Positions 1 through 64,000 of a stretch of 64,000 nucleotides of DNA are shown in pieces. Position 1 is the stretch's first letter, and the number at the start of each line of letters is the position of its first letter. This DNA is from Natronolimnobius sp. AArcel1. Lineage in GTDB: Archaea > Halobacteriota > Halobacteria > Halobacteriales > Natrialbaceae. Where the stretch lies: NCBI RefSeq assembly GCF_011043775.1, contig NZ_JAAKXY010000002.1, forward strand, positions 558,001 through 622,000. Direction: 5' to 3'. Under the pieces are notes generated by a model. The model did not search any database. It was not told the origin of the DNA and worked only from the letters and a program-made list of their open reading frames with translations. The translations under genes and the position numbers were made by a program.

Positions 1-946
1 CGATTCGGATTGCCGTCGCGCGCGTCTCGACATCTTCCCAGCGCCGAACTTCGTCCGCGCCGTTCTCGATTGCTTCGACCATCGGCGCTGCGCCCTCGGC
101 CTGGACGCCCGTCAGTTTCGGTACCTCATCTTCTTCGAGCGAGCCCACCTGGACGAGTTCGCGGAAGGCCTTGTACAGCGCCGACGTATTTCCGGCGTTG
201 CCGACGGGGAGGATGATCCGATCCGGCACGGTGTCGTAGTCCGCGAGAAAGCCCTCGAGAATCTCGAGGCCGATCGTCTTCTGGCCCTCGAGTCGGAACG
301 GGTTCAGCGAGTTCAGCAGGTAGGCTTCGCCCTGCTGGGCGAGTTCCTGGACGATGTCGAGGCAGGCGTCAAAGTTGCCGTCGACCTCGAGAATGCGCGC
401 GCCGTGCAAACTGGCCTGTGCGATTTTTCCGGCGGCGACCTTCCCTGCTGGCAGGAGCACGAGCGTCTCCATCCCACCGCGGGAGCCGTAGGCCGCGAGC
501 GCGGCGCTCGTGTTTCCGGTCGAGGCACAGGCGAGTCGCCCGACGCCGAGTTCTTTCGCGACCGCGACGCCGACGGTCATGCCGCGGTCCTTGAACGACC
601 CCGTCGGGTTCATCCCCTCGTGTTTGATCCGCAGCGCCTCGACGCCGATATCCTCCTCGAGCCGTGGCACCTCATACAGCGGCGTTGCGCCTTCCTGGGT
701 CGTCACGCCCTCTTCGAGCGGGAGTGCGTCGGCGTAGCGCCAAACACCCTGGCCCTGCCCCTCGTAGTCCTCGAGCGTGGGGAGATCGGCGTAGCGGACC
801 TCGAGGAGGCCGTCGCACTCGTCGCAGGTGTAACGGACGTCGTCGAAGGGCGCGAACGTTTCACCGCACTCGATGCACTCGAGCCAGACGCCGTCGTCGG
901 CGTCGTCGGGCACGGTCGGCTGGTCGGCCGAGAGATTGAGACTCAT
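1..946 (-). CDS. thrC: Threonine synthase, 3' end beyond the window
   Basis: PLP enzyme converting O-phosphohomoserine to threonine in the cytoplasm. About 315 codons are present; the C-terminus runs off the left edge. The start is the ATG at 944-946. The N-terminal 50 residues carry a zinc-ribbon of four cysteines (CIEC and CDEC pairs), as in archaeal threonine synthases. The motif NPTGSFKDRG near residue 120 contains the PLP-binding lysine, followed by ACASTGNTSAA and a later PVGNAGNTSA phosphate-binding segment. It is transcribed divergently from the toxin-antitoxin pair at 1078. Family assignment is firm; the missing end only reflects the window edge. Confidence 0.95.
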   Translation of the reverse strand, partial: MSLNLSADQPTVPDDADDGVWLECIECGETFAPFDDVRYTCDECDGLLEVRYADLPTLEDYEGQGQGVWRYADALPLEEGVTTQEGATPLYEVPRLEEDIGVEALRIKHEGMNPTGSFKDRGMTVGVAVAKELGVGRLACASTGNTSAALAAYGSRGGMETLVLLPAGKVAAGKIAQASLHGARILEVDGNFDACLDIVQELAQQGEAYLLNSLNPFRLEGQKTIGLEILEGFLADYDTVPDRIILPVGNAGNTSALYKAFRELVQVGSLEEDEVPKLTGVQAEGAAPMVEAIENGADEVRRWEDVETRATAIRI

Positions 947-1050
947 TGTCGAGCGAGAAGTGGGCGAGTGGCAAAAAGCACGTGGATTGGTTCCCGTTCG
1001 GAGCGTCCCCTGCTCGAGAGGACAATCCATCCCGCCGCGGGCAAAGACTT

Positions 1051-1074
1051 GTATGCGTTGTACACAATGTATAC
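1051..1074. promoter_or_regulatory. 24-bp dyad, probable operator of the toxin-antitoxin operon
   Basis: An interrupted palindrome centred at 1062/1063: outer arms GTAT (1051-1054) and ATAC (1071-1074), inner arms TTGT (1058-1061) and ACAA (1064-1067). It ends 3 bp before the ATG at 1078 and would cover the core promoter of a leaderless transcript. Autoregulation by the antitoxin is an inference from how such operons usually work. Confidence 0.5.
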
Positions 1075-1077
1075 ATC

Positions 1078-1368
1078 ATGGGGACGATTTCAGCCCGCGT
1101 GCCTGATGACCTCGAGTCGGAACTCGAGGAGTACCTCGAGGAGGAGCGACTCGACCGGAGTACAGCCGTCCGAAAACTGCTCTCGGAGGGCCTCGACGAC
1201 TGGCGGCGCGAGCGTGCACTCGAGCGACTCGCCGCGGGCGAGACGACACTCTCGAAGGCTGCTGATACTGCCGGACTCTCTGTCTGGGAGTTTGCCCAAC
1301 TCGCGGACGAACGCGACGTGACGTGGGTCTCGAGCGATCATCTCGAGTCAGATCTCGAGGAGTTGTGA
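1078..1368 (+). CDS. UPF0175-like antitoxin
   Basis: A 96-residue protein beginning MGTISARVPDDLESELEEYL. The first 45 residues look like a ribbon-helix-helix DNA-binding region (ISARVPDDL then EERLDRSTAVRKLL), and the second half (ETTLSKAADTAGLSVWEFAQLA) is the helix-turn-helix-like segment of UPF0175 proteins, which serve as antitoxins. The ATG at 1078 is preferred to in-frame upstream starts because it follows the dyad at 1051-1074. The stop codon directly abuts the start of the PIN-like gene at 1369, so the two are translationally coupled. Neutralising the downstream toxin and repressing the operon are inferred roles. Confidence 0.8.
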   Translation: MGTISARVPDDLESELEEYLEEERLDRSTAVRKLLSEGLDDWRRERALERLAAGETTLSKAADTAGLSVWEFAQLADERDVTWVSSDHLESDLEEL

Positions 1369-1881
1369 ATGTGGGTTTTCGACGCGACCCCACTCATCTA
1401 TCTCGCAAAAGTTGAGCAACTGGAGATCGTTTCGGCACTCGATGGGACGTGTTACATCCCTGACCGGGTATACGCCGAAGTCGTGACGACTGGTCTTGAG
1501 GAAGGCTATCCTGATGCTCGTCGCATCGAACAACGGGTCGACGCAGGCGTCCTCGAGGTCGTTTCAACTCCGGACTCCCCACTCTGGGATCGATTACAGG
1601 ACAATCCTCGATTGAGTGATGCAGATGTGTCGGTGCTCGTCTGTGCTGACCAGTTCGATGCAACTGCCGTCATGGACGAAGCCGCCGGTCGAACGGCTGC
1701 GGCGGTCGAAGATATCAAGACGAAAGGAACTGCGTATCTCGTCCTCTCGTGCACTAAGAACGGCCATCTTCCTGTTGCAGACGCGCGTGAGACTATCGAC
1801 GCGATGGTCGACGCTGGCTGGCACTGTGCTCCCGACCTCTACGCGAAAATCGTCAAAAAATTGGACTCGTTCGACAACTGA
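1369..1881 (+). CDS. PIN-like ribonuclease toxin (DUF3368 type)
   Basis: 170 residues. It begins MWVFDATPLIYLAKVEQ, the first acidic motif of the PIN fold, with further acidic residues at DADVSVLVCADQ (about residue 83-94) and the segment AVMDEAAGRTAA that in DUF3368 proteins carries a catalytic aspartate. A later stretch KGTAYLVLSCTKNG is also typical. It starts immediately after the stop of the UPF0175-like gene. The pair matches known UPF0175/DUF3368 toxin-antitoxin modules; the expected activity is RNA cleavage. The target cannot be told from sequence. Confidence 0.78.
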   Translation: MWVFDATPLIYLAKVEQLEIVSALDGTCYIPDRVYAEVVTTGLEEGYPDARRIEQRVDAGVLEVVSTPDSPLWDRLQDNPRLSDADVSVLVCADQFDATAVMDEAAGRTAAAVEDIKTKGTAYLVLSCTKNGHLPVADARETIDAMVDAGWHCAPDLYAKIVKKLDSFDN

Positions 1882-1895
1882 TTGACTAATCTGTC

Positions 1896-2150
1896 ACTCG
1901 AGCAGCCAACTCAACAGCGCCTTCACTGCCACCTTTTTTCGCTCGGGTTCGTTTTATCTTCGCGCGGCGCTGCCGCGCGAATGGTTCGTGGGACCGACGG
2001 TCCCACGTCACTCACCACTCACGAAAAAATCTGTCTGGCGAGAGCAAAGCTCTTGCTGACCGTCGCCTCACTTCGTTCGACGAGAGACAAAAAGGACTGC
2101 TCACTTCGTTCGCAGTCGAATTCTTACTCGAGCAGCCAACTCAACAGCGC
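1896..2150. repeat. Hairpin-rich spacer flanked by a 25-bp copy of the argF 3' end
   Basis: The last eight codons of argF (2126-2150) recur as an identical 25-bp direct repeat at 1896-1920. Between the copies are palindromes with three-base loops: 1961-1979 (8-bp stem) and 1988-2006 (8-bp stem, GAC loop), plus a 6-bp stem around 2098-2120 (GACTGC/GCAGTC). No protein-coding gene is evident here. The spacer lies between two convergent genes and may act as a bidirectional terminator; its origin as an insertion with duplication of the gene end is inference. Confidence 0.6.
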
Positions 2151-3056
2151 TTTCTGAGCGTGCAGCCTGTTTTCGGCTTGATCGAAGACAATCGAGTGGT
2201 CGCTTTCGACGACTGCGTCGGTAATCTCCTCGCCGCGGTGGGCGGGCAGACAGTGCATGACGGAGGCGTCGGGGGCGTGCGAGAGCAGGTCCGAGTTGAC
2301 CTGAAAGCCCTGGAAGTCGTTCATGCGGACGTCGCGTTCGTCCTCCTGGCCCATGCTGATCCAGACATCAGTGTAGATAATGTCTGCGTCAGCGACGGCT
2401 TCCGTGGGATCGGTCGTGATTGTCGGATCGCCGCCGAGGTCACGGGCGCGCTCGAGGACATCGTCGTCGATGGCGTAGCCGTCGGGTGTCGCGACAGTCA
2501 GATCGAGGTCGGTCAGTGCGGCACCAACGGCGAACGACTGGGCGACGTTGTTGCCGTCACCGACCCAGGCGACCGACACGTCCTCGAAGCCACCTTGTTG
2601 CTCGCGGATGGTCAGCAGGTCCGCAAGCGTCTGGCAGGGGTGGGCGTCATCGGTGAGGCCGTTGACGATGGGGACCGAGGCGTACTCCGCGAGCACCTCG
2701 ATGTTGTCGTGTTTGAACACGCGCGCCATCACCGCGTCGACGTAGCGCGACAGCGTTCGCGCGGTGTCTTTTAGCGGCTCGCCGTGGCCGAGCTGGATGT
2801 CATCTTCGCCCAGGAAGACGGCGTGACCGCCGAGTTGGGTCATCCCCGTCTCGAAGGAGACGCGGGTGCGCGTACTCGGCTTCTGGAAGATCATCCCCAG
2901 GGTCTGGCCCTCGAGGTCTTCGTGCTCTTCGCCCGCGTGCTGGGCGCGTTTGTACGTCTCGGCGCGCTCGAGGACCGTCTGCAGTTCGCTCGCAGAGAGG
3001 TCGTCGATCTCGAGGAAGTGTCGCAACTCTGTTGCTGTCGAATCTGATGCTGTCAT
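2124..3056 (-). CDS. argF: Ornithine carbamoyltransferase
   Basis: 310 residues. It transfers the carbamoyl group to ornithine to form citrulline. The carbamoyl-phosphate motif STRTR lies at residues 61-65, followed by the HPCQ motif in DDAHPCQTLAD and the ornithine-binding HCLPAHRG near the C-terminus. Length is normal for the family. It is the last gene of the arginine operon; its ATG overlaps the stop of argE by 4 nt. Its 3' end is partly duplicated downstream (see the repeat at 1896-2150). Confidence 0.97.
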   Translation of the reverse strand: MTASDSTATELRHFLEIDDLSASELQTVLERAETYKRAQHAGEEHEDLEGQTLGMIFQKPSTRTRVSFETGMTQLGGHAVFLGEDDIQLGHGEPLKDTARTLSRYVDAVMARVFKHDNIEVLAEYASVPIVNGLTDDAHPCQTLADLLTIREQQGGFEDVSVAWVGDGNNVAQSFAVGAALTDLDLTVATPDGYAIDDDVLERARDLGGDPTITTDPTEAVADADIIYTDVWISMGQEDERDVRMNDFQGFQVNSDLLSHAPDASVMHCLPAHRGEEITDAVVESDHSIVFDQAENRLHAQKALLSWLLE

Positions 3057-4126
3057 TCGTCGGGTCCTCCATTGAGTGTTTTGGAAACGCGCTCTAAGAT
3101 CTCGACCGACTGGTCGTATTCCGAAAGCGAGAGGCGTTCGTCGGGTGCGTGATCGAGGTCGGAGTTACCCGGGCCGTAGGTGGCTATCGGGCAGTCCCAC
3201 GCACCGGCGTAGATGTTCATGTCACTGGTTCCGGTCTTCCGGACCAGGCGCGGTTCTTCGCCAACGTCGCGGATAGCGACGCGGAAGGCTCGAGCGACCT
3301 CGGTCCGCGGGCTCGTCATGACGGGCGGGACCGCGTCCTTCCAGGTGACGGTCCCGACCTCGAGTTCGGCCTCTGCGGCTTCGCGGACGGTTTCGACGTC
3401 GAGAGCGGGCGGGACGCGCAGTTGGACGTCCATCGTCGCCTCGACGGAGAGGCCGTCCTCGCTGATGCCGCCGTCAATGTCGACCGGTTTGGTCGTTACC
3501 TGCTCGAAGATGGGTTCGTACTCGTCGCCTTCGAAGCGGTCTTCGACGGCCGACCACCAGCGAACGGCGTGCTGAATAGCGTTTGGGTCCGGCCGCGAGG
3601 TGTGTCCGGACTCGCTTGTCGCGACGTAGGTCCCAGCGAGTAAGCCACGATAGCCAAGCGTGATTCCGTTGGTTCCGGACGGTTCGCCGTTGATAACGGC
3701 ATCAGGCATTTTGTCGCGGTCATCAACCAGATAGCGTGCGCCCTTTGAATCAACTTCTTCGCCGACGACGCCGACGAACGAGACGCCCGTTCGGACAGCG
3801 GCCGCGGCCATCGCAGCGAGCGGTCCCGTCGCGTCGACGCTGCCGCGTCCCCAGAGGACCTCGTCGTCGCCACTTTCTTCGACTTCGACGGGGATATCCC
3901 CCGGGACGGTGTCGATGTGGGAGGTCAGCAGGACTGAATCGTCTGCCGGCGCACGGACGTTGCCGACGGCGTCGATCCAGACCTCGCGGTCGTGGGACTC
4001 GAAAAACTCGACCAGCCGTTTGGCTGCCTTGCGTTCCTCGCGCGTGGGCGAGGGAATCGAGACGAGATCGACCAACAGCGTCCGTGCGTCCTCGAGTGAG
4101 ACGTGCTCGTTCGACGATGTGCTCAT
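3053..4126 (-). CDS. argE: [LysW]-ornithine/lysine hydrolase (M20 peptidase family)
   Basis: 357 residues; also called LysK. It releases ornithine (or lysine) from the LysW/ArgW carrier protein. M20 metal ligands are visible: SHIDTVPG (H70, D72), GRGSVDATGPLAAM (D98) and GVVGEEVDSKGA (catalytic and metal-binding E123-E124). SGHTSRPD matches the dimer-face histidine segment. It overlaps argF and argD by 4 nt (ATGA) on each side, so it is translated with them. In this organism the gene could serve both arginine and lysine synthesis; substrate range is not visible in the sequence. Confidence 0.93.
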   Translation of the reverse strand: MSTSSNEHVSLEDARTLLVDLVSIPSPTREERKAAKRLVEFFESHDREVWIDAVGNVRAPADDSVLLTSHIDTVPGDIPVEVEESGDDEVLWGRGSVDATGPLAAMAAAAVRTGVSFVGVVGEEVDSKGARYLVDDRDKMPDAVINGEPSGTNGITLGYRGLLAGTYVATSESGHTSRPDPNAIQHAVRWWSAVEDRFEGDEYEPIFEQVTTKPVDIDGGISEDGLSVEATMDVQLRVPPALDVETVREAAEAELEVGTVTWKDAVPPVMTSPRTEVARAFRVAIRDVGEEPRLVRKTGTSDMNIYAGAWDCPIATYGPGNSDLDHAPDERLSLSEYDQSVEILERVSKTLNGGPDE

Positions 4127-5283
4127 GATTCAGTTTGGGCTTCTGGGTTGGGGGCGATGACCGCACGCAGCGCGTCCACGAGTCGATCCGCTTCGGCCTC
4201 GTCGAGCACGAGCGGCGGCAGGAGACGCAGGACGGTTCGACCCGCTGGCAGCGCCAAAATCTGATGTTTCATCGCCAGATCGCGGGCAGCGCGGTTCGCG
4301 CCCCGTTTCAGTTCGATTCCAATCAGCAGTCCCTCGCCGCGAATCTCGCGGACCTCGTCACCGAGGGCAGCCTCGAGTTCGCTGGTGAGATAGTCGCCCA
4401 TTGCGGCGGCGTGGGTGGTCCACTCCTCCTCGACGAGCGTCGAGATAGTCGCGTGGACGGCCGCGGAGACGACGGGGCCGCCGCTGAATGTGGCGTTGTG
4501 CGAAGCCGCGCCGTCTGCGATCCAGTCTGCAACAACAACTGCGCCGACAGGGAGACCGTTGCCAAGGCCTTTCGCCGTCGTGAGGATATCGGGCGTGACG
4601 CCTGCGTTCTCGCAGGCCCACATTTCGCCCGTGCGGCCCATGCCGGTCTGGACTTCGTCGAAGACGAGCGCTGCGTCAGCCTCATTGGTCAGGTCGCGGG
4701 CGGTCTCGAGGTAGCCCTGCGGGGGCACGTTGATCCCGCCTTCGCCCTGAATCGGCTCGAGGATGACGGCTGCGGTCTCGTCGTCGATGGCGTCTGCGAG
4801 TTCGTCGCTGTCGCCGTAGGGGACGAACTCCACGTCGCCGGCCAGTGGCTCGTAGGGTTTCTTGTACGTGTCCTTCCAGGTGGCCGCGAGCGAGCCCATT
4901 GTCCGGCCGTGGAACGAGCGGGTCGCTGCGATGATCTTGGAGTTGCCCGTTGCCGAACGGGCGAATTTCAGTGCGGCTTCGTTGGATTCGGTTCCGGAGT
5001 TACAGAACCAGGCCTGATCCAGTCCGTCGGGCGTTGCCGCGACGAGTGCCGCGTAGGCGTCCTCACGAGACTGGACGGGGAACGAGGAATCGACGAACGT
5101 CAGGTTCCCGACCTGCTCTTGGACGGCCTCGACAACGGCAGGATGGGAGTGCCCGAGCGGCGTACAGGCGTAGCTCGCACCTGCGTCGAGATACTCCGTT
5201 CCGTCTGCAGTGTACAGTGAGACGCCCTCTCCGCGTTCGATACCGATTGGCTTGCTGCCGGAGATGAAATCGTGGTCACTCAT
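4123..5283 (-). CDS. argD: [LysW]-glutamate/aminoadipate semialdehyde aminotransferase
   Basis: 386 residues, class III PLP aminotransferase (ArgD/LysJ). It converts the carrier-bound semialdehyde to carrier-bound ornithine or lysine using glutamate. Motifs: GSTESN-type phosphate segment seen as FCNSGTESNEAA, the cofactor aspartate in LVFDEVQTGMGRTG and the PLP lysine in TTAKGLGNGLPVGA. It overlaps argB upstream by 4 nt and argE downstream by 4 nt. Related GABA aminotransferases are excluded by the operon context. Confidence 0.94.
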   Translation of the reverse strand: MSDHDFISGSKPIGIERGEGVSLYTADGTEYLDAGASYACTPLGHSHPAVVEAVQEQVGNLTFVDSSFPVQSREDAYAALVAATPDGLDQAWFCNSGTESNEAALKFARSATGNSKIIAATRSFHGRTMGSLAATWKDTYKKPYEPLAGDVEFVPYGDSDELADAIDDETAAVILEPIQGEGGINVPPQGYLETARDLTNEADAALVFDEVQTGMGRTGEMWACENAGVTPDILTTAKGLGNGLPVGAVVVADWIADGAASHNATFSGGPVVSAAVHATISTLVEEEWTTHAAAMGDYLTSELEAALGDEVREIRGEGLLIGIELKRGANRAARDLAMKHQILALPAGRTVLRLLPPLVLDEAEADRLVDALRAVIAPNPEAQTES

Positions 5284-6134
5284 TGGTCGACCTCCGCTGA
5301 CTCCTCAAGAACGCCAGGCTCGAGCGTCGTGCCCTCGCCCTCGAGTGCGCTCGTAATCGGTGCGTCTGCGTTTGCCGATGCGACGGTCACCGAGGATGCG
5401 CCACCCTCGAGTGCCTCTTCGGCGGCCATGACCTTCTTCGTCATGAACCCTTCAGCGGCGTCTTTGACGACTTCGAACTCCGCGGGAGTGGCGGCCGAAT
5501 CGATCTTCGTCGACTCGTCGTCGGGATCTTCGTAGATTCCCGAGACGTCTGTGAGGACGACGAGGTCTGCCTCGAGTGCGCCTGCAATCGCAGCTGCGGC
5601 GCGGTCGGCGTCGGCGTTCACAGCCGTATAGCCGCCTGACTTCTCCTTTCCTAACATCGGAACGGAGACGACGGGCGTGTAGCCACCCGCGAGAACGGTC
5701 TCGAGCAGGTCGGCGTTGACGGATTCGATTTTGCCGGAGTGGTCGCCGCGCAAAATCTTCTTCTTGCCGTCTTCTTTGACGCGAACGGCAGATTTGCGCT
5801 TGCCCTCGAGCAGTTTCCCGTCCGTGCCCGAGAGGCCGACAGCGTTCACATCGAGGTTCTGCAGGCTCTCGACGAGATCCGTGTTGAGCTTGCCCGGCAT
5901 CACCATCTTGAACACGTCCATGGTGTCCTCGTCGGTAAAACGACCGACGACGCCACCGGGCGTCTCAACGTAGGTTGGCTCTTCGCCGAGGTCCTCGAGC
6001 GTCTCATCCACAGCGGTCGAGCCGCCGTGCGTGAGGACCACATCTTCTCCCTCAGCGACGAGTGCTGCAACGTCACTGAGTGCGCCTTCGGGGTCGACAG
6101 CGCGTGCGCCGCCGATCTTTACTACGACTGTCAT
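5280..6134 (-). CDS. argB: [LysW]-glutamate/aminoadipate kinase
   Basis: 284 residues, amino-acid kinase family (ArgB/LysZ). It phosphorylates the side-chain carboxylate of the glutamate or aminoadipate attached to LysW. N-terminal VVKIGGARAV is the nucleotide-binding glycine-rich motif; LTHGGSTAVDE replaces the usual HGGG loop, and VNADADRAAAAIAGAL with LTDVSGIYEDP are the ATP-binding segments of the family. The stop overlaps argD by 4 nt; argC's stop codon lies directly before its ATG. Confidence 0.93.
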   Translation of the reverse strand: MTVVVKIGGARAVDPEGALSDVAALVAEGEDVVLTHGGSTAVDETLEDLGEEPTYVETPGGVVGRFTDEDTMDVFKMVMPGKLNTDLVESLQNLDVNAVGLSGTDGKLLEGKRKSAVRVKEDGKKKILRGDHSGKIESVNADLLETVLAGGYTPVVSVPMLGKEKSGGYTAVNADADRAAAAIAGALEADLVVLTDVSGIYEDPDDESTKIDSAATPAEFEVVKDAAEGFMTKKVMAAEEALEGGASSVTVASANADAPITSALEGEGTTLEPGVLEESAEVDQ

Positions 6135-7202
6135 TTACGGTGCCCCCACGGGGTGTAGTCCCGTAAACTCGAGTCCGGCGGTCTCCTCGAGACCGAGCGC
6201 GATGTTTGCGGCGTGAACCGCCTGCCCGGCAGAGCCTTTCATCATGTTGTCGATGGCCGAGAAGACGACAATGCGTTTGTTCGAGGGGTCGAGTTCGAAG
6301 CCGACTTCGGCGAGGTTCGTTCCGGCAACCGCTTTGGGTTCCGGATATCGATAGACGCCGGAGCCGCCGGCAGCCATGCGGACGAACGGCTCGTCCTCGT
6401 AGCAGCCGCGATACGCTTTCCAGAGGTCGCCCTTCGAGACTGGCCCGCTCGGGAAGACGTGGCTCGTTGCACTCGCACCGCGGATCATGTCCACGGCGTG
6501 GCAGGTAAACGCGACGCTCGTGCCGAGGAACTGCTCGATCTCGGCCTCGTGGCGGTGGCCCGTCGGTGCGTAGGGACGAACGACGCCCGAGCGCTCCGGA
6601 TGGCTCGAGGCCTCGCCGCCGCCGGCCCCGCCTTCGGAGGAGCCGACTTTCACGTCGACGACGACCTGTTCGCCACCCTCGAGAATGTCGTGCTCGAACA
6701 GCGGGTACAGGCCCAGAATCGTCGCGGTGGCGTTACAGCCGCCGCCGGCGATGAGTTCCGCGCCCGCGAGGTTTTCGCGGTTGATCTCGGGCAGGGCGTA
6801 CTCGGCCTTCTCGAGATACTCCGGCGCGGTGTGTCCGTCGTACCACTCGTCGTACTGCTCTGCTGTCTCGAGACGGAAGTCAGCCGAGAGGTCGACGACG
6901 GTGTCTGCGATGTCGAAAAACTCGTCGACCTGTCCCATCGAGACGCCGTGTGGCGTCGCGGCGAACAGCACGTCGACGCTCTCGAGGTCGTCGGGTTCGG
7001 TAAACCGAAGGTCCATGCCGCGAAGCGGCGGGTGGACGGAGCCGACGCTCTTGCCGGCTTTCGACCGACTCGTTACCTCAGCGATTTCGAAGTTCGGGTG
7101 CCCGGCGAGCAGGCGAAGCAGTTCGCCGCCCGTAAAGCCCGAGCCGCCGATGACTGTCGCGGTGACAGTGTCGGCGCTCTCGTCGGTGGATCCAATCGCC
7201 AT
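6135..7202 (-). CDS. argC: [LysW]-glutamyl/aminoadipyl phosphate reductase
   Basis: 355 residues (ArgC/LysY). NADPH-dependent reduction of the carrier-bound acyl phosphate to the semialdehyde. The Rossmann motif VIGGSGFTGGELLRLL is near residue 16, and the catalytic cysteine is in GGGCNATATILGLYPL. SSEGGAGGGEASSHPERSG is the insertion typical of archaeal LysY. The ATG at 7200-7202 was chosen because it overlaps the argX stop by one base (TGATG); a much longer upstream-open frame antisense to coding sequence was not used. Confidence 0.94.
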   Translation of the reverse strand: MAIGSTDESADTVTATVIGGSGFTGGELLRLLAGHPNFEIAEVTSRSKAGKSVGSVHPPLRGMDLRFTEPDDLESVDVLFAATPHGVSMGQVDEFFDIADTVVDLSADFRLETAEQYDEWYDGHTAPEYLEKAEYALPEINRENLAGAELIAGGGCNATATILGLYPLFEHDILEGGEQVVVDVKVGSSEGGAGGGEASSHPERSGVVRPYAPTGHRHEAEIEQFLGTSVAFTCHAVDMIRGASATSHVFPSGPVSKGDLWKAYRGCYEDEPFVRMAAGGSGVYRYPEPKAVAGTNLAEVGFELDPSNKRIVVFSAIDNMMKGSAGQAVHAANIALGLEETAGLEFTGLHPVGAP

Positions 7203-8086
7203 CAGGCGCTCACCTCGAGTTCCTCGGCTGCCGCAGCGGCCTTCTGCTCTAACCAGTCGACGACGGTGCCGGCGATGTCGGTCTCGACAGCGCCGTCGAG
7301 TGCCTTGAACTCGACAGTGTGGTTGACTTCGTGAACCGTATAGCCATCCTCGGTCTCCATCAGGTCGATACCGAGCAGACCGCCACCGACGGCGTCGCTG
7401 GCTTTCTGTACCAGCTCTTTGGCCTCGTCGTCGGGTTCGAAGACATCCGTCTCGGCACCCTTTGCGGCGTTCGTAATCCAGTGATCCGAGGAGCGAACCA
7501 TCCCAGCGATTGGCTCGCCGTCGGTCGCGAGCACGCGAATGTCGCGTCCGGGTTTGTCGACGAACTCCTGGACGTAGAACACCTTGTGCTCGTAGTGTCC
7601 AAGTGTTGCCTTGTGCTCGAGAATTGCCTCTGCGGCGTCGGGCGAGTCGATTTTCGCCATGAGCCGGCCCCAGGACCCAACGACGGGTTTGAGGACGCAC
7701 GGATAGCCAAACTCCTCGATGGCGTCCATCGCGGTGTCTTTCGTGAACGCGACTTTCGTCGCGGGCGTGGGGACGCCAGCCTGCTCGAGTGCGAGGCTGT
7801 TCTTGACTTTATCGGCGCAGATGTCCGCAGTCTCGTGGCTGTTGATCACCGGGATGTCGTACGCCTCGAAAAATTGCGTGGCGTAGAGGCTCCGGCTCGT
7901 GGCGAGACAGCGGTCCACGACGATATCGAGGTCCTCGAACGCTTCGGGGGCCTCGCTGATGTCGAACGTCTGCTTGCGGACGTCGATCTTTTCGACCTCG
8001 TGGTCGCGCTCGCGAAGCTCGTTGAGGAGGAGCTTCTCGTCTTTGCGAATTCGGGAGTAGAGTATTCCTACGTTCACGAAAACCAC
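7202..8086 (-). CDS. argX: Glutamate--LysW ligase (ATP-grasp)
   Basis: 294 residues, RimK-like ATP-grasp enzyme (ArgX/LysX). It joins the amino group of glutamate (or alpha-aminoadipate) to the C-terminal glutamate of the carrier protein. N-terminal VGILYSRIRKDEKLL and the ATP-grasp segments VLKPVVGSWGRLMAKI and the C-terminal GIDLMETEDGYTVHEVNHTVEFKAL (metal-binding E and N) are visible. The substrate-recognition loop distinguishing glutamate from aminoadipate cannot be judged here. It lies 49 nt downstream of argW and one base from argC. Confidence 0.93.
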   Translation of the reverse strand: MVFVNVGILYSRIRKDEKLLLNELRERDHEVEKIDVRKQTFDISEAPEAFEDLDIVVDRCLATSRSLYATQFFEAYDIPVINSHETADICADKVKNSLALEQAGVPTPATKVAFTKDTAMDAIEEFGYPCVLKPVVGSWGRLMAKIDSPDAAEAILEHKATLGHYEHKVFYVQEFVDKPGRDIRVLATDGEPIAGMVRSSDHWITNAAKGAETDVFEPDDEAKELVQKASDAVGGGLLGIDLMETEDGYTVHEVNHTVEFKALDGAVETDIAGTVVDWLEQKAAAAAEELEVSA

Positions 8087-8135
8087 CAGTGGTGACTGGA
8101 CACAGGGCGCAGGTTAGCTGCGACCGTCTGCAAGG

Positions 8136-8300
8136 TCACTCACCCCAGTCCTCTTCGAGCTCCGGAGCTCGCTCGAGGACTGGTGGCTCGGTGTCGACGA
8201 CTTCGAGTTCAGCGCCACAGGTCGTACAGTCAACGATCTCTCCAACTTCCAGATCATCGTGCAGGGACACTTCTGCCCCACACTCGACGCATTCGGTCAT
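8136..8300 (-). CDS. argW: LysW/ArgW amino-group carrier protein
   Basis: A 54-residue protein that carries the growing arginine/lysine intermediates covalently on its C-terminal glutamate. Translation from the ATG at 8298-8300 gives MTECVECGAEVSLHDDLEVG at the start, with two zinc-binding CxxC pairs (C4, C7 and C25, C28), an acidic C-terminal half, and the diagnostic ending EDWGE. The gene is short enough to be missed by length-filtered gene calling. A TATA-like element sits 28 nt upstream, so argW begins its own transcript or boosts the second half of the operon. It precedes its ligase gene argX by 49 nt. Confidence 0.96.
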   Translation of the reverse strand: MTECVECGAEVSLHDDLEVGEIVDCTTCGAELEVVDTEPPVLERAPELEEDWGE

Positions 8301-8327
8301 TGTACTCCCCACTCGGAGCCGATATCC

Positions 8328-8333
8328 CTTAAA
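8328..8333 (-). promoter_or_regulatory. TATA-like box for argW operon
   Basis: TTTAAG read on the minus strand, 28 nt upstream of the argW ATG. This spacing fits leaderless transcription, the commonest mode in haloarchaea. Confidence 0.55.
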
Positions 8334-8516
8334 GCCTTCGAACTTAACAAGAAAATTACACGATGCGCACTATCCTCTAACGGTGAAAGCGCCCTGCGTT
8401 ACGGCAAATTTAGACTGACATATCATGTAGTAGGTAGTGTGTCCCCGGGCGGGGACCGCCGCGGTCGTGGCTGTGAGTGTCGGCCCCCACGCGCCGCGAT
8501 GGGACCGGCTGTGTGG

Positions 8517-10070
8517 TCACACATATTCGTTTACCTCCGCGCGCAGTTGCTCGTGGGCGTCCTCGAGCGCGCCAGCAGTCTGCTCGAGACTCGTCTCGTC
8601 GGCTGTCAGTGCCTCGCGACCCGACTCGAGTTGGTCGGCAACGGCGTCGGGTGCCGGGCCGCCCTGGGAGTCGCGACTCGCGACGCTTTCGACGGGGTCA
8701 AGTGCGTCTTCGACGGCCGAAGGATCGACGAACAACTCGAGCGATTCACCGAGGACGTCCTCAGCGGCAGCCTCGAGGGCGTCGTAGTCGGCCCCGTTTT
8801 CTGCGGCGACGGCCACCATCTCGTGAGCCGTGCGGAACGGCAAGCCGTTCGCCGCGAGCAGATCCGCGACGCCGGTTGCCGTCGAGAAGCCCTCACCCGC
8901 TTCTGCAGCGAGTGTCTCCTCGTTCCACGCTGCGGTTGCGATGGCTCCGGCGGCGACCTCGCTTGCCTCGGTGACGGCATCGACCGTCTCCCAGGCGTGC
9001 GTCGTTGCACGCTGCAAGTCGCGATTGTACGCACGCGGAAGTCCCTTGAGCGTCGTCGTTAGCCCCTGAACCGATCCCGCGGCGTCGCCCGCGACTGCGC
9101 GGACAAGCTCGAGCGTGTCCGGGTTCTTCTTCTGGGGCATGATCGACGATGTCGAGGAGTAATCATCCGAAAGGGAGACGAAGCCGCGGTTTGCGAAGAT
9201 AATCAGGTCCTCGGCCACCCCGGACAGCGTCGTCGCGTGCGTCGACAACGCCTGTACCGTCTCGAGCAGGAAATCCCTGCTCGAGGAGGCGTCCATCGAG
9301 TTTTCGACAACGCTCTCGAAGCCCAGCAACTCGGCGGTGCGCTCGCGGTCGATATCGAACGTCGTGCCGGCGAATGCGGCTCCGCCGAGTGGTGACTCGT
9401 TGATGCGGTCGTAGGCTGCGAGCAGGCGCGCCGTATCGCGACGCACTGCGCCTTCGTAGGAACACGCCCAGTGGGCGACCGTGATCGGCTGGGCTGGCTG
9501 GAGGTGGGTGTAGCCGGGCATCACCGTCTCGGTGTGCTCGCTCGCCACCTCGAGCAGTGCCTCACGCAGCGCAAGCGTCGTCTCGATCGCCTCGAGAACG
9601 TCCTCGCGCAGGCGGTAGCGGATACACGCCGCAACCTCGTCGTTGCGCGAGCGCGCGGTGTGCATCTTGCCGCCGTCCTCGCCGATGCGTTCGATGACGG
9701 CCGTCTCGATGGCCTCATGAACGTCCTCGCCGTCTGGTAATGCCTCGTGGCCGTCGACTTCTATCGTATCGAGTGCGGTGAGGATCTCACCGGCCGTGTT
9801 GTCGTCGATAATTCCCTGCTCGGCGAGCATCACGACGTGTGCGCGATCAACCTCGAGGTCGGCCTCGAAAATTCGTGTGTCGGCCTCGAGTGAGGAGAGG
9901 AAACTCCGGGCAGGCCCGCCGCTGAAGCGGTCTCGTCGGACGACGCTGTCGCTTCCTGCGTCGCCTACGTCGGACACGTCCGACGAGGATCCGCTCGCTT
10001 CGCTCGCGTCGCCGCCGTCGGTTTCGAGCGCCGGTTCGTCGCCGCCGTCGTGAGTGCTCTCCTCGGTCAT
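8517..10070 (-). CDS. argH: Argininosuccinate lyase with low-complexity N-terminal extension
   Basis: 517 residues. It cleaves argininosuccinate to arginine and fumarate. The fumarase/aspartase signature SSIMPQKKNPD is present, as are TARSRNDEVA and HLQPAQPITVAHW. The first 45 residues, rich in Ser, Asp and Gly, precede the usual start of the conserved region (VVRRDRFSGGPARSF). This extension contains the peptide SGSSSDVSDVGDA, encoded by a 41-bp sequence also found at the end of argG. argG ends 4 bp upstream. The true start could be further in, but no convincing alternative ATG with promoter is seen. Confidence 0.95.
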   Translation of the reverse strand: MTEESTHDGGDEPALETDGGDASEASGSSSDVSDVGDAGSDSVVRRDRFSGGPARSFLSSLEADTRIFEADLEVDRAHVVMLAEQGIIDDNTAGEILTALDTIEVDGHEALPDGEDVHEAIETAVIERIGEDGGKMHTARSRNDEVAACIRYRLREDVLEAIETTLALREALLEVASEHTETVMPGYTHLQPAQPITVAHWACSYEGAVRRDTARLLAAYDRINESPLGGAAFAGTTFDIDRERTAELLGFESVVENSMDASSSRDFLLETVQALSTHATTLSGVAEDLIIFANRGFVSLSDDYSSTSSIMPQKKNPDTLELVRAVAGDAAGSVQGLTTTLKGLPRAYNRDLQRATTHAWETVDAVTEASEVAAGAIATAAWNEETLAAEAGEGFSTATGVADLLAANGLPFRTAHEMVAVAAENGADYDALEAAAEDVLGESLELFVDPSAVEDALDPVESVASRDSQGGPAPDAVADQLESGREALTADETSLEQTAGALEDAHEQLRAEVNEYV

Positions 10071-10126
10071 GGTCTTACTCGTCGTCTGCGTCGCCTACGT
10101 CGGACACGTCCGACGAGGATCCGCTC
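9956..10126. repeat. Two identical 41-bp repeats, one in argH and one in argG
   Basis: Copies at 9956-9996 and 10086-10126 match perfectly over 41 bp and are 130 bp apart. Each contains the palindrome GTCGGAC-AC-GTCCGAC (9969-9984 and 10099-10114). Both are in the same reading frame phase and add SGSSSDVSDVGDA to the N-terminus of ArgH and the C-terminus of ArgG. Confidence 0.9.
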
Positions 10127-11337
10127 CCGTCCGTTGTGAGTTCGACTTCGTCGTCCGCGTTCGCGGCGATTGCCTCGTTCGCGAGACGGCGCTGGAAGCC
10201 GTGGTACTTCGCGACGCCAGTTGCGTCTTCCTGGGTGATCTTGCCGACCGTCTCCGTGTCGAAGGAGGCGTGTTCGGCCGAGTAGGCTGCAAAGTTGCTG
10301 TCACGTGCAACCGGGCGGGCCTGGCCACCCTCGAGACGGATCGTGACGGTGCCAGTGACGCGTTTCTGGGTATCCGCGATGAAGCCCTCGAGTGCGCTTA
10401 CGAGTGGTGCGTCAACGAGACCTTCGTAGCCTTTCTTCGACCACTTCTGGTCGATGAGTTGCTTGAACTCGCGTTCCTCTTGTGTGAGGACGAGGCCCTC
10501 GAGTGCTTCGTGAGCGTTGAGCAGCGTCGTTGCTGCGGGGTGTTCGTAGTTTTCGCGGACCTTGAGACCGAGCATGCGGTCTTCCATCGAGTCCGTGCGG
10601 CCAACGCCGTAGGCACCGGCGACCTCGTTCAGGTGCTCGATGAGTGCAACGGGCTCGTAGGACTCGCCGTTGACGGCAACGGGATAGCCTTCTTCGAACT
10701 CGAGTTCGATCTCTTCGCTCTCGCCCGATGGAGCGTCGGTCCAGTCGTAGATCTCCTCCGGTGGGACGTAGCTTGGGTCCTCGAGATCGTCGCCTTCGAC
10801 GGAGCGACTCCAGAGATTCGTATCGATCGACCAGTCACCGCCGCTGCCGCCTTCGACTGGCAGGTCACGCTCGTCGGCGTACTCCTGTTCCCACTCGCGA
10901 GTGAGGCCGAGTTCACGCACGGGCGCGATGACTTCCAGATCGGAGTCGCGCCAGACGGCCTCGAATCGAAGCTGGTCGTTCCCTTTGCCGGTACAGCCGT
11001 GGGCAATCCCCGTACAGTCGTTCTCGAGTGCGACCTCGAGAATTGCCTGTGCGATGACGGGACGAGCGAGTGCTGTCCCAAGCGGGTAGCCCTGGTACGT
11101 CGCGTTCGCGCGGACGCTATCGAAACAGAGATCCGCAAATTCCTCTTTCGCGTCAACGACGTAGTGTTCGAGATCAAGTGCCTCGGCGGTCTCTTCTGCT
11201 TCGTCGAACTCTTCGGCCGGCTGGCCGACGTCGACGGTGACGCCGATCACTTCATCATATCCATACTCCTCTTCGAGCAACGGGACACAGACAGTCGTGT
11301 CCAAGCCGCCCGAGAACGCAAGTGCCACGCGGGTCAT
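10075..11337 (-). CDS. argG: Argininosuccinate synthase
   Basis: 420 residues. ATP-dependent joining of citrulline and aspartate. The P-loop-like AFSGGLDTTV is at residues 7-16, with the aspartate/citrulline-binding GNDQLRFE and the segment RPVIAQAILE. The last 20 residues are a Ser/Asp-rich tail encoded by a 41-bp repeat shared with argH. First gene of the operon; argH follows 4 bp after the stop. A TATA-like TTTAAG about 30 nt before the ATG suggests a leaderless mRNA. Confidence 0.96.
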   Translation of the reverse strand: MTRVALAFSGGLDTTVCVPLLEEEYGYDEVIGVTVDVGQPAEEFDEAEETAEALDLEHYVVDAKEEFADLCFDSVRANATYQGYPLGTALARPVIAQAILEVALENDCTGIAHGCTGKGNDQLRFEAVWRDSDLEVIAPVRELGLTREWEQEYADERDLPVEGGSGGDWSIDTNLWSRSVEGDDLEDPSYVPPEEIYDWTDAPSGESEEIELEFEEGYPVAVNGESYEPVALIEHLNEVAGAYGVGRTDSMEDRMLGLKVRENYEHPAATTLLNAHEALEGLVLTQEEREFKQLIDQKWSKKGYEGLVDAPLVSALEGFIADTQKRVTGTVTIRLEGGQARPVARDSNFAAYSAEHASFDTETVGKITQEDATGVAKYHGFQRRLANEAIAANADDEVELTTDGSGSSSDVSDVGDADDE

Positions 11338-11666
11338 ATCGTACTCGAGTGAAACGGAAGGATGAACTTAAACACGTTGGTTTCAAAATCGTAAAATATC
11401 GTCAGAGCGCTTGCTACGCAAGAATTCGACGTTTTCTGATTCAGTCGAACGATGAAACGAACCGGGTTCGAGGGGTGGAAGAAAGTACGGGCTCGGAGGC
11501 CCGCCGTGGTCGTCGTGGTCGTCGTAGTCGTCGAAGAGAAGCGGTCCTGTCGGTCACGGCGGTAGCGACCGTCCTGCCGACAGTACGACTCATTGGTTGG
11601 GACCAACAACCTCGTACTATTAAAAGTTCCCTGTTTGGGACGCCTTACGCTGCCGCTGGCGCCAAG
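11338..11666. other. Intergenic: argG promoter, triplicated 9-mer, no gene
   Basis: Contains a minus-strand TATA-like TTTAAG at 11367-11372 for argG. At 11506-11532 there are three tandem copies of a 9-bp unit (GTGGTCGTC twice, then GTAGTCGTC). The rest shows no open frame with convincing composition. Confidence 0.5.
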
Positions 11667-12950
11667 TCAGGTATCAGACGGGGCGTTGGTATCGTCTTCC
11701 GTTGTATCCGCGTCGGTATCGCCCGTGTGGGCGCTAGCGTCGTCGCTCGATTCCTGGTGGTCGTCGGGCAGCGAGAGGACGTTCTCGCGGCCGATACGGA
11801 AGACTTCGATGTCTTCGTCTTCGCGGAGCCCGCTGACGACCTGGCTCGTTTTGGCTTCGGTCCAGTCGAGTTGGGCGACGACTTCCTGTTGTTTGATCCG
11901 GCCACCACGCTGCTCGAGCAGGCGGAGGACGCGCTCTTCGTTGCTTAACAACTCTGGTGGTGGGGCTGTAGTCTGGGGGTCTGATTGTGCCGCTGGAGTC
12001 TGTGGATCACTATCCTGGGTCGGGGTCTCGTCTGATGGGCCGATGATGTTGGTGTCTCGGAGCCACCAGCCGGCGGCCGCGACGACGACGAGCAGGACCA
12101 ATGCAGCGGCGACGATCAGCCAGGACGTGGTCGGATCGGGTTCGGGTTCGGTTGGCTCAGTGTTTGCCTCGCTTGCGTTGCCGTTTTCAATCATCACGAC
12201 GGTTGGCGGATCACTGGAGAAATCGACGCTATCCCCGTGCCAGAACACGTTTTCGGCCGTCGACTCGTCGGTGTCGTCCGCTGCGTTTCCGTCTTCGTTT
12301 TCGTTCCCGTTTTCGTTTCCGTTCCCGTTGCTGATCACGTACCCATCCGGCGGGAACAACTGCATTGTCGTATCTTGCATCAGCGTCATTCCCGCGAGCG
12401 ATTCGTCGACTTCGATCCGATTGAGTTCGACGTACGCAAACGCGGTCCACTCGAAGGTTACTTTAACGTGGCCCAGATCCTGCGGTGCAGAGCTTGTGTC
12501 GGTCTCGACCGAGAGATCTTCAATTCCCATCTCGCGTTCGGTTGCGTTCTCACTATCTGCGACCGTGTCGCTCCAGGCGTTTTGTTCCGCCTCAACGTAC
12601 TCTTCGGTGTTCGCTTCGATGTCCTCGCGAAGCGTTTCCCAGCCTGACTCTGTGTCGTTTTCGAATCGATATTCGACATCGAACGTCGCTGACCCGTTTT
12701 CGTGAACGAACGTATTAATATGGATTTCACTGGCGTCTGTGAGGCGATCGCTGCCAGTCTGGCTCTCTGGTGTCTCGTTTTCAGTCTCGTCTTGTATCTG
12801 TAACTGCTGTACCTGTGAAAATTCGTCGTGAGCGTACGCTCCTGACCCGGTGTCCGCTGTGGCTGCCGACGCTATCGGCACAACCGCGAGCGAACACCCT
12901 GCAAGCACCATGAGCACACAAAGCAGGGCTCGAAGCCCCTTCCCCTCCAT
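11667..12950 (-). CDS. Secreted-domain membrane protein with cytoplasmic winged helix
   Basis: 427 residues. A Sec-type signal peptide (LRALLCVLMVLAGCSLAVV then ASAA) is followed by an extracellular domain of about 230 residues resembling the haloarchaeal DUF7345-type beta-rich module. One membrane helix, SWLIVAAALVLLVVVAAAGW, leads to a cytoplasmic C-terminus with a winged-helix region (LSNEERVLRLLEQRGGRIKQ...ATAKTSQVVSGL-like; here WTEAKTSQVVSGLREDEDIE). This layout suggests a membrane-tethered transcription regulator sensing an outside signal. A run of Asn/Gly/Glu repeats links the domains. The ATG at 12948-12950 is chosen because it gives a proper signal peptide; an upstream start adds 18 charged residues. 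Confidence 0.8.
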   Translation of the reverse strand: MEGKGLRALLCVLMVLAGCSLAVVPIASAATADTGSGAYAHDEFSQVQQLQIQDETENETPESQTGSDRLTDASEIHINTFVHENGSATFDVEYRFENDTESGWETLREDIEANTEEYVEAEQNAWSDTVADSENATEREMGIEDLSVETDTSSAPQDLGHVKVTFEWTAFAYVELNRIEVDESLAGMTLMQDTTMQLFPPDGYVISNGNGNENGNENEDGNAADDTDESTAENVFWHGDSVDFSSDPPTVVMIENGNASEANTEPTEPEPDPTTSWLIVAAALVLLVVVAAAGWWLRDTNIIGPSDETPTQDSDPQTPAAQSDPQTTAPPPELLSNEERVLRLLEQRGGRIKQQEVVAQLDWTEAKTSQVVSGLREDEDIEVFRIGRENVLSLPDDHQESSDDASAHTGDTDADTTEDDTNAPSDT

Positions 12951-13033
12951 CACATGCAATTGCTGTTGCCGACTAAATAGGTCTTTCCGACCGCGTCGGT
13001 GCACTTTTTATACTGGTACGTACAGACGAATGT

Positions 13034-13216
13034 ATGAACGACACGCGTGCCGAACTCGAGGTCGAAACGCTCCTGAAAATCGTCCTCGGACTGATCGCTG
13101 TGTTGCTCGTCCTCGAGATCATCTCGATGGCGTTCTCGATCGTCAGCATGCTGATGCCCGTTATCCTGCTTGCGATGGCAGTACTCATCGTTCTCTGGCT
13201 GTTCGATCGGCTCTGA
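13034..13216 (+). CDS. Small two-helix membrane protein
   Basis: 60 residues: a short acidic N-terminus, then two hydrophobic segments (VLGLIAVLLVLEIISMAFSI and LMPVILLAMAVLIVLWLF). Similar tiny membrane proteins are conserved in haloarchaea. TTTTTATACTGG lies about 25 nt upstream and suits a leaderless start. It diverges from the membrane-anchored winged-helix gene; function unknown. Confidence 0.75.
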   Translation: MNDTRAELEVETLLKIVLGLIAVLLVLEIISMAFSIVSMLMPVILLAMAVLIVLWLFDRL

Positions 13217-13291
13217 GTCGACTCCTCGATCGAGTGAGAGTGAGTTCGGCAGAACGCCACACTCATACCCAATCCAGCGCTATGGAGAGAC

Positions 13292-13792
13292 GTGTATAGC
13301 GTCACCGTGCCGGTTCCCGGCCGCGCTCGCCGACTCGCGAACGAGCTTCACCCCGAACTGATCGGGTTTGAGACCATTCGCGAGGAACACTCCTGCTTAC
13401 TCAAACGTCTCGGCGACGTCGACCACGTCTCCCAGCTACAGCACCGAACCAACCGCGCACTCGAGGGTGCAACCGCTGTCGACGCCGAAATCACTGGGAT
13501 CGACTACTTCGAAGACCCGCCACTCGGCTCGGCTCCCGTCGTCTACCTCGCTGTCGACAGTCCCGGTCTCGAGGCGCTTCATGCGGAACTCACAGAGACG
13601 TTCGACCCAATAGCGGGCCTCGAGGGCGACGACTACGTTCCACACATTACACTCGCGCGCGGCGGTGACCTCGAAACCGCGAAACGCTTCGCCGAGCGCG
13701 ACCTTGAGCCACTCTCGTGGACGGTCGACGCGCTCGAGTTCTGGAACGGAACGGAGAAGTTGCCGGTGAGTCGGGTCGCCTTGTCAGCCTGA
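13292..13792 (+). CDS. 2'-5' RNA ligase/2H phosphoesterase family protein
   Basis: 166 residues from a GTG start. Two H-x-S/T-x motifs define the family: HSCL near residue 30 and HITL near residue 111, spaced as in LigT/2H phosphoesterases. Members hydrolyse cyclic phosphodiesters or join RNA ends; which applies is not visible. The gene stands alone between a small membrane protein and a lipoprotein. Confidence 0.85.
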   Translation: MYSVTVPVPGRARRLANELHPELIGFETIREEHSCLLKRLGDVDHVSQLQHRTNRALEGATAVDAEITGIDYFEDPPLGSAPVVYLAVDSPGLEALHAELTETFDPIAGLEGDDYVPHITLARGGDLETAKRFAERDLEPLSWTVDALEFWNGTEKLPVSRVALSA

Positions 13793-13837
13793 GTTCGCGG
13801 CCAGAAGCTATTATTGGGCGGTGTCACTATTGCCGGT

Positions 13838-14215
13838 ATGCACCGACGCTCATTTCTTGCGCTCGCAGCGGTCACACCGCTTGCCGGCTGTACATCTCTG
13901 CTTGGCGGCGGCGTTGACACGACGCTGAGCGAAGGCGAACTTGTCGAGTTCGAAGCCGACGAGGGGTCCGAACTCACCGTAACCGTTGACGTTGTTGAAA
14001 TCGACCAGCCTGGTGACGACAATGACGATGACCTGACAACTGATGAGGCGGATGTCGAACGTGACTCCGTTGGCCTCCAGATTCGCCACGACGAAGAAGG
14101 CGTCCTCGAGACATGGTCGGTCGAAGAGTCTGACGAATTCGAGCTTACGGTCGAAGAGGGTGGCACTCACACCGCGATGGTAATGAGTGGCGAAGCTGAC
14201 GTGGCGATTGAGTAA
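13838..14215 (+). CDS. Tat-exported lipoprotein of unknown function
   Basis: 125 residues starting MHRRSFLALAAVTPLAGC. The twin arginine and the lipobox LAGC with Cys18 predict export through the Tat pathway and lipid attachment. The mature part is strongly acidic and beta-rich, without recognisable domain. The ATG at 13838 was chosen over a TTG eight codons upstream because it places the twin arginine at the N-terminus. Confidence 0.8.
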   Translation: MHRRSFLALAAVTPLAGCTSLLGGGVDTTLSEGELVEFEADEGSELTVTVDVVEIDQPGDDNDDDLTTDEADVERDSVGLQIRHDEEGVLETWSVEESDEFELTVEEGGTHTAMVMSGEADVAIE

Positions 14216-14238
14216 CGTCGCACTCGCTCTCGAGTGGG

Positions 14239-16398
14239 CTACGGCGCTGGTGGCTCGCCGTCGTAGGCGTCGTGGCCGCCGTAGAAGTTCAGCATTGCAA
14301 ATTTGAGTTTTTCCGGCGCAATATCAAGCAGTTCCTCGCGTTCTTCGTGCGGAAAGGTGCCGTTGACGCTGTACCGACCCAGATCGGACTTCGCTCGCCT
14401 CGAATAGCGCCGGTCGAGCAGTGCGCGGACGCCGATATCTTCTGGCGAGCGGATGACGCGCCCGAGCGCCTGTCTCGTCTTTCGAACCGTTGGAATCTCG
14501 ACGGCGTAGCGCCAGCCGGTTTCGGTGCCCTCGAACGCCGCGTCGTAGGCTTCCTGGACGGCCTCAGCACGGTCATCGAGATGCGGGTAGGGAACGCCGA
14601 CTACCAGAACAGTACTGGCGTCATCGCCGTCGAAACTGACGCCCTCCGCGAGGGTGCCCCACAGCGAGGTACAGAGCACGGCGTTATCGTCCGCGACGAA
14701 TTCCTGGCGCAACTCCTCGACCGAGACGCCCGGCTCGTCTAGATACACCGCCTCCCCGGAGCCGATCCGGCGCTCGAGGCGTTCTGCATACCGTTCGGCC
14801 TCGCCGTAGTTGGGGAAGAAAGCGAGCGTGTTGCCTGGGGTCATCCGGGCCGCGTCGAAGATGGCCTCCGTCACCTCCTCTTGAACCGCGGGGTCGTCCC
14901 GATCCGAGGCGAACAGCGCCGGTGTCTCGACGGCGTACGTGCGTCGCCGTTCCTCGGGAAACTGCAGCCCGTAGGCCATCGTGACGGGCTCTTCGAGGCC
15001 GAGCACGCTCTCGGTCACATCAAAGGGCTGGAGCGTCGCGCTCATCAGTACGGTCGAATACACTTCCTCGAAGAGCTGTCCGGTGACCTGGCGCGGCAGA
15101 CACGTATACAGTTCCGCGCGTCCGTAGACCTCGTCGGTGCCGCCGTCGCGCGTGACGGAAACGACGGGATACAGCCCCTCTGCGGTTCCCTCGTTCATCC
15201 AGGCGCTGACGAACGCGGCGGCCTGGAGCGTCTGACACTCCGTGCGCGTCGCGGTCTCGCCCTCGCGATAGGCTTCCTCGTACTCCTCGTCTAACTCCTG
15301 GCCGAGTTGCATCGCCGCCTCGAGATCATCGCCAATCCCCTGCCCGGAGTAGCGTTGCAGGAACTCGAGGGTGAGGTCGTCTCGGCGGCCCTCGTTGGCG
15401 ATGGGAACGTCCGTCCAGTTCTCGCCGATGGCTTCTCGGTCACCGAATCCAAACGACTCTTCGTACGTTTCGACGAGCGCACGATGGAACGCTGAAAGGA
15501 CGTTCACGGCGTCGTCGGCTCGAATATCGTCCGTCTCGGCTAACTCCTCGAGTGCGGAGTCGAACGTTCGTTCCGAGCAGGCGCGACTGGCATGGTCCCG
15601 GGCCGCTCCCTCGACGTTGTGGGCCTCGTCGAAGACGGCGATGACGTCTTCGGGGTCGCGTCCGAGCCAGCGGAAGAACTGTTCGCGAATGGTAGAATCG
15701 AGCAGGTGATGGTAGTTACAGACGACGAGATCGACGCCTTCGATCCCCTCTTTCAGTAACTCATAGCCACAGAACTGCTGGGTTTCGGCGTACTCGTAGA
15801 TTTCGTCGGGCGTGCGCACGTCGTCGAACAGCCACGCGAAGAAGTCGTCCGTGTTCTCAGTGAGGTTGTTCCGGTAGTAGTCACAGACGTTTTTCTCCTC
15901 TAAATCCTCGAGTTGCTCTTCGATTGACTCGAGTTCGTCCATGACGGCCGAGCGGGCGTCTGCGGCCGAGCCACCGCCTTCGTTCTGACTCTCCGTGAGG
16001 AGTTCGCGCTGGCGACGCTCGAGTTGCTGTTTGTCCTGTTGGGTTTCGACGACGGAGCGCGTGTTATCCCGCAGGGCCTGGCACTCCTCGTAGCCAACGT
16101 CGATATGGCACATCGAGCCTTTTCCTTTGAAGACCACCGCGCGGATGTCTTCCTCGCGGGTGATCGCCCGGGCTTCGGCGACGAACTGGCGCATCTGCTG
16201 ATGGACGTCCGTCGTGATGACGACCGTCTTGCCCTGCTCGCGGGCCACCTCGAGGGCGGGCACGAGCGACGAGAGGGTTTTGCCGGTCCCGCAGGCGCCC
16301 TCGAAGAGGACGTTTTGCCCTCGCGTCAGGGCGTTGTGGATGCGGTCCATCGCGTCGCGCTGGTTGCCGTACGGCTCGTCGTACGGGAAAAAGCGCAT
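14239..16398 (-). CDS. XPD/Rad3-type ATP-dependent DNA helicase
   Basis: 719 residues from the ATG at 16396-16398. Superfamily 2 helicase of the XPD/DinG group. Walker A GACGTGKT is at residues 34-41, the DEAH box in AVFDEAHNVE, and motif VI in RQALGRVIRSPED. Four cysteines between them (SMCHID, EECQAL, NVCDYY, QQFCGYE) match the iron-sulfur cluster of XPD. TTTTTAT at 16441-16447 on this strand fits a promoter for this start; an upstream ATG at 16464 would add 22 residues. Likely acts in DNA repair or unwinding of damaged DNA. Confidence 0.92.
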   Translation of the reverse strand: MRFFPYDEPYGNQRDAMDRIHNALTRGQNVLFEGACGTGKTLSSLVPALEVAREQGKTVVITTDVHQQMRQFVAEARAITREEDIRAVVFKGKGSMCHIDVGYEECQALRDNTRSVVETQQDKQQLERRQRELLTESQNEGGGSAADARSAVMDELESIEEQLEDLEEKNVCDYYRNNLTENTDDFFAWLFDDVRTPDEIYEYAETQQFCGYELLKEGIEGVDLVVCNYHHLLDSTIREQFFRWLGRDPEDVIAVFDEAHNVEGAARDHASRACSERTFDSALEELAETDDIRADDAVNVLSAFHRALVETYEESFGFGDREAIGENWTDVPIANEGRRDDLTLEFLQRYSGQGIGDDLEAAMQLGQELDEEYEEAYREGETATRTECQTLQAAAFVSAWMNEGTAEGLYPVVSVTRDGGTDEVYGRAELYTCLPRQVTGQLFEEVYSTVLMSATLQPFDVTESVLGLEEPVTMAYGLQFPEERRRTYAVETPALFASDRDDPAVQEEVTEAIFDAARMTPGNTLAFFPNYGEAERYAERLERRIGSGEAVYLDEPGVSVEELRQEFVADDNAVLCTSLWGTLAEGVSFDGDDASTVLVVGVPYPHLDDRAEAVQEAYDAAFEGTETGWRYAVEIPTVRKTRQALGRVIRSPEDIGVRALLDRRYSRRAKSDLGRYSVNGTFPHEEREELLDIAPEKLKFAMLNFYGGHDAYDGEPPAP

Positions 16399-16721
16399 GT
16401 ACCCGGCGGTTTCGGACACGGTAGACGATTGGTCCCCACTGCGATAAAAACGTTCGTCTCCCATGCAATCGCGCGGATCGACTGTTGAAGTTGAACGAGG
16501 CGATTCGTGTATGGACGAAACGGCCGGCACGGAATCAGCACGGACATCGAGGATGAATCGAGACGAGGCTGCTATCGTGGTACCAGGGAATCGCCGCGCC
16601 CTCCCCAACCGATTCGTTCGCTCCGGAGTCGCTCACTCATCCCTCGCGTGCGGTTGACCGCCAGTTCGCCGGTGGCTCACTGGCTGTCAGCACGCGCCAC
16701 CGAAAACCGCCAGTAGCCCGC
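16399..16721. other. Intergenic, helicase promoter only
   Basis: Holds the minus-strand TATA-like TTTTTAT (16441-16447) of the helicase gene. The remainder shows no convincing gene or RNA. Confidence 0.4.
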
Positions 16722-17678
16722 TCAGACCACCCGATTCTCCATCTCCTCGAGTCGCCCTTCCGACACCGCCTCGTAATTGGGCTCGAGAATCTCGAGCCAG
16801 CGGTCGAACCGGTGTGGCGTCGAGCCGGCCATGTGGGGTGTGATGACGACGTTCGAGAGGTCCCACAGTGGCGACTCCCGGGGCAGTGGCTCCGTCTCGA
16901 AGACGTCGAGTCCCGCGCCGCGGATGCGGCCCTGCTGGAGCGATTCGACAAGCGCGTCCTCGTCTGCGAGTTCGCCGCGGCCGATGTTGACCAGGACCGA
17001 ATTGCGGCCCATGACGTGTAACTCGCGCTCACCGATCAGCCCCTGCGTTTCGTCGGTGAGCGGACACGCCAGCACGACGTAGTCCGCGCGGGCGAGCACT
17101 TCGTGATGGTCGTCTGCGGCGTAGATCTCGTCCACTGCATCGGGGACGTCCTCGAGGTCGCGTTTCGTTCCCAGGACCTCCATCCCGAACGCCGCACAGA
17201 GTTCGGCGACGCGCTCGCCGATTGCACCGACGCCGATGACGCCGACGGTTTGGCCGTGGAGTTCTCCTGCGGTGACGCGCTCCCAAACTGACTGGCGCTG
17301 CTGGCGGACGCTCTCGGTGAGGCCGCGCTCGAACATGAGCATGTAACAGAGCACCTGCTCTGCAATCGGCTGGGCATGAATCCCCGCCGAGTTCGTCAGG
17401 ACAATCTCGCGTTCTTCGAGTTCCTCGAGTGGGTAGCTGTCGACGCCCGAACTGAGCGCGTGGACCCACCGCAGGTTCTGCGCGCGCTCGAGCAATTCCG
17501 CTGGAAGGCGATTGGTCACGACGATGTTGGCGTCTTCAATCAGGTCGCGTGTCTCCTCTGGAATTGTTGCCCGTTCGACGACGCCATCGGGAAGGGCTGA
17601 CTCGAGGTGATCGACGAGTTTGGTTGCCGTTTCTCGAGCGACGTAATCCGTCACGAGCACGGTCGGCTGTGCTGACAT
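16722..17678 (-). CDS. D-2-hydroxyacid dehydrogenase
   Basis: 318 residues. NAD(P)-dependent oxidoreductase for 2-hydroxy/2-keto acids. The Rossmann motif GVIGVGAIGERVA lies in the middle, and the catalytic triad is visible as NIGRGELADE (Arg), ETEPLP (Glu) and TPHMAGSTP (His). The ATG at 17676-17678 is preferred: a TATA-like GTTTACTA lies about 25 nt upstream and the longer frame lacks family similarity. The substrate (for example phosphoglycerate, lactate or branched keto acids) is not determined. Confidence 0.9.
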   Translation of the reverse strand: MSAQPTVLVTDYVARETATKLVDHLESALPDGVVERATIPEETRDLIEDANIVVTNRLPAELLERAQNLRWVHALSSGVDSYPLEELEEREIVLTNSAGIHAQPIAEQVLCYMLMFERGLTESVRQQRQSVWERVTAGELHGQTVGVIGVGAIGERVAELCAAFGMEVLGTKRDLEDVPDAVDEIYAADDHHEVLARADYVVLACPLTDETQGLIGERELHVMGRNSVLVNIGRGELADEDALVESLQQGRIRGAGLDVFETEPLPRESPLWDLSNVVITPHMAGSTPHRFDRWLEILEPNYEAVSEGRLEEMENRVV

Positions 17679-17804
17679 GGCTGGTCGTTCGCTTGCGCCG
17701 TAGTAAACACTTCCCGCGTCATGTGCACCCTGTGGCGTGAGTGGCTGATTGACTGTTGGTTCGAATGACGTCACAAACCGGCTGGGAGCGGATGTCGAAT
17801 CGGA

Positions 17805-18419
17805 TTAGAATACGCCGAGAACCAGCGGGACGAACACGGCGGCAATGATGGATGCGGCTGCGGCGCGTCGAACGCTGATATCGTGGGTCTGTGCCATGCT
17901 GTACGTCCAGATGTAGACGGCCCAGACTGTTGCCACCGCCAGTGTGAGAAGCGTGATGATGGCGATGCTGAGCGGTGCCTCTGCGGCGAACTGGACCGCA
18001 ATGTCTGCAGGATCTTCGGCCGTAATCGACTCGCTCGGGACGGTAAACGGGGTTGTAGCGGCCTGTGCGAAGACCGCAATTGCGTACGCGCCAAGCCCCC
18101 ACGCTGCGATTTCGAACGTTGTCTTGAGCGAGCCTGAGCCGCCAGCAACGCGTGTAATGCCGTGGAGAATTGTCGTGATGAGCAACCAGATGAGCAGTAC
18201 CGTCAGTCCCATCAACAGCGCCGTCAGCGGGATAATACCGCCGAGTGAGGCCTCGGGCAACTCCGTTGCAACGTCGAACAGATACCACATGTAGATGCTC
18301 ATGTAGGCGACCATCGCAATCCAGAAGACAGCGGTCACAGTGATCGCTGTGGTAAGCGAGGCGTCTCCCTCGCGCGAGAAGTACTCCTCGGGATCGAAGA
18401 GCGGGGTCGTTGGGACCAT
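17805..18419 (-). CDS. Yip1-family membrane protein
   Basis: 204 residues with five hydrophobic segments, the first near residue 28 (AVFWIAMVAYMSIYMWYLF) and the last at the very C-terminus (ASIIAAVFVPLVLGVF). The short N-terminal FDPEEYF segment is typical of archaeal Yip1-like proteins. Function unknown. It is divergent from the phosphoesterase gene. Confidence 0.75.
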   Translation of the reverse strand: MVPTTPLFDPEEYFSREGDASLTTAITVTAVFWIAMVAYMSIYMWYLFDVATELPEASLGGIIPLTALLMGLTVLLIWLLITTILHGITRVAGGSGSLKTTFEIAAWGLGAYAIAVFAQAATTPFTVPSESITAEDPADIAVQFAAEAPLSIAIITLLTLAVATVWAVYIWTYSMAQTHDISVRRAAAASIIAAVFVPLVLGVF

Positions 18420-18526
18420 ATGGCCCTATTCGGACACTCGAGTCTACAATCTGTCGTTCGCGGACGCTGTCTCTGTCACCGCGTTCAAGCCGAAACAAAG
18501 TTTTACTCGCGCACGAAGCAAGGGCC

Positions 18527-19045
18527 ATGACCACGATTGCGATTTTCTCGGATACACACAGCAGCGCCGGTCACTGCCTCGCGGGGGCCACGCTGGATGC
18601 AGCGCGCGAGGCTGACGTCGTTATTCACGCGGGTGATTTCACGAGTACGGCAGCGCTCGAGGCCTTCCAGGACGAATGTGAGCTATTGTATCCTGTTCAC
18701 GGCAACGCCGACAACATGGCCGTTCGAGACCGGTTGCCCACGACTCGAGTCGTCGAAGCGGGTGGCGCTCGATTCGCCGTCACCCACCGCCGCGATGGCG
18801 GCGAGATGGGACTCGTCATGTTCGGACGCTCGCACGATGCGGATGTCGTCGTTTCGGGCCACACCCATCGACCAACCGTCGTCGATGCCGAGGACTGTGT
18901 GCTGTTGAATCCGGGGAGTCACGCCGATCCACGGGGCAACCGGCCAGGATTTGCCGTTCTCGAGGAGACTGATGGATCGCTCGAGGGCGAAATCCGAGAA
19001 CCCGAGGGTACGCTGATTGAGTCGTTCGAAATTGACCTCGAGTAA
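18527..19045 (+). CDS. YfcE-type metallophosphoesterase
   Basis: 172 residues. All calcineurin-like metal motifs are present: FSDTH (residues 7-11), HAGDF, the GNAD segment (VHGNADNM) and VSGHTHRP. Compact YfcE/MJ0936-type phosphodiesterase length. TTTTAC about 28 nt before the ATG suits a leaderless start. Physiological substrate unknown. Confidence 0.92.
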   Translation: MTTIAIFSDTHSSAGHCLAGATLDAAREADVVIHAGDFTSTAALEAFQDECELLYPVHGNADNMAVRDRLPTTRVVEAGGARFAVTHRRDGGEMGLVMFGRSHDADVVVSGHTHRPTVVDAEDCVLLNPGSHADPRGNRPGFAVLEETDGSLEGEIREPEGTLIESFEIDLE

Positions 19046-19470
19046 TAGTGGCGGTGATCAGCCAGCGGGGTAGGCGGCGATGCGTGTGGGAGTGCGCCAG
19101 CGGGGACCAGGGCGTGGATTGTGGGGACGAGGGCTGCGTCGGTGACGAGCGGGGACTACGAGCGGCCATCGAGTACGAGCGAGAGGGCGGGTGGTGGTTT
19201 CGATGCCGCGGCGGGGACCGCGTCAGTGTCGGTCGCCGACCGATGTCGCGCAGTCTCGAGTCGCCGGTCGCGGTCAGAGGCTGGTGCAACCGTCGACCCG
19301 CAGTACTCAGTAGGGCCGGACAGTCAATATAAACGACGCAAGGTCAAACACCGATTTTAGCTACGCCGATATCGCCCGCACAACGGGCGACAGCCCCGCT
19401 CGCTCGAGCACAGCCGGTGGTCGGCGAAACGTCGAAACTGTTTTGCACAGTGACACAGTATCGGTGTCGT
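19046..19470. other. Long intergenic region without a convincing gene
   Basis: About 425 bp between the phosphoesterase and a small membrane protein. A 94-codon frame from a GTG at 19048 is rich in Arg, Gly and Trp/Cys and unlike the acidic proteins around it. No RNA structure or repeat stands out. Confidence 0.4.
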
Positions 19471-19611
19471 ATGTTCATATTCGACCTCCTGCCGGACGAT
19501 CCCGTGATCATCGCGATCGTCGTCATCCTGCTCTCGCTGATCTTCTTCTCGTATCTACTGCTTCGCCGGACGGTTCTCGAGTTCCGCGATGGGATGCGCG
19601 GTCAGGAGTAA
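19471..19611 (+). CDS. Small single-helix membrane protein
   Basis: 46 residues: MFIFDLLPDDP, one membrane helix (IIAIVVILLSLIFFSYLLL) and a short charged tail. The ATG at 19471 gives the compact form seen in other haloarchaeal micro-proteins; an upstream start adds 18 unlikely residues. It ends 10 bp before the convergent aldolase gene. Function unknown. Confidence 0.65.
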   Translation: MFIFDLLPDDPVIIAIVVILLSLIFFSYLLLRRTVLEFRDGMRGQE

Positions 19612-19621
19612 CGTCGCGTCA

Positions 19622-20635
19622 GTTAAACCGGCCGGACAGTCGCTCGAGCGCCTGCTCAATAGCTGCTCGTGAGATGTCGCGGTGCGTACAGAACCGGATC
19701 GTCGTCGGCCCGAACGGCGTTGCCAGTACGTCCTCTTCGCGACAGCGCTCGAGGACGGCCTCGGGCTCGAGCCCCGTCTCTGAGACGTCCGCGAAGACAA
19801 TGTTCGTTTCCGGTTCCTGTACGTCGAACCCCTCGAGCGCGGTAAGGCCGTCTGCGAGCAACTGGGCGTGTTCGTGATCTTGCTCGAGGTCGCCGGCGTT
19901 TTCGAGCGCCTCGAGTGCGGGGCCGGCGATGATCCCGGCCTGGCGCATGCCGCCGCCGAACAGTTTGCGGGTTCGGCGTGCATCCGCGATGAATTCCTCG
20001 CTGCCGGCGAGCATCGAGCCGACGGGCGCGCCGAGTCCCTTCGAGAGCGAACACATAACCGAGTCGACGGGGGCGACGAGATCAGAGACTGGCACCTCGA
20101 GTGCCGTCGCGGCGTTGAACAGCCGCGCACCGTCGAGGTGAACCGGGACATCTCGCTCGTGGGCCGCCTCAGCCGCGGCCGCGATATTCGCTGGTTCGAT
20201 TGCAAGTCCGCCGCGGGCATTGTGCGTGTTCTCGAGACAGAGCAACCCAGTTCCCGCCCGGTGGAGGTCTTCGTCAATGACGTTCTCGGCGACCTGTTCT
20301 GCGGTCGGCACGCCTCTGTCTGACTCGAGCATGCGAATCTGCAGGCCCGAGTGCTGGGCAAGGCCGCCGAGTTCGTACTTTACGACGTGGCTTTTCCGGT
20401 CTGCGAGCACCTCCTGTCCGCGTTCGGTGTGGACGCGTGCAGCGATCTGGTTCGCCATCGTCCCCGTCGGACAGTACAGCGCCGCCTCGGTTCCCAGCCG
20501 GTCGGCCACGCGGGCCTCGAGTTCGTTTACCGTCGGATCCTCGCCGTAGACATCGTCACCCACGTCGGCATTGCGGGCGGCCTCGCGCATGGTCTCGTCG
20601 GGCGTCGTCACGGTATCGGAGCGCAGATCGATCAT
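19622..20635 (-). CDS. ltaE: Low-specificity L-threonine aldolase
   Basis: About 337 residues, ending at the TAA (reverse-complement tta at 19622-19624). PLP enzyme cleaving threonine or allo-threonine to glycine and acetaldehyde. It begins [20 protein letters not shown], the family signature, with [12 protein letters not shown] soon after and the PLP lysine in [13 protein letters not shown]. The ATG at 20633-20635 is selected since the conserved region begins at its second residue; the longer frame adds 17 arginine-rich residues. Confidence 0.93.
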
Positions 20636-20770
20636 AGGCGCGCTACCGCCGCGACGCGCAAATAGGCGGCGGATCGCTCGGTCCACTCTCTCGAGTGATT
20701 TCCTCTCTACTTATAAAACACCGATAGGCTTCGCGATAATCTACACGCCGCGGTCGACTCGAGTACGAGT

Positions 20771-21436
20771 ATGCACACCAACACCGAGCAAGAGTCCGAG
20801 GCGTACGAGGACCACCTCGAGCGAAGCCACACGCAGTGGGATCGGTGGAGTAACTGGTACGCCTTGAGCGAGTCAGATTTCGAGCCGATGCGCGAGGACG
20901 CAATCGACCGCCTCGAGTTACGACCGGGTGATCGCGTCCTCGATATCGGCTGCGGGCCGGGCGTGAACCTCGAGCGACTGCACGCCGATGTCGGCGAGCA
21001 AGGGGAGGTCGTCGCCGTCGATTACAGCCCGGCGATGGCCGCGAAAGCACGCGCTCGCGTCGACGACCACGGCTGGACCAACGTCGATATTCGCCGTGCC
21101 GACGCGACGACGGTCGACTTCGACGAGCCGTTCGACGCCGCAATCGCCAGCCTCTCGATGAGCGTCATGCCCGATGTGCGCGCCGCGGTCGAGAACGTCC
21201 ACCGACTGCTCGAGCCTGGCGAGCCGTTCGTCGTCTTCGATATCAGGCCGATTCAGTCCGGTCCCGGACGGCTTGCCAACCCACTCTTGTGGCGCTTCCT
21301 GCGCTGGTATGCCAACTGGAATCCAAACGGGAACGTCCTCGAGTCGCTCTCTGCCGTCTTCGAGGAGTGTACCGTGCTCGAGACGTACACCGCCGGAACG
21401 ACCTATACGGCGCTGTGTCGCACGGCCGAGTCGTAG
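20771..21436 (+). CDS. Class I SAM-dependent methyltransferase
   Basis: 221 residues. The SAM-binding motif RVLDIGCGPGVNLERL lies at about residues 55-70, with the acidic motif II VVAVDYSPAM and the segment DAAIASLSMSVMPD. UbiE/Methyltransf_11 type. The methyl acceptor is not predictable. It stands alone, divergent from ltaE and convergent with an HTH-10 regulator. Confidence 0.88.
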   Translation: MHTNTEQESEAYEDHLERSHTQWDRWSNWYALSESDFEPMREDAIDRLELRPGDRVLDIGCGPGVNLERLHADVGEQGEVVAVDYSPAMAAKARARVDDHGWTNVDIRRADATTVDFDEPFDAAIASLSMSVMPDVRAAVENVHRLLEPGEPFVVFDIRPIQSGPGRLANPLLWRFLRWYANWNPNGNVLESLSAVFEECTVLETYTAGTTYTALCRTAES

Positions 21437-21442
21437 CGACGG

Positions 21443-22090
21443 TCACCGCTGGCGCTCGAGTGTCTGTCCGATTATCCGTGCCTCACCGCGCCGGAGGAGT
21501 TCCGAGGCTGTCGAGACTGCACAGTCCAACTCCTCGGCGACCGCTTCGATGCCGTTCCGTCGCGGAACCTCGTAGTAGCCCAGTTCCCAGGCTGTCTCGA
21601 GTGCTGCAAGCTGACGGTCAGAGACGGGTGTCTCAGTGGTCGTCACGCGGTCACTCGTCCACAGAATATCGATTGTTGTGCCCGCAGCGACGTCCTCGAT
21701 CACGCTCGAGAGCGCACTCGAGTCGCCCACAAGTGTCAGGCGAATCGTTCGATCAGATCGCACTTCCATCGGTGGGACAACGACGACGGTCTCCTGTGTG
21801 AGTGCGTCGAGCAACGACCGACCGTCCGGGCCGAGATCTCGGCGCAGGTACAGAAAGAACCCCTCCTCGGCCGGCGTTATCTCGTACTCGCGGACGGACT
21901 CGAGAGTAGCCAGCAGCGACTCGTACGCCTCCCGGTCGCCGTAAACAAACGAGGTGATCGTCTCGACACCGTCGACTGCGTGCCCACCCAAGATGAGTTC
22001 GCGGCTGATATCGGGTGACGCACAGATGCCCTCGTGAATCGGCGCGAGCGCCTCCTGATCGTGGCCGAGCGAGACGCGAACGGATTTCAT
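21443..22090 (-). CDS. Bacterioopsin-activator-type HTH regulator (HTH-10)
   Basis: 215 residues. The C-terminal 55 residues (VSDRQLAALETAWELGYYEV to AVSTASELLRRGEARI) match the HTH-10 domain of Bat-like haloarchaeal regulators. The N-terminal 150 residues form a probable ligand-binding or sensing domain. It probably controls transcription, target unknown; the convergent methyltransferase or nearby membrane genes are only candidates. Confidence 0.88.
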   Translation of the reverse strand: MKSVRVSLGHDQEALAPIHEGICASPDISRELILGGHAVDGVETITSFVYGDREAYESLLATLESVREYEITPAEEGFFLYLRRDLGPDGRSLLDALTQETVVVVPPMEVRSDRTIRLTLVGDSSALSSVIEDVAAGTTIDILWTSDRVTTTETPVSDRQLAALETAWELGYYEVPRRNGIEAVAEELDCAVSTASELLRRGEARIIGQTLERQR

Positions 22091-22138
22091 CGGCTACTCG
22101 CGGAGACGGCCGGCTCGGACATAAATCACCAATCTAGT

Positions 22139-22639
22139 TCACTCGAGTGAGTACTCGTCGCTCCCATCGTGCTGGCGCTCTTCGCGGACTGTCCTGAACA
22201 GATAGACTGCGCCGGCGATCGCAATGGCCGCTCCGGCGAGTACGAACAAGAGCGGGGCATACGAGCGGTCGTTCTCGAGAAACGCCTCGTCGGGTTCGCT
22301 GGGGTCGAGATAGACGGTTACCTCCTCGCCTTCAGGATACTCATCAAGTACGGACTGCGCTGCAGAGCGCGAGGAGTCTCCGGCTCGAGAACTGGCAGCG
22401 TCGATGTTCGAACTGATGTAGGTCTCGCCCTCGTACTCGTACTCGAACTCCACGTCCGGGTAGTAACTCGTGCCCGAGTTGCTCGAACTGCGCCGGTCGA
22501 TGTCTGTCTCAAGGATCGTCGCGTCGACTTCGATGGCGTTCTCGAGGCGGTCATCCTGGGTCTGGTAGTCCGCGTACCCGTACCACAGTACCGCCAGTCC
22601 GGCAACGATCATGAGGGCGTATTTCGTTTTGTCGTCCAT
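22139..22639 (-). CDS. DUF3592-type membrane protein
   Basis: 166 residues with two membrane helices: YALMIVAGLAVLWYGYADY near the N-terminus and LLFVLAGAAIAIAGAVYLF near the C-terminus. Between them is a beta-rich domain with the DUF3592 features ATILETDI, YYPDVEFEYEYEGETY and VTVYLDPSEPDEAFL. The ATG at 22637-22639 starts the conserved region. Function unknown. Confidence 0.85.
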   Translation of the reverse strand: MDDKTKYALMIVAGLAVLWYGYADYQTQDDRLENAIEVDATILETDIDRRSSSNSGTSYYPDVEFEYEYEGETYISSNIDAASSRAGDSSRSAAQSVLDEYPEGEEVTVYLDPSEPDEAFLENDRSYAPLLFVLAGAAIAIAGAVYLFRTVREERQHDGSDEYSLE

Positions 22640-22817
22640 GGGTGGATGAACGCGAACCTGTCGCGTGACTGCCCGCTGTCTATTCAAATTCAGAAACGTA
22701 TCTGTATTTATTTTTCCCTCCTGTAATGTTCCGAACCATGTCGGCCCGCCGCGAGTGTATCCTGAGTCGTCGCCGACCATCAACACGTTGAATATCCTAT
22801 CGTTTCTCGTCGAACGT

Positions 22818-23834
22818 ATGGTCCCTACACCCGACGAACCGCCCGGTGACGATCTCGACTCCAACTCAGACGCCTCATCGGCCACCCAGTCAGGCAGCCC
22901 GTTCCCGAGACACGTCTCTCGAGCGTCCGATCGGTTTGGTAGCCTTCTTCCGTTCGTAATCGTTCCGTTCGTCCTGTCACTGTTCCCGCTCGAGCAGTTT
23001 ATGCGCACGCTCGAGCCACGCCGCGGGGTTTCGATCAATCTTGAACTCCAGTTTCCGTCACCGATTCTCGATTTGTGGTCGTTTATCGACGCACCGGAGC
23101 CAGTCACGTCCATGACGGTTGGCGAGCCAACGTCGCCGGGCACGCCGGGATCTGACCCGTTCGCAACCGGAACGGGGCCGGGCTCCAGTTCTGAGTTCAC
23201 CATCGACACGCCGTTTGAGAGCGTTGTCATGCCGGCCCAATCGTTCGGCCTCGAGATATTCGGCTGGATTGCGCTCCTGATAGCCATCTACGGCGTCATC
23301 GGCGCTGCTATCACTGCTGGCTACCTCGGCGGAATCGACCGTCGACTCCGCGGTGAGCGCGCCGCACCGCTGACGTGCATCGCCCAGTTTGCGCCGCGGA
23401 TGCTGTTGTACTACGCCGTTTTCTTCGGAGCGATGCTCCTCGCGCTTCCAATCCTGCTGATCGCACCCTCGCTGTTGCTCCTCGCGATCCCACTTCTCAT
23501 CCTCATCGGCTACCTCTTTTATGCAGTGCCATTCCTGCTCATTGTCGACGATGCAGGCGTCCTCGAGAGTTTCCGGCGCTCCTACAGCTTCGCGCTCTCT
23601 GGCGGCCCCTACCTCTCCTTTGCACTCTGGCACGTCGTCGTCACTGGCATCTGTTCGCTCGTCCTATCGGTGCTCGCAAGCGGCGGTGGCGTGGGCGTGC
23701 TCATCGCTCTTATTGTCGTTGTGCCGCTTTCGCTCATCTTGACGGGTGCGACGGTGTCGTTCTGTCAGGAACTCGTCGACGACGACTCCTCGGAACCCGA
23801 TACTGGTACACGTGACGCCCAGTCCTGGCAGTAG
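22818..23834 (+). CDS. Multi-pass membrane protein, DUF7544-like
   Basis: 338 residues. A low-complexity acidic N-terminus is followed by at least five hydrophobic segments (for example FGLEIFGWIALLIAIYGVIG and LLALPILLIAPSLLLLAIPL). The repeating arrangement and the segment FLLIVDDAGVLESFRRSYSF resemble haloarchaeal membrane proteins related to glycerophosphoryl-diester-phosphodiesterase membrane domains. No catalytic residues are evident. The ATG at 22818 was chosen as the first start after the upstream AT-rich promoter area. Confidence 0.7.
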   Translation: MVPTPDEPPGDDLDSNSDASSATQSGSPFPRHVSRASDRFGSLLPFVIVPFVLSLFPLEQFMRTLEPRRGVSINLELQFPSPILDLWSFIDAPEPVTSMTVGEPTSPGTPGSDPFATGTGPGSSSEFTIDTPFESVVMPAQSFGLEIFGWIALLIAIYGVIGAAITAGYLGGIDRRLRGERAAPLTCIAQFAPRMLLYYAVFFGAMLLALPILLIAPSLLLLAIPLLILIGYLFYAVPFLLIVDDAGVLESFRRSYSFALSGGPYLSFALWHVVVTGICSLVLSVLASGGGVGVLIALIVVVPLSLILTGATVSFCQELVDDDSSEPDTGTRDAQSWQ

Positions 23835-23920
23835 AGCCGGTATCCTACCCTTTCTATCTCGTCACTGTGGAGAACCGATATGAACAACTGGGACGGCTGC
23901 GAGCGGGTGAGTACACCTCC

Positions 23921-24157
23921 ATGACCGACGAGCAACCCGAAACGACCCCAGCGTCGACCAGCCGTGCCCGACAACTGGTTTCTGTGCTCCGGCTCGCGGC
24001 GTTCGCACTCGTCATTGTCGGCTTCGTGGGCTGGCTCGAGGCCGGCTATGTCGACCTCGAGTCGCCGTACACGCTTGCCTTTGGACTGGGCGTCGCGTGT
24101 GCGCTGGGTTCGATCTACCTGGGTATTTTTCTGGCTGACGGCGGCGACGGCGAGTAG
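23921..24157 (+). CDS. Small two-helix membrane protein
   Basis: 78 residues with helices VLRLAAFALVIVGFVGWLEA and TLAFGLGVACALGSIYLGIF. An acidic N-terminus and a DGGDGE tail face the same side. It follows the previous membrane protein by 86 bp in the same direction and may share its transcript. Function unknown. Confidence 0.65.
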   Translation: MTDEQPETTPASTSRARQLVSVLRLAAFALVIVGFVGWLEAGYVDLESPYTLAFGLGVACALGSIYLGIFLADGGDGE

Positions 24158-24219
24158 CGGCGTCCACGGGAGCGTTTCGATTCGAAAACGGTATCCCGCC
24201 GTCTCCGGTACCGTGTGAC

Positions 24220-25302
24220 ATGGATCCGCGAATCCGCGAACACGCCGAACTCATCGCGAATCACTCGGTCGATCTCGAGGCAGGCGACAATGTCGTTATC
24301 GACGCCCATCCCGTCGCAGAGGACCTCGTCGTTGCGCTGCACGAGGTTATCGGAGACCGTGGCGCGAACCCGGTGACGACGAGTCAGCGAACCGGAAAAC
24401 GCAGCCAGCGCGCGTATCTCCGCGCCAGCGATGACGAGTTCGAGACGCCCGACCACGAACTCGCGCTCATCGAGAACACCGATGTCTACATCGCGATTCG
24501 CTCCAGCGACAACGTCACACAGAGCAGCGACGTCAGCCCCGAAACGCAGGCCGCCTATCAGCAGGCCCATCAGCCGATTCTCGAGGAACGCCTCGGAACG
24601 CGATGGTGTCTCACCCAGTATCCAGCGCCGGCGAACGCCCAACTCGCCGAGATGAGCACCGAGGGCTACGAGAACTTCGTCTGGGATGCGGTCAACAAGG
24701 ACTGGGACGAACAGAAAGCACACCAGGCCAACATGGTCGATCTCATGGACGGCGCAGACGAGATCCGCATCAAAAGCGGCGACACGACCGACGTGACCAT
24801 GTCCATCGCGGGCAACCCGACGCTGAACGACCACGGCAAGCACAACCTGCCCGGCGGCGAGGTTTTCACCGCGCCGATTCCCGACAGCGTCGAGGGCGAG
24901 GTGCTGTTCGACATGCCGCTGTACCATCAGGGCCGGGAGATCACGGATGTGTATCTCGAGTTCGAGGGCGGCGAAGTCATCGAACACTCGGCGGCGAAAA
25001 ACGAGGAGACGCTGACCGAGGTCCTGAACACAGACGAGGGTGCGCGTCGACTCGGCGAACTCGGTATCGGGATGAACCGCGATATCGACCAGTTCACCTA
25101 CAATATGCTGTTCGACGAGAAGATGGGCGATACGGTCCACATGGCCGTGGGTCGGGCCTACGATGATACGATTGGTGAGGGCAACGAGGGCAACGACTCC
25201 GCCGTCCACGTCGATATGATCGTGGATATGAGCGAGGATTCGGTCATCGAAATCGACGGTGAGGTCGTCCAAGAAGACGGGACGTTCGTGTTTGAAGAGT
25301 AG
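24220..25302 (+). CDS. M29-type aminopeptidase
   Basis: 360 residues, thermophilic metallo-aminopeptidase family (AmpS/T-like). Conserved features include the N-terminal LEAGDNVVIDAHPVAEDLV, the metal-binding glutamates in the NLPGGEVFTAPI region, and the C-terminal ELGIGMNRDIDQFTYNMLFDEK followed by DTVHMAVGRAYD, where His and Asp coordinate metal. It releases N-terminal residues from peptides in the cytoplasm. The 3' end of the gene is partly duplicated downstream at 25394-25416. Confidence 0.9.
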   Translation: MDPRIREHAELIANHSVDLEAGDNVVIDAHPVAEDLVVALHEVIGDRGANPVTTSQRTGKRSQRAYLRASDDEFETPDHELALIENTDVYIAIRSSDNVTQSSDVSPETQAAYQQAHQPILEERLGTRWCLTQYPAPANAQLAEMSTEGYENFVWDAVNKDWDEQKAHQANMVDLMDGADEIRIKSGDTTDVTMSIAGNPTLNDHGKHNLPGGEVFTAPIPDSVEGEVLFDMPLYHQGREITDVYLEFEGGEVIEHSAAKNEETLTEVLNTDEGARRLGELGIGMNRDIDQFTYNMLFDEKMGDTVHMAVGRAYDDTIGEGNEGNDSAVHVDMIVDMSEDSVIEIDGEVVQEDGTFVFEE

Positions 25303-25555
25303 GACCTGCGACGAGCGCAGCGAGTCGCGGTCTTTTCATCGAAGTTTTGCGCGAGGGTGAACGAAGTGAACCCGACGCGGAAAAGTTCGGACTGGGACGT
25401 TCGTGTTCGAAGAGTAACACCCGCGACGAGTAGTGCGAATCGTGACCTTTTCATCGAAGTTCACAAGCGCGACGCGCTTGTGGGACCATCAGAAATCGGT
25501 AATTTTTGAGGGCGGTTTTACGCGAGGGTGAGCGAAGCGAACTCGAGCAGAAACC
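25279..25555. repeat. Duplicated aminopeptidase gene end with hairpins
   Basis: The last 23 bp of the aminopeptidase frame (25279-25301) recur at 25394-25416 with one change, and the following stretch with TTTTCATCGAAGTT recurs too. A third motif, CGCGAGGGTGAACGAAGTGAAC (25339 onward), recurs near 25518 with small changes. A perfect hairpin with 9-bp stem and GAC loop is at 25462-25482. No gene lies here; the uspA promoter (ATTTATC, about 25570) follows. Confidence 0.65.
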
Positions 25556-25600
25556 GTCTCGAGTACCCGGATTTATCTTTCTCGCAGACCAATTGGCTGT

Positions 25601-26014
25601 ATGGCAATTCTCGTCGCGTACGACGGCTCGGAACCAGCACAGAAGGCAGTCAGGCGCGCCTTTGACGACTATCCCGACGAGGAAATCGTTCTCCTCCGGG
25701 TCGTCGAAGTCGCGGACAGTTTCACCAAAATGAGCATGCAGGCGGTCCAAGAGATGCTCGGAACCCGGCGCGAGGAAGCCTCCGAGGAACTTCACGCTGA
25801 TATAACTGATCTCAGTGCTGGCGATGTCGACTTGCGGACCGAAATTGCAAGCGGTGACCCCGCTCGAGAAATCGTCGTCTACGCCGAGGAACACGATATC
25901 GACCACATTCTCATCGGCAGTCACGGCCGGGAAGGCGTCTCGCGGGTCCTGCTCGGCAGCGTTGCCGAGGGTGTCGTCCGCCGCTCGCCCGTCTCGGTGA
26001 CTGTCGTCCGTTGA
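25601..26014 (+). CDS. Universal stress protein (UspA family)
   Basis: 137 residues. N-terminal ILVAYDGSEPAQKAV and the ATP-binding signature G-x2-G-x9-GS in GSHGREGVSRVLLGS mark an ATP-binding UspA protein. The role is stress survival or signalling, not closely defined. A TATA-like ATTTATC lies about 28 nt before the ATG. The TnpB element's right end begins right after its stop codon. Confidence 0.9.
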   Translation: MAILVAYDGSEPAQKAVRRAFDDYPDEEIVLLRVVEVADSFTKMSMQAVQEMLGTRREEASEELHADITDLSAGDVDLRTEIASGDPAREIVVYAEEHDIDHILIGSHGREGVSRVLLGSVAEGVVRRSPVSVTVVR

Positions 26015-26064
26015 CATCCTCCACACGGCTGAAGCCGTGGGATTCCGCGTTGGGATATTGTGGT

Positions 26065-27390
26065 TTACGACGTGATCTGTTCTTGAGGTGCAAATGCACC
26101 AGTTTCCTTGTCAAACAGGAACGTCGATGGCTGTGCCAACCAGCCGTTACTCCTATCTCCCCCATCACAGGCGAGACTCGGAGATACTTGTTGTCGAATG
26201 TTCTCTGCGCCGTTGACGTCCGCGTTCATCACTGCCCCGCAGTCATCGCACACGTACAAGCCGCGTTCAACACGGTTTGCCTTGCGCTCCTGACCACAAC
26301 ACGAACACGACTTCGACGTAGCCCGCTCGGATACGTGCTCAACCGTGATGTCTTCCATCTCCGCCTTGTATTCGAGCAGGTCGGTGAAGCGATCGAACGC
26401 CCACGAGTGCAGGTCGAGGTTGCCGTGCGTACCCCAGTCCTTTGAGTCGCCGTTCCCCCCATCTTCGCGGATACCGGAGAGGTTACCCACTACAATCGTT
26501 CCAACACCCGCCTCAACACACCGTTCAACGATGTGCTTTGAGAGTGTATGGAAGTAGTGGGTTCGGCGAGCCGACTTCTTCTGATGCAACCGATTCGCTT
26601 GCTTGGAGTCGGCGTCGTCACACCGGGCAATCCGCTTGCTGAAGTAGTAGTCGTCCTGTTTCAGGCAGTTCAGCGGATACAGCTCGGCATGGCCATCTTC
26701 GTAGGCGAGTGCGGCGAAGTTGGTGATGCCGAGGTCAACACCCACGGTCTTCTCACCCGGTGCTTCGGCCACTTCGATCTCGACTTTACACACGAAGTGG
26801 AGTTCCCATTCGTCACCCGTCCAGACCGCTCGTACTTGTTGAACACTTTTAACTTCAGAGAGGTCAACGTCCGGACGAGTCTGGTACTCACAGAGGATGA
26901 AGTCCGACCAGTTTTCCTTGAGGTTCGACCCCTTTGAGAGTCGAACGCGGTCGTACTGGGTGTCGAGTTTGAAGCCAGCGGCTTTGAATGTGACCGTGCT
27001 TCGCGGATGGTCGTCGCCGTGTTTGCGGTAGCCGGGCGGGTTCGCTCGTTTGTCTCCGTTGCGTCGTTTGCCGTACCAGCCATTAAACGCCTCAGCGAGT
27101 TCTTGAAGAACGCGCTGGCTTGACTGAGAATGGAGGTCATCGTAGCGTTCGTGGCTCTTGAGATACGCGGTGAGTTCGTCGTGTTCAGGGATGTAGTCGA
27201 TTTCGTCCCAGACACGACTGATTGTCCACCGTCCGACGTCGTGAGACTACGTCTCACGGGCTATCAGACGTAGTCTGATAACGTTCCAGAGTTTTGAGAC
27301 GGCGAACCCGAGCGAATCAAGGTCGTCAGACACCTGTGACTGGTTCCTGATGGAAGCAGTGTAGGTGCGGGTGACGACCTGTTTCGCCAT
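26065..27390 (-). pseudogene. tnpB: TnpB (IS605 OrfB), interrupted by an in-frame TAG
   Basis: RNA-guided nuclease relative of Cas12. The reading frame starts MAKQVVTRTYTASIRNQSQV and runs to the TAA at 26065-26067, but a 45-bp insertion at 27236-27280 adds 15 codons including TAG at 27247-27249. The insertion keeps frame: SKLWNV before it and GRWTISRVWDEID after it are normally adjacent in this family. Downstream, RuvC motif I (GVDLGITNFA), the four-cysteine zinc ribbon (CSCCG and CDDCG) and motif III (NADVNGAENI) are intact. The usual RuvC-II glutamate position reads VVGNLSGI. Without readthrough only 46 residues plus insert would be made. Confidence 0.8.
27236..27284. repeat. 41-bp double-hairpin insertion flanked by ACGT
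   Basis: The inserted core 27240-27280 consists of two back-to-back palindromes: 27241-27257 (7-bp stem, TAC loop) and 27262-27280 (8-bp stem, GTA loop). ACGT at 27236-27239 and 27281-27284 flanks it like a 4-bp target duplication. It interrupts tnpB. Confidence 0.75.
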
Positions 27391-27556
27391 GCGTAACCTA
27401 TGTGGAGAAACCAACTTGAAGGTATGGATCGTGCAACGTGGAATATCCAGCTTGTTGTGAAACGTGGAGTGATTCAGCAGTGACGGCTTCATCCACACGG
27501 CTAAAGCCGTGGGCTTTCGCCTGTACTTTCTGTAAGGCTCATTCTTACTCTTACTC

Positions 27557-28066
27557 TCACTCGAGGTCAGCGGACTCGAGGACGGTCACGTCGCCGCGTT
27601 GGCCCTCCTGTTGGTACTCACAGCGGTAGGTCGCCATCTCGGCTGTCGCCTCAAAGGTCAGTGTTTCGCGCTCGCCTTCGACATCGGTGCCGTCAGTTGT
27701 GTAGTCGTTGACGACCTCTTGCTCAGCGTCCCAGACGGCGATATTGTGGTGCATGCCGTCCTGATTCTCCCAGGTGAGGTCGTACTCGTGGCCCTCGAGA
27801 AGCACCAGCGTTGGGTTCTCGACGAGTTCGATTGGAGCGGGGTCGCGCCCGACCCAGCCGCCGACGTAGCCGTCGAAGCGAATGCTCGAGACATCTGCCC
27901 ACGCCTCAGGGTCGGTGTCACCCTCGGTCGTCTCCGCGATGTCGACGACGGGGTCGTCCGCGGCGCTGTCTGCGTCGTCTCCGAGACAGCCCGCTGTGAC
28001 CGCGACTGCGGTCGTCGCGCCGATGCCGGCGAGGACCGTCCGCCGGTCGATTCCAGTTGGGCCCAT
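27557..28066 (-). CDS. Cupredoxin-like Tat lipoprotein with altered copper site
   Basis: 169 residues. Signal region GIDRRTVLAGIGATTAVAVT with twin arginine and lipobox TAGC predicts export and lipid anchoring. The mature domain has a plastocyanin/halocyanin-like fold signature: LTWENQDGMHHNIAVWD (first copper His) and MATYRCEYQQEGQRGDV (the Cys loop). The usual second His and Met ligands after the Cys appear as Gln and Gln/Arg, so a normal type 1 copper site is unlikely. The ATG at 28064-28066 lies about 25 nt from a TTTATG promoter element. Confidence 0.82.
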   Translation of the reverse strand: MGPTGIDRRTVLAGIGATTAVAVTAGCLGDDADSAADDPVVDIAETTEGDTDPEAWADVSSIRFDGYVGGWVGRDPAPIELVENPTLVLLEGHEYDLTWENQDGMHHNIAVWDAEQEVVNDYTTDGTDVEGERETLTFEATAEMATYRCEYQQEGQRGDVTVLESADLE

Positions 28067-28189
28067 CGAGCGCTCTAGGCCACGAGCACGCATAAACAAC
28101 CGTTCAGGACGCTTTGACTGTCGCTTCGAGCGAGACGTTTTCGAGCAGCGACCGAAGTCGCTTAGTGCAATCACCGCCGAATACCAGCC

Positions 28190-28858
28190 GTGAATTTCCC
28201 GCACTGGCAGACCTATCTCGTCACGCAGGCGTCGATCTCGGCTGGGCGTTCAACAGCCGAAATCGTCGAGCGCGCGATTGCCGGCGGCGTCGATGCCGTG
28301 CAACTGCGCGAAAAGGAGAGTGACACGCTCGAGCGCTACGAAGTCGGCCGCGAACTGCGCAAACTCACGGCCGAGGCAGGCGTCGATCTGGTCGTCAACG
28401 ACCGACTCGATATTGCACAGGCAATCGATGCTGATGGCGTCCACGTTGGCCAGTCGGACCTGCCGGTCGCGGTTGCTCGCGATCTGCTCGGACCGGATGC
28501 GATCATCGGCTGCTCGACGGGCACCGTGGCGGAAGCCGAGCAGGCTGAAGCCGACGGCGCGGACTACCTTGGCGTGGGGACAATATACGGCACCTCCTCG
28601 AAGGACGTGAGTCGGTACAAAGACGGCGTCGGCCCGGAACGCGTCGCCGAAATCGTCGACGCGGCCGATATCCCAGTCGTCGGCATCGGCGGCATTACCG
28701 CCGACAACGCAGCCCCAGTCGTTGAAGCCGGTGCAACTGGCGTCGCCGTCATCTCCGAAATCACCGCCGCCGACGATCCCCAAGCCGCCACCGAAGCGCT
28801 TGCAGCGGCCGTCGAAAGGGCAACGGCACTCGAGAACGGAGGGCAAGTCAATGAGTAG
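28190..28858 (+). CDS. thiE: Thiamine-phosphate synthase
   Basis: 222 residues from a GTG start. It couples hydroxymethylpyrimidine diphosphate with thiazole phosphate to make thiamine phosphate. Typical segments: YLVTQ, AVQLREKE, VVNDRLDIA, DGVHVGQSDLP, GCSTGTVAEA, DYLGVGTIYGTSSK and VVGIGGIT. The stop overlaps the thiM start by 8 nt, so the two are co-translated. Confidence 0.95.
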   Translation: MNFPHWQTYLVTQASISAGRSTAEIVERAIAGGVDAVQLREKESDTLERYEVGRELRKLTAEAGVDLVVNDRLDIAQAIDADGVHVGQSDLPVAVARDLLGPDAIIGCSTGTVAEAEQAEADGADYLGVGTIYGTSSKDVSRYKDGVGPERVAEIVDAADIPVVGIGGITADNAAPVVEAGATGVAVISEITAADDPQAATEALAAAVERATALENGGQVNE

Positions 28859-29693
28859 TGACTTCGACCCGTCGAGTCTGACTGGCGACGACTTCGCAGA
28901 CGCACTCGAGACGCTCGAGTCGGGCAGTCCGCTCGTGCATTCGATCACCAACGAGGTGACGATGAACGACGTGGCGAACCTGATTCTCCACTGGGACGCG
29001 CTGCCGGTGATGGCCGACTCAGACGGCGATGCAGGCGAGATGGCATCCATCGCGGACGCCGTGTTGTTCAATACGGGACAGGTGCCAGAACGCCGAGTCG
29101 ATGCGATGCACGACGCGGCCGAGTCGGCCGCCGAGAGCGGCGTGCCGATTGTTCTCGATCCGGTCGGTGTCGGTTCGACACCGACGCGCCAGGGCGTCGC
29201 CGAGGACTTACTCGAGGAAACAGAGTTTGCGATCATCAAGGGCAACTACGGCGAGATCAGCGCGCTCGCGGGCGTCGAAGCCGAGGTCAAAGGCGTCGAG
29301 TCCGTCGGCGAGTACGACAACATCGAGGAGACGGCCCGCTCGCTCGCCGAGTCGACTGGCTCGGTCGTCGTCGCAAGCGGTGTCGAGGATGTCGTCGCGA
29401 CGGGCGACACCGTTGTCCGCATCGCAGCAGGGGACGAGATGCTCTCGACCGTCGTCGGCACCGGCTGTATGCTCGGTGGCACCATCGCGGCCTTCCGCGG
29501 CGCACTCGAGGACGACGCGGCTGCTGCCGTCTACGGGACGCTCGCGTTCGGAATCGCTGGTGAGCGCGCGGCCGACGCCGAGTATGCGGGACCAGCGAGC
29601 TATCGGACCGCGTTCCACGATACAGTTGCTAACCTGTCGGCGAGCGACCTCGAGTCAGTTGATCTCGAGGCTCGAGTCGAACTGCTCGAGTAG
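28851..29693 (+). CDS. thiM: Hydroxyethylthiazole kinase
   Basis: 280 residues. Phosphorylates 4-methyl-5-hydroxyethylthiazole, feeding ThiE. VHSITNEVTMNDVAN, PVMADS, VLDPVGVGSTPTR and VVGTGCMLGGTIAAF (ribokinase-like anion hole and catalytic residue region) are all present. The ATG at 28851 lies inside the thiE 3' end. No thiamine riboswitch was recognised upstream of the pair. Confidence 0.95.
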   Translation: MSSDFDPSSLTGDDFADALETLESGSPLVHSITNEVTMNDVANLILHWDALPVMADSDGDAGEMASIADAVLFNTGQVPERRVDAMHDAAESAAESGVPIVLDPVGVGSTPTRQGVAEDLLEETEFAIIKGNYGEISALAGVEAEVKGVESVGEYDNIEETARSLAESTGSVVVASGVEDVVATGDTVVRIAAGDEMLSTVVGTGCMLGGTIAAFRGALEDDAAAAVYGTLAFGIAGERAADAEYAGPASYRTAFHDTVANLSASDLESVDLEARVELLE

Positions 29694-29759
29694 GCGGGAA
29701 CGTCGGATTTCCAACTCTTGATTGAAACCATTTTATCCGCGACTGCTGAACGAGAGCCT

Positions 29760-30032
29760 ATGACACGAGAACATCTCGAGGATGCTGCCGAGACACTCCA
29801 AAATGCGGCCGATGCAGCCACAGACGAGGAAACACGGGATCGTCTCCAGACTCAATCCAGCCAACTCGCAGACCACGCGACGGCCGACCGTGGCCCCGAC
29901 CATGGCACGCTCGCCCGACACGAGCACATCTTGACGGAGATCGCCGACGAGGAAGGCGGTGACGTTGCCACGTCCGTTGAGGACGCCCTCGAGTCGATCC
30001 GGGCGTTTCGAGAGACTGTCACCGGCGTCTGA
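29760..30032 (+). CDS. Small acidic helical protein
   Basis: 90 residues, MTREHLEDAAETLQNAADAA onwards, predicted mostly alpha-helical with several His. It matches a haloarchaeal family of small DUF7553-like proteins. TTTTATC about 26 nt before the ATG fits leaderless transcription. Function unknown. Confidence 0.75.
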   Translation: MTREHLEDAAETLQNAADAATDEETRDRLQTQSSQLADHATADRGPDHGTLARHEHILTEIADEEGGDVATSVEDALESIRAFRETVTGV

Positions 30033-30110
30033 TCGCTCTTGGATACCGACTCTTCTCAGCCTGTAGGAACAGGTGTGAGTGCTATACGCGTTGGCGTCCT
30101 AGAGATATGT

Positions 30111-30542
30111 ATGACCATCCTCGTCGCAACCGATGGCTCGGAAGTGAGTGATACCGCAATCGAACACGCCGCACGGGCCGCACGCGCGTGGGATGAGCCC
30201 CTCGAGATCGTCCACGTCCTGACGCCTGAGACGGAACTCGTCGACGGGACGCTCGTCCTCCCTGGCGAAGACGAGGCCGTCGAATACGGCGAGCGGACGG
30301 TCCAGCAGGCACAAACCATCGCGGCCGACGCCGTCGTTGGCTCCGGGGGAGACCTCGAGGTCACGACGGAACTGCTCGCGGGCCGACCCGCTGACGCGAT
30401 CACAGACCACGCTGCAGCGACCGATGCGCGCATGATCTACGTCGGTCACCGCGGCCTCTCGGAGGAACGCGAACAGGTCGTCGGCAGCGTCGCGAAAACG
30501 GTCGTCGATAAGGCAACGGTGCCGGTGACGATCATCAAGTAA
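30111..30542 (+). CDS. Universal stress protein (UspA family)
   Basis: 143 residues. ILVATDGSEVSDTAIEHAA at the start and the ATP-site signature GHRGLSEEREQVVGS near the end. The ATG at 30111 begins the conserved region. It ends convergently 0 bp from the ferritin-like gene's end. Second UspA in this window; the two are only distantly alike. Confidence 0.9.
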   Translation: MTILVATDGSEVSDTAIEHAARAARAWDEPLEIVHVLTPETELVDGTLVLPGEDEAVEYGERTVQQAQTIAADAVVGSGGDLEVTTELLAGRPADAITDHAAATDARMIYVGHRGLSEEREQVVGSVAKTVVDKATVPVTIIK

Positions 30543-31178
30543 TCAACAGACCGGCTTCGGGTTCGCGCCCATCGCTTCTAAATTTTCGACGTACTCGCCG
30601 TAGGCGGCCTCAATTGCACCCGTCGCGGCGTCTTCGGCGCGGTCCCAGTCGTCGTCGCTTTCACAGACGTCCTCGAGCAGGTCACTGACGCGCTCGAGCT
30701 GGGCGTCCAAATCGTCGCCAAAGTCGCGGAAGACGCCGGCGGTCTGTGGGTCAGCATCGCCGACGAAGTAGCCGACGACCTGTTCTTTCGAGCGCTTGCT
30801 CGCGAGGACGCGCCCCGCAAACGCGCCGACGCGCTCGACGGTCGACTCGAGGCCGCGCAGGTACTCGTGGAGGTCGGGGACGTTCTGGGGCTCGTACTCG
30901 TCGTTCCCGAGGTGCTCGAGGACGGTCTCGAAGTGTTCCTGCTCCTCGTCAGCCGTGGTCGCGAACGCCTCGCTTGCGGCGTCGGTGTCCTCGTCGTCGG
31001 CCCACGCGCTGAAGGTCTGCCAGGCGGCGTGTTCGGCGTCTGCTGTCGCCTCGAGGACGGGTTCGGTGTCGATGTCGCCGCCGGTGTCGGCGTACAACGA
31101 TTTCGACGACCCCAATCGGGAGAGGGCGGTCTGATTTTCGTCGCGAACGGTCTCGAGGAAGGCGTCTGCATCGGTCAT
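30543..31178 (-). CDS. Rubrerythrin/ferritin-like protein
   Basis: 211 residues, acidic and helical. Glu/His patterns EHAAWQTF and DEEQEHFETVLEHLG resemble the iron-binding ExxH motifs of ferritin-like four-helix bundles in the haloarchaeal rubrerythrin family. No rubredoxin domain is present. Probable role in iron or oxidative-stress handling, inferred from fold only. Confidence 0.75.
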   Translation of the reverse strand: MTDADAFLETVRDENQTALSRLGSSKSLYADTGGDIDTEPVLEATADAEHAAWQTFSAWADDEDTDAASEAFATTADEEQEHFETVLEHLGNDEYEPQNVPDLHEYLRGLESTVERVGAFAGRVLASKRSKEQVVGYFVGDADPQTAGVFRDFGDDLDAQLERVSDLLEDVCESDDDWDRAEDAATGAIEAAYGEYVENLEAMGANPKPVC

Positions 31179-31256
31179 GGACGGGCGTTCGGGCGGGCGG
31201 GAGTTAGGCCTATCGTCATCTCGAGTGATTCCAGCGGAGTTTGGTACTCGGCGACC

Positions 31257-31466
31257 CTACTGTCTAGGGGCAACCAAATATCCGATCACAGCCGCGAACA
31301 GTCCGCAAAAGACGACAACAAGAATGAGATCAGCGATGATCCGAATCCCGGCGGATCCGTCGCCGCCGAGACTGACAAAGCCGACCGTGAGGACGGCGAT
31401 CAGTACCAGCAGGAGCTGATTCGTCGCTTTCCGACTCGAGAGCCACGGTCGATTTGCATCGCTCAT
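31257..31466 (-). CDS. Small two-helix membrane protein
   Basis: 69 residues from the ATG at 31464-31466: a charged N-terminus, helix LLLVLIAVLTVGFVSLGG and helix IADLILVVVFCGLFAAVIGY. No known domain. It could follow the 31523-32488 gene pair on one transcript. Confidence 0.65.
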   Translation of the reverse strand: MSDANRPWLSSRKATNQLLLVLIAVLTVGFVSLGGDGSAGIRIIADLILVVVFCGLFAAVIGYLVAPRQ

Positions 31467-31522
31467 TAGTTGAGGATCCAACTCGAGTATGATACGGATT
31501 CCGATGGCTCCTGCACACGTTT

Positions 31523-31957
31523 TCAACTGTGGGTGTCCGAAAGACGGTCACTAACCCACTCGAGGACGCCGAATAGCACCGCGAGATGGTGACTCGAATC
31601 CAGTGACGAGGAGTCGACGCTCTCCGCATCGGGCGGCGGATGGAAGTGTGCCCGCGGCGCGTTCGGCTTGGGATGGCGATCCCAGCGACACTGCCAGGGA
31701 GTCTCTTCGTCGTCACGAATTTCGAGATAGTGCACGGTGTAGTCACCGCCGACGAACCACCGGACGTCGAGTCGGACCTCGACGATCTCATCTGGATACT
31801 GAGTGTGATCAACCTCGAGTTCGAGGACACGCGGCGAGAGCGAATCCGGCTGGAACGTCCAGTCGGTGACGAGTGGATGCGATGCCCCGCGTCGGGCGAG
31901 CACCTCGAGCGTCGGAATATCGAGCGGGCCACTTGGCTCTTCGGGACGGTCCGCCAT
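31523..31957 (-). CDS. Putative toxin-like partner protein (DUF6516-like)
   Basis: 144 residues. Core motif RWDRHPKPNAPRAHFHPPPD with several His and Pro, preceded by a beta-rich domain (VLELEVDHTQYPDEIVEVRL). It resembles haloarchaeal proteins related to the DUF6516/TumE group, which pair with HTH genes. The upstream winged-helix gene ends 3 nt before it, implying co-translation. Assignment as toxin is inference. Confidence 0.55.
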   Translation of the reverse strand: MADRPEEPSGPLDIPTLEVLARRGASHPLVTDWTFQPDSLSPRVLELEVDHTQYPDEIVEVRLDVRWFVGGDYTVHYLEIRDDEETPWQCRWDRHPKPNAPRAHFHPPPDAESVDSSSLDSSHHLAVLFGVLEWVSDRLSDTHS

Positions 31958-31960
31958 CGC

Positions 31961-32488
31961 TCAGGCTCGAGCCCGACGGTCGCTGCGCGACTCCGCTCGC
32001 TGAATGGCCCGTTGTACCAGCGTGATGTCGCGTCGGATCGTTCGCCACGTCGAGAGGTCATCCCACCGTTCGTGGAGTTCGTCGTGGTCGCTCGAGGGGT
32101 CCTCGCCGACGACGACGGCGTCCGGCTCCGGAACGCCGTATTCCTCCTGCAATGCGTTATCTTCGGCCAGTAACTCCTCGAGGCGGGTTCGGAGTTCGCT
32201 TACGTCGTGGTCCGCTGCGAGGCGCTCAATGCGTTTCCACCTGAAATACGAGGGGTTGCGCCGGTAGGTCGCGGGTCGCGTCTCCGTCCGCGTCGCAATC
32301 CCCATCTCGACGAGTTGCTCGAGAGCCTTCCGCGCGCCGGTTTCGGAGCAGTCTGCCCACTCGGCGAACTGCTGTGCGGATGCGGAGTCGGTCGTGCCGA
32401 CGAGCACGTCGTAGACTCGCTGGAACGTCGTCCGGTCGTCCGTCCAGTCCGTCGCCACGCTCGTCGGTGATTCGTCGACGTCGGTCAT
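31961..32488 (-). CDS. Winged-helix regulator (DUF7342-like)
   Basis: 175 residues from the ATG at 32486-32488. FQRVYDVLVGTTDSASAQQF then CSETGARKALEQLVEMGIAT form a winged-helix DNA-binding domain; the C-terminal half is a helical, Arg/Asp-rich region that may dimerise. Such genes sit next to small partner genes in many haloarchaea; the pair with 31523 behaves like a toxin-antitoxin or regulator module. Not proven. Confidence 0.7.
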   Translation of the reverse strand: MTDVDESPTSVATDWTDDRTTFQRVYDVLVGTTDSASAQQFAEWADCSETGARKALEQLVEMGIATRTETRPATYRRNPSYFRWKRIERLAADHDVSELRTRLEELLAEDNALQEEYGVPEPDAVVVGEDPSSDHDELHERWDDLSTWRTIRRDITLVQRAIQRAESRSDRRARA

Positions 32489-32579
32489 ACCGGACCTTCG
32501 GCTGAAACACACATATGTGTTTCTCCGCGCGTATATCTGTGCTAAAAGGAATGCTCGAGTGCCGGTGGTGTGTCGGTGC

Positions 32580-33437
32580 TTACTCGCCCTTCTCAATCGG
32601 CGCGTTCACGAGATTACCCCACTCGGTCCACGAGCCGTCGTAGTTGACGGCGTCGTCGTAGCCGAGCAGTTCGTGCAGGGCGAACCACGCGACCGAGGAG
32701 CGCTCGCCGATGCGGCAGTAGGCGACGGTCGTCTCGTTGCCGTCGATGCCTTCCTCGCCGTAGAGATCCTCGAGTTCCTCACGCGTTTTGAAGGTGCCGT
32801 CGTCGTTCGTGACGGCGGCCCACGAGATGTTCTTCGCGCCCGGGATGTGGCCGCCGCGCTGGGCAGTTTCCTGCAGTCCTGGTGGGGCGAGAATCTCGCC
32901 GCTGTACTCCTCGGGCGAGCGAACGTCGACGAGTGGGACGCCGCGTTCGATTGCGTTTTCGACGTCCTCGCGGTAGGCGCGGATGCTCTCGCGCGGGCCG
33001 GCGGCGTCGTACTCGACTGCCGAGAACTCCGGAACTTCGTCCGTGGTTGGATAGTCGTTCTCGAGCCAGTAGCTGCGAGCGCCATCGAGCAGGTAGACGT
33101 CCTCGTGGCCGTAGTACTTGAACTGCCAGTAGGCGTAGGCGGCGAACCAGTTGGCGTTGTCACCGTAGAGGACGACCGTCGAGTCCTCGCTGATGCCGTG
33201 GCTGCCAAGCAGGTCCTCGAAGTCTTCCTTCGAAAGGATGTCTCGAGTGGTCTGGTCCTGCAGTTGGGTCTCCCAGTTGAAGCCGATTGCACCGGGGGCG
33301 TGTTCCTCCTCGTAGGCTTCCGTGTCGACGTCGACCTCGACGAGTCGAAGGTCGGAGTCGTCGTCTTGGAACTCCTCGAGTCGGTCCTCGACCCAGTCAG
33401 CCGTGACGAGCACGTCGTTGGCGTAGTCTGTTGCCAT
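32580..33437 (-). CDS. Thiosulfate sulfurtransferase (tandem rhodanese)
   Basis: 285 residues with two rhodanese domains. The active cysteine loop is in the second domain: AYCRIGERSS, a normal CxxGxRS loop, while the first domain has DNANWFAA in its place and is inactive. Transfers sulfane sulfur between thiosulfate or mercaptopyruvate and acceptors. The ATG at 33435-33437 begins MATDYANDVLV. It is divergent from a second tandem rhodanese. Confidence 0.92.
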   Translation of the reverse strand: MATDYANDVLVTADWVEDRLEEFQDDDSDLRLVEVDVDTEAYEEEHAPGAIGFNWETQLQDQTTRDILSKEDFEDLLGSHGISEDSTVVLYGDNANWFAAYAYWQFKYYGHEDVYLLDGARSYWLENDYPTTDEVPEFSAVEYDAAGPRESIRAYREDVENAIERGVPLVDVRSPEEYSGEILAPPGLQETAQRGGHIPGAKNISWAAVTNDDGTFKTREELEDLYGEEGIDGNETTVAYCRIGERSSVAWFALHELLGYDDAVNYDGSWTEWGNLVNAPIEKGE

Positions 33438-33719
33438 ACCAATTCCTATGGATGCAGTAGTTATAGGGCCTCTCGAAGCGGTTAATGGAGACACTGGTCG
33501 ACCGTGTCGGTGACAGTTGCCGCTATCTCGGGTGGGCCGAATTCGGCGATTGTCGCGAGCGTCCTCCCTGCTGTCGGTTCGCTATCACCCTGGTTTGGGA
33601 CCCGTCATATGCACCCAGCGAGTCGTCCCGAACCGGAGAATTATGCCGCGAGCTCGGTACCCAGGGAAGTGGTGCCGCGACCGGTGCGTTATGGGCGTCG
33701 CGGCGATATCCTCGAGATA

Positions 33720-34517
33720 ATGGACGATTCCTTCGTTGTCTCCCCCGACTGGCTCGCCGCACATCTCGAGGACGCCGACGTTCGCGTGGTCGACGTTCGC
33801 GACGCCTGGGAGTACGACGGCATCGGGCACGTGCCCGGCGCTGTCTCCGTTCCCTTCGACAGCTATCGCGACGAAACCGACGTGGATCGAGGCACCTTGC
33901 CGGGAGCCGATGCCTTCGCTGCACTGCTCTCCGACGCCGGGATCACTCCCGAGGACACCGTCGTCGCCTACGACGACACCCACGGCGTCTTCGCCGCTCG
34001 GTTCGTACTTACCGCCCTTGTGTACGGCCACGCGGACGTGCGCCTGCTCGATGGCGACTACAGCGCCTGGAACCGCGACCACGAAACGACGAGCGACGCA
34101 CCCGACGTCGCTCCGACCGACTACGAAGCCGACCCGCTCGAGCGCGACGACAGCCCACTCGTCGGCCTCGAGGCGGTCGAGAACGCGCTCGAGCGCGACG
34201 CCGTCTTCGTCGATACGCGCGAACAGGCCGAGTTCGAGGAGGCTCATCTACCGGGTGCGGTACGCTTCGACTGGCGCGAGGTCATCGACGACGAAACCCG
34301 TCGACTGAAGCCCGCGGACGAACTCGAGGACTTGCTCGCCGAGCACGGCATTACGCCCGACCGCGAGATCGTCCTCTACTGTAACACCGCCCGGCGAATC
34401 AGCCACACCTACGTCGTCCTCCGGGCGCTCGGCTACGAGAATGTCGCCTTCTACGAGGGGAGTTTGACGGAGTGGTTGGCTAATGATGGCGAGGTGGTGA
34501 CGGGCTCGAGCGAGTGA
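33720..34517 (+). CDS. Thiosulfate sulfurtransferase (tandem rhodanese)
   Basis: 265 residues, two rhodanese domains. The first (VVDVRDAWEYDGIGHVPGA) has DDTHGVFA at the loop position, the second carries the active cysteine as YCNTARRISHTYVV, a less common loop than CxxGxR. The ATG at 33720 starts the conserved SPDWLAAHL segment. Paralog of the divergent gene at 32580-33437 but with a different active loop, suggesting another substrate. Confidence 0.9.
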   Translation: MDDSFVVSPDWLAAHLEDADVRVVDVRDAWEYDGIGHVPGAVSVPFDSYRDETDVDRGTLPGADAFAALLSDAGITPEDTVVAYDDTHGVFAARFVLTALVYGHADVRLLDGDYSAWNRDHETTSDAPDVAPTDYEADPLERDDSPLVGLEAVENALERDAVFVDTREQAEFEEAHLPGAVRFDWREVIDDETRRLKPADELEDLLAEHGITPDREIVLYCNTARRISHTYVVLRALGYENVAFYEGSLTEWLANDGEVVTGSSE

Positions 34518-34534
34518 CTGGACGGCATCGGTCG

Positions 34535-34924
34535 TTACGTGAACTTATGCGAGACGGACGCGAGGTAAAAGAGGATAATACCCGATACGAGTACGCCGAT
34601 CAGGTTGAACATGATGAGGTCGAATAACAGACCGATCCCGTAGAACACGTACGCCCACGTCAGCGCGGTTGCGCTCATGTTCAACAGTCCGATAATGACG
34701 ACCAGGTGGGCAATATTGAGTCCGAACAGGAAGAGCGCAATGGTGGCAGCGACGCCCCCTATCCCCAGTAACTGGAAGATTGGAAGGAACGAGACAAGGA
34801 TGCCGAGGATGCCGAGTCCGCAAATAATTGTAACGCCCAGTGGGCGGTCCGTTCCGCCTGTAGACGAAGGCCGTCTCGAGTGCCTCGTTGAGTTTCCTCT
34901 TGATGAACGGGGACCTGGTTGCAT
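34535..34924 (-). CDS. Multi-helix membrane protein
   Basis: 129 residues with three to four hydrophobic segments (VTIICGLGILGILVSFLPIF, ATIALFLFGLNIAHLVVIIG, AYVFYGIGLLFDLIMFNLIG). The basic N-terminus (about 28 residues) is probably cytoplasmic. No family recognised. Confidence 0.65.
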   Translation of the reverse strand: MQPGPRSSRGNSTRHSRRPSSTGGTDRPLGVTIICGLGILGILVSFLPIFQLLGIGGVAATIALFLFGLNIAHLVVIIGLLNMSATALTWAYVFYGIGLLFDLIMFNLIGVLVSGIILFYLASVSHKFT

Positions 34925-35009
34925 ACCCCCTCATTCAAGTAATCAAACAAGTGTTTTGTGACTGGCTACAGCAGTTTCAGATCGTGACACTGCGACGCTC
35001 GAGCGCCTA

Positions 35010-35093
35010 TATAGTAACAACTGCAACTATTTACACACTGATCGCACGACGGCTGTGCGATCAGGTGTGCAGTGACTTGCAGTGGCTACTATA
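35010..35093. repeat. 84-bp imperfect inverted repeat, MITE-like
   Basis: TATAGTA at 35010 pairs with TACTATA at 35093; ACTGCAA with TTGCAGT; CACAC with GTGTG; and the central CTGATCGCAC with GTGCGATCAG around a GACGGCT loop. It could fold into one long hairpin. It lies between divergent genes. No ORF inside. Confidence 0.75.
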
Positions 35094-35141
35094 GTTCCGC
35101 GATCCGAAGAGTAAACCGCCCGCCTCGCAAACGCCGATCCA

Positions 35142-35954
35142 ATGCCACGCGACTCGTTCCCACGGATCGGACTCGGCACGTACTCTGACGACAACCGCGA
35201 GCAGTGGGCCGACAACGTCCAGACCGCCCTCGAGAGCGGCTATCGCCACGTCGACACCGCACAGGTGTACGAAAACGAGCAGTACGTCGGCGAGGGGCTC
35301 CGCTCGAGTGCTGTCGACCGCGATGATATCTTCCTCTCGACGAAGACCGTTCACCACGACGTGCCCGACGACCCTGCGGACGTGCCAGACGCTATCGACG
35401 GCTGCCTCGAGCGACTCGGGGTCGACGCCGTCGACCTGCTGTACGTCCACTGGCCGTCGGGAATCTACGACCACGAGACGGTGCTTCCCCACTACAACGA
35501 CGCCTACGAGGCGGGCAAAACGCGCCGCGTCGGCCTCTCGAATTTCACGCCCGAGTTGCTTGATGAGGCCCGTGAGGTGCTCGAGGCCCCGCTGTTTGCC
35601 CATCAGGTCGAGATGCATCCCCTGCTTCCGCAGGAGGAGCTGGTAGCCTACGCGCAGGAACACGACCACTGGCTCGTCGCCTACTCGCCGCTGGCGAAAG
35701 GCGAGGTGTTTGACGTGCCCGAGATTCAGGACGTGGCCGACAAACACGACGCGACGCCAGCGCAGGTGTCGCTCGCCTGGCTACTGAGCCACGACAACGT
35801 CGCCGCGATTCCAAAAGCCAGCAGCCGCGAGCACATGGCACAGAATCTGGCTGCGGCGGATCTCGAGTTGGACGACGACGATATCGACCTGATCGACTCA
35901 ATTGAGCGCCGTCACCGCGTGATCGACGCCGATCACGGCCCCTGGAACTGGTAG
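35142..35954 (+). CDS. Aldo/keto reductase
   Basis: 270 residues. NADPH-dependent carbonyl reductase fold. The catalytic tetrad is visible: VDTAQVYENE (Asp, Tyr), STKT (Lys) and YVHWP (His). C-terminal IPKASSREHMAQNL binds the cofactor phosphate. Short DkgA/morphine-dehydrogenase-like type. Substrate unknown. Confidence 0.92.
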   Translation: MPRDSFPRIGLGTYSDDNREQWADNVQTALESGYRHVDTAQVYENEQYVGEGLRSSAVDRDDIFLSTKTVHHDVPDDPADVPDAIDGCLERLGVDAVDLLYVHWPSGIYDHETVLPHYNDAYEAGKTRRVGLSNFTPELLDEAREVLEAPLFAHQVEMHPLLPQEELVAYAQEHDHWLVAYSPLAKGEVFDVPEIQDVADKHDATPAQVSLAWLLSHDNVAAIPKASSREHMAQNLAAADLELDDDDIDLIDSIERRHRVIDADHGPWNW

Positions 35955-35975
35955 ACTGGGGCTGCATTCGGTCGA

Positions 35976-37487
35976 CTACGCCACATCTTGCCAGTCCGGC
36001 GCGGTCGAGTACGGCCGAGAGGACAGTTCGTCGAACGCCGCGTGAATCACCTCAGATAGCGCGGGGTGGACGTGGACGGGGTCCGCTACGTCGTCGACGG
36101 TTCCGGACCCGCTGTCCATCGCGACGACGACCTCCTGAATCAGCGTTGATGCGTCGGGGCCGGCGATATGGCAGCCCAGAATCTCGCCGTCCGGGCCAGC
36201 GAGAACTTTCACGAGTCCGTCGTCCGCCCCGCGGATCAGTCCCAGCGGCGCGGCGGTAAACGGGACCGTCGCTGACTCGTATTCCTGACTATCGTCCTCG
36301 AGTTCGCTCTCAGTCCGCCCGACGCTCGCGACCTGCGGCGACGTGAAAATCGCGTGGGGCATCGCCGTATAGTCGACTTCGCTCGCTGCATCGTCGAAGA
36401 CGTTCGTTGAAACGACTCTCGTCTCGTAGTCCGCCGCGTGTTTGTAGGGCTCCTCGCCGACGATATCGCCCAGCGCCCAGACGCCCTCAACTGCCGTCTC
36501 GAGTCGGGCATCCGTCTTGATGTGTCCCGACTCATCCGTTTCAATACCCGTGTTCTCGAGGGCGAGCGTGTCAGTGTTGGGACGACGCCCAGTGGCGAGC
36601 AAGAGGTCGTCTGCCTCGAGATCGACGCTTGCGGGTTCGCTGTCGCCGTCGCCGTTCTTCTTGTCGCTCCTCTCGTCAGTCGACTCTGCGGTAACGATCA
36701 CGCCGCCGTTCTCGCTCGAGCCAACGTCACTCGCCTCGTAGCCGGTGTAGACATCGCAGTAGCGCTCGAGCGACTCGGTTACGACCGCGCTGATCTCGTC
36801 GTCCTCTCGCGGGACGAGCTGTTCGCTGCGCCCGATCAGCGAGACATCCGTTCCGAGCGCACCGAAGACGTAGCCCAGTTCGACCCCGATGTAGCCCCCG
36901 CCGACGATGACGAGCGAGTCGGGCTGATCGGAAAGAAAGAGCGCGTCGTCGCTCGTGAGGAAATCCACGTCCTCGAGGCCGTCAATTGGCGGCACGACGG
37001 GTCGGCTCCCGACCGCGAGGACGATTGATTCGCCCTCGATCTCGAGCGCCTCATCACCCTCGCCGCGTTCGGCACCGTCGACTGCGACCGCGTCGCGCCC
37101 GTCTGCTGTCTCGATTGCTATCGTGTGGTCGTCAACGAATCGCCCCTCGCCGCGGTAGAGCGTGACGTGCTCATTGTCCTCGAGACTGTCTGCCTGTCGT
37201 TCAGCCTTTTCGTAGACGGTGTCGTGAATTGCGTCGGTGAACGCGCCGTAGTCGACCGACTCGAGGGTGGCGTCGATCCCGAACTCTGCGGCGCGTCGAA
37301 CCGTCTCGGCCACGTCCGCGCGGTGGATGAGCGCCTTCGAGGGGATACAGCCTCTGGTGATACACGCGCCGCCGAGCGGGCCAGGCTCGATGACGGCCGC
37401 CTCGAGGCCTTGTTCGGCCGCTGCGGTCGCTACCTGACTGCCCGAGCCGCCGCCAATGACGACGACATCGTACGCTGTGGTGGTCAT
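35976..37487 (-). CDS. Dihydrolipoamide dehydrogenase-like flavoprotein
   Basis: 503 residues. FAD-dependent pyridine nucleotide-disulfide oxidoreductase. FAD motif VVVIGGGSGSQVA is at residues 8-20, the redox-active disulfide in GGACITRGCIPSK, the NAD motif in VIVGGGYIGVELGYVFG, and the C-terminal HVHPALSEV supplies the active-site His/Glu. About 30 acidic low-complexity residues (around DERSDKKNGDGDSEP) interrupt the NAD domain. No 2-oxoacid dehydrogenase subunits are nearby, so the role could be lipoamide, mercury or other disulfide reduction. Confidence 0.88.
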   Translation of the reverse strand: MTTTAYDVVVIGGGSGSQVATAAAEQGLEAAVIEPGPLGGACITRGCIPSKALIHRADVAETVRRAAEFGIDATLESVDYGAFTDAIHDTVYEKAERQADSLEDNEHVTLYRGEGRFVDDHTIAIETADGRDAVAVDGAERGEGDEALEIEGESIVLAVGSRPVVPPIDGLEDVDFLTSDDALFLSDQPDSLVIVGGGYIGVELGYVFGALGTDVSLIGRSEQLVPREDDEISAVVTESLERYCDVYTGYEASDVGSSENGGVIVTAESTDERSDKKNGDGDSEPASVDLEADDLLLATGRRPNTDTLALENTGIETDESGHIKTDARLETAVEGVWALGDIVGEEPYKHAADYETRVVSTNVFDDAASEVDYTAMPHAIFTSPQVASVGRTESELEDDSQEYESATVPFTAAPLGLIRGADDGLVKVLAGPDGEILGCHIAGPDASTLIQEVVVAMDSGSGTVDDVADPVHVHPALSEVIHAAFDELSSRPYSTAPDWQDVA

Positions 37488-37552
37488 GGGCAGTGCGTCT
37501 ACCGTCTGCGGGGTAAAACCGAGACCTGCGATGCCAGCCGGGTTGGTGCCAG

Positions 37553-38440
37553 CTACGCGCTGGCGGCGAACCGGTCCGGGATCGCTCGAGAAACACCCCG
37601 GGCGACGAGACTCGAGGCGAGCGAACTGAGCGCGTACCAGGCGAGCCACGCCTGGACGGGGCCGACGACGCGGGCGGTCCAGACGATGTCGCCGAGAATT
37701 GGGGCGACGGTCACCAGCGGCGCGGTCGCGCGGGCGGGCGAGGTTACCACCCAGGAGAGATAGATGATGACGGGAACGGTCATGAGCATCGTCCATACGA
37801 GGACTCTGAGCTGGTTGGCCAGCAGGAATGCTTGCCGTTCCAGTAGGTCTTGGCGCTGTGTCGTGAGCCGGGTCGCTGTCGTCTCGTCACCTCGCGCTCG
37901 AGCGGCTGCGAGTCGCGCCTGTAGTTCGCGGCTCCGGTGGCGCAGGCCGTCTACATCGGGCGAGTCGATTCGGTGGCGGACGATCAGTGCGGCGGCAGTT
38001 GTTGTGGCCGCACACAGGAGGATAAGCCCTGGAAACGGGAGGAGCGTCGCAACCGGTCCCAGCGCGAGGTCCAGCGTGGCTCCAATTGCGCCTCGAGTCG
38101 CGCCGACCCAGTAACTCGCAAGCAGTGCGAGCGCGCCGACTGCGGCGACGAAATCGGCGCGGGACCACCCCTTCGGTTCGGGTGGAACGAACTCGCGCGC
38201 CTCGAGTGTCTCGGCGACTGCGGTCGGATTTGCAAGCACGAACCGATCAGCGTCGCTCTCGCGTTCTGCTGGAACGAGGACGCCCTGCTCGAGCATTGCT
38301 CCCCAGTGCTCACGTTCGATATCGGTGCTGACATCGGCCCAGGCGACGGTGCCATCACCTTCTTCGGCGGACCGGAGAACAACTGCCAGGGCCGCCGCTC
38401 CATTGTCATCGGTTGCAACTGCTATTCCAGCGGCTGTCAT
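37553..38440 (-). CDS. DUF106/EMC3-like membrane insertase relative
   Basis: 295 residues. The middle and C-terminal part (TLLPFPGLILLCAATTTAAA, a coiled region LRHRSRELQARLAAARARGD, then LLANQLRVLVWTMLMTVPVI) matches archaeal DUF106 proteins, relatives of YidC/Oxa1/EMC3 membrane insertases. The coiled segment between helices 1 and 2 is typical. The N-terminal 90 residues look like a small additional domain. Role in membrane-protein insertion is by family. Confidence 0.8.
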   Translation of the reverse strand: MTAAGIAVATDDNGAAALAVVLRSAEEGDGTVAWADVSTDIEREHWGAMLEQGVLVPAERESDADRFVLANPTAVAETLEAREFVPPEPKGWSRADFVAAVGALALLASYWVGATRGAIGATLDLALGPVATLLPFPGLILLCAATTTAAALIVRHRIDSPDVDGLRHRSRELQARLAAARARGDETTATRLTTQRQDLLERQAFLLANQLRVLVWTMLMTVPVIIYLSWVVTSPARATAPLVTVAPILGDIVWTARVVGPVQAWLAWYALSSLASSLVARGVSRAIPDRFAASA

Positions 38441-38525
38441 GCCGGACGAAATGATGCCGGCTGCAGTAGGCGTTACTCGCGGTTACTCGCTGTGAAACAG
38501 CCCACACGACCCTGACGGTCGTGTC

Positions 38526-38762
38526 TTATAACCAGTTGTCTCCCGTCGTGTCTTCGTCCGCTTCGCGGTGGGTTTCGACCGCGGCCGCGAGATTTTCGAC
38601 GGCCGTTCGCTCGTCCGGCCCTTGGCTCGAGACGCCCGTGATCTCGTCTTCGGCGATGTGGAGGCCGTTCTCGTCCACCCACGTTTCGACGTCTGCATCC
38701 ACGAGTTCGTCGTACTCGTCGGGGTCGACTGGCTCGGCTTCGCCGTCTCCGTCGGAACTCAT
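38526..38762 (-). CDS. Small HicB-like acidic protein
   Basis: 78 residues. TWVDENGLHIAEDEITGVSS and GPDERTAVENLAAAVETHRE resemble the partial RNase-H-like fold of HicB antitoxins, common in haloarchaea without a HicA partner. None is seen next to it. Function uncertain. Confidence 0.65.
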   Translation of the reverse strand: MSSDGDGEAEPVDPDEYDELVDADVETWVDENGLHIAEDEITGVSSQGPDERTAVENLAAAVETHREADEDTTGDNWL

Positions 38763-38815
38763 ACTCCGCTCTCGGGTCGCGCGGGTGAAATACGCATCGA
38801 CAGCGTGGGATTGGG

Positions 38816-39787
38816 TTAGATCCCGATCACTGGCTGTGGTTCGTACGGCTCCTCGAGATACTCCACATCCGAGTCGGAAAGGTTGATCTCGAGGGCCTCA
38901 ACCGCGTCCTCGAGATGCTCGATGCTCGAGGTGCCGACGATTGGCGCGTCGACGTACTCGTTCTGGAACTGCCAGGCGAGGGCAATCTGGGCCATCGTGA
39001 CGCCCTTGTCGGCTGCGAGTTCCTGAATGCGGGCGTTGATCTCGCGCCCGCCGCCGCGGTCGTACTCCGGTGCTGGATTGTGGCGATTTTCGGGGTCACC
39101 ACGCGTCGTGGACTCGAGGTCGTCAACGGGGCGGGTGAGATAGCCCTGGCCGAGTGGCCCCCACGGGATGACGGCGATATCGTTTTTGTCGCACATCGGC
39201 AGCGTGTCGCGCTCTTCTTCCCGATAGGCGAGATGGTAGTGATTCTGCATCGTCTCGAAGGACGCGAGGCCCTCGCGCTCGCTCGTGCGCAGTCGCTCTG
39301 CGAGGTCGTGGGCGTACATCGAACTCGTCCCAACGTGTCTGACCTTCCCGCGGCGAACGGCGTCGTCTAGTGCGCGGAGCGTGGTTTCTGGCGGCGTGTT
39401 CGGATCGACGCGATGGGTCTGATAGAGGTCGATTGTGTCCATTCCCAATCGGTCGAGCGAGGCCTCGAGTTCCTGTTCGATGGTCTTTCTCGAGAGTCCG
39501 GCAGCGTTCGGGTGGTCGCTGTCGGAGGGGAATCGCACTTTCGTTGCGACGACCTGCTCGTCGCGGTCGTAGTCAGCGAGCACATCGCCGAGAATCTGTT
39601 CTGACTCGCCGCTCGAGTACATGTTTGCCGTATCGAAGAAGTTGATTCCGAGGTCGATGGCGCGTTCGATGAGTTCGCGACTCTCCTCGCGGTCTAGCAT
39701 CCAGGGTTCGCCGCTGCCAAAGCTCATGCAGCCGAGACAGATTTTGCTGACCTGCATGCCGGTCGAGCCGAGTGTCGTGTATTCCAT
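38816..39787 (-). CDS. Aldo/keto reductase, YajO/Tas-like
   Basis: 323 residues. MEYTTLGSTGMQVSKICLGC at the start, catalytic FDTANMYSSGESE (Asp, Tyr), VATKVRF (Lys) and LYQTHRVDP (His). C-terminal GTSSIEHLEDAVEAL binds NADP. Longer Tas/GSP69 type than the 35142 gene. Substrate unknown. Confidence 0.92.
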   Translation of the reverse strand: MEYTTLGSTGMQVSKICLGCMSFGSGEPWMLDREESRELIERAIDLGINFFDTANMYSSGESEQILGDVLADYDRDEQVVATKVRFPSDSDHPNAAGLSRKTIEQELEASLDRLGMDTIDLYQTHRVDPNTPPETTLRALDDAVRRGKVRHVGTSSMYAHDLAERLRTSEREGLASFETMQNHYHLAYREEERDTLPMCDKNDIAVIPWGPLGQGYLTRPVDDLESTTRGDPENRHNPAPEYDRGGGREINARIQELAADKGVTMAQIALAWQFQNEYVDAPIVGTSSIEHLEDAVEALEINLSDSDVEYLEEPYEPQPVIGI

Positions 39788-39908
39788 GGGTGTGACTCTC
39801 AGGTATAGTCACGCTGGTCGACCATATACCGCTGGTGTTCCCAGACCCTTCTCGCCGCTACTGGCAGGGGTAGTACCGAAACGAGTTACAGACTGGTATC
39901 TGAATCTG

Positions 39909-40367
39909 TCAGTTATCTGCTGGCGTTTGCTGGAGAATGCCCATCCAGAACCCCTCGATTTCCTGTACAAACTCCAGATAATCTTCGGGTTCGACCGGTT
40001 TTTGGATGTAATGATCTGCATCGATGCCGTGCGATTTGACGATGTCTTCACCAGTTTTCGAACTTGTGAGAACGACGACAGGAATATCTGACAGTGTCGG
40101 CTCGGCATCTAGTTCGGCGATGACGTCTGTCCCGTTCTTCCCAGGTGGCTTTGGCTCGAGTAGGATGAGATCCGGCTTCGGATCGGCCGCGTACTCGCCG
40201 CGCTGGTTGATAAAATCGAGAGCGTCATCGGCATCAGCAACGGTGTATAACTGATTTGTGAGCTGCGCGTCTTTGAACGATTCCGTGAAGAGCCGCGTAT
40301 CTCCGGGGTTTGGCTCAACGAGTAAAATAGTAATGAGCTCCCCCTCGCGTTCAACGTCTGAGGCCAT
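39909..40367 (-). CDS. Degenerate response-regulator receiver protein
   Basis: 152 residues, stand-alone receiver fold. The usual acidic pair reads VEPNPGDTR (Glu-Pro instead of Glu-Asp), and the phosphoacceptor position reads LILLEPKPPGKNG with Glu in place of Asp. The Thr/Ser (VVLTSSKTG) and Lys (YIQKPVEP) switch residues are kept. A glutamate there may mimic the phosphorylated state. The ATG at 40365-40367 lies about 25 nt from a TTTTTATCC element. No kinase gene is adjacent. Confidence 0.82.
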   Translation of the reverse strand: MASDVEREGELITILLVEPNPGDTRLFTESFKDAQLTNQLYTVADADDALDFINQRGEYAADPKPDLILLEPKPPGKNGTDVIAELDAEPTLSDIPVVVLTSSKTGEDIVKSHGIDADHYIQKPVEPEDYLEFVQEIEGFWMGILQQTPADN

Positions 40368-40522
40368 TACACCCTCTTTTTCGTGGGTGGATAAAAAGTC
40401 GCGGTCAGTTGTATTGATTACTCTACACTCGCTACACGAGTCGACAAACGCCACTCATCTTGGCCTCGAGTGAGTCGCGGGTAGAAAAAGCCTTTAACGC
40501 CGTCGTCTCGTAGGGGGTACAA

Positions 40523-41917
40523 ATGGTACTCGACGATCTCGGCAGTTCACTGCGGGGCACGCTCGATACGCTCCGTGGCAAGTCCCGGATCAGCGAGGAA
40601 GACGTCGAGGAAATCGTCAAGGAGATCCAACGGTCGCTGATCTCCGCCGACGTCGACATCTCGCTCGTTCAGGAACTCTCGGGCAATATCAAACAGCGCG
40701 CACTCGAGGAGGAACCACCCGCCGGGACGCCGGCGCGTGACTTCGTCCTCCGTATCGTCTACGAGGAACTGGTCGATCTGATCGGTGACTCGACCGACCT
40801 TCCGCTCGAGGAACAGACCATCCTCCTTGCGGGTCTGCAGGGGTCTGGTAAGACGACCTCCTCGGCCAAGATGGCCTGGTGGTTCTCGACGAAGGGCCTG
40901 CGCCCGGCAGTGATCCAGACCGACACGTTCCGACCCGGTGCCTACCAGCAGGCAAAGGAGATGTGCGAACGCGCCGAGGTCGACTTCTACGGCAACCCGG
41001 ACAACGACGATCCGGTCGACATCGCCCGCAAGGGACTCGAGGAGACGAGCGACGCTGACGTTCACATCGTGGACACGGCGGGTCGCCACGCACTCGAGGA
41101 CGACCTGATCGACGAAATCGAGCAGATCGAAGGCGTTGTCGAGCCCGATACGTCCCTGCTCGTCCTCGACGCAGCAATCGGTCAGGGCGCGAAAGATCAA
41201 GCCGCTCAGTTCGACGAGTCGATTGGCATCGACGGCGTGGTCATCACGAAACTGGATGGTACCGCAAAGGGTGGTGGTGCCCTGACGGCAGTCGATCAGA
41301 CCGATTCGTCGATTGCCTTCCTCGGGACCGGTGAGGAAGTACAGGACGTCGAGCGTTTCGAGCCCGACGGCTTCATCTCCCGACTGCTCGGGATGGGTGA
41401 TCTCGGCCAGCTCGCAGAGCGCGTCGAGCGCGCGATGGAGCAGACTGAGATCGAAGAAGAGGACTGGGACCCAGAGGACATGCTCAAGGGCCAGTTCACC
41501 CTGAACGACATGCAAAAGCAGATGGAGGCGATGAACAACATGGGGCCACTCGATCAGGTCATGGACATGATCCCTGGGTTCGGCGGCGGGATCAAAGACC
41601 AGCTTCCAGATAATGCGATGGACGTTACCCAGGAGCGGATGCGAACCTTTAGCGTCATCATGGATTCGATGACCGACGCCGAAAAGGAGTATCCGAAAGC
41701 CATCGGCGCGAGCCAGATCGAACGCATCGCCCGCGGTTCCGGGACGAGCGAAGAGCAGGTCCGCCAACTGCTCCAGCAGTACAAGATGATGGAAAAGACC
41801 ATCAAGCAGTTCCAGGGCATGGGCTCCGATCAGGAGATGCAACGCATGATGCAACAGATGCAACAGGGCGGTGGCGGTGGCGGCGGTGGCATGGGCGGCA
41901 TGGGGCCGTTCGGATAA
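40523..41917 (+). CDS. ffh: Signal recognition particle GTPase SRP54
   Basis: 464 residues. Binds signal sequences and 7S RNA and delivers ribosomes to the membrane receptor. N domain (residues 1-90), G domain with [10 protein letters not shown] at 104-113, [16 protein letters not shown], and a methionine-rich M domain (from about 320) ending in a Gly/Met tail. A TATA-like TTTAAC lies about 28 nt upstream. Confidence 0.98.
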
Positions 41918-42000
41918 CCGCTTCCTCGATTTTCGCGCTCGAGCGTTGTTTCACTCGCTTGCTAAGTCACTGTTATTTTCTTCATATATCCGTTTCCGTC

Positions 42001-42030
42001 CCAGACTGTGATGACTCTCTGACAGTCTGG
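42001..42030. promoter_or_regulatory. 9-bp inverted repeat upstream of lipoprotein gene
   Basis: CCAGACTGT (42001-42009) and ACAGTCTGG (42022-42030) are perfect inverted copies with 12 bp between. They sit just before the TATA-like ATTAAA (42038-42043) of the gene at 42069, a usual place for a repressor or activator site; a terminator for ffh is the alternative. Confidence 0.45.
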
Positions 42031-42068
42031 TCGTCATATTAAAGAGAGCCGAGACAAACGCTCGAGTC

Positions 42069-43043
42069 ATGAACCGTCGACAGATCCTTGCTCGCAGCGG
42101 CGTCGGGTTGGGGGTCGTCACACTTGCAGGCTGTCTCGATACACTCAGTGGAGACAGCGAGGATGTTGAAGTCGCTGATCGCACCGGCGAACGGGCGCTC
42201 TCTCGAGCGGTCGGCGCACTGAACGATACTGCGCTCGTCCTCTACGAGACGGATCTCGAGGGCGATCCAGACGATGTCTCGTTCGACCCGGACGAACCCG
42301 AGGACCTCCTCGAAACAGCCGACGATCACCTCGAGACGGCGGCTGCCGAACTCGACGGACAGGAAGCCGATCTCGAGGCACTCGAGACCTACGCGGGCGT
42401 CCTCGAGACGATTGTCAAAACCACCGATACCGTCACTGATGAGACGGTCTCCGACGATATCGATTCGACGACGGCTGCGCTCGAGGATGGTGACGCCGAC
42501 GACCGGGCCGATGCCAGCGGCCGTATCGACGACCGCAGGTCGACGCTCGAGGACACCGAGTCGGCACTCGCGGACGCACAGGGCGACCTCGAGTCACTCG
42601 ATGCTGACCACCTCTCTTCGCTTGCTGTTATCGATCTCGAGGAGATCGAAGCCGGGGCTGACGAACTCGAGACTGTCCTCGATGCACAGCTTGCCCTTGC
42701 GACAGGCTACGATGACCTGCTCGCGGGTAACGAGGACCTCGAGGCAGGACGGGAGGCAACTGATGACGACGATCACGAGGCTGCTAAAGCGGCCTTTGGC
42801 GACGCCGAATCGGCGTTTGAACGTGCGACTGAGACGTTCGACGCCGGCAAAGACAGTGCGCCGACTGCACTCGTCCCCTCGTTCGAAACTGCCCTCTGTC
42901 AGAGCGGGTCGCTCGAGACGGCCGCGAGTGCGTTCGAGGATGCTGCAGGCGCGGCTGCTGACGGTGATTTCATGACTGCCCAGCAACGGCAGGACGACGC
43001 GGAGGACGCACTCGAGGACGCAGACTCGTGTGCGGAGGAGTAG
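42069..43043 (+). CDS. Tat lipoprotein, coiled-coil rich
   Basis: 324 residues. MNRRQILARSGVGLGVVTLA then lipobox LAGC predict Tat export and lipid anchoring. The mature protein is acidic and alpha-helical with heptad-like Leu/Ala spacing over most of its length (for example ADDHLETAAAELDGQEADLE), suggesting long coiled coils. No recognised domain. TATA-like element about 28 nt upstream. Confidence 0.8.
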   Translation: MNRRQILARSGVGLGVVTLAGCLDTLSGDSEDVEVADRTGERALSRAVGALNDTALVLYETDLEGDPDDVSFDPDEPEDLLETADDHLETAAAELDGQEADLEALETYAGVLETIVKTTDTVTDETVSDDIDSTTAALEDGDADDRADASGRIDDRRSTLEDTESALADAQGDLESLDADHLSSLAVIDLEEIEAGADELETVLDAQLALATGYDDLLAGNEDLEAGREATDDDDHEAAKAAFGDAESAFERATETFDAGKDSAPTALVPSFETALCQSGSLETAASAFEDAAGAAADGDFMTAQQRQDDAEDALEDADSCAEE

Positions 43044-43078
43044 CCGTCGTTCGGTAGTCCCTAGATACGCCTGGGAAC

Positions 43079-43492
43079 TCAGCTATCGATCGGTTTGCCG
43101 TCTTCCGTTGGTGGAGCAATTGCGTCTACGTACTCCTCGAGTGTGGGCTCGTCGACGCGAACGCGGACGCTGATCTCGCCGAGTTCGTCGGGCTCGCCGA
43201 CGGAGAAGTTGATTCGGTCCTCGAACGCCGCTTGCTTTTTGAGAGCGAACGAGAACGTCTGGCCGTCGCGGTTCGAAAAGAACTCGCCGCGGGCGGTATC
43301 GAGAATTTCCTGGCGGTGCAACAGCTCGGAAAAGTGGTCCATCGAGTGGGCTTCGGCACGAATCTCGCCGAACTCTTCCGTGATGTCGGCGTTCGGGAAG
43401 ATGTTGCCGACGGCGTCGGCGACGCGACTCGTTACCTCAGTGTCGTACACCGGTGCCGTAATCTCCACGTCGATGCGGTAGATCTCTGTCAT
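43079..43492 (-). CDS. UPF0201 family RNA-binding-like protein
   Basis: 137 residues. VDVEITAPVYDTEVTSRVAD-like start (here IDVEITAPVYDTEVTSRVAD) and the C-terminal EISVRVRVDEPTLEEYVDAI match archaeal UPF0201. Structural relatives bind RNA, and these genes usually sit beside a small kinase. Its ATG overlaps the kinase stop by 4 nt. Confidence 0.85.
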   Translation of the reverse strand: MTEIYRIDVEITAPVYDTEVTSRVADAVGNIFPNADITEEFGEIRAEAHSMDHFSELLHRQEILDTARGEFFSNRDGQTFSFALKKQAAFEDRINFSVGEPDELGEISVRVRVDEPTLEEYVDAIAPPTEDGKPIDS

Positions 43493-44094
43493 TGGATTTC
43501 GTTTTGCTCGCTCTGTTCGGGTGTCGGTTCGCTCTCGTCATCGCCAGTCGGTCCCTCGCGGATCACGCGTCGAACGCGCTCGTGGAACGCCTCGAGTGAG
43601 TCCGTGTTCTCGATGACCACGTCGGCGCGATCCATCGCGTCGTCCATCCCGAAGCCACGTTCGCGCTCGTCGCGGGCCTCGAGCGGTTCGCCACCGTTGT
43701 CTGCGCTCGCATCGCGCCCGCGGTCGGTGATCCGCTCGGCGCGGAGGTCGAAGGGGGCTTCGATGCTGACGAGTGTGAAGTGCTCGCCGAACTCGTCTTC
43801 GAAGGCGTCGAGTTCGGTTCCCGAGCGCAGGCCGTCGACGAGAACGGTGTCGTGGTCCTCGAGTCGGTCCTCGATCATCGGCAGTGATCGCTCGGCAATC
43901 GCCGCCGGGCCGTTTTCCTCGCGCAGCGCCTGGGCGACGGTCCCGTGGTCTTTCGTCGGGTCGAGGCCGCGGTCGGCCGTCTCCTGGCGGACGACATCGC
44001 CCATGGTCACCACCGGGATTCCGTCCTCGCGTGCGACGGTGGCCGCCTCGCCCTTGCCGCTGCCCGGGAGGCCCACCGTTCCGATGACGTGCAT
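43489..44094 (-). CDS. UPF0200 P-loop nucleotide kinase-like protein
   Basis: 201 residues from the ATG at 44092-44094. Walker A GLPGSGKGEAA at residues 8-18; VVTMGDVVRQE and LVDGLRSGTELDAF resemble adenylate and dephospho-CoA kinases. The C-terminal 20 residues are a low-complexity tail. Overlaps UPF0201 by 4 nt, a conserved archaeal pair. Exact substrate unknown. Confidence 0.85.
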   Translation of the reverse strand: MHVIGTVGLPGSGKGEAATVAREDGIPVVTMGDVVRQETADRGLDPTKDHGTVAQALREENGPAAIAERSLPMIEDRLEDHDTVLVDGLRSGTELDAFEDEFGEHFTLVSIEAPFDLRAERITDRGRDASADNGGEPLEARDERERGFGMDDAMDRADVVIENTDSLEAFHERVRRVIREGPTGDDESEPTPEQSEQNEIQ

Positions 44095-44232
44095 CAACTC
44101 GAGGTAACAGTGTTGCGTGCTTAAGGACTGTGGGTTCGCTATCGTGTTCGTGTTCGGACTCGAGTGGCGGCCGTCGTCACTCTCGTGACCTGACCCTGGC
44201 CCTCTTTGGCGCTCGAGGGCGAGTGCGTTCGT

Positions 44233-44373
44233 ATGCGCCTGTCCACGAAAGTCATCGCTGGTGCCCTCCTGTTGATCATCATCCCGATTCCGGTGGTGCC
44301 GCCGTTTGTCGGCACTGCGATTGGTATTCTGCTGTTGGGGCTTGGCTTGTTCCTGCGATTTCTCGGGGTGTGA
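44233..44373 (+). CDS. Small two-helix membrane protein
   Basis: 46 residues: MRLSTKVIAGALLLIIIPIP, then PFVGTAIGILLLGLGLFLRF. Basic start, proline kink between helices, no charged residues after residue 7 except one Arg near the end. Too short for most gene finders, but codon use (GTC, CTG, GGC) and composition fit a real haloarchaeal micro-protein. Stop TGA at 44371-44373. Confidence 0.6.
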   Translation: MRLSTKVIAGALLLIIIPIPVVPPFVGTAIGILLLGLGLFLRFLGV

Positions 44374-44448
44374 GTGTCGGCGCTTGTGTGCCGTTCTGAG
44401 GCGACAATCCGCACTGTTTATGCCAATCGGTCGTTGAGTTAGCCTCGA

Positions 44449-44551
44449 GGGCACGTAGCTCAGTCCGGAAAGAGCGTCGGACTTCTATCCTCGCCGCGTC
44501 TGCGGTGGGGGAAGACATCCGACGGTCGTGGGTTCAAATCCCATCGTGCCC
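44449..44551 (+). tRNA. tRNA-Arg(TCT) with 29-nt intron
   Basis: Acceptor arms GGGCACG (44449-44455) and CGTGCCC (44545-44551) pair fully. D arm GCTC/GAGC, anticodon stem TCGGA/TCCGA, T arm GTGGG-TTCAAAT-CCCAT. Anticodon TCT at 44484-44486 reads AGA. The loop is split after position 37 by an intron at 44488-44516, the canonical archaeal site; the mature length is 74 nt. The flanking sequences can form a splicing bulge-helix-bulge, not fully verified. Confidence 0.93.
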
Positions 44552-44649
44552 GTGAAGCCGCCGAGTACTACGAGGCGTGCTGAACCGCAGCACGCAGAGG
44601 ATTTGAATCAGGGAGCAGCTTGCTGCGACCGTGGTTCAAATCCCATCGT
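44531..44649. repeat. Duplicated tRNA 3' segment (att-like)
   Basis: GGTTCAAATCCCATCGT at 44531-44547 inside tRNA-Arg recurs at 44633-44649. A partial T-arm copy like this is the usual footprint of tRNA-targeted integration. It marks the left side of the AT-richer island. Confidence 0.65.
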
Positions 44650-44870
44650 ACTCTTGATTTTTGACGAGTAGGATAACTCGAGCAGTTCTGCGTTGGCGGG
44701 GTGTTCTCACTGGTGAAGGGTCGTGGTCTCGAGAAGGCCTGCCAGGTTTACAGGAATCCGACCCGTCTCTGTATACCATCTCTCCAGTTGAAGCACATGA
44801 AATAAGAGTGTAGATTCGACCCTCTAATCAGTCAAAGGTTATTTATCATATCCCTATAGATTTCGATTAG
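44552..44870. other. Intergenic: att-like scar and hairpins
   Basis: Besides the tRNA fragment there is a perfect hairpin at 44575-44595 (8-bp stem GCGTGCTG/CAGCACGC, 5-nt loop) and an inverted copy of the T-arm (GGATTTGAA at 44609-44617). From about 44700 base composition shifts to AT-rich. No gene. Confidence 0.5.
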
Positions 44871-45902
44871 ATGAGTACAGAAAGGCTGGATGAGGAATTC
44901 GAGTATGAGGGTCGACTCGTATTTAACGGAATCTACTCTACGACAATCCTCGATTCTGGCTTTGAATTCGATGAAATCGTCAGCAAAGAACTGACCGACT
45001 TCTCAGAAGGGAATATCGAATCTACAGGTCGTGGGTATCGGTCAATTCCATTTCAGAAAATGGTGTCAAGCGAACCGAGAGTTGGCGATCAGATTGAAGA
45101 TTTTCTTGAGAAGATCAACGCACTTCAGTACCGCGAAGAGATATGGGAATATCATGAGGTAGAGGTGGATGGCGAAGTGGAAGAAGCACCGGTCAAAACC
45201 GGTGAATCCTCCTTCGATGCATTCTGGGCTAAGCCTAACTATCTCTTTGTCCGGGGGAAAAAGACAGAAGCGGATCAAGCAGGTGAACTACTTTCAGGAA
45301 CTCTGAAAGAGTATCTCGACATTAGGGAAATAGAGTTTTCTCCAGACTTTCTTCTCTGGCTCTTTTCAAAAGAGAAAAATAGCGAAGTGCTCCCCGGTCC
45401 ACTATCGGTCAACATGTTGACTGATGCACGTGTGGAGAGCGACGAACCTGACTTATTCGGCCAACAAGGTCAGGTTGCGGATTCGATCGATGTGACAAAA
45501 TCGACCCCGGTTCTGATGGGCGTCTTACGGCAGATGGGCATAATCCAGTTGGAGGGCGTTTTCAGCATTTCGGGGGTTTTCCTCCGAGTGCGAATTTCAT
45601 CGGAGGGGCGTATACACGTTCTCGCAGACCACGCAATAAAAGGATCACCCGATATCGAACGCATGGCAGTCTCCATTGCTTTTCTCAAAGAGTTCATTGA
45701 CCTTTTTGATCAATGGCAACGCATGGAGAGTGAGCGAAAATACCCTCCTGAACAGTTCTTTGAGGATATCTACAAGGAGTGCAAACGGCAGGGCGTTGAG
45801 ATTCAGTTCTCTATTGATGACGTAATCCGTGAGTACAGACAGAAAGGTGGCCCTGAGGAGTATAATCAGTATCAATCAGGGATTGACGAATTCTCAGACT
45901 AA
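44871..45902 (+). CDS. Island protein A, unrecognised
   Basis: 343 residues, not recognised. Soluble, acidic, mixed alpha/beta with no signal peptide or membrane segment. Segments of note: FWAKPNYLFVRGKKTEADQA and FSISGVFLRVRISSEGRIHV, which look like beta hairpins. Codon use is AT-richer than in flanking genes (many AGA, ATA, GAA), implying transfer. First gene of a three-gene cassette; 59 bp separate it from the next. Confidence 0.7.
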   Translation: MSTERLDEEFEYEGRLVFNGIYSTTILDSGFEFDEIVSKELTDFSEGNIESTGRGYRSIPFQKMVSSEPRVGDQIEDFLEKINALQYREEIWEYHEVEVDGEVEEAPVKTGESSFDAFWAKPNYLFVRGKKTEADQAGELLSGTLKEYLDIREIEFSPDFLLWLFSKEKNSEVLPGPLSVNMLTDARVESDEPDLFGQQGQVADSIDVTKSTPVLMGVLRQMGIIQLEGVFSISGVFLRVRISSEGRIHVLADHAIKGSPDIERMAVSIAFLKEFIDLFDQWQRMESERKYPPEQFFEDIYKECKRQGVEIQFSIDDVIREYRQKGGPEEYNQYQSGIDEFSD

Positions 45903-45961
45903 CCATAGTCTGAAGCAGGACCCGGAAGACTTTCACACTAAAGAACGAAAGCAGAATAACG

Positions 45962-46597
45962 ATGGCCGAAACCAACCTTCGCAAGGCAAGCGCCTCAACG
46001 GATCGTTTAGAGGATTCGCTACGCGGGGTTTCGAAAGGCCAAGTTTCGATCAAATCTGTAGATAGCAAGACAGTTGAGCCAATTGTCGAGCAATATCCCT
46101 TCCGCACCCAGGATATCATTCTGGGCAGATTATCTTACAAGGAAGAATCTAATTATACGTCAGGTCGGACGATCCCGGTTGACTTCCAGTTCCGGACAGG
46201 GTCGAACTTATTCCTCACTGAGGTACAAACAGATATTCCATCGCTCGACCTGGTGACCACTCAATTTACCGAAGCTACCTCGAGAGCGCTGAAGATCTAT
46301 CGAAATCTGCATGCACCAGAGGATGCACTCTGGGACTTCCTTATGATTGCTGATCGGATACTTGAGATTACAGTTCTCGATCAGGGAGAGGAAGTACGTT
46401 ATGAAGATGTTGACGGCGTTGATCGAGAAGATGTTGTGGGGGGGTATGCAATAGAAAGTGCTTCCGTTGGGTTTGTCGAGAAAGGGAACGAGATATTCGT
46501 AGAGTATCGAGGTGGGAGTATTCAGGTAGAATCGGAGTGGGAGCTGGGCCGTGAGTATATCGTGCAGACCTTTGAGCGAGAGGTTCTCTCTGAATAA
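45962..46597 (+). CDS. Island protein B, unrecognised
   Basis: 211 residues, not recognised. N-terminal helical stretch (RKASASTDRLEDSLRG), then a beta-rich region (IPVDFQFRTGSNLFLTEVQT) and a C-terminal beta part (GNEIFVEYRGGSIQVESEWE). No membrane helices. It is 11 bp upstream of the membrane-anchored third gene and likely cotranslated. AT-rich codon use like its neighbours. Confidence 0.65.
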   Translation: MAETNLRKASASTDRLEDSLRGVSKGQVSIKSVDSKTVEPIVEQYPFRTQDIILGRLSYKEESNYTSGRTIPVDFQFRTGSNLFLTEVQTDIPSLDLVTTQFTEATSRALKIYRNLHAPEDALWDFLMIADRILEITVLDQGEEVRYEDVDGVDREDVVGGYAIESASVGFVEKGNEIFVEYRGGSIQVESEWELGREYIVQTFEREVLSE

Positions 46598-46608
46598 TTC
46601 GGTGAGAG

Positions 46609-47241
46609 ATGGCAGGAACCGGCATATCTGTTTTGAGTTCGGTCCAAGCAGTCCTTCGGAGGTATATCAATCACTTCACAAATACTAATGCATATTTTAT
46701 GGTAAGTCTCGCTATCCCATTGCTCATCGGGATCTCGGGACTCCTCCCCGATCCACAGCTACAATGGATTGTCGGGGCATTTTCCCTGCCAATTCTTTTT
46801 GCAGCATTCGTTCACGCATACTGGACTGGGCGCCCATTCGGAATCCGAGTCTCTTGTACACCAACACACCTCGTCAGCGGTGAGCGCGAGCCAGATAAGC
46901 CCTCTGAGAGACGTGACAATATCTTAATACAGAATGACTCCACGAAAGTTCACGGAGTGATGGAATTAACGCAATTCAACAGTAGCTTTGACATCCGGTT
47001 TGACTCGTCATCTGAGATTGGGGTCGAATTAGAGACGAGGCCGCGACGAGAGCATTCGTACAACCCGGAGACGAATCGGTTGTCCTGTACAGATGTTTCG
47101 GACCGACAGTTCCCGATCAAGCTCGATGTCTATCCCCGGGGTAGCGTTCAAAGTGCTGGCCGATATCATTCGCTGACAATCCGGGACAGTGAGACTGGCC
47201 ATGCTCTTTCTAACTTTGAAGTCATTGACGTTCGCGCTTAG
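46609..47241 (+). CDS. Island protein C: two membrane helices plus beta-rich domain
   Basis: 210 residues. Two adjacent helices (YFMVSLAIPLLIGISGLL and LQWIVGAFSLPILFAAFVHA) form a hairpin anchor, followed by about 130 residues with regular beta-strand pattern (GIRVSCTPTHLVSG, DIRFDSSSEIGVELE, FPIKLDVYPRG, YHSLTIRDSETGHA). This two-helix plus beta layout is seen in membrane effectors of several immune systems, but no sensor or cyclase is here. GGTGAG lies just before the ATG as a possible ribosome-binding site. Confidence 0.65.
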   Translation: MAGTGISVLSSVQAVLRRYINHFTNTNAYFMVSLAIPLLIGISGLLPDPQLQWIVGAFSLPILFAAFVHAYWTGRPFGIRVSCTPTHLVSGEREPDKPSERRDNILIQNDSTKVHGVMELTQFNSSFDIRFDSSSEIGVELETRPRREHSYNPETNRLSCTDVSDRQFPIKLDVYPRGSVQSAGRYHSLTIRDSETGHALSNFEVIDVRA

Positions 47242-47501
47242 CGAAATCTCACTTAAATTGTCATTGTAAACAGCACCAACGGGTGCTTTGTTGGGACTAA
47301 AATTGTGGCTGAGGTCAAAGGACTAGATCAACCTCCCGTCTCTACACGATTGCCAAGGCGACAACAGCGAAAAGTAACAGCATCCCATTCCAACCACTGT
47401 GTGAGAATATCTAGTTAATGCTCACGAAATGCCGTGGATCCTATGGAGATTCAAGTAGGATAGCCACACTAATTGACAGTATGTAATAACAGGGTAAATG
47501 A

Positions 47502-48407
47502 CTAATGAATCGGCTCATGTTTGTCTGTATCTGATCTTCTTACATCATCAGAAGTGAGGTCATCAGGCCCCATAGAATCTACCGCTTCGCATACAGTATT
47601 ATAAAACCAATCATCTGCCTGAGGGGCCACACGAATTTGATTAATAACATCGGTTGCTCTGATCTCTATATGCTTTGTCGGGTCCTCTGGCGTTTTACAA
47701 GCGTTAACTACACCTGTTTCACCATTGATGTACGTTAATAAGGGAAATTTCTTCCTTTTCGTTTCTCCTTCTTTTTCATAAACAATGTTATAATCAACAG
47801 ACTCAAATTCTTCCTCAGAAATTATATCAAGGTCACAATAGATTATTCTGAGTTCATTTTCGTGTGAAAAACTCCTTCTCTTTATAAATAATGGAGAAAC
47901 CAGCTCTGATGAAGCCTCGTCAGCAAAATCTTCTAATTTATCTCGCTCATCATTGCTTAGCTCTTCAAAATCTGAATAGAAATTTAGATATTCTACTGGG
48001 CGTGAAAAAAGATCTCGGTCGTCTTTCTCAAAACCAGTCACCAATGAACTAGGATCACTGACAATGGCAATCCCTCTATCACCATAGTGCTCCCACATTG
48101 ATGCAGATTCTTTGTCATTTCTATGCCAGCAATTACCATAGGACGATTTACCAATAAATTCAGTAAGAGAAGACAGAATTTCGGTTATATCGTCATCCCA
48201 TTCATCTGAATCTTCGTATTCATTTTCTCGCAATTGAACGTAGGCGTTTGGAACGGTACCTTCATATGGATCATCAAAATTTGAAATACGTCGAAATAAC
48301 AATTTTTCAGTCCTTAAAATATCCAAGAAGTGATCAAACCCTACATATCTCCAAAGGTCTTCGTCACAACTTGTAATATAGTACTTTTCATCATCTGTTA
48401 TTGGCAT
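47502..48407 (-). CDS. DUF2971 family protein
   Basis: 301 residues. WRYVGFDHFLDILRTEKLLF, then CWHRNDKESASMWEHYGDRG and GIAIVSDPSSLVTGF are the hallmarks of DUF2971, as is RRSFSHENELRIIY. Members are scattered among mobile islands and some defence loci; biochemical activity unknown. Strongly AT-rich codon use, unlike the core genes. It lies convergent with the A-B-C cassette. Confidence 0.85.
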   Translation of the reverse strand: MPITDDEKYYITSCDEDLWRYVGFDHFLDILRTEKLLFRRISNFDDPYEGTVPNAYVQLRENEYEDSDEWDDDITEILSSLTEFIGKSSYGNCWHRNDKESASMWEHYGDRGIAIVSDPSSLVTGFEKDDRDLFSRPVEYLNFYSDFEELSNDERDKLEDFADEASSELVSPLFIKRRSFSHENELRIIYCDLDIISEEEFESVDYNIVYEKEGETKRKKFPLLTYINGETGVVNACKTPEDPTKHIEIRATDVINQIRVAPQADDWFYNTVCEAVDSMGPDDLTSDDVRRSDTDKHEPIH

Positions 48408-48788
48408 GCTCTATTTGCGTTTGCTAAGGTCTAAAAACCGGTGGTGCTTCGATTCTTTTCTTCCCCATTATAGATCCAAAGGGTTACACGTCGGATAAAA
48501 CACGGTTCTCGAATATGCACATGAGACGACGGTACCTTGTGCGCATCTTGGTTGCTAGTCAGGTTTCCGATCCACCGAATTGTCCAGTAGAGTGATAGAA
48601 GAACTATGTTTTGGGCAGAATAGGCTGGTTTAGCGAGTCGAAAAACAAGATTTTGCTGGTCGTGTGTTCCAATGATGTAGATTTGAACTGGAGGTGACTA
48701 CGCCTGCCGAGAAAGCGCACTCGAGCGAGCAACCATACTAGAACTGCAACAGACGAGTGTACTGTTCCCTCCCACCCACGAACAGTAG

Positions 48789-48795
48789 TTATAAG
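48789..48795 (+). promoter_or_regulatory. TATA box of the RNA candidate
   Basis: TTATAAG, 25-31 bp before the 5' strand of the closing stem at 48820. This is the expected archaeal distance from TATA box to transcription start. Confidence 0.6.
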
Positions 48796-48819
48796 TCACA
48801 ACACGACAATAAACCAACC

Positions 48820-48899
48820 GGAAGCCAAACCGGGCATGAGTGAAATGCCCCGGGTGGAACCAGCACCCGAGACGGCTTCCAAAACCCTCCTGGGGTTTT
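48820..48899 (+). ncRNA. Candidate structured RNA with three-way junction and terminator-like hairpin
   Basis: GGAAGCC (48820-48826) pairs with GGCTTCC (48874-48880), a perfect 7-bp closing stem. Inside are two hairpins: GGGCAT/ATGCCC (48832-48837 with 48845-48850, loop GAGTGAA) and CGGGTG/CACCCG (48851-48856 with 48864-48869, loop GAACCAG). Directly after the closing stem, AAAACCC/GGGTTTT (48881-48887 with 48893-48899) makes a hairpin with 5-nt loop. A TATA box stands 25 bp upstream. No known RNA family was recognised. The fold is symmetrical enough that the opposite strand could also pair, but the promoter favours this one. Confidence 0.6.
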
Positions 48900-48999
48900 G
48901 CAAGCATGATTCCGTTCATTCTACCGGGACATAAACATCCCGCACGACAGTCGAATCGCTCCCCTCGAGAGCACCATCCACACCCGGCGGCAACAGCCG

Positions 49000-49311
49000 A
49001 TGGCCGCTGATCGCGATGGGAAACCGGACTGTGGCACAGATGCAGACGCCGACGGCGGAACAGACTCGGACGCCGACGCCGGTGAGAGAACTAACTCGAG
49101 ACCCGACACAGACGACCCCGACACGGACACCAACCCAGACTCGAGTTCGTCCCAACCGCTCTCGAGGACGCCCTCGAGTCGCCCGTGCCCGGCCTGTGAC
49201 GCCCGCATTGTGGGCGTGACGGTCCTCGGCCCGACGACGGCGTTCGCCCGCCCCTGTGGCTGTCGGGTGTCACCGGAGGTGTTGCACCAGCTCGACGCTG
49301 ACGGCAACTGA
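49000..49311 (+). CDS. Zinc-finger-like small protein
   Basis: 103 residues. The first 55 are Asp/Thr-rich low complexity; the C-terminal part CPACDARIVGVTVLGPTTAF followed by RPCGCRV has two cysteine pairs (CPAC and CGC) for one zinc. Similar small zinc proteins occur throughout haloarchaea; role unknown. Confidence 0.75.
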   Translation: MAADRDGKPDCGTDADADGGTDSDADAGERTNSRPDTDDPDTDTNPDSSSSQPLSRTPSSRPCPACDARIVGVTVLGPTTAFARPCGCRVSPEVLHQLDADGN

Positions 49312-49405
49312 ACCCCCACTCACATCCGGGGCTGCACCGCACTCGAGTCCGCCACACACTGCCCCGGAACCCTTTTACAGCAGACAGCCGTATCCGTGTC
49401 CAACG

Positions 49406-49834
49406 ATGGGACTGGGTTCGGATATGTACCGACAGCAGATCCTCGACCACTACAAAAACCCGCGTAACTACGGGCAACTCGAGGAGCCGACGTTTACCCA
49501 CATCGGCGAGAATCCAATGTGTGGCGACGAGATCCGCATGGATGTCAAACTCGCCGACGAGGACGACGGCGACCAGACAATCGAGCGCGTCGCCTTCTCC
49601 GGCGACGGCTGTGCGATCAGCCAGGCCTCCGCGAGCATGCTCTCGACGAAACTTCAAGGGAAAACGCTCGAGGAACTGCTCGAGATGGACCGCGACGATA
49701 TCATCGACATGCTTGGCGTCGATATCTCCCCGATGCGAGTCAAGTGTGCGGTGCTCGCCGAGAAGGTCGCCCAAGACGGCGCAGAGATCTATCAGGGCGA
49801 ACTTGACGTGGAGAAGACGACGACGGAGGATTGA
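49406..49834 (+). CDS. Iron-sulfur scaffold protein SufU/NifU N-terminal type
   Basis: 142 residues. Assembles iron-sulfur clusters or moves sulfur from cysteine desulfurase. Three conserved cysteines are present: GENPMCGDE, SGDGCAIS and RVKCAVLA. YRQQILDHYKNPRNYGQLEE is the typical start, and the zinc-type SufU spacing fits. The ATG at 49406 begins near the conserved region. No other suf genes are adjacent. Confidence 0.92.
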   Translation: MGLGSDMYRQQILDHYKNPRNYGQLEEPTFTHIGENPMCGDEIRMDVKLADEDDGDQTIERVAFSGDGCAISQASASMLSTKLQGKTLEELLEMDRDDIIDMLGVDISPMRVKCAVLAEKVAQDGAEIYQGELDVEKTTTED

Positions 49835-49849
49835 GGGCGGCCGTTCGGT

Positions 49850-50263
49850 CTATTTCTGGTGGACAACAGCATCGATTTCGTCGAGGCCATCGAAATCTGC
49901 ATCGCCTGTCTGGATCGTTGAACAGTCTTTCTGCAGTGCCGTGGCAATATGAATTGCGTCTGCGTACGAGAGTTCGCGTTCTCGTCGACTGTAGTACTTT
50001 GATCGGATGTTTGACGCCTGCAGCGCAATATCACTTGAGACGGGTATGACGCGGATCGCTGCTGAATCCTCTATCGAACTGGTTACAAAATCGGCCGTCT
50101 CCTGGTCGAGTTCTCGTCGTATAATATAGTCAATCTCAGTAAGCGCAATTGTCGACGTGACGCCACCGTCATCGTGTGCTGCCTCGAGAACGGTTTTTGC
50201 AGCGTCGTCAACTGCACCACCGAGTACATACTCGATCCACACCCACGAGTCGAGATACTGCAT
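49850..50263 (-). CDS. vapC: VapC-type PIN ribonuclease toxin
   Basis: 137 residues. MQYLDSWVWIEYVLGG (first Asp), TEIDY (Glu) and the acidic LSYADAIHIATAL and QTGDADFDGL form the four acidic sites of PIN nucleases. Its ATG overlaps the upstream antitoxin stop by one base (TAATG). Likely cleaves tRNA or rRNA, by family. Confidence 0.9.
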   Translation of the reverse strand: MQYLDSWVWIEYVLGGAVDDAAKTVLEAAHDDGGVTSTIALTEIDYIIRRELDQETADFVTSSIEDSAAIRVIPVSSDIALQASNIRSKYYSRRERELSYADAIHIATALQKDCSTIQTGDADFDGLDEIDAVVHQK

Positions 50264-50505
50264 TAGGACCACTCGTCACGCTCTGCATCGAGTAACTCAG
50301 CTGCGTCTAACTCGAGCGACGAGCCACGCTTGCGAGCCGCCTCGAGGCGCTCTTGGGGGTCGGATGGAACCCGAACAAGTCGCACACTTCCGTCTGCATC
50401 AAACCGAAAGAGAACGGTTTCGCCCTCCTCGAGACCCATCTGGTCTCTCACATCTTTTGGTATTGTTATCTGTCCACGAGATGTAACTGTTGCTTCGTGT
50501 GACAT
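50263..50505 (-). CDS. vapB: VapB-type antitoxin, AbrB/SpoVT fold
   Basis: 80 residues. TVTSRGQITIPKDVRDQMGL and EGETVLFRFDADGSVRLVRV are the swapped-hairpin AbrB DNA-binding domain; the C-terminal acidic helix (SSLELDAAELLDAERDEWS) would wrap the toxin. One-base overlap with vapC. Confidence 0.92.
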   Translation of the reverse strand: MSHEATVTSRGQITIPKDVRDQMGLEEGETVLFRFDADGSVRLVRVPSDPQERLEAARKRGSSLELDAAELLDAERDEWS

Positions 50506-50575
50506 TGGTTCCTTACATCTCGCTACGAAGTAAGTGGCAAAAAGTATTCGGCTTACAAAGCCACGTTTCGGACGG

Positions 50576-51607
50576 TTACTCCGGCATCAGTCCGCCGTCC
50601 TGAACACGCATGACTGCCTCGCCGTCGGCGAGGTTCGGTGCGTCGACGAGGCGGACGATCCGCTTGTCGCCTTTGGACTTGCGGAGGTACATCCGGAACG
50701 TCGATTTGTGGCCGAGGATGTTCCCCCCGATTGGCTGCGTTGGGTCGCCGAAGTACGAGTCAGGATTCGACGCGACCTGGTTCGTCACGATAACGGCGGC
50801 GTTGTAGAGGTTGCCGACCTTATCGAGGTCGTGCAGGTGTTTGTTGAGCTTCTGCTGTCGGTCCGCGAGTTGGCCACGGCCGACGTACTCGGCGCGGAAG
50901 TGAGCGGTCAGCGAGTCGACCGCGAGCAGGCGAACTGGATACTCGCTTTCTTCGTGCTCGCTTGCCAGTTCCTGTGCCTTCTCGGCGAGCAACATCTGGT
51001 GGTTGGAGTTGAACGCCTTCGCGACGTGGATCTTGTCGAGGATGTCGTCGATGAGTTCGTCGACGGCGGCTTCGTCTCCCGCTGAGCCCTCAATTTCGCG
51101 GTCCTCGAGCGTGGCGTTGATGACCTCATCGGAGAGTCCGCGGACCATGTCGTCGATACGCTCTGGACGGAACGTGTCCTCGCTGTCGATGAACATCGCA
51201 CAGCCGTGGAGGCCGCCGACTTCTTTCGGGAGCTGGACGTTGACCGCCATCTGATGGGTGACCTGGGACTTCCCGGACCCGAACTCACCGTAGACTTCGG
51301 TGATCGACTGGGTTTCGATGCCGCCCCCGAGCAGGTCGTCGACCTCGTCGATCTGCCAGGAGAGTTTGCCGATTTCGTTTCGTCGCTCGAGCACGGTCGA
51401 TCCGGTCTCGAAGCCGCCGACGTCGGCTGCGTCACGGGCGGCGCGGACGATATCTGCGGCGGTCGACTCGCCGACGTCGGCTGTGTTCGACAGCTCGGAG
51501 GGCGAGGCGACGGCAAGACTCTGGAACGACTCAAATCCTGCTTCCTGCAGTTTTTCTGCGGTTGCTGGGCCAACTCCGGGGAGTGTCTCGAGATCTGCGT
51601 CAGGCAT
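50576..51607 (-). CDS. radA: DNA repair and recombination protein RadA
   Basis: 343 residues, archaeal RecA/Rad51. N-terminal helix-hairpin-helix ([16 protein letters not shown], residues 9-24), Walker A GEFGSGKS at 107-114, Walker [15 protein letters not shown], and the DNA-binding L2 region before [13 protein letters not shown]. Forms filaments on single-stranded DNA and drives strand exchange. The ATG at 51605-51607 is the usual start ([13 protein letters not shown]). Confidence 0.97.
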
Positions 51608-51807
51608 ACTTTTCCGTTGTGGTGGACACCCCATAAAGGCTCGTTAACAGGGGAGTGAAAGTAAAACTCGAGCTCCAGATTGGCAGATCTATCGTTTCTG
51701 AGGCCGTCTACCGGCGGACTTCTCATTGACGCTGTATGAGGAAACGCTCGCAGTACACAGCGAATCCGTGTTACAGAAGAACGTGTGGGTGATCCGCTGT
51801 CGACAGA

Positions 51808-52917
51808 TTACTGCTCCGGTGGCGTCCACGTTAGACAGTAGAGTCGCCCGTCGTCGCTGCCGACGAACAGCTGTCCGTCGCCGACGGCAGGCGTGCTCGT
51901 GATCGCACTCGAGTCGTCGGTGCCGAAGTGCCAGAGGTGCGAGCAGTCATCGGTGAGGTCGAGTCCGTAGAGCGAGCCAGTCGTGTCGCCGACACAGACG
52001 ACGTCGCCGATGACGACGGGACTCGCGTGGAGTTCGCCATCGAGTGGGACGCCTTTCTTCGCAAAGAGCCAGCCCCGGAGTTTGCGCCGGCCGAAGGTCG
52101 TATCGGTGACGTGGAGGTAGCCGTCTGCCGCGCCGATGAACGTCGATTCTTCTTCGGGGAGCACCGTCGCAGACGACGTAAACCCGTCGCGAATTTCGTA
52201 GGAAAACCACGTTCGCCCCGAGTTGGTATCAAGTGCGAGCAAAGTTCCGTCGTCGTCACCGACGTAGACGCGCCCGTCTGCGACCGTTGGGCTCGCAGTG
52301 ACGACGCCATCTGTGGGGGCCGTCCAGATGTCTTCGCCCGACTCGACCTCGAGTGCGACGACAGTCTCGTTTGCGAGGGCGGCGAACACGCGTGAGTGCT
52401 CCCACTCTCGGTCGCGGACGCGAGCGTCGGCGATAACGGGTGCAGCGACGACGGGGGCGTCGGTTTCGTGCGTCCATCGCACGTCGCCGGTCTCGGCCTC
52501 GAGAGCGGAGAGGCCGTCTGCGTGGCCGACGTAGAGCTGTCCGTCATCGAGCGTTGGCGTCGTCACCTCCGGCGCTGGTAGCGACGTTTCCCACTCGAGG
52601 TCGCCGCGGGCGGGGTCGACAGCCGTGAGCGTGTCACTGCCGCTGGTGAACACGACTTGGTCGCGGGTAACGACCGGCGTCGAATCGGTTGCAGCGATCG
52701 TTTCGTACGTCCATCGGCGGCGGCCCGTCTCGCGGTCGAACGCGTACATGTTTCCGCGGTCCGTGCCGACGAAGACGGTATCTCGGTCGAGTACCGGTGG
52801 GCCGACCGCACCGGAGAGGTCGACTGTCCAGTTGGTTTCGACTCGCTGTGGGCCGGCAAGGTCTCGACGATGGCCGGGGTGCTGTGGGCCGCCGTGGTAC
52901 TGAGTCCACCCTGTCAC
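51808..52917 (-). CDS. PQQ-binding-like beta-propeller protein
   Basis: 369 residues from a GTG start. About seven repeats with the pattern V-x-x-GDxxGxLYALD-type blades (for example DTVFVGTDRGNMYAFDRETG, RVYVGDDDGTLLALDTNSGR, GDVVCVGDTTGSLYGLDL) end in WxY/F motifs. No signal peptide; predicted cytoplasmic propeller, possibly a sensor or scaffold. The start is not certain but no upstream alternative fits better. Confidence 0.85.
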   Translation of the reverse strand: MTGWTQYHGGPQHPGHRRDLAGPQRVETNWTVDLSGAVGPPVLDRDTVFVGTDRGNMYAFDRETGRRRWTYETIAATDSTPVVTRDQVVFTSGSDTLTAVDPARGDLEWETSLPAPEVTTPTLDDGQLYVGHADGLSALEAETGDVRWTHETDAPVVAAPVIADARVRDREWEHSRVFAALANETVVALEVESGEDIWTAPTDGVVTASPTVADGRVYVGDDDGTLLALDTNSGRTWFSYEIRDGFTSSATVLPEEESTFIGAADGYLHVTDTTFGRRKLRGWLFAKKGVPLDGELHASPVVIGDVVCVGDTTGSLYGLDLTDDCSHLWHFGTDDSSAITSTPAVGDGQLFVGSDDGRLYCLTWTPPEQ

Positions 52918-53135
52918 TGCCTGGGGCTACTCAGTGAATCGGTATAATGGAATGGATACGACACGCACACGAGGCTGCTGGGGGCCAGTGTGACAACGCC
53001 ACAGAAAGGTGGGAGGCGTTGATGGTGGGTGAACGGTACGACAGGAGCGAATGGATGTATGGCGCAACGGTGTGTGTCGATGCGGTATCCTCCTGTCGCA
53101 CCTATTGGTTGCGGTGCCAGCATCAAACCACTACT

Positions 53136-53151
53136 CCCAAATATATTTGGG
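53136..53151. promoter_or_regulatory. Perfect 16-bp AT-core palindrome
   Basis: CCCAAATATATTTGGG. It lies 17 bp after the pspAB stop and about 220 bp before the propeller gene's start. Could be an operator or a double TATA element; function not established. Confidence 0.35.
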
Positions 53152-53167
53152 TCGGACAGAACAGTCC

Positions 53168-53776
53168 CTACTCCCAGGGATGGGTCCCGCCCGTACTCGG
53201 CCAGAGCGGATACCAATACTCCTTCTCGCGTTCGATCTCGAGTTCACCATCCAGTGCCGACTCGAGTTTGAACTCCGCGCTCGAGTCGCGTTCGCGGCCG
53301 GCTCGAGGGGCAAAGGGATAGAATCGGCCGCGCCGGAACGAGTAGATCCAGTAGGCTGGCTCGCCAGACCGGTCTTCGTAGGCGAAGACGGCCGCGAGCA
53401 GTCGCGAGCCGTAGTTATGCTCGACGAACGTATCGGACGCGAAGTGCAGGCTGGTGATCAGGTCTTCGGGATCGGTATCCTCGAGAATAACCCAGTGATA
53501 GCCGTGGTCGTCTTCCGAGACGGAAAAGTCGGTGCCGGTCTCTTGCTGGCCCGCCTCGAGAATGGCTTCGACCTCGTCGACGGCTTCGTGAAAGCTGTGT
53601 GAGTCGACACCGGAGAAACAGAGCGCGCCGATATCGAGCGCGTCATAGCCGAGTTCGGCTTCCATCGTCAGATAAGCAGTGCTCATCCCGAACAGGTCCT
53701 CGGGGTCGGCATCACGTTTGGCGTCGGCTTCGGCGCGCAATCCAAGGGCGGCACGAAGTCCGTCCAGCAGTCCCAT
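53168..53776 (-). CDS. PspA-associated protein PspAB
   Basis: 202 residues. MGLLDGLRAALGLRAEADAK and the segment DPEDLFGMSTAYLTMEAELG match the haloarchaeal PspAB proteins, which occur with the membrane-stress protein PspA. A Trp/Tyr-rich C-terminus (YWIYSFRRGRFYPF) is typical. No pspA gene is in the window. Role in envelope stress by family. Confidence 0.85.
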   Translation of the reverse strand: MGLLDGLRAALGLRAEADAKRDADPEDLFGMSTAYLTMEAELGYDALDIGALCFSGVDSHSFHEAVDEVEAILEAGQQETGTDFSVSEDDHGYHWVILEDTDPEDLITSLHFASDTFVEHNYGSRLLAAVFAYEDRSGEPAYWIYSFRRGRFYPFAPRAGRERDSSAEFKLESALDGELEIEREKEYWYPLWPSTGGTHPWE

Positions 53777-53908
53777 ACGCCATGCAACGGGGCCAACCTC
53801 TTAGAATTCACGTCTCTCGACTCAAGATTCGGATATTCGGATCCGAGCACCTCCATAGTGATGTGGCGCGTGCCCGTATCGTCGTTCGTGTCTCGAGTGT
53901 CCAGTACG

Positions 53909-54331
53909 ATGACGACGGCCGCTCGCACGGTCGAAACGCGAGTCGTGAACCCACTCGTCTGTTGGCTCTTGCAGTCACCAGTCCACTGGCTCGCCAGCGT
54001 TGCGCTCGTTCTCCTCACGTATCGAGGCCAACAGAGCGGCCGGGGGTACACGATTCCCATCGCGTACGCTCGCGCGGACGGCTCACTCGTCGCCGTGACG
54101 CCGAAAGCGGAGACGATCTGGTGGACGAATTTCCGCCAGCCCACCGCGTGTACGCTCCACGTTCGCGGCGAACAGCGACTTGCAGCGGGGGAACTCATCG
54201 ATGATGATGCCGACCGCGCTGCACTGCTCGCAGTCTACGCCCGACAGCGGCGGATTCTCGCCCGACTGCTCGGGATCGACACCGCCGAAAGCGAACTCGC
54301 GGTTGTGCGATTTTCGCTCGAGAAGCAGTGA
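53909..54331 (+). CDS. Nitroreductase/quinone reductase family protein (DUF385-like)
   Basis: 140 residues. TYRGQQSGRGYTIPIAYARA and WWTNFRQPTACTLHVRGEQR match the F420-dependent, split-barrel Ddn-like deazaflavin enzymes. One hydrophobic helix (LASVALVLLTYRG) near the start may be membrane-associated. Substrate unknown. The ATG at 53909 is preferred over an upstream start that adds a non-homologous stretch. Confidence 0.78.
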   Translation: MTTAARTVETRVVNPLVCWLLQSPVHWLASVALVLLTYRGQQSGRGYTIPIAYARADGSLVAVTPKAETIWWTNFRQPTACTLHVRGEQRLAAGELIDDDADRAALLAVYARQRRILARLLGIDTAESELAVVRFSLEKQ

Positions 54332-54469
54332 TCGATCCCACTCGCAGTGACGTTAGAATAGTGGACTAACAGCCCATCTAACGTCCGCCGAGCCCGTTAT
54401 ACGCCTCGAGAACCTACGACTAGTGAATAGCTCGCCGACCGAATCTCCCCGTACACACCCGATGCATCC

Positions 54470-55141
54470 ATGAACACAACCGCATCACCGAAAGCACCGC
54501 TTCCCGTTCCGACACCCTCGCACCTCGAGGAGCGCTCACGCCGTGCCCGCACCGAAGCCATGTCGGTGCTCGCACTGGGCGATGGGCTCTACGAGGTCGA
54601 ATCAGCCAGCGACAGCACCTATCTCGTCGATCTCGAGGCGGGCCGGTGTACCTGCCCGGATCACATTTTCCGTGGCGTTCGCTGTAAGCACATCCGCCGC
54701 GTCGCCATCGAAATTACAGAAGGCCGGACTCCGCCACCGGGGAACATCGCCGTCGAGTGCCACGACTGCGGGGCGTTTGTCTTCGTTGCCGAGGACGACC
54801 CAGCACCGCACTACTGCGCCGAGCATACGCTCTGGCCGGGCGATACCGTCCACGACCGCGAAACTGGCGATCGGCTCACCGTCGTCGACGTCTCTGAGTA
54901 CCGCGCCGATGCCGTTCGAATCGCCGCCGCCGACTGCACCGTTGCTGAGTACGCGACGAACAGCGAGTACGAGCCAGATGTCCCAGTTGTGGGTGCAATC
55001 TACCCGCACGCGAGCGTCCGCTCGAACGGTGTTGTTCCCGCTTCGCTTCGCGTCTACGTCTTCCCGCGAACGCGACTCGAGCGCGTCACAACTCGGAACA
55101 GTAACGAAGGCCGCTCAGAAATCCGGTCGGTTGCTGACTGA
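54470..55141 (+). CDS. SWIM zinc-finger protein
   Basis: 223 residues. The SWIM motif is CTCPDHIFRGVRCKHIRRVA (CxCx10CxH), in residues about 60-80; a second four-ligand cluster, ECHDCG and HYCAEH, follows. SWIM domains bind DNA or proteins. Role unknown; possibly DNA-associated. Stands alone. Confidence 0.85.
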   Translation: MNTTASPKAPLPVPTPSHLEERSRRARTEAMSVLALGDGLYEVESASDSTYLVDLEAGRCTCPDHIFRGVRCKHIRRVAIEITEGRTPPPGNIAVECHDCGAFVFVAEDDPAPHYCAEHTLWPGDTVHDRETGDRLTVVDVSEYRADAVRIAAADCTVAEYATNSEYEPDVPVVGAIYPHASVRSNGVVPASLRVYVFPRTRLERVTTRNSNEGRSEIRSVAD

Positions 55142-55171
55142 TCGAAACGGCGGTCAGTAGTTCTCTCGCGC

Positions 55172-55546
55172 TTACGAGTGGTGGGCCGCGATATCCGTCG
55201 AGGAGATCATCCCGACGTAGTCGTCGTCGACGACGGGCAGGTGTTTGATGCCGTACGTCGTCATCATCGCGGCGACTTCCTCCATGTAGAGATCCGGCGC
55301 GGCAGTTTCGACATCGGTCGTCATCACGTCGCTCACGTGCAACTCGGTCGTATCCTCTCCGTTTGCAACGGCCTCGAGGACGTCCGTGCTGCTGATGATC
55401 GCCCGTGGCGTTGTCTGGACGACCAGCGCATTGATGTCGTGTTCGCGCATCTGCTGGGTTGCCTCCATCACCGTGGCGTCCTTGGAAACGGTCTCGAGCG
55501 GTGTTGACATTACGTCCTCGACGGTTGTTCGGTCGTCAGAAGTCAT
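55172..55546 (-). CDS. Tandem CBS-domain protein
   Basis: 124 residues made of two CBS domains: VEDVMSTPLETVSKDATVME with DINALVV and VSDVMTTDVETAAPDLYMEE with IKHLPVVDDDYVGMISSTDI. CBS pairs bind adenine nucleotides. No enzyme domain fused; function is regulatory by family. Confidence 0.9.
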   Translation of the reverse strand: MTSDDRTTVEDVMSTPLETVSKDATVMEATQQMREHDINALVVQTTPRAIISSTDVLEAVANGEDTTELHVSDVMTTDVETAAPDLYMEEVAAMMTTYGIKHLPVVDDDYVGMISSTDIAAHHS

Positions 55547-55626
55547 ATGCTGAGTGCGTGCGCCGCTAACTTGAGTCTATTCCCACACACCGGCAGTATG
55601 GCGGTGTGTCGGTCCCGCTTGCTGAC

Positions 55627-56148
55627 TCACTCGAGCATCGTCGCGGCTTCTTCAACATCCATGACGCCCTGCTCGACGGCGTTTAAGACGCGCAGAATGT
55701 CCTCGTCGGGGCCGTCATCGTCGTTGTTTCCGATTTCCTCGAGTGTCACTTTCTCGCTCGTCCCGACGAACTCGTCGAAGTCGATGCCGTCGGCGAGGGC
55801 GGTCTCTTTTTTGACGCGGTAGTTGCCGCCGTCGGTGACGTAGAGATCGCCGGGGTGGAAGAAGTACCAGTCCTCGCGGTCGAATCGGACGCCGATGCGG
55901 GGTTTTGCGCCGAAGTTCTGTGCGAAGTAGATGAGGGCTTCGACCTCTTCGCCAGTGAGATAGATGGGGTCGCCCGAACTCGATTTGGCTTCGATTGCGT
56001 AGAAGTGTTCGCCGTCGCCGGCGAGTACGTCGGGGAGTTCCCGTTCCGTCGCCGATCCGCTCGCGGGGGCGCGCATCACCGCAAAGCCGGCCTCGTCGAG
56101 TGCGTTGACGAGTTCACGTTCGCGGCGATCGCCCTTCGCCTGAGACAT
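55627..56148 (-). CDS. hjc: Holliday junction resolvase Hjc
   Basis: 173 residues. The nuclease motifs are [12 protein letters not shown] (Glu), ELPDVLAG (Asp) and [10 protein letters not shown] (ExK). Cuts four-way DNA junctions at the end of recombination, consistent with RadA a few genes away. The C-terminal 50 residues are an acidic haloarchaeal addition. Confidence 0.95.
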
Positions 56149-56202
56149 ACCCTGTGCTCACGTGCGGGTGCTAATAAAGCACCGGACAGCGCGCCGGTCC
56201 GA

Positions 56203-57039
56203 CTACAGCGGGAAGACGAGGAGGATGTCTGTGAGGAACGACGGTGCGAGGTCTTCGTCTAAGCCGTAGACCATCGTGATGTAGAGGATGACAAACTGGA
56301 AGGCGTTGAGCGCGGCGTGGGCGGCGGTCGGCACCAGCAAGTTGTCGGCTTTGACGTAGACGTAGCCGAAGATGACCGAACCGCCGAACATGATGACGAG
56401 CGAGGCGGCCGTTGCGACCATCGAACCGGCGAGCATGTACATCGGCAGGTGGACAATCGCGAAAATGACGCTCGCGATCAGCACTGATCGCATCGGCGTA
56501 AACGCTTCGTACAGGCGTTTCTGGATGATGTTTCGGAAGAGGAACTCCTCTGCTGGCGCATTAAACAGAAAGACAATGGCGATCATAATCAACACCATCG
56601 TCTGGTCGCCAGCGATAATATCCATGATCTGGCTTTCTGCGGCGGGGACGCCGAGGACGGCATAGAGGTTGCTCATACCGAGCAAGAACACGATGCTGCC
56701 CACGCTGCCGCCAATGATGTATTTCCAGTCTCGCATCGTCGGAATACGCAGGTCAATCCACGAGAGGCCACGATCAGTCCACAGGAGATAGATGACCCCA
56801 GCTACTGCCATGCCAATGAAGTTCAGCGCCATCATCAGCGTTCGCCCCCCGAGTGAGGTGTCTCCGTACTGTCCGGTTTGGGCTGCCTCGAGAAGTGCTG
56901 GATCTGCCAGAAATGCCGGGAGCGTCATGAACTCTGGGACGAGGATGAGGCCGAAAACCGTCAGTCCGATGGCGACCAGCATCGAGCGAAGCGGCGCGCC
57001 ATCGCGCTCGACGTCGCTAGGACGGGAGGGTGTTTCCAT
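56203..57039 (-). CDS. CPBP-family intramembrane glutamic protease
   Basis: 278 residues, about eight membrane helices. Catalytic motifs: NAPAEEFLFRNIIQKRL (EExxxR), IVHLPMYM (His) and PTAAHAALNAFQF (HxxxN). Related to Rce1 proteases. The ATG at 57037-57039 was chosen; a GTG two codons earlier is also possible. Substrate unknown. Confidence 0.9.
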   Translation of the reverse strand: METPSRPSDVERDGAPLRSMLVAIGLTVFGLILVPEFMTLPAFLADPALLEAAQTGQYGDTSLGGRTLMMALNFIGMAVAGVIYLLWTDRGLSWIDLRIPTMRDWKYIIGGSVGSIVFLLGMSNLYAVLGVPAAESQIMDIIAGDQTMVLIMIAIVFLFNAPAEEFLFRNIIQKRLYEAFTPMRSVLIASVIFAIVHLPMYMLAGSMVATAASLVIMFGGSVIFGYVYVKADNLLVPTAAHAALNAFQFVILYITMVYGLDEDLAPSFLTDILLVFPL

Positions 57040-57222
57040 GTTCACGAGTTGGTGGCCACGGCCCTTGGGCGTTCCTCTCCGTTTCTGCTGTCGACAGAAC
57101 GCCCTCGAGTGCGGGCCTGAAAACCGTTCTGCGGCGCCTCACAGCGGCTACGCCACACGATCTCGTATGGTGTCTCGGGAAAATCGGTGTGTCTCGCTCG
57201 AGCGGTGACCGACGGCCCCGGC

Positions 57223-57756
57223 TTAGCCGAGGAGGTATCGAAGCGCCGGGTATCGCTCGACGATGGGGTGTTGTTCGATGTAGCGGTCGAGGCCGAGGAT
57301 GCGGCCGGCGGCGAATGCCCCCAGTGCGAGGAACACTGCGGCGTAGACGAGTTGGTCGTTGACCAGCCCGCCGGCGACGTCCCAGCTGCCGAAGTAGAAC
57401 ATCACCATCTGGGTCGCTGCCCCGAGTGCAGCAAGCCGGACGAAGACGCCTGCGATCAGCGCGAGGCCGATCAGGAGCTGAGTCACGGGGACAATCACGT
57501 CCACCGCGGCCATCATCGCGCCGCTTTCGGCCATGACGGCGAAGAGTCCGCTTGCCGGGCTTGCGGGGTCGACGTTCGCCAGGTAGCCGTAAGCGCTGAA
57601 CTCGCCGACGATTTTGCCCCAGCCTGCCGTCAGCATGACCCAGCCCATGATGAGTCGGAGACCAACGATCGCCCAGGCGCTGAGTTGGTGGGGTCGTCCC
57701 TCGAGTGTAATACCGCCGAGTCTGCTTTCCAATCGGTTTGTTTCAGTTGTGGACAT
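57223..57756 (-). CDS. DoxX-family membrane protein
   Basis: 177 residues with four membrane helices, typical of DoxX/terminal quinol oxidase-like subunits. Motif AWAIVGLRLIMGWVMLTAGW and the next segment GKIVGEFSAYG. The C-terminus (DRYIEQHPIVERYPALRYLL) is cytoplasmic. Often linked to redox or stress functions; not specified here. Confidence 0.88.
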   Translation of the reverse strand: MSTTETNRLESRLGGITLEGRPHQLSAWAIVGLRLIMGWVMLTAGWGKIVGEFSAYGYLANVDPASPASGLFAVMAESGAMMAAVDVIVPVTQLLIGLALIAGVFVRLAALGAATQMVMFYFGSWDVAGGLVNDQLVYAAVFLALGAFAAGRILGLDRYIEQHPIVERYPALRYLLG

Positions 57757-58062
57757 TGTCGGTCACCAGTTACAACTATAGATTCGCCTGCACCACTCAT
57801 ATACAGGGTCCCTTTTTCCTACGGGATGGGAAGGCTCGAGCGCTCTCGACGCGGTATTCGCTATCACGGACACCCGACGAACGCCCCCGGACAGGAACAT
57901 CTCGCCTCGAGACAATTTGACTGCGAGACTCGCGTGATCGTTATCTAATGATGAATCCAGTGCCAGCGGCGCCGCACGCTGACCATGTGTGTTCATCACT
58001 GCCAATCACTAATTTCCGTTCCCTCCAGCATGTATTTATATTTCGGTTCGGTACTGTTATGT
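57757..58062. other. Divergent promoter region, no gene
   Basis: Between doxX (minus) and the GH5 gene (plus). TATA-like sequences near 57770-57780 for doxX and TATTTATA at 58033-58040 for the cellulase. Nothing else recognised. Confidence 0.45.
58033..58040 (+). promoter_or_regulatory. TATA box of the first GH5 gene
   Basis: TATTTATA, about 26 bp before the ATG at 58063, the distance for leaderless transcription. It supports this start over the ATG at 58114. Confidence 0.6.
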
Positions 58063-59535
58063 ATGGAAAGAAAGTGCGAACACGATGAATCGGGCCGCTT
58101 CGAACCAACCGAGATGCGATCACACCAGCCAACGAGACGGTCGTTCGTCAAAGCCGCTGGCGTTGGCGTCGGCGGGCTTGCACTCGGTGGTCTTGCGGGG
58201 ACAACGACGGCCGCCGACGAGCCGTTGCCTCGCCTCGAGACTGACGGGAAGTGGATCGTCACCGAAGACGGTGAGCAGGTTCGACTCCGTGGGTTCGCCA
58301 CGGCCTCGCTCGATTTCATGGACGAAGACTTCTTCCCCAAGACCCAGACCGAGGTTGTAGAGCGCGGGACTGACGGCGAGAAGTGGCACCCGAACGTAGT
58401 CCGACTTCCGATCACCGAAGACGCGGTCCACGAGCAGGGAATGGACTACGTTGTCGACGACCTGCTCCGGCCCGCCGTTGACCTGCTGGCCGAACGGGGC
58501 ATCTACGCGATGATTGACCTGCATCTGATCCGACCGTATATCGACGCAGAAGCACAGGCCGAAGAGATGGTCGCGGACGGCTGGGCGGACAGTCTCGACG
58601 ATTTGGGCTTCAATCCGTGGGTCGAAACTGATGACCTGCTCGAGGAGTTCTGGAGCGCCGTTTCGCCCGCGTTCGCCGACGACACGAACGTGCTCTATGA
58701 GTTGTACAACGAGCCGACGCTGCCGGTGACGTGGTCCGACTACGGCGAGTACGGCTCCGACGTGACGAGCGAGGAAGACGAGTGGCTGCTCTGGCGCGAC
58801 GAAGCCCAGCCGTGGGTCGATACGATCCGCGAGCATGCCCCCGACACGCCGATCATCGTCGGTTCGCCCGACTGGACCTCTCGCACTGCGTACGCGCCGG
58901 AGTATCCATTCGAGGGAGAGAACCTCATCTACGCGAGCCACATCTACCCCGACAATGGCGTTCCCGAGGAGTTCGACCACGAGTACGGCGCGCCCGCGGA
59001 GGAGGTGCCCGTCGTCTGTACCGAGTTCGGCTGGGACCCCGACGAGGAGTTCGAAGAGACCGTCGAGTACGGAACGACAAGCGAGTGGGGCAACCCGTTC
59101 CGCGAGTGGATAGAGTCCTACGAGAACATGGGCTGGGTCGCGTGGTGTTTCGACGACTCGTGGGCACCGACCTTCTTCGACTCACCCGGCGAGGGGACGG
59201 GCGAACCCTGGGAACTGAAAGACGACGACGAACAGATGGGTTGGTACATCCGCGAATGGCTCGAGGAGGAAGCCGACGGCGATAACGGCGATGACGACGA
59301 AACCGACAACGGCGGCGAGTCGATCACCGTCGGCGAGTACGAGACGACAGACACCACGAGCGACGGCCGACACAACGACTTCACGGGTGACGGCCAGACC
59401 AGCCACGATGACGTGACCGCCTTCTTCGAGAATCTCGAGGACGGTGAGATTCAGGACAATCCCGAGGCGTTCGACTTCGCCGAGAACGACGAACTTGGCT
59501 TCGCTGACGTCGTCGAACTGCTTCGGCAGGTGTAG
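58063..59535 (+). CDS. Secreted GH5 glycoside hydrolase with C-terminal dockerin-like module
   Basis: 490 residues. Tat signal QPTRRSFVKAAGVGVGGLAL (the start at 58063 gives 24 residues before the twin arginine; 58114 is the alternative). Catalytic domain residues about 60-410 with the two GH5 glutamates in VLYELYNEPTL (acid/base) and VVCTEFGWDP (nucleophile). After an acidic linker a 70-residue module has two calcium loops, DFTGDGQTSHDD and DFAENDELGFAD, as in type I dockerins, ending VELLRQV. Probably a beta-glucanase or cellulase acting outside the cell. First gene of the cluster. Confidence 0.88.
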   Translation: MERKCEHDESGRFEPTEMRSHQPTRRSFVKAAGVGVGGLALGGLAGTTTAADEPLPRLETDGKWIVTEDGEQVRLRGFATASLDFMDEDFFPKTQTEVVERGTDGEKWHPNVVRLPITEDAVHEQGMDYVVDDLLRPAVDLLAERGIYAMIDLHLIRPYIDAEAQAEEMVADGWADSLDDLGFNPWVETDDLLEEFWSAVSPAFADDTNVLYELYNEPTLPVTWSDYGEYGSDVTSEEDEWLLWRDEAQPWVDTIREHAPDTPIIVGSPDWTSRTAYAPEYPFEGENLIYASHIYPDNGVPEEFDHEYGAPAEEVPVVCTEFGWDPDEEFEETVEYGTTSEWGNPFREWIESYENMGWVAWCFDDSWAPTFFDSPGEGTGEPWELKDDDEQMGWYIREWLEEEADGDNGDDDETDNGGESITVGEYETTDTTSDGRHNDFTGDGQTSHDDVTAFFENLEDGEIQDNPEAFDFAENDELGFADVVELLRQV

Positions 59536-59548
59536 CGACCGAGAGTTA

Positions 59549-59557
59549 TTTTTATAT
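59549..59557 (+). promoter_or_regulatory. TATA box of the second cluster gene
   Basis: TTTTTATAT, about 26 bp upstream of the ATG at 59580, within the 44-bp gap after the first GH5 gene. It suggests the second gene has its own leaderless transcript. Confidence 0.55.
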
Positions 59558-59579
59558 TGCTTCACGATAATTATTTTCT

Positions 59580-60299
59580 ATGGCAAACACTGAAAATTAC
59601 AACGCAGTCACTGCCGAGATGGCGACACTTGTGCAAGCAGAATCATCCCAAACCGTCCTCGAGACGTTCGATTCGTGGCCCGGCGAGAACAGCCTTGAGG
59701 AATTCTCGAGTGCGGGCGCGCTCGAAAACGGCGACGGGAGCGGCGAAGTCGTCGACGATGCACTGCGCCTCGAGTACGACGATGCGGGCTGGTTCTGTAG
59801 CAACGTCCGCGCGGACCGCTCGGACGAGACACATCTGGAACTCGTCGTTCGCGGCGACGACGGCGGCGAGGAAGACGATGTGTACCTCGAGATCGACGAT
59901 GTCGAAGCACCGCTGTCAGAACTGACCAGCGACTCAATCGGGACCGACTTCGACACCGTCAGTGTCGATCTCGAGGCAGTCGGTGTTGACACAGCGTCCG
60001 TCCAGGACGTTTGGCTCACGTTTTGGGACGCCGGCAGTGGCGCACTCGAGATTGACGAAATTCGGTTTGTCGACCGCGGCGACCCGATCTCAGTCGGCGA
60101 CTACGACACGCGAGACACAACGGGCGATGGCCTGCACAACGACTTCACCGGTGACGGCCAGACCAGCCACGACGACGTGACGGCCTTCTTCGAGAATCTC
60201 GAGGCAAGCGAGGTTCAGGATAACCCCGACGCGTTTGACTTCGCTGGCAACGACGAGGTCGGCTTTTCGGACGTCGTCGAACTGCTTCGAGACGTCTGA
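59580..60299 (+). CDS. Carbohydrate-binding-like domain plus dockerin-like module, no signal peptide
   Basis: 239 residues. Residues 35-165 form a beta-sandwich-like domain (ALRLEYDDAGWFCSNVR, HLELVVRGDDGGEEDDVYLE) shared with the protein at 60435. The C-terminal 70 residues are the dockerin-like module with DFTGDGQTSHDD and DFAGNDEVGFSD. The N-terminus MANTENYNAVTAEMATLVQA has neither twin arginine nor hydrophobic core, and an in-frame TAA at 59568-59570 forbids a longer form. How it leaves the cell, if it does, is unclear. Confidence 0.82.
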   Translation: MANTENYNAVTAEMATLVQAESSQTVLETFDSWPGENSLEEFSSAGALENGDGSGEVVDDALRLEYDDAGWFCSNVRADRSDETHLELVVRGDDGGEEDDVYLEIDDVEAPLSELTSDSIGTDFDTVSVDLEAVGVDTASVQDVWLTFWDAGSGALEIDEIRFVDRGDPISVGDYDTRDTTGDGLHNDFTGDGQTSHDDVTAFFENLEASEVQDNPDAFDFAGNDEVGFSDVVELLRDV

Positions 60300-60402
60300 G
60301 CGCCCAGCGCGGGCCTCACCGCTCGACTCTGTGTGATGAAACCACGACGCGCGTAGTACGACGACTCTTTCCGACTTTCTTTCTATCTATAGCTAGAAAA
60401 AA

Positions 60403-60413
60403 TATTTATTATA
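60403..60413 (+). promoter_or_regulatory. TATA box of the third cluster gene
   Basis: TATTTATTATA, about 26-30 bp before the ATG at 60435 in a very AT-rich stretch; leaderless initiation expected. Confidence 0.55.
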
Positions 60414-60434
60414 TTCAGCGTATATTATTTGCAC

Positions 60435-62132
60435 ATGGTTAACCGACGAAATGTACTCAAAGGCGGGCTCGCCGCCATCACTGCCGGCGCAGTCGGCATG
60501 AGTGTGACTGGAACCAGTGGCGCACAGGCAGGCTCCGATGGCATGCTCGTAAACGAGTTCGAGTCCGACAGCTATCCTGGGACGAACGCCGTCGATGAGT
60601 GGACGAATCATGCGGCGTTCGACGACGCAGCACTCGAGGATGGCGCGCTCCGTCTCGAGTACGACGACGGCGGCTTCTTCGGAAGCGTCCTCCTGACAGA
60701 TGTCTCGGCCTACGAACGCCTCGAGTTGGTCGTCCGCGGCGACGACGGTGGCGAGGAAGATGACATCGACTTGCGCGTCGGCGACGTGCGCGCACAGTTG
60801 TCGGAACTGACCGACGATTCCATCGGCACCGAGTTCGACACCGTCAGTATCGACCTTGAGGAGGCCGGCGTGTCTCGCTCGGCCGTCAGACAGCTCCGAC
60901 TCGGCTTCTGGCACGACGCAAGTGGCGCAATCGAACTCGAGGAAATCGCGTTCGTCGGCGACGGAGATGGCAACGGTGAGGACCCACCGCAGGTCGTCAC
61001 CGAGGAGATGACGCTCGCCGAGTATTACGAGGACTACGAGTACGGCGGGACCGGCGACGCTGTCGAGATAGACGAGTACTTCCCGGGTGAACTCGGCGAC
61101 GGCCACGGCGACCACGATCAGGTCAACTGGCCGGATGAGGAGAAGGCTGACTACTTCAATGTCGACCTCGAGGCGATCGAAGACGGAGCCCGCGATGGGT
61201 CAGTTACGTTCGGCGAGATGGGAGACGTCGTCATCAATCACGTCACCCAACTCGAGGAAGAAGGAGTCCCACGTCAGGCAATCGTCCAGTTGTTGCCGCG
61301 GCTCATTTTCCTCCCAGAGGAGACAGAAGAGCTCACGCTGCACAATGGACCACCGAACTACTGGGACGAAATGTACGGTCCGCAGGAAGCCACGAACGAT
61401 CCCGATACGCTCATTCAGGATCCGTGGCCGCCGGATGCACGCTCGTACGATCCCGACGAGGTAGCGATCCGTGACCGCGCTCACGACCAGCCCCAGCACG
61501 AGGATCAAGAGGGTTGGACTGAGAACGATCTGCTGTCGGATGATCGGTACTACGACGACGACAACCCGATCCACCTGCTCGGCGACGATATTCACCCGGC
61601 AACGGAGGAGCCACTCGGCGGCGACGGCTTCACCGCGAACGCACCGATGAACTGTCGCGCGACCGTCCACGAGGAGAGCGACGCCTGGTGGTACCAGATC
61701 CTCGAGTTCGAGAATCTGAGCCCGGTTCCGTACCACCTCAACGCCGCGGTCATCATGTGGATCGGCCCCTCGGGCGCAAACGGCGACCTCCGGACGGGCC
61801 ACTACAACAACGAACAGCGCCCACAGCCGGGCTGGGGCCATCCCCAGCGCGACGTAATCGAGGTCATGTACGACGAGGAGCAACAGCTGTCGGCCTACGC
61901 GGTCCGCATCGCGTTCCACGACGAACCGTACAACATGCGAACGGCCTACCCGAACCAGCGCTGGTCCCTCGAGATCGGCATGAGCGCCAACGACCACTTC
62001 GACGACGAACAGTCCCGCGAAGAACTCGTCCAGACGATGGTCGAGTCCTGTCACGTCGAGGTCGAGACCGACATGGACCGCAACGACGACCTGCTCGACG
62101 CGCTGGATCTGCGCAACCGGATGACGAACTGA
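60435..62132 (+). CDS. Secreted protein with carbohydrate-binding-like domain and large unknown domain
   Basis: 565 residues. Tat signal NRRNVLKGGLAAITAGAVG. Residues 35-175 repeat the beta-sandwich-like domain of the 59580 protein (ALRLEYDDGGFFGSVLL, LELVVRGDDGGEEDDIDLRV). The remaining 390 residues (from about VTEEMTLAEYYEDYEYGG) are not recognised; Trp/Tyr-rich segments such as ESDAWWYQILEFENLSPVPY and YNNEQRPQPGWGHPQRDVIE suggest a carbohydrate-active or carbohydrate-binding role. No dockerin-like module. The gene ends 34 bp before the next GH5 gene. Confidence 0.8.
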   Translation: MVNRRNVLKGGLAAITAGAVGMSVTGTSGAQAGSDGMLVNEFESDSYPGTNAVDEWTNHAAFDDAALEDGALRLEYDDGGFFGSVLLTDVSAYERLELVVRGDDGGEEDDIDLRVGDVRAQLSELTDDSIGTEFDTVSIDLEEAGVSRSAVRQLRLGFWHDASGAIELEEIAFVGDGDGNGEDPPQVVTEEMTLAEYYEDYEYGGTGDAVEIDEYFPGELGDGHGDHDQVNWPDEEKADYFNVDLEAIEDGARDGSVTFGEMGDVVINHVTQLEEEGVPRQAIVQLLPRLIFLPEETEELTLHNGPPNYWDEMYGPQEATNDPDTLIQDPWPPDARSYDPDEVAIRDRAHDQPQHEDQEGWTENDLLSDDRYYDDDNPIHLLGDDIHPATEEPLGGDGFTANAPMNCRATVHEESDAWWYQILEFENLSPVPYHLNAAVIMWIGPSGANGDLRTGHYNNEQRPQPGWGHPQRDVIEVMYDEEQQLSAYAVRIAFHDEPYNMRTAYPNQRWSLEIGMSANDHFDDEQSREELVQTMVESCHVEVETDMDRNDDLLDALDLRNRMTN

Positions 62133-62166
62133 CGAGCGAGCGACGACTCACCGACTCACGATTCCA

Positions 62167-63711
62167 ATGACAGACCACACACCACACACGAACCACGACT
62201 CGAACCGACCAGCACCCGACCAGCCTCGAGCGAGCCGTCGCGGCGTTATGAAAGCGATCGGTGCCGGTGCTGCAGCCGCAACTCTCGGCATCGCCGGCAT
62301 CTCGCCGGCCGCAGCGACGCCCGACGTCTCCTTACCGACCGACGAGTTCGTCGAAACCGACGGCACCGAGTTCGTCATCGATGGCGAACCCGTCTACTTC
62401 AACGGCGCGAACAACTTCTGGATCACCGACGACGACGCGAACGCGGCGACCGAGGAGCGCGTCGACGCCGTCTTCGACCTCTTCGATGAGTTGGGAATCA
62501 ACCTCGTGCGCATCTGGGCCCACGGCGAGGCCAAGGAGGGCGAACTCGTCCTCCAGCCGGAACCCGGCGTCTACAACGAGGCGGCTCTCGAGCACCACGA
62601 TTACGTGATCGAGGCCGCCCGCGAGCGCGGGATGAAACTCATCGTCGCCTTAGTCGACAACTGGGACCACGAAGGCGGCATGCTCCAGTACGCCGAGTGG
62701 GCCGACGCGGAGTCGCGCTACGAGTTCTACACGATGGACGAGACTCGAGAGATGTACCGCAACCACGTCGAGACCATCCTCACGCGGGAGAATTCCTACA
62801 GCGGCCTCGAGTGGCGCGACGATCCCACAATTGCGATGTGGGAACTCGCGAACGAGCCCCGACTCGAGCAGGACGACGTCCCCAACGATATGGACGATCT
62901 CGAGCCGCCGGAACATCAGGAGATTCTCGGCGAGTGGATTCAGGAGATGTCGGCCTATATCAAAGACCTCGACGACAACCACCTCGTCTCGACGGGGTCG
63001 GAAGGCCACTACTACGGCCACTGGGAGGACGACTACCCGGACGACGACTGGGACGGCCAGGACTACCTCGAGCACCACTCCTACGACACGATTGACGCCG
63101 CCTCGTTCCACCTGTACCCCGACCACTGGGGCGACAACCCGGCAGATCCGGACGACCGGCTCTCCCTGCACGACGGCGCGGACTACATTACCGAGCGCGT
63201 CGAGGACGCACACAACGAACTGGGCATCCCGGCGTATCTCGGCGAGTTCAACGTCAATCTCTACGACCACGACCTCGAGACGCGCAATGAGTTCTTAGAG
63301 GAGTGGTACGACGCCGCCGATGCGGTCGACTGTAACGCCGTTATCCCGTGGCAGGTCGTCCTTGAGGACACGCAAGATCACGACGGCTTCCAGCTCTATG
63401 CGAGCGATTCGGGCTCCATCATCGAAGACTACGCCGAGGTCGTCGCTGAGAAAAGCGGTGACTGGGACGGTGACAACGGGAACGGCGACGAGGAAACAAT
63501 CGCCGTCGGCGAGTACAACACGACGGATACGACCAGCGATGGCCTGCACAACGATTTCACCGGTGATGGTGAGACGACCCACGACGACGTGACCGCCTTC
63601 TTTGAGAATCTCGAGGACGACGGCGTCCAGGACAATCCTGAGGCGTTCGACTTTGCCGAGAACGACGAACTCGGCTTTACGGACGTGGTTGAACTGCTCC
63701 GGCAGGTGTAG
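62167..63711 (+). CDS. Secreted GH5 (mannanase-like) hydrolase with dockerin-like module
   Basis: 514 residues. Tat signal ASRRGVMKAIGAGAAAATLG. Catalytic domain about residues 55-425: INLVRIWAHGEAKEGEL, acid/base Glu in AMWELANEPRLEQ and nucleophile Glu in AYLGEFNVNLYDHD, closest in pattern to GH5 beta-mannanases (NGANNFWI start). The C-terminal module repeats two calcium loops, DFTGDGETTHDD and DFAENDELGFTD, ending VELLRQV. Cleavage of mannan or related hemicellulose is inferred. Confidence 0.88.
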   Translation: MTDHTPHTNHDSNRPAPDQPRASRRGVMKAIGAGAAAATLGIAGISPAAATPDVSLPTDEFVETDGTEFVIDGEPVYFNGANNFWITDDDANAATEERVDAVFDLFDELGINLVRIWAHGEAKEGELVLQPEPGVYNEAALEHHDYVIEAARERGMKLIVALVDNWDHEGGMLQYAEWADAESRYEFYTMDETREMYRNHVETILTRENSYSGLEWRDDPTIAMWELANEPRLEQDDVPNDMDDLEPPEHQEILGEWIQEMSAYIKDLDDNHLVSTGSEGHYYGHWEDDYPDDDWDGQDYLEHHSYDTIDAASFHLYPDHWGDNPADPDDRLSLHDGADYITERVEDAHNELGIPAYLGEFNVNLYDHDLETRNEFLEEWYDAADAVDCNAVIPWQVVLEDTQDHDGFQLYASDSGSIIEDYAEVVAEKSGDWDGDNGNGDEETIAVGEYNTTDTTSDGLHNDFTGDGETTHDDVTAFFENLEDDGVQDNPEAFDFAENDELGFTDVVELLRQV

Positions 63712-63800
63712 TCACCGACTGTTCCGTCATGCTCCGGCGTGGTCCGGCTGACGGCGCGTGACGGCCCAACCCATTTTGGCGCGCCAGACGTTTCTCGAGC

Positions 63801-63998
63801 ATGCGCGGAACGTACAGATGCGACGACTGCAATGCCCATTTCAAGGCAACTCGGCGACAGTGTGGCGTCTGCGGGACGTGCGGGCTCGAGACGGATCGGA
63901 ATCGGTGTCCAAGTTGTGATACGAGCTACGACGATTCGACGACCCAGCGCTGTCAGCGCTGTGGATCCAGCGACGTCAAACTGATCGAGCGAGCGTAA
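63801..63998 (+). CDS. Small zinc-ribbon protein
   Basis: 65 residues with four CxxC-type pairs (CDDC, CGVCGTC, CPSC, CQRC), enough for two zinc sites, and little else. Tiny zinc-ribbon proteins of this kind are common in haloarchaea; RNA or protein binding is possible. Near the window's right end but complete (TAA at 63996-63998). Confidence 0.8.
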   Translation: MRGTYRCDDCNAHFKATRRQCGVCGTCGLETDRNRCPSCDTSYDDSTTQRCQRCGSSDVKLIERA

Positions 63999-64000
63999 CG

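Follow-up and report, generated by a model that had tools for sequence, protein, structure and literature searches.

We found a structured RNA at positions 48789–48899 of a 64,000-nucleotide stretch of Natronolimnobius sp. AArcel1 DNA (contig NZ_JAAKXY010000002.1; the whole stretch is called the window below) that is a member of no Rfam family. Comparison with related sequences indicates that it is one copy of a large family of folded leader RNAs, which is previously undescribed and is widespread across one archaeal order. Conserved features of the sequences make it probable that the leaders of this family act as translational switches for the genes that follow, and, by analogy to phage phiH, they may be controlled by antisense RNA. 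A scan of the whole window with Rfam release 15 returned only a sot0042 RNA and a tRNA, both elsewhere, and a permissive scan of positions 48400–49000 gave chance-level matches only. In the literature we searched, no publication describes this haloarchaeal leader RNA.

Structure of the RNA

On the + strand, a TATA box, TTATAA (48789–48794, within CAGTAGTTATAAGTCAC), provides a sense promoter, whose motif CAGTAGATATAAGT is conserved in paralogues. Behind it, GGAAGCC (48820–48826) and GGCTTCC (48874–48880) form P1, a 7-bp closing stem whose 3′ strand is common to two mutually exclusive pairings. P1 encloses the hairpins P2 (48832–48850; GGGCAT at 48832–48837 paired with ATGCCC at 48845–48850, 6 bp with the 7-nt loop GAGTGAA) and P3 (48851–48869; CGGGTG at 48851–48856 paired with CACCCG at 48864–48869, 6 bp with the apical loop GAACCAG at 48857–48863). 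The terminal hairpin P4 (48881–48899) pairs AAAACCC (48881–48887) with GGGTTTT (48893–48899) over 7 bp and is followed, still on the + strand, by the pre-start segment GCAAGC (48900–48905). The folded RNA is thus a three-way junction of P1, P2 and P3 plus the hairpin P4, about 85 nt in all.

Direct reading of the sequence finds every stem from P1 to P4 perfect. This agrees with the first-pass annotation, which had listed the TATA box, the closing stem, the two hairpins with 7-nt loops and the AAAACCC/GGGTTTT hairpin, and had considered their co-occurrence unlikely by chance. The minimum-energy fold of 48800–48905 consists of the described stems (−40.6 kcal/mol, z = −3.84), and none of 200 dinucleotide shuffles of this segment was equally stable. 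For the complementary strand, fold prediction gives z = −1.70. When the fold is extended to 48950, a fifth hairpin, P5, is added (z = −3.94). A K-turn in P2 was considered and rejected, as it has no consistent GA partner strand.

Compensatory changes preserve the pairs across 105 aligned copies. Double-sided changes occur in 29 of the 31 pairs and 90% of cells are paired, counts that lean towards the covariance model because the alignment had been fitted to it. By stem, such changes affect 7 of 7 pairs in P1 (all compensatory), 6 of 6 in P2, 4 of 6 in P3 (99.5% of cells paired), 7 of 7 in P4 (75% of cells paired) and 5 of 5 in P5. None of 500 shuffles reached any of five covariation measures, and, as a control, the covariation score collapses when the partners are slid by 1–3 columns. 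The covariation analysis that had been proposed as a check on this candidate finds its stems maintained. The idea of a novel structured RNA that has a TATA promoter of its own is supported. G-U pairs outnumber A-C pairs by 22 to 6 in P1 and by 35 to 9 in P2, an excess by which the + strand is the predicted RNA. An ORF on the minus strand, beginning at the complement of the conserved ATG, was rejected as non-coding because its distance to P1 varies by numbers not divisible by three.

Size and distribution of the family

By DNA similarity with the window sequence, six clear copies are present in the source genome, and 67 of 125 Natrialbaceae genomes contain copies. A covariance model seeded from 40 copies (R1) finds the RNA in 85 of these 125 genomes. 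Single genomes hold as many as 26 (G031) or 29 (G086) copies, with more candidates scored. A second model (R2), built from a wider alignment and applied at E ≤ 1e-4, detects the RNA in 208 of 392 genomes of the order, and raises the count in the source genome to eight. On a phylum-wide draw, all 38 genomes with R2 matches belong to the order, among the matches listed. The E-values of the covariance models are rough, owing to a shortened calibration. The genera include Natrinema, Natrialba, Halopiger, Halovivax, Halostagnicola, Natronorubrum and other Natrialbaceae. In the plasmid records we examined, the RNA is annotated in none.

Many of the measurements below come from 164 distinct Natrialbaceae units, which were picked by a pattern that fixes letters of P3 and of the P1 3′ strand; the conservation of these two parts within the set is therefore partly by construction. 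Promoter spacing, ORF overlap and loop variability are not fixed by the pattern.

The leader ORF and the downstream gene

In 116 of 164 units, P1 follows the first base of the TATA box at a distance of 30 nt, and transcription is predicted to start at or just before the P1 5′ strand. An invariant ATG 3′ of P4 opens a short leader ORF with a median length of 39 amino acids, whose peptide resembles MIxYILPGYKRPAR (163 units). In 140 of the 163, the next ORF encodes a small Cys4 protein, and in 123 of the 140 its start codon lies at −4 (73 units), −8 (35) or −11 (15) relative to the leader stop. In the window, contrary to the first-pass statement that the site has no ORF, the leader ORF MIPFILPGHKHPARQSNRSPREHHPHPAATADGR begins right after P4 (48906–49010, + strand), and the start of a 103-aa Cys4 protein (CPxC…PCGC, 49000–49311, + strand) overlaps its stop by 11 nt. 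This protein matches no Pfam or NCBIfam family at curated cut-offs; its orthologue and paralogues occur 3′ of nearly every copy of the RNA.

Translational coupling that depends on such overlaps has been documented in haloarchaea (PMC6728339, PMC10666635). The coupled pairs in those studies likewise have −4 stop/start overlaps, but they consist of two ordinary genes, whereas here a leader peptide follows a structured RNA. The Cys4 proteins are comparable to the small CPxCG zinc-finger proteins of haloarchaea such as Brz (PMC2253796), which are also small and carry four cysteines. However, their second motif is PCGC rather than CPxCG, they have no Pfam family and an RNA precedes the gene.

Codons 2–14 of the leader ORF are fixed at the nucleotide level. 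Lysine codon 10 is AAA in 161 of 161 units (versus 45% in the downstream ORFs), tyrosine codon 9 is TAT in all (versus 18%) and alanine codon 13 is GCA in 132 of 137 (versus 9%). Given this bias, codons 2–14 hold a further signal, which is seen as P5. In the window, P5 is the inverted repeat CGGGACATAAACATCCCG at 48925–48942, within the leader ORF and with no strand given. An inverted repeat was found in 140 units, and in 134 of them it is centred 28.5 nt away from the start-codon A. We predict that P5 is an RNA hairpin and/or an antisense promoter, with an AT-rich centre lying some 28 nt away from the start codon. A TATA box on the antisense strand is clear in Natrialbaceae, and not in every lineage.

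Alternative pairing of the P1 3′ strand

Two partners are available to the P1 3′ strand: it can base-pair with the P1 5′ strand and also with the bases immediately ahead of the start codon. At the locus, GCTT (48875–48878) can pair with AAGC (48902–48905), which extends P4 to a long hairpin ending at the start codon. When P1 was blocked in folding, the P1 3′ strand took at least five pairs with the pre-start segment in 139 of 164 units, and the cost averaged about 5 kcal/mol. The two segments vary in a matching way across lineages (GGCTTC/GAAGCC, GGTTTC/GAAACC, GGGTTC/GAACCC, GGTCTTC/GAAGACC and GGATTC/GAATCC). A first automatic test, which allowed any helix, gave a weak signal (52% versus 21% with at least six pairs). 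As a point against the model proposed below, minimum-energy folding predicts no P1 for 52 of the 164 units. This capacity of the P1 3′ strand to pair with the pre-start bases suggests that two alternative folds act as a translation switch.

A hypervariable loop on a conserved stem

The P3 stem is nearly invariant, and its loop of 6–7 nt takes 86 forms in the 164 units. Across 55 pairs of closely related units, the average difference is 40% in the loop and 13% in the Cys4 ORF; the P3 3′ side and the P1 3′ strand differ by 1%, being partly fixed by the search pattern. The extreme is a pair of units (L068 and L201) whose ORFs differ by 1% and whose loops differ by 71%. Eight Halopiger copies share a near-identical run around P3, yet all their loops are different. 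These belong to an amplified subfamily in one genome (G012, L304–L313) with near-identical RNA cores and differing P3 loops, and in most of the eight a coupled Cys4 ORF was not found.

Of the distinct loops, 71% have a UNR turn at positions 2–4, either in the loop itself or in the complementary sequence, versus 25% of shuffled loops (highest shuffle 38%), and YUNR begins the loop in 49% versus 12%. Antisense systems that work by loop–loop contact are reported to have a YUNR motif in either their sense or their antisense loop (PMC4485353). The loops fall into two classes, CT.. and ..AG, each of the type expected for the reverse complement of the other (53 of 86 loops versus 12 expected); hairpin inversion by template switching could be an alternative source of these two classes. 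Complements of the P3 loop are not in excess within the same unit. Within three genomes, loops are repeated once versus 4.9 times expected (P = 0.03), which is only suggestive of distinctness beyond chance. A hypervariable P3 loop rich in potential U-turns fits antisense control.

Architectural likeness to phage phiH and plasmid R1

In phiH1 (NC_052650), the start of the early transcript T1 is at 38582 and that of the PadR gene at 38733; on the opposite strand, the antisense RNA T(ant) begins at 38732. As summarized in PMC4284463, which cites Stolt and Zillig (1993), T(ant) directs cleavage of T1, which becomes a substrate of host RNases. The T1 leader resembles the family in several ways. A P1-like stem, in which GAGCAGG pairs with CCTGCTC, lies 1 nt past the mapped start, the leader ends in GAGC|ATG at the PadR start codon, the segment ahead of that codon could form pairs with the 3′ strand of P1, and an inverted repeat is located at about +29. 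Moreover, the leader of phiCh1 carries GAGCAAGC/GCTTGCTC, a co-change in P1 relative to phiH. In the family, the P5 centre at +28.5 is the position expected for the TATA box of an antisense RNA starting opposite the start codon. On the other hand, the T1 leader is 151 nt long and has other inner hairpins. Model R2 does not detect it, and its only match in phiCh1 is weak and elsewhere than the leader. The link to phiH is thus a likeness of architecture, drawn by eye and from predicted folds, in which R2 scores no phiH leader. In the literature we examined, the T1 leader is nowhere recognised as a member of a family.

Plasmid R1 of bacteria offers a second comparison. Its CopT/tap/repA region has a structured leader, a coupled short leader ORF and a loop that is recognised by an antisense RNA. 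The family shares the structured leader and a short leader ORF coupled, as we predict, to the regulated gene. By contrast, the R1 system is bacterial, Shine-Dalgarno based and single-copy, it has no sequence relation to the family, and the antisense RNA here is putative. Two traits of CopT and T1 have apparent counterparts in the family, namely a structured leader that ends at a start codon with predicted coupling to the regulated gene, and a candidate recognition loop with UNR or YUNR in the sense or antisense RNA.

Association with mobile elements

Near-identical units occur at unrelated sites, with homology of about 480–530 bp that extends from just before the promoter to just past the stop. 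One 219-kb contig contains at least 13 copies. Outside Natrialbaceae, the RNA heads operons of provirus or plasmid type, with genes for tyrosine integrases, PadR regulators, RAMP-like and RepA-OB-like proteins. Model R2 matches SNJ2 before the recombination-integrase operon (E 4.7e-6) and Humcor2 5′ of an integrase operon (E 9.6e-5), and the leaders of BJ1 and Humcor1 follow a similar plan by eye. The Natrialbaceae pattern had no match in IMG/VR, nor did the window sequence match phage records.

Some individual loci have other properties. One unit (L042) has on either side a copy, about 70 bp long, of a helix-hairpin-helix-like gene's 3′ end, an arrangement resembling the outcome of an insertion. 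At two loci, in two genomes, the RNA is followed by a RAMP-like (CRISPR-type) protein: at L354 (4562–5533) the match to Pfam RAMPs is below cut-off (E 0.0067), and at L132 the assignment is by resemblance only.

In the window, a tRNA gene at 44449–44552 (Rfam E 1.7e-10) was missed by ARAGORN; its length of 104 nt suggests that it carries an intron. A strain-specific, low-GC island (44660–48760) is situated between this tRNA and the RNA unit, and a related genome (G096) has other DNA there. No direct repeat joining the island ends and no duplication of the tRNA end of at least 10 bp was found. The island includes a DUF2971 protein (47502–48407, − strand) that matches the candidate defence family PDC-S31 (E 1.3e-22). 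The sot0042 sense overlapping transcript RNA is at 26021–26189 (− strand, E 8.6e-42).

Proposed function and alternatives

We consider it likely that the RNA is a cis-acting structured 5′ leader that controls translation via alternative pairing of P1, with the P3 loop as a recognition element. The structure, promoter spacing, leader ORF with its overlap, alternative pairing and hypervariable loop are read from the sequence; that the folds switch, and that translation is the controlled step, we infer by analogy. Transcription from the TATA box would begin at P1, and the folded RNA would end at the leader ORF start codon. With the P1 3′ strand paired to the 5′ strand, the start site would be open. 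With the same strand paired to the pre-start segment, a long hairpin would abut the start codon. Since the leader stop overlaps the start of the regulated gene, translation of both is proposed to be coupled. The P3 loop would be the variable recognition element; its most plausible partner is an antisense RNA encoded in cis and, like T(ant) of phiH, initiated opposite the start codon. That such an RNA acts on the leader is a possibility to which we give slightly less than an even chance.

The same alternative pairing could instead serve a riboswitch that binds a ligand, or a site through which the small Cys4 protein regulates its own expression by binding. The aptamer-like three-way junction with conserved core stems, the expression platform ending at the start codon and the Cys4 protein directly 3′ of most Natrialbaceae copies would suit this explanation. 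However, it is unlikely: in other lineages the RNA is followed by quite different genes (integrase, PadR, RAMP-like, RepA-OB-like), a single genome can hold up to 29 copies, and conservation is lowest in the loop that is most exposed. Still less probable is a small RNA, stand-alone or processed, that acts in trans and simply happens to have ORFs behind it. The first-pass annotation had raised this option, and the RNA does have its own promoter, a 5′ end at the closing stem, a compact fold and a terminal hairpin. Yet no T-run follows P4, the start codon comes at once, the leader ORF and the gene overlap in 123 of 140 units and the structure runs on into the ORF as P5. We thus regard the RNA as a 5′ leader, followed by a short ORF whose end overlaps the small Cys4 protein gene.

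It is very improbable that the palindromes are selected as DNA, in a MITE, a recombination site or a transposon end, although the presence at unrelated sites of units some 500 bp long, whose homology stops close to the promoter and terminator, could be so explained. The G-U bias favours one strand, promoter spacing and overlapping ORFs are conserved, no terminal repeats were noticed at the ends compared and tnpA and tnpB are absent from the units examined. The earlier suggestion of a remnant end of a mobile element survives in part: proviruses and plasmids commonly carry members of the family, which there lead operons and do not form transposon ends. Nor did we see support for an RNA-guided element: there was no adjacent tnpB or element end, and the units lead into genes for Cys4 proteins, integrases or PadR regulators.

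If the leader reading with antisense control is extended to the whole family, phiH T1/T(ant) would be its only studied example. Each copy would be silenced by its own antisense RNA, and P3 loops would diversify rapidly so that dozens of paralogues avoid cross-reaction, amounting to an RNA incompatibility code for archaeal mobile elements. We offer this extension tentatively, as somewhat less probable than antisense action on the leader itself.

To our knowledge, natural cis-regulatory RNAs are hardly known in haloarchaea. The RNA described here is abundant, widely distributed within one order and tied to provirus and plasmid integrases and regulators, is absent from Rfam and has been missed by annotation. 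With it, the isolated 1993 report of antisense control in phiH gains a possible family, and the putative switch, the leader peptide and the fast-changing putative recognition loop are now testable in laboratory haloarchaea.
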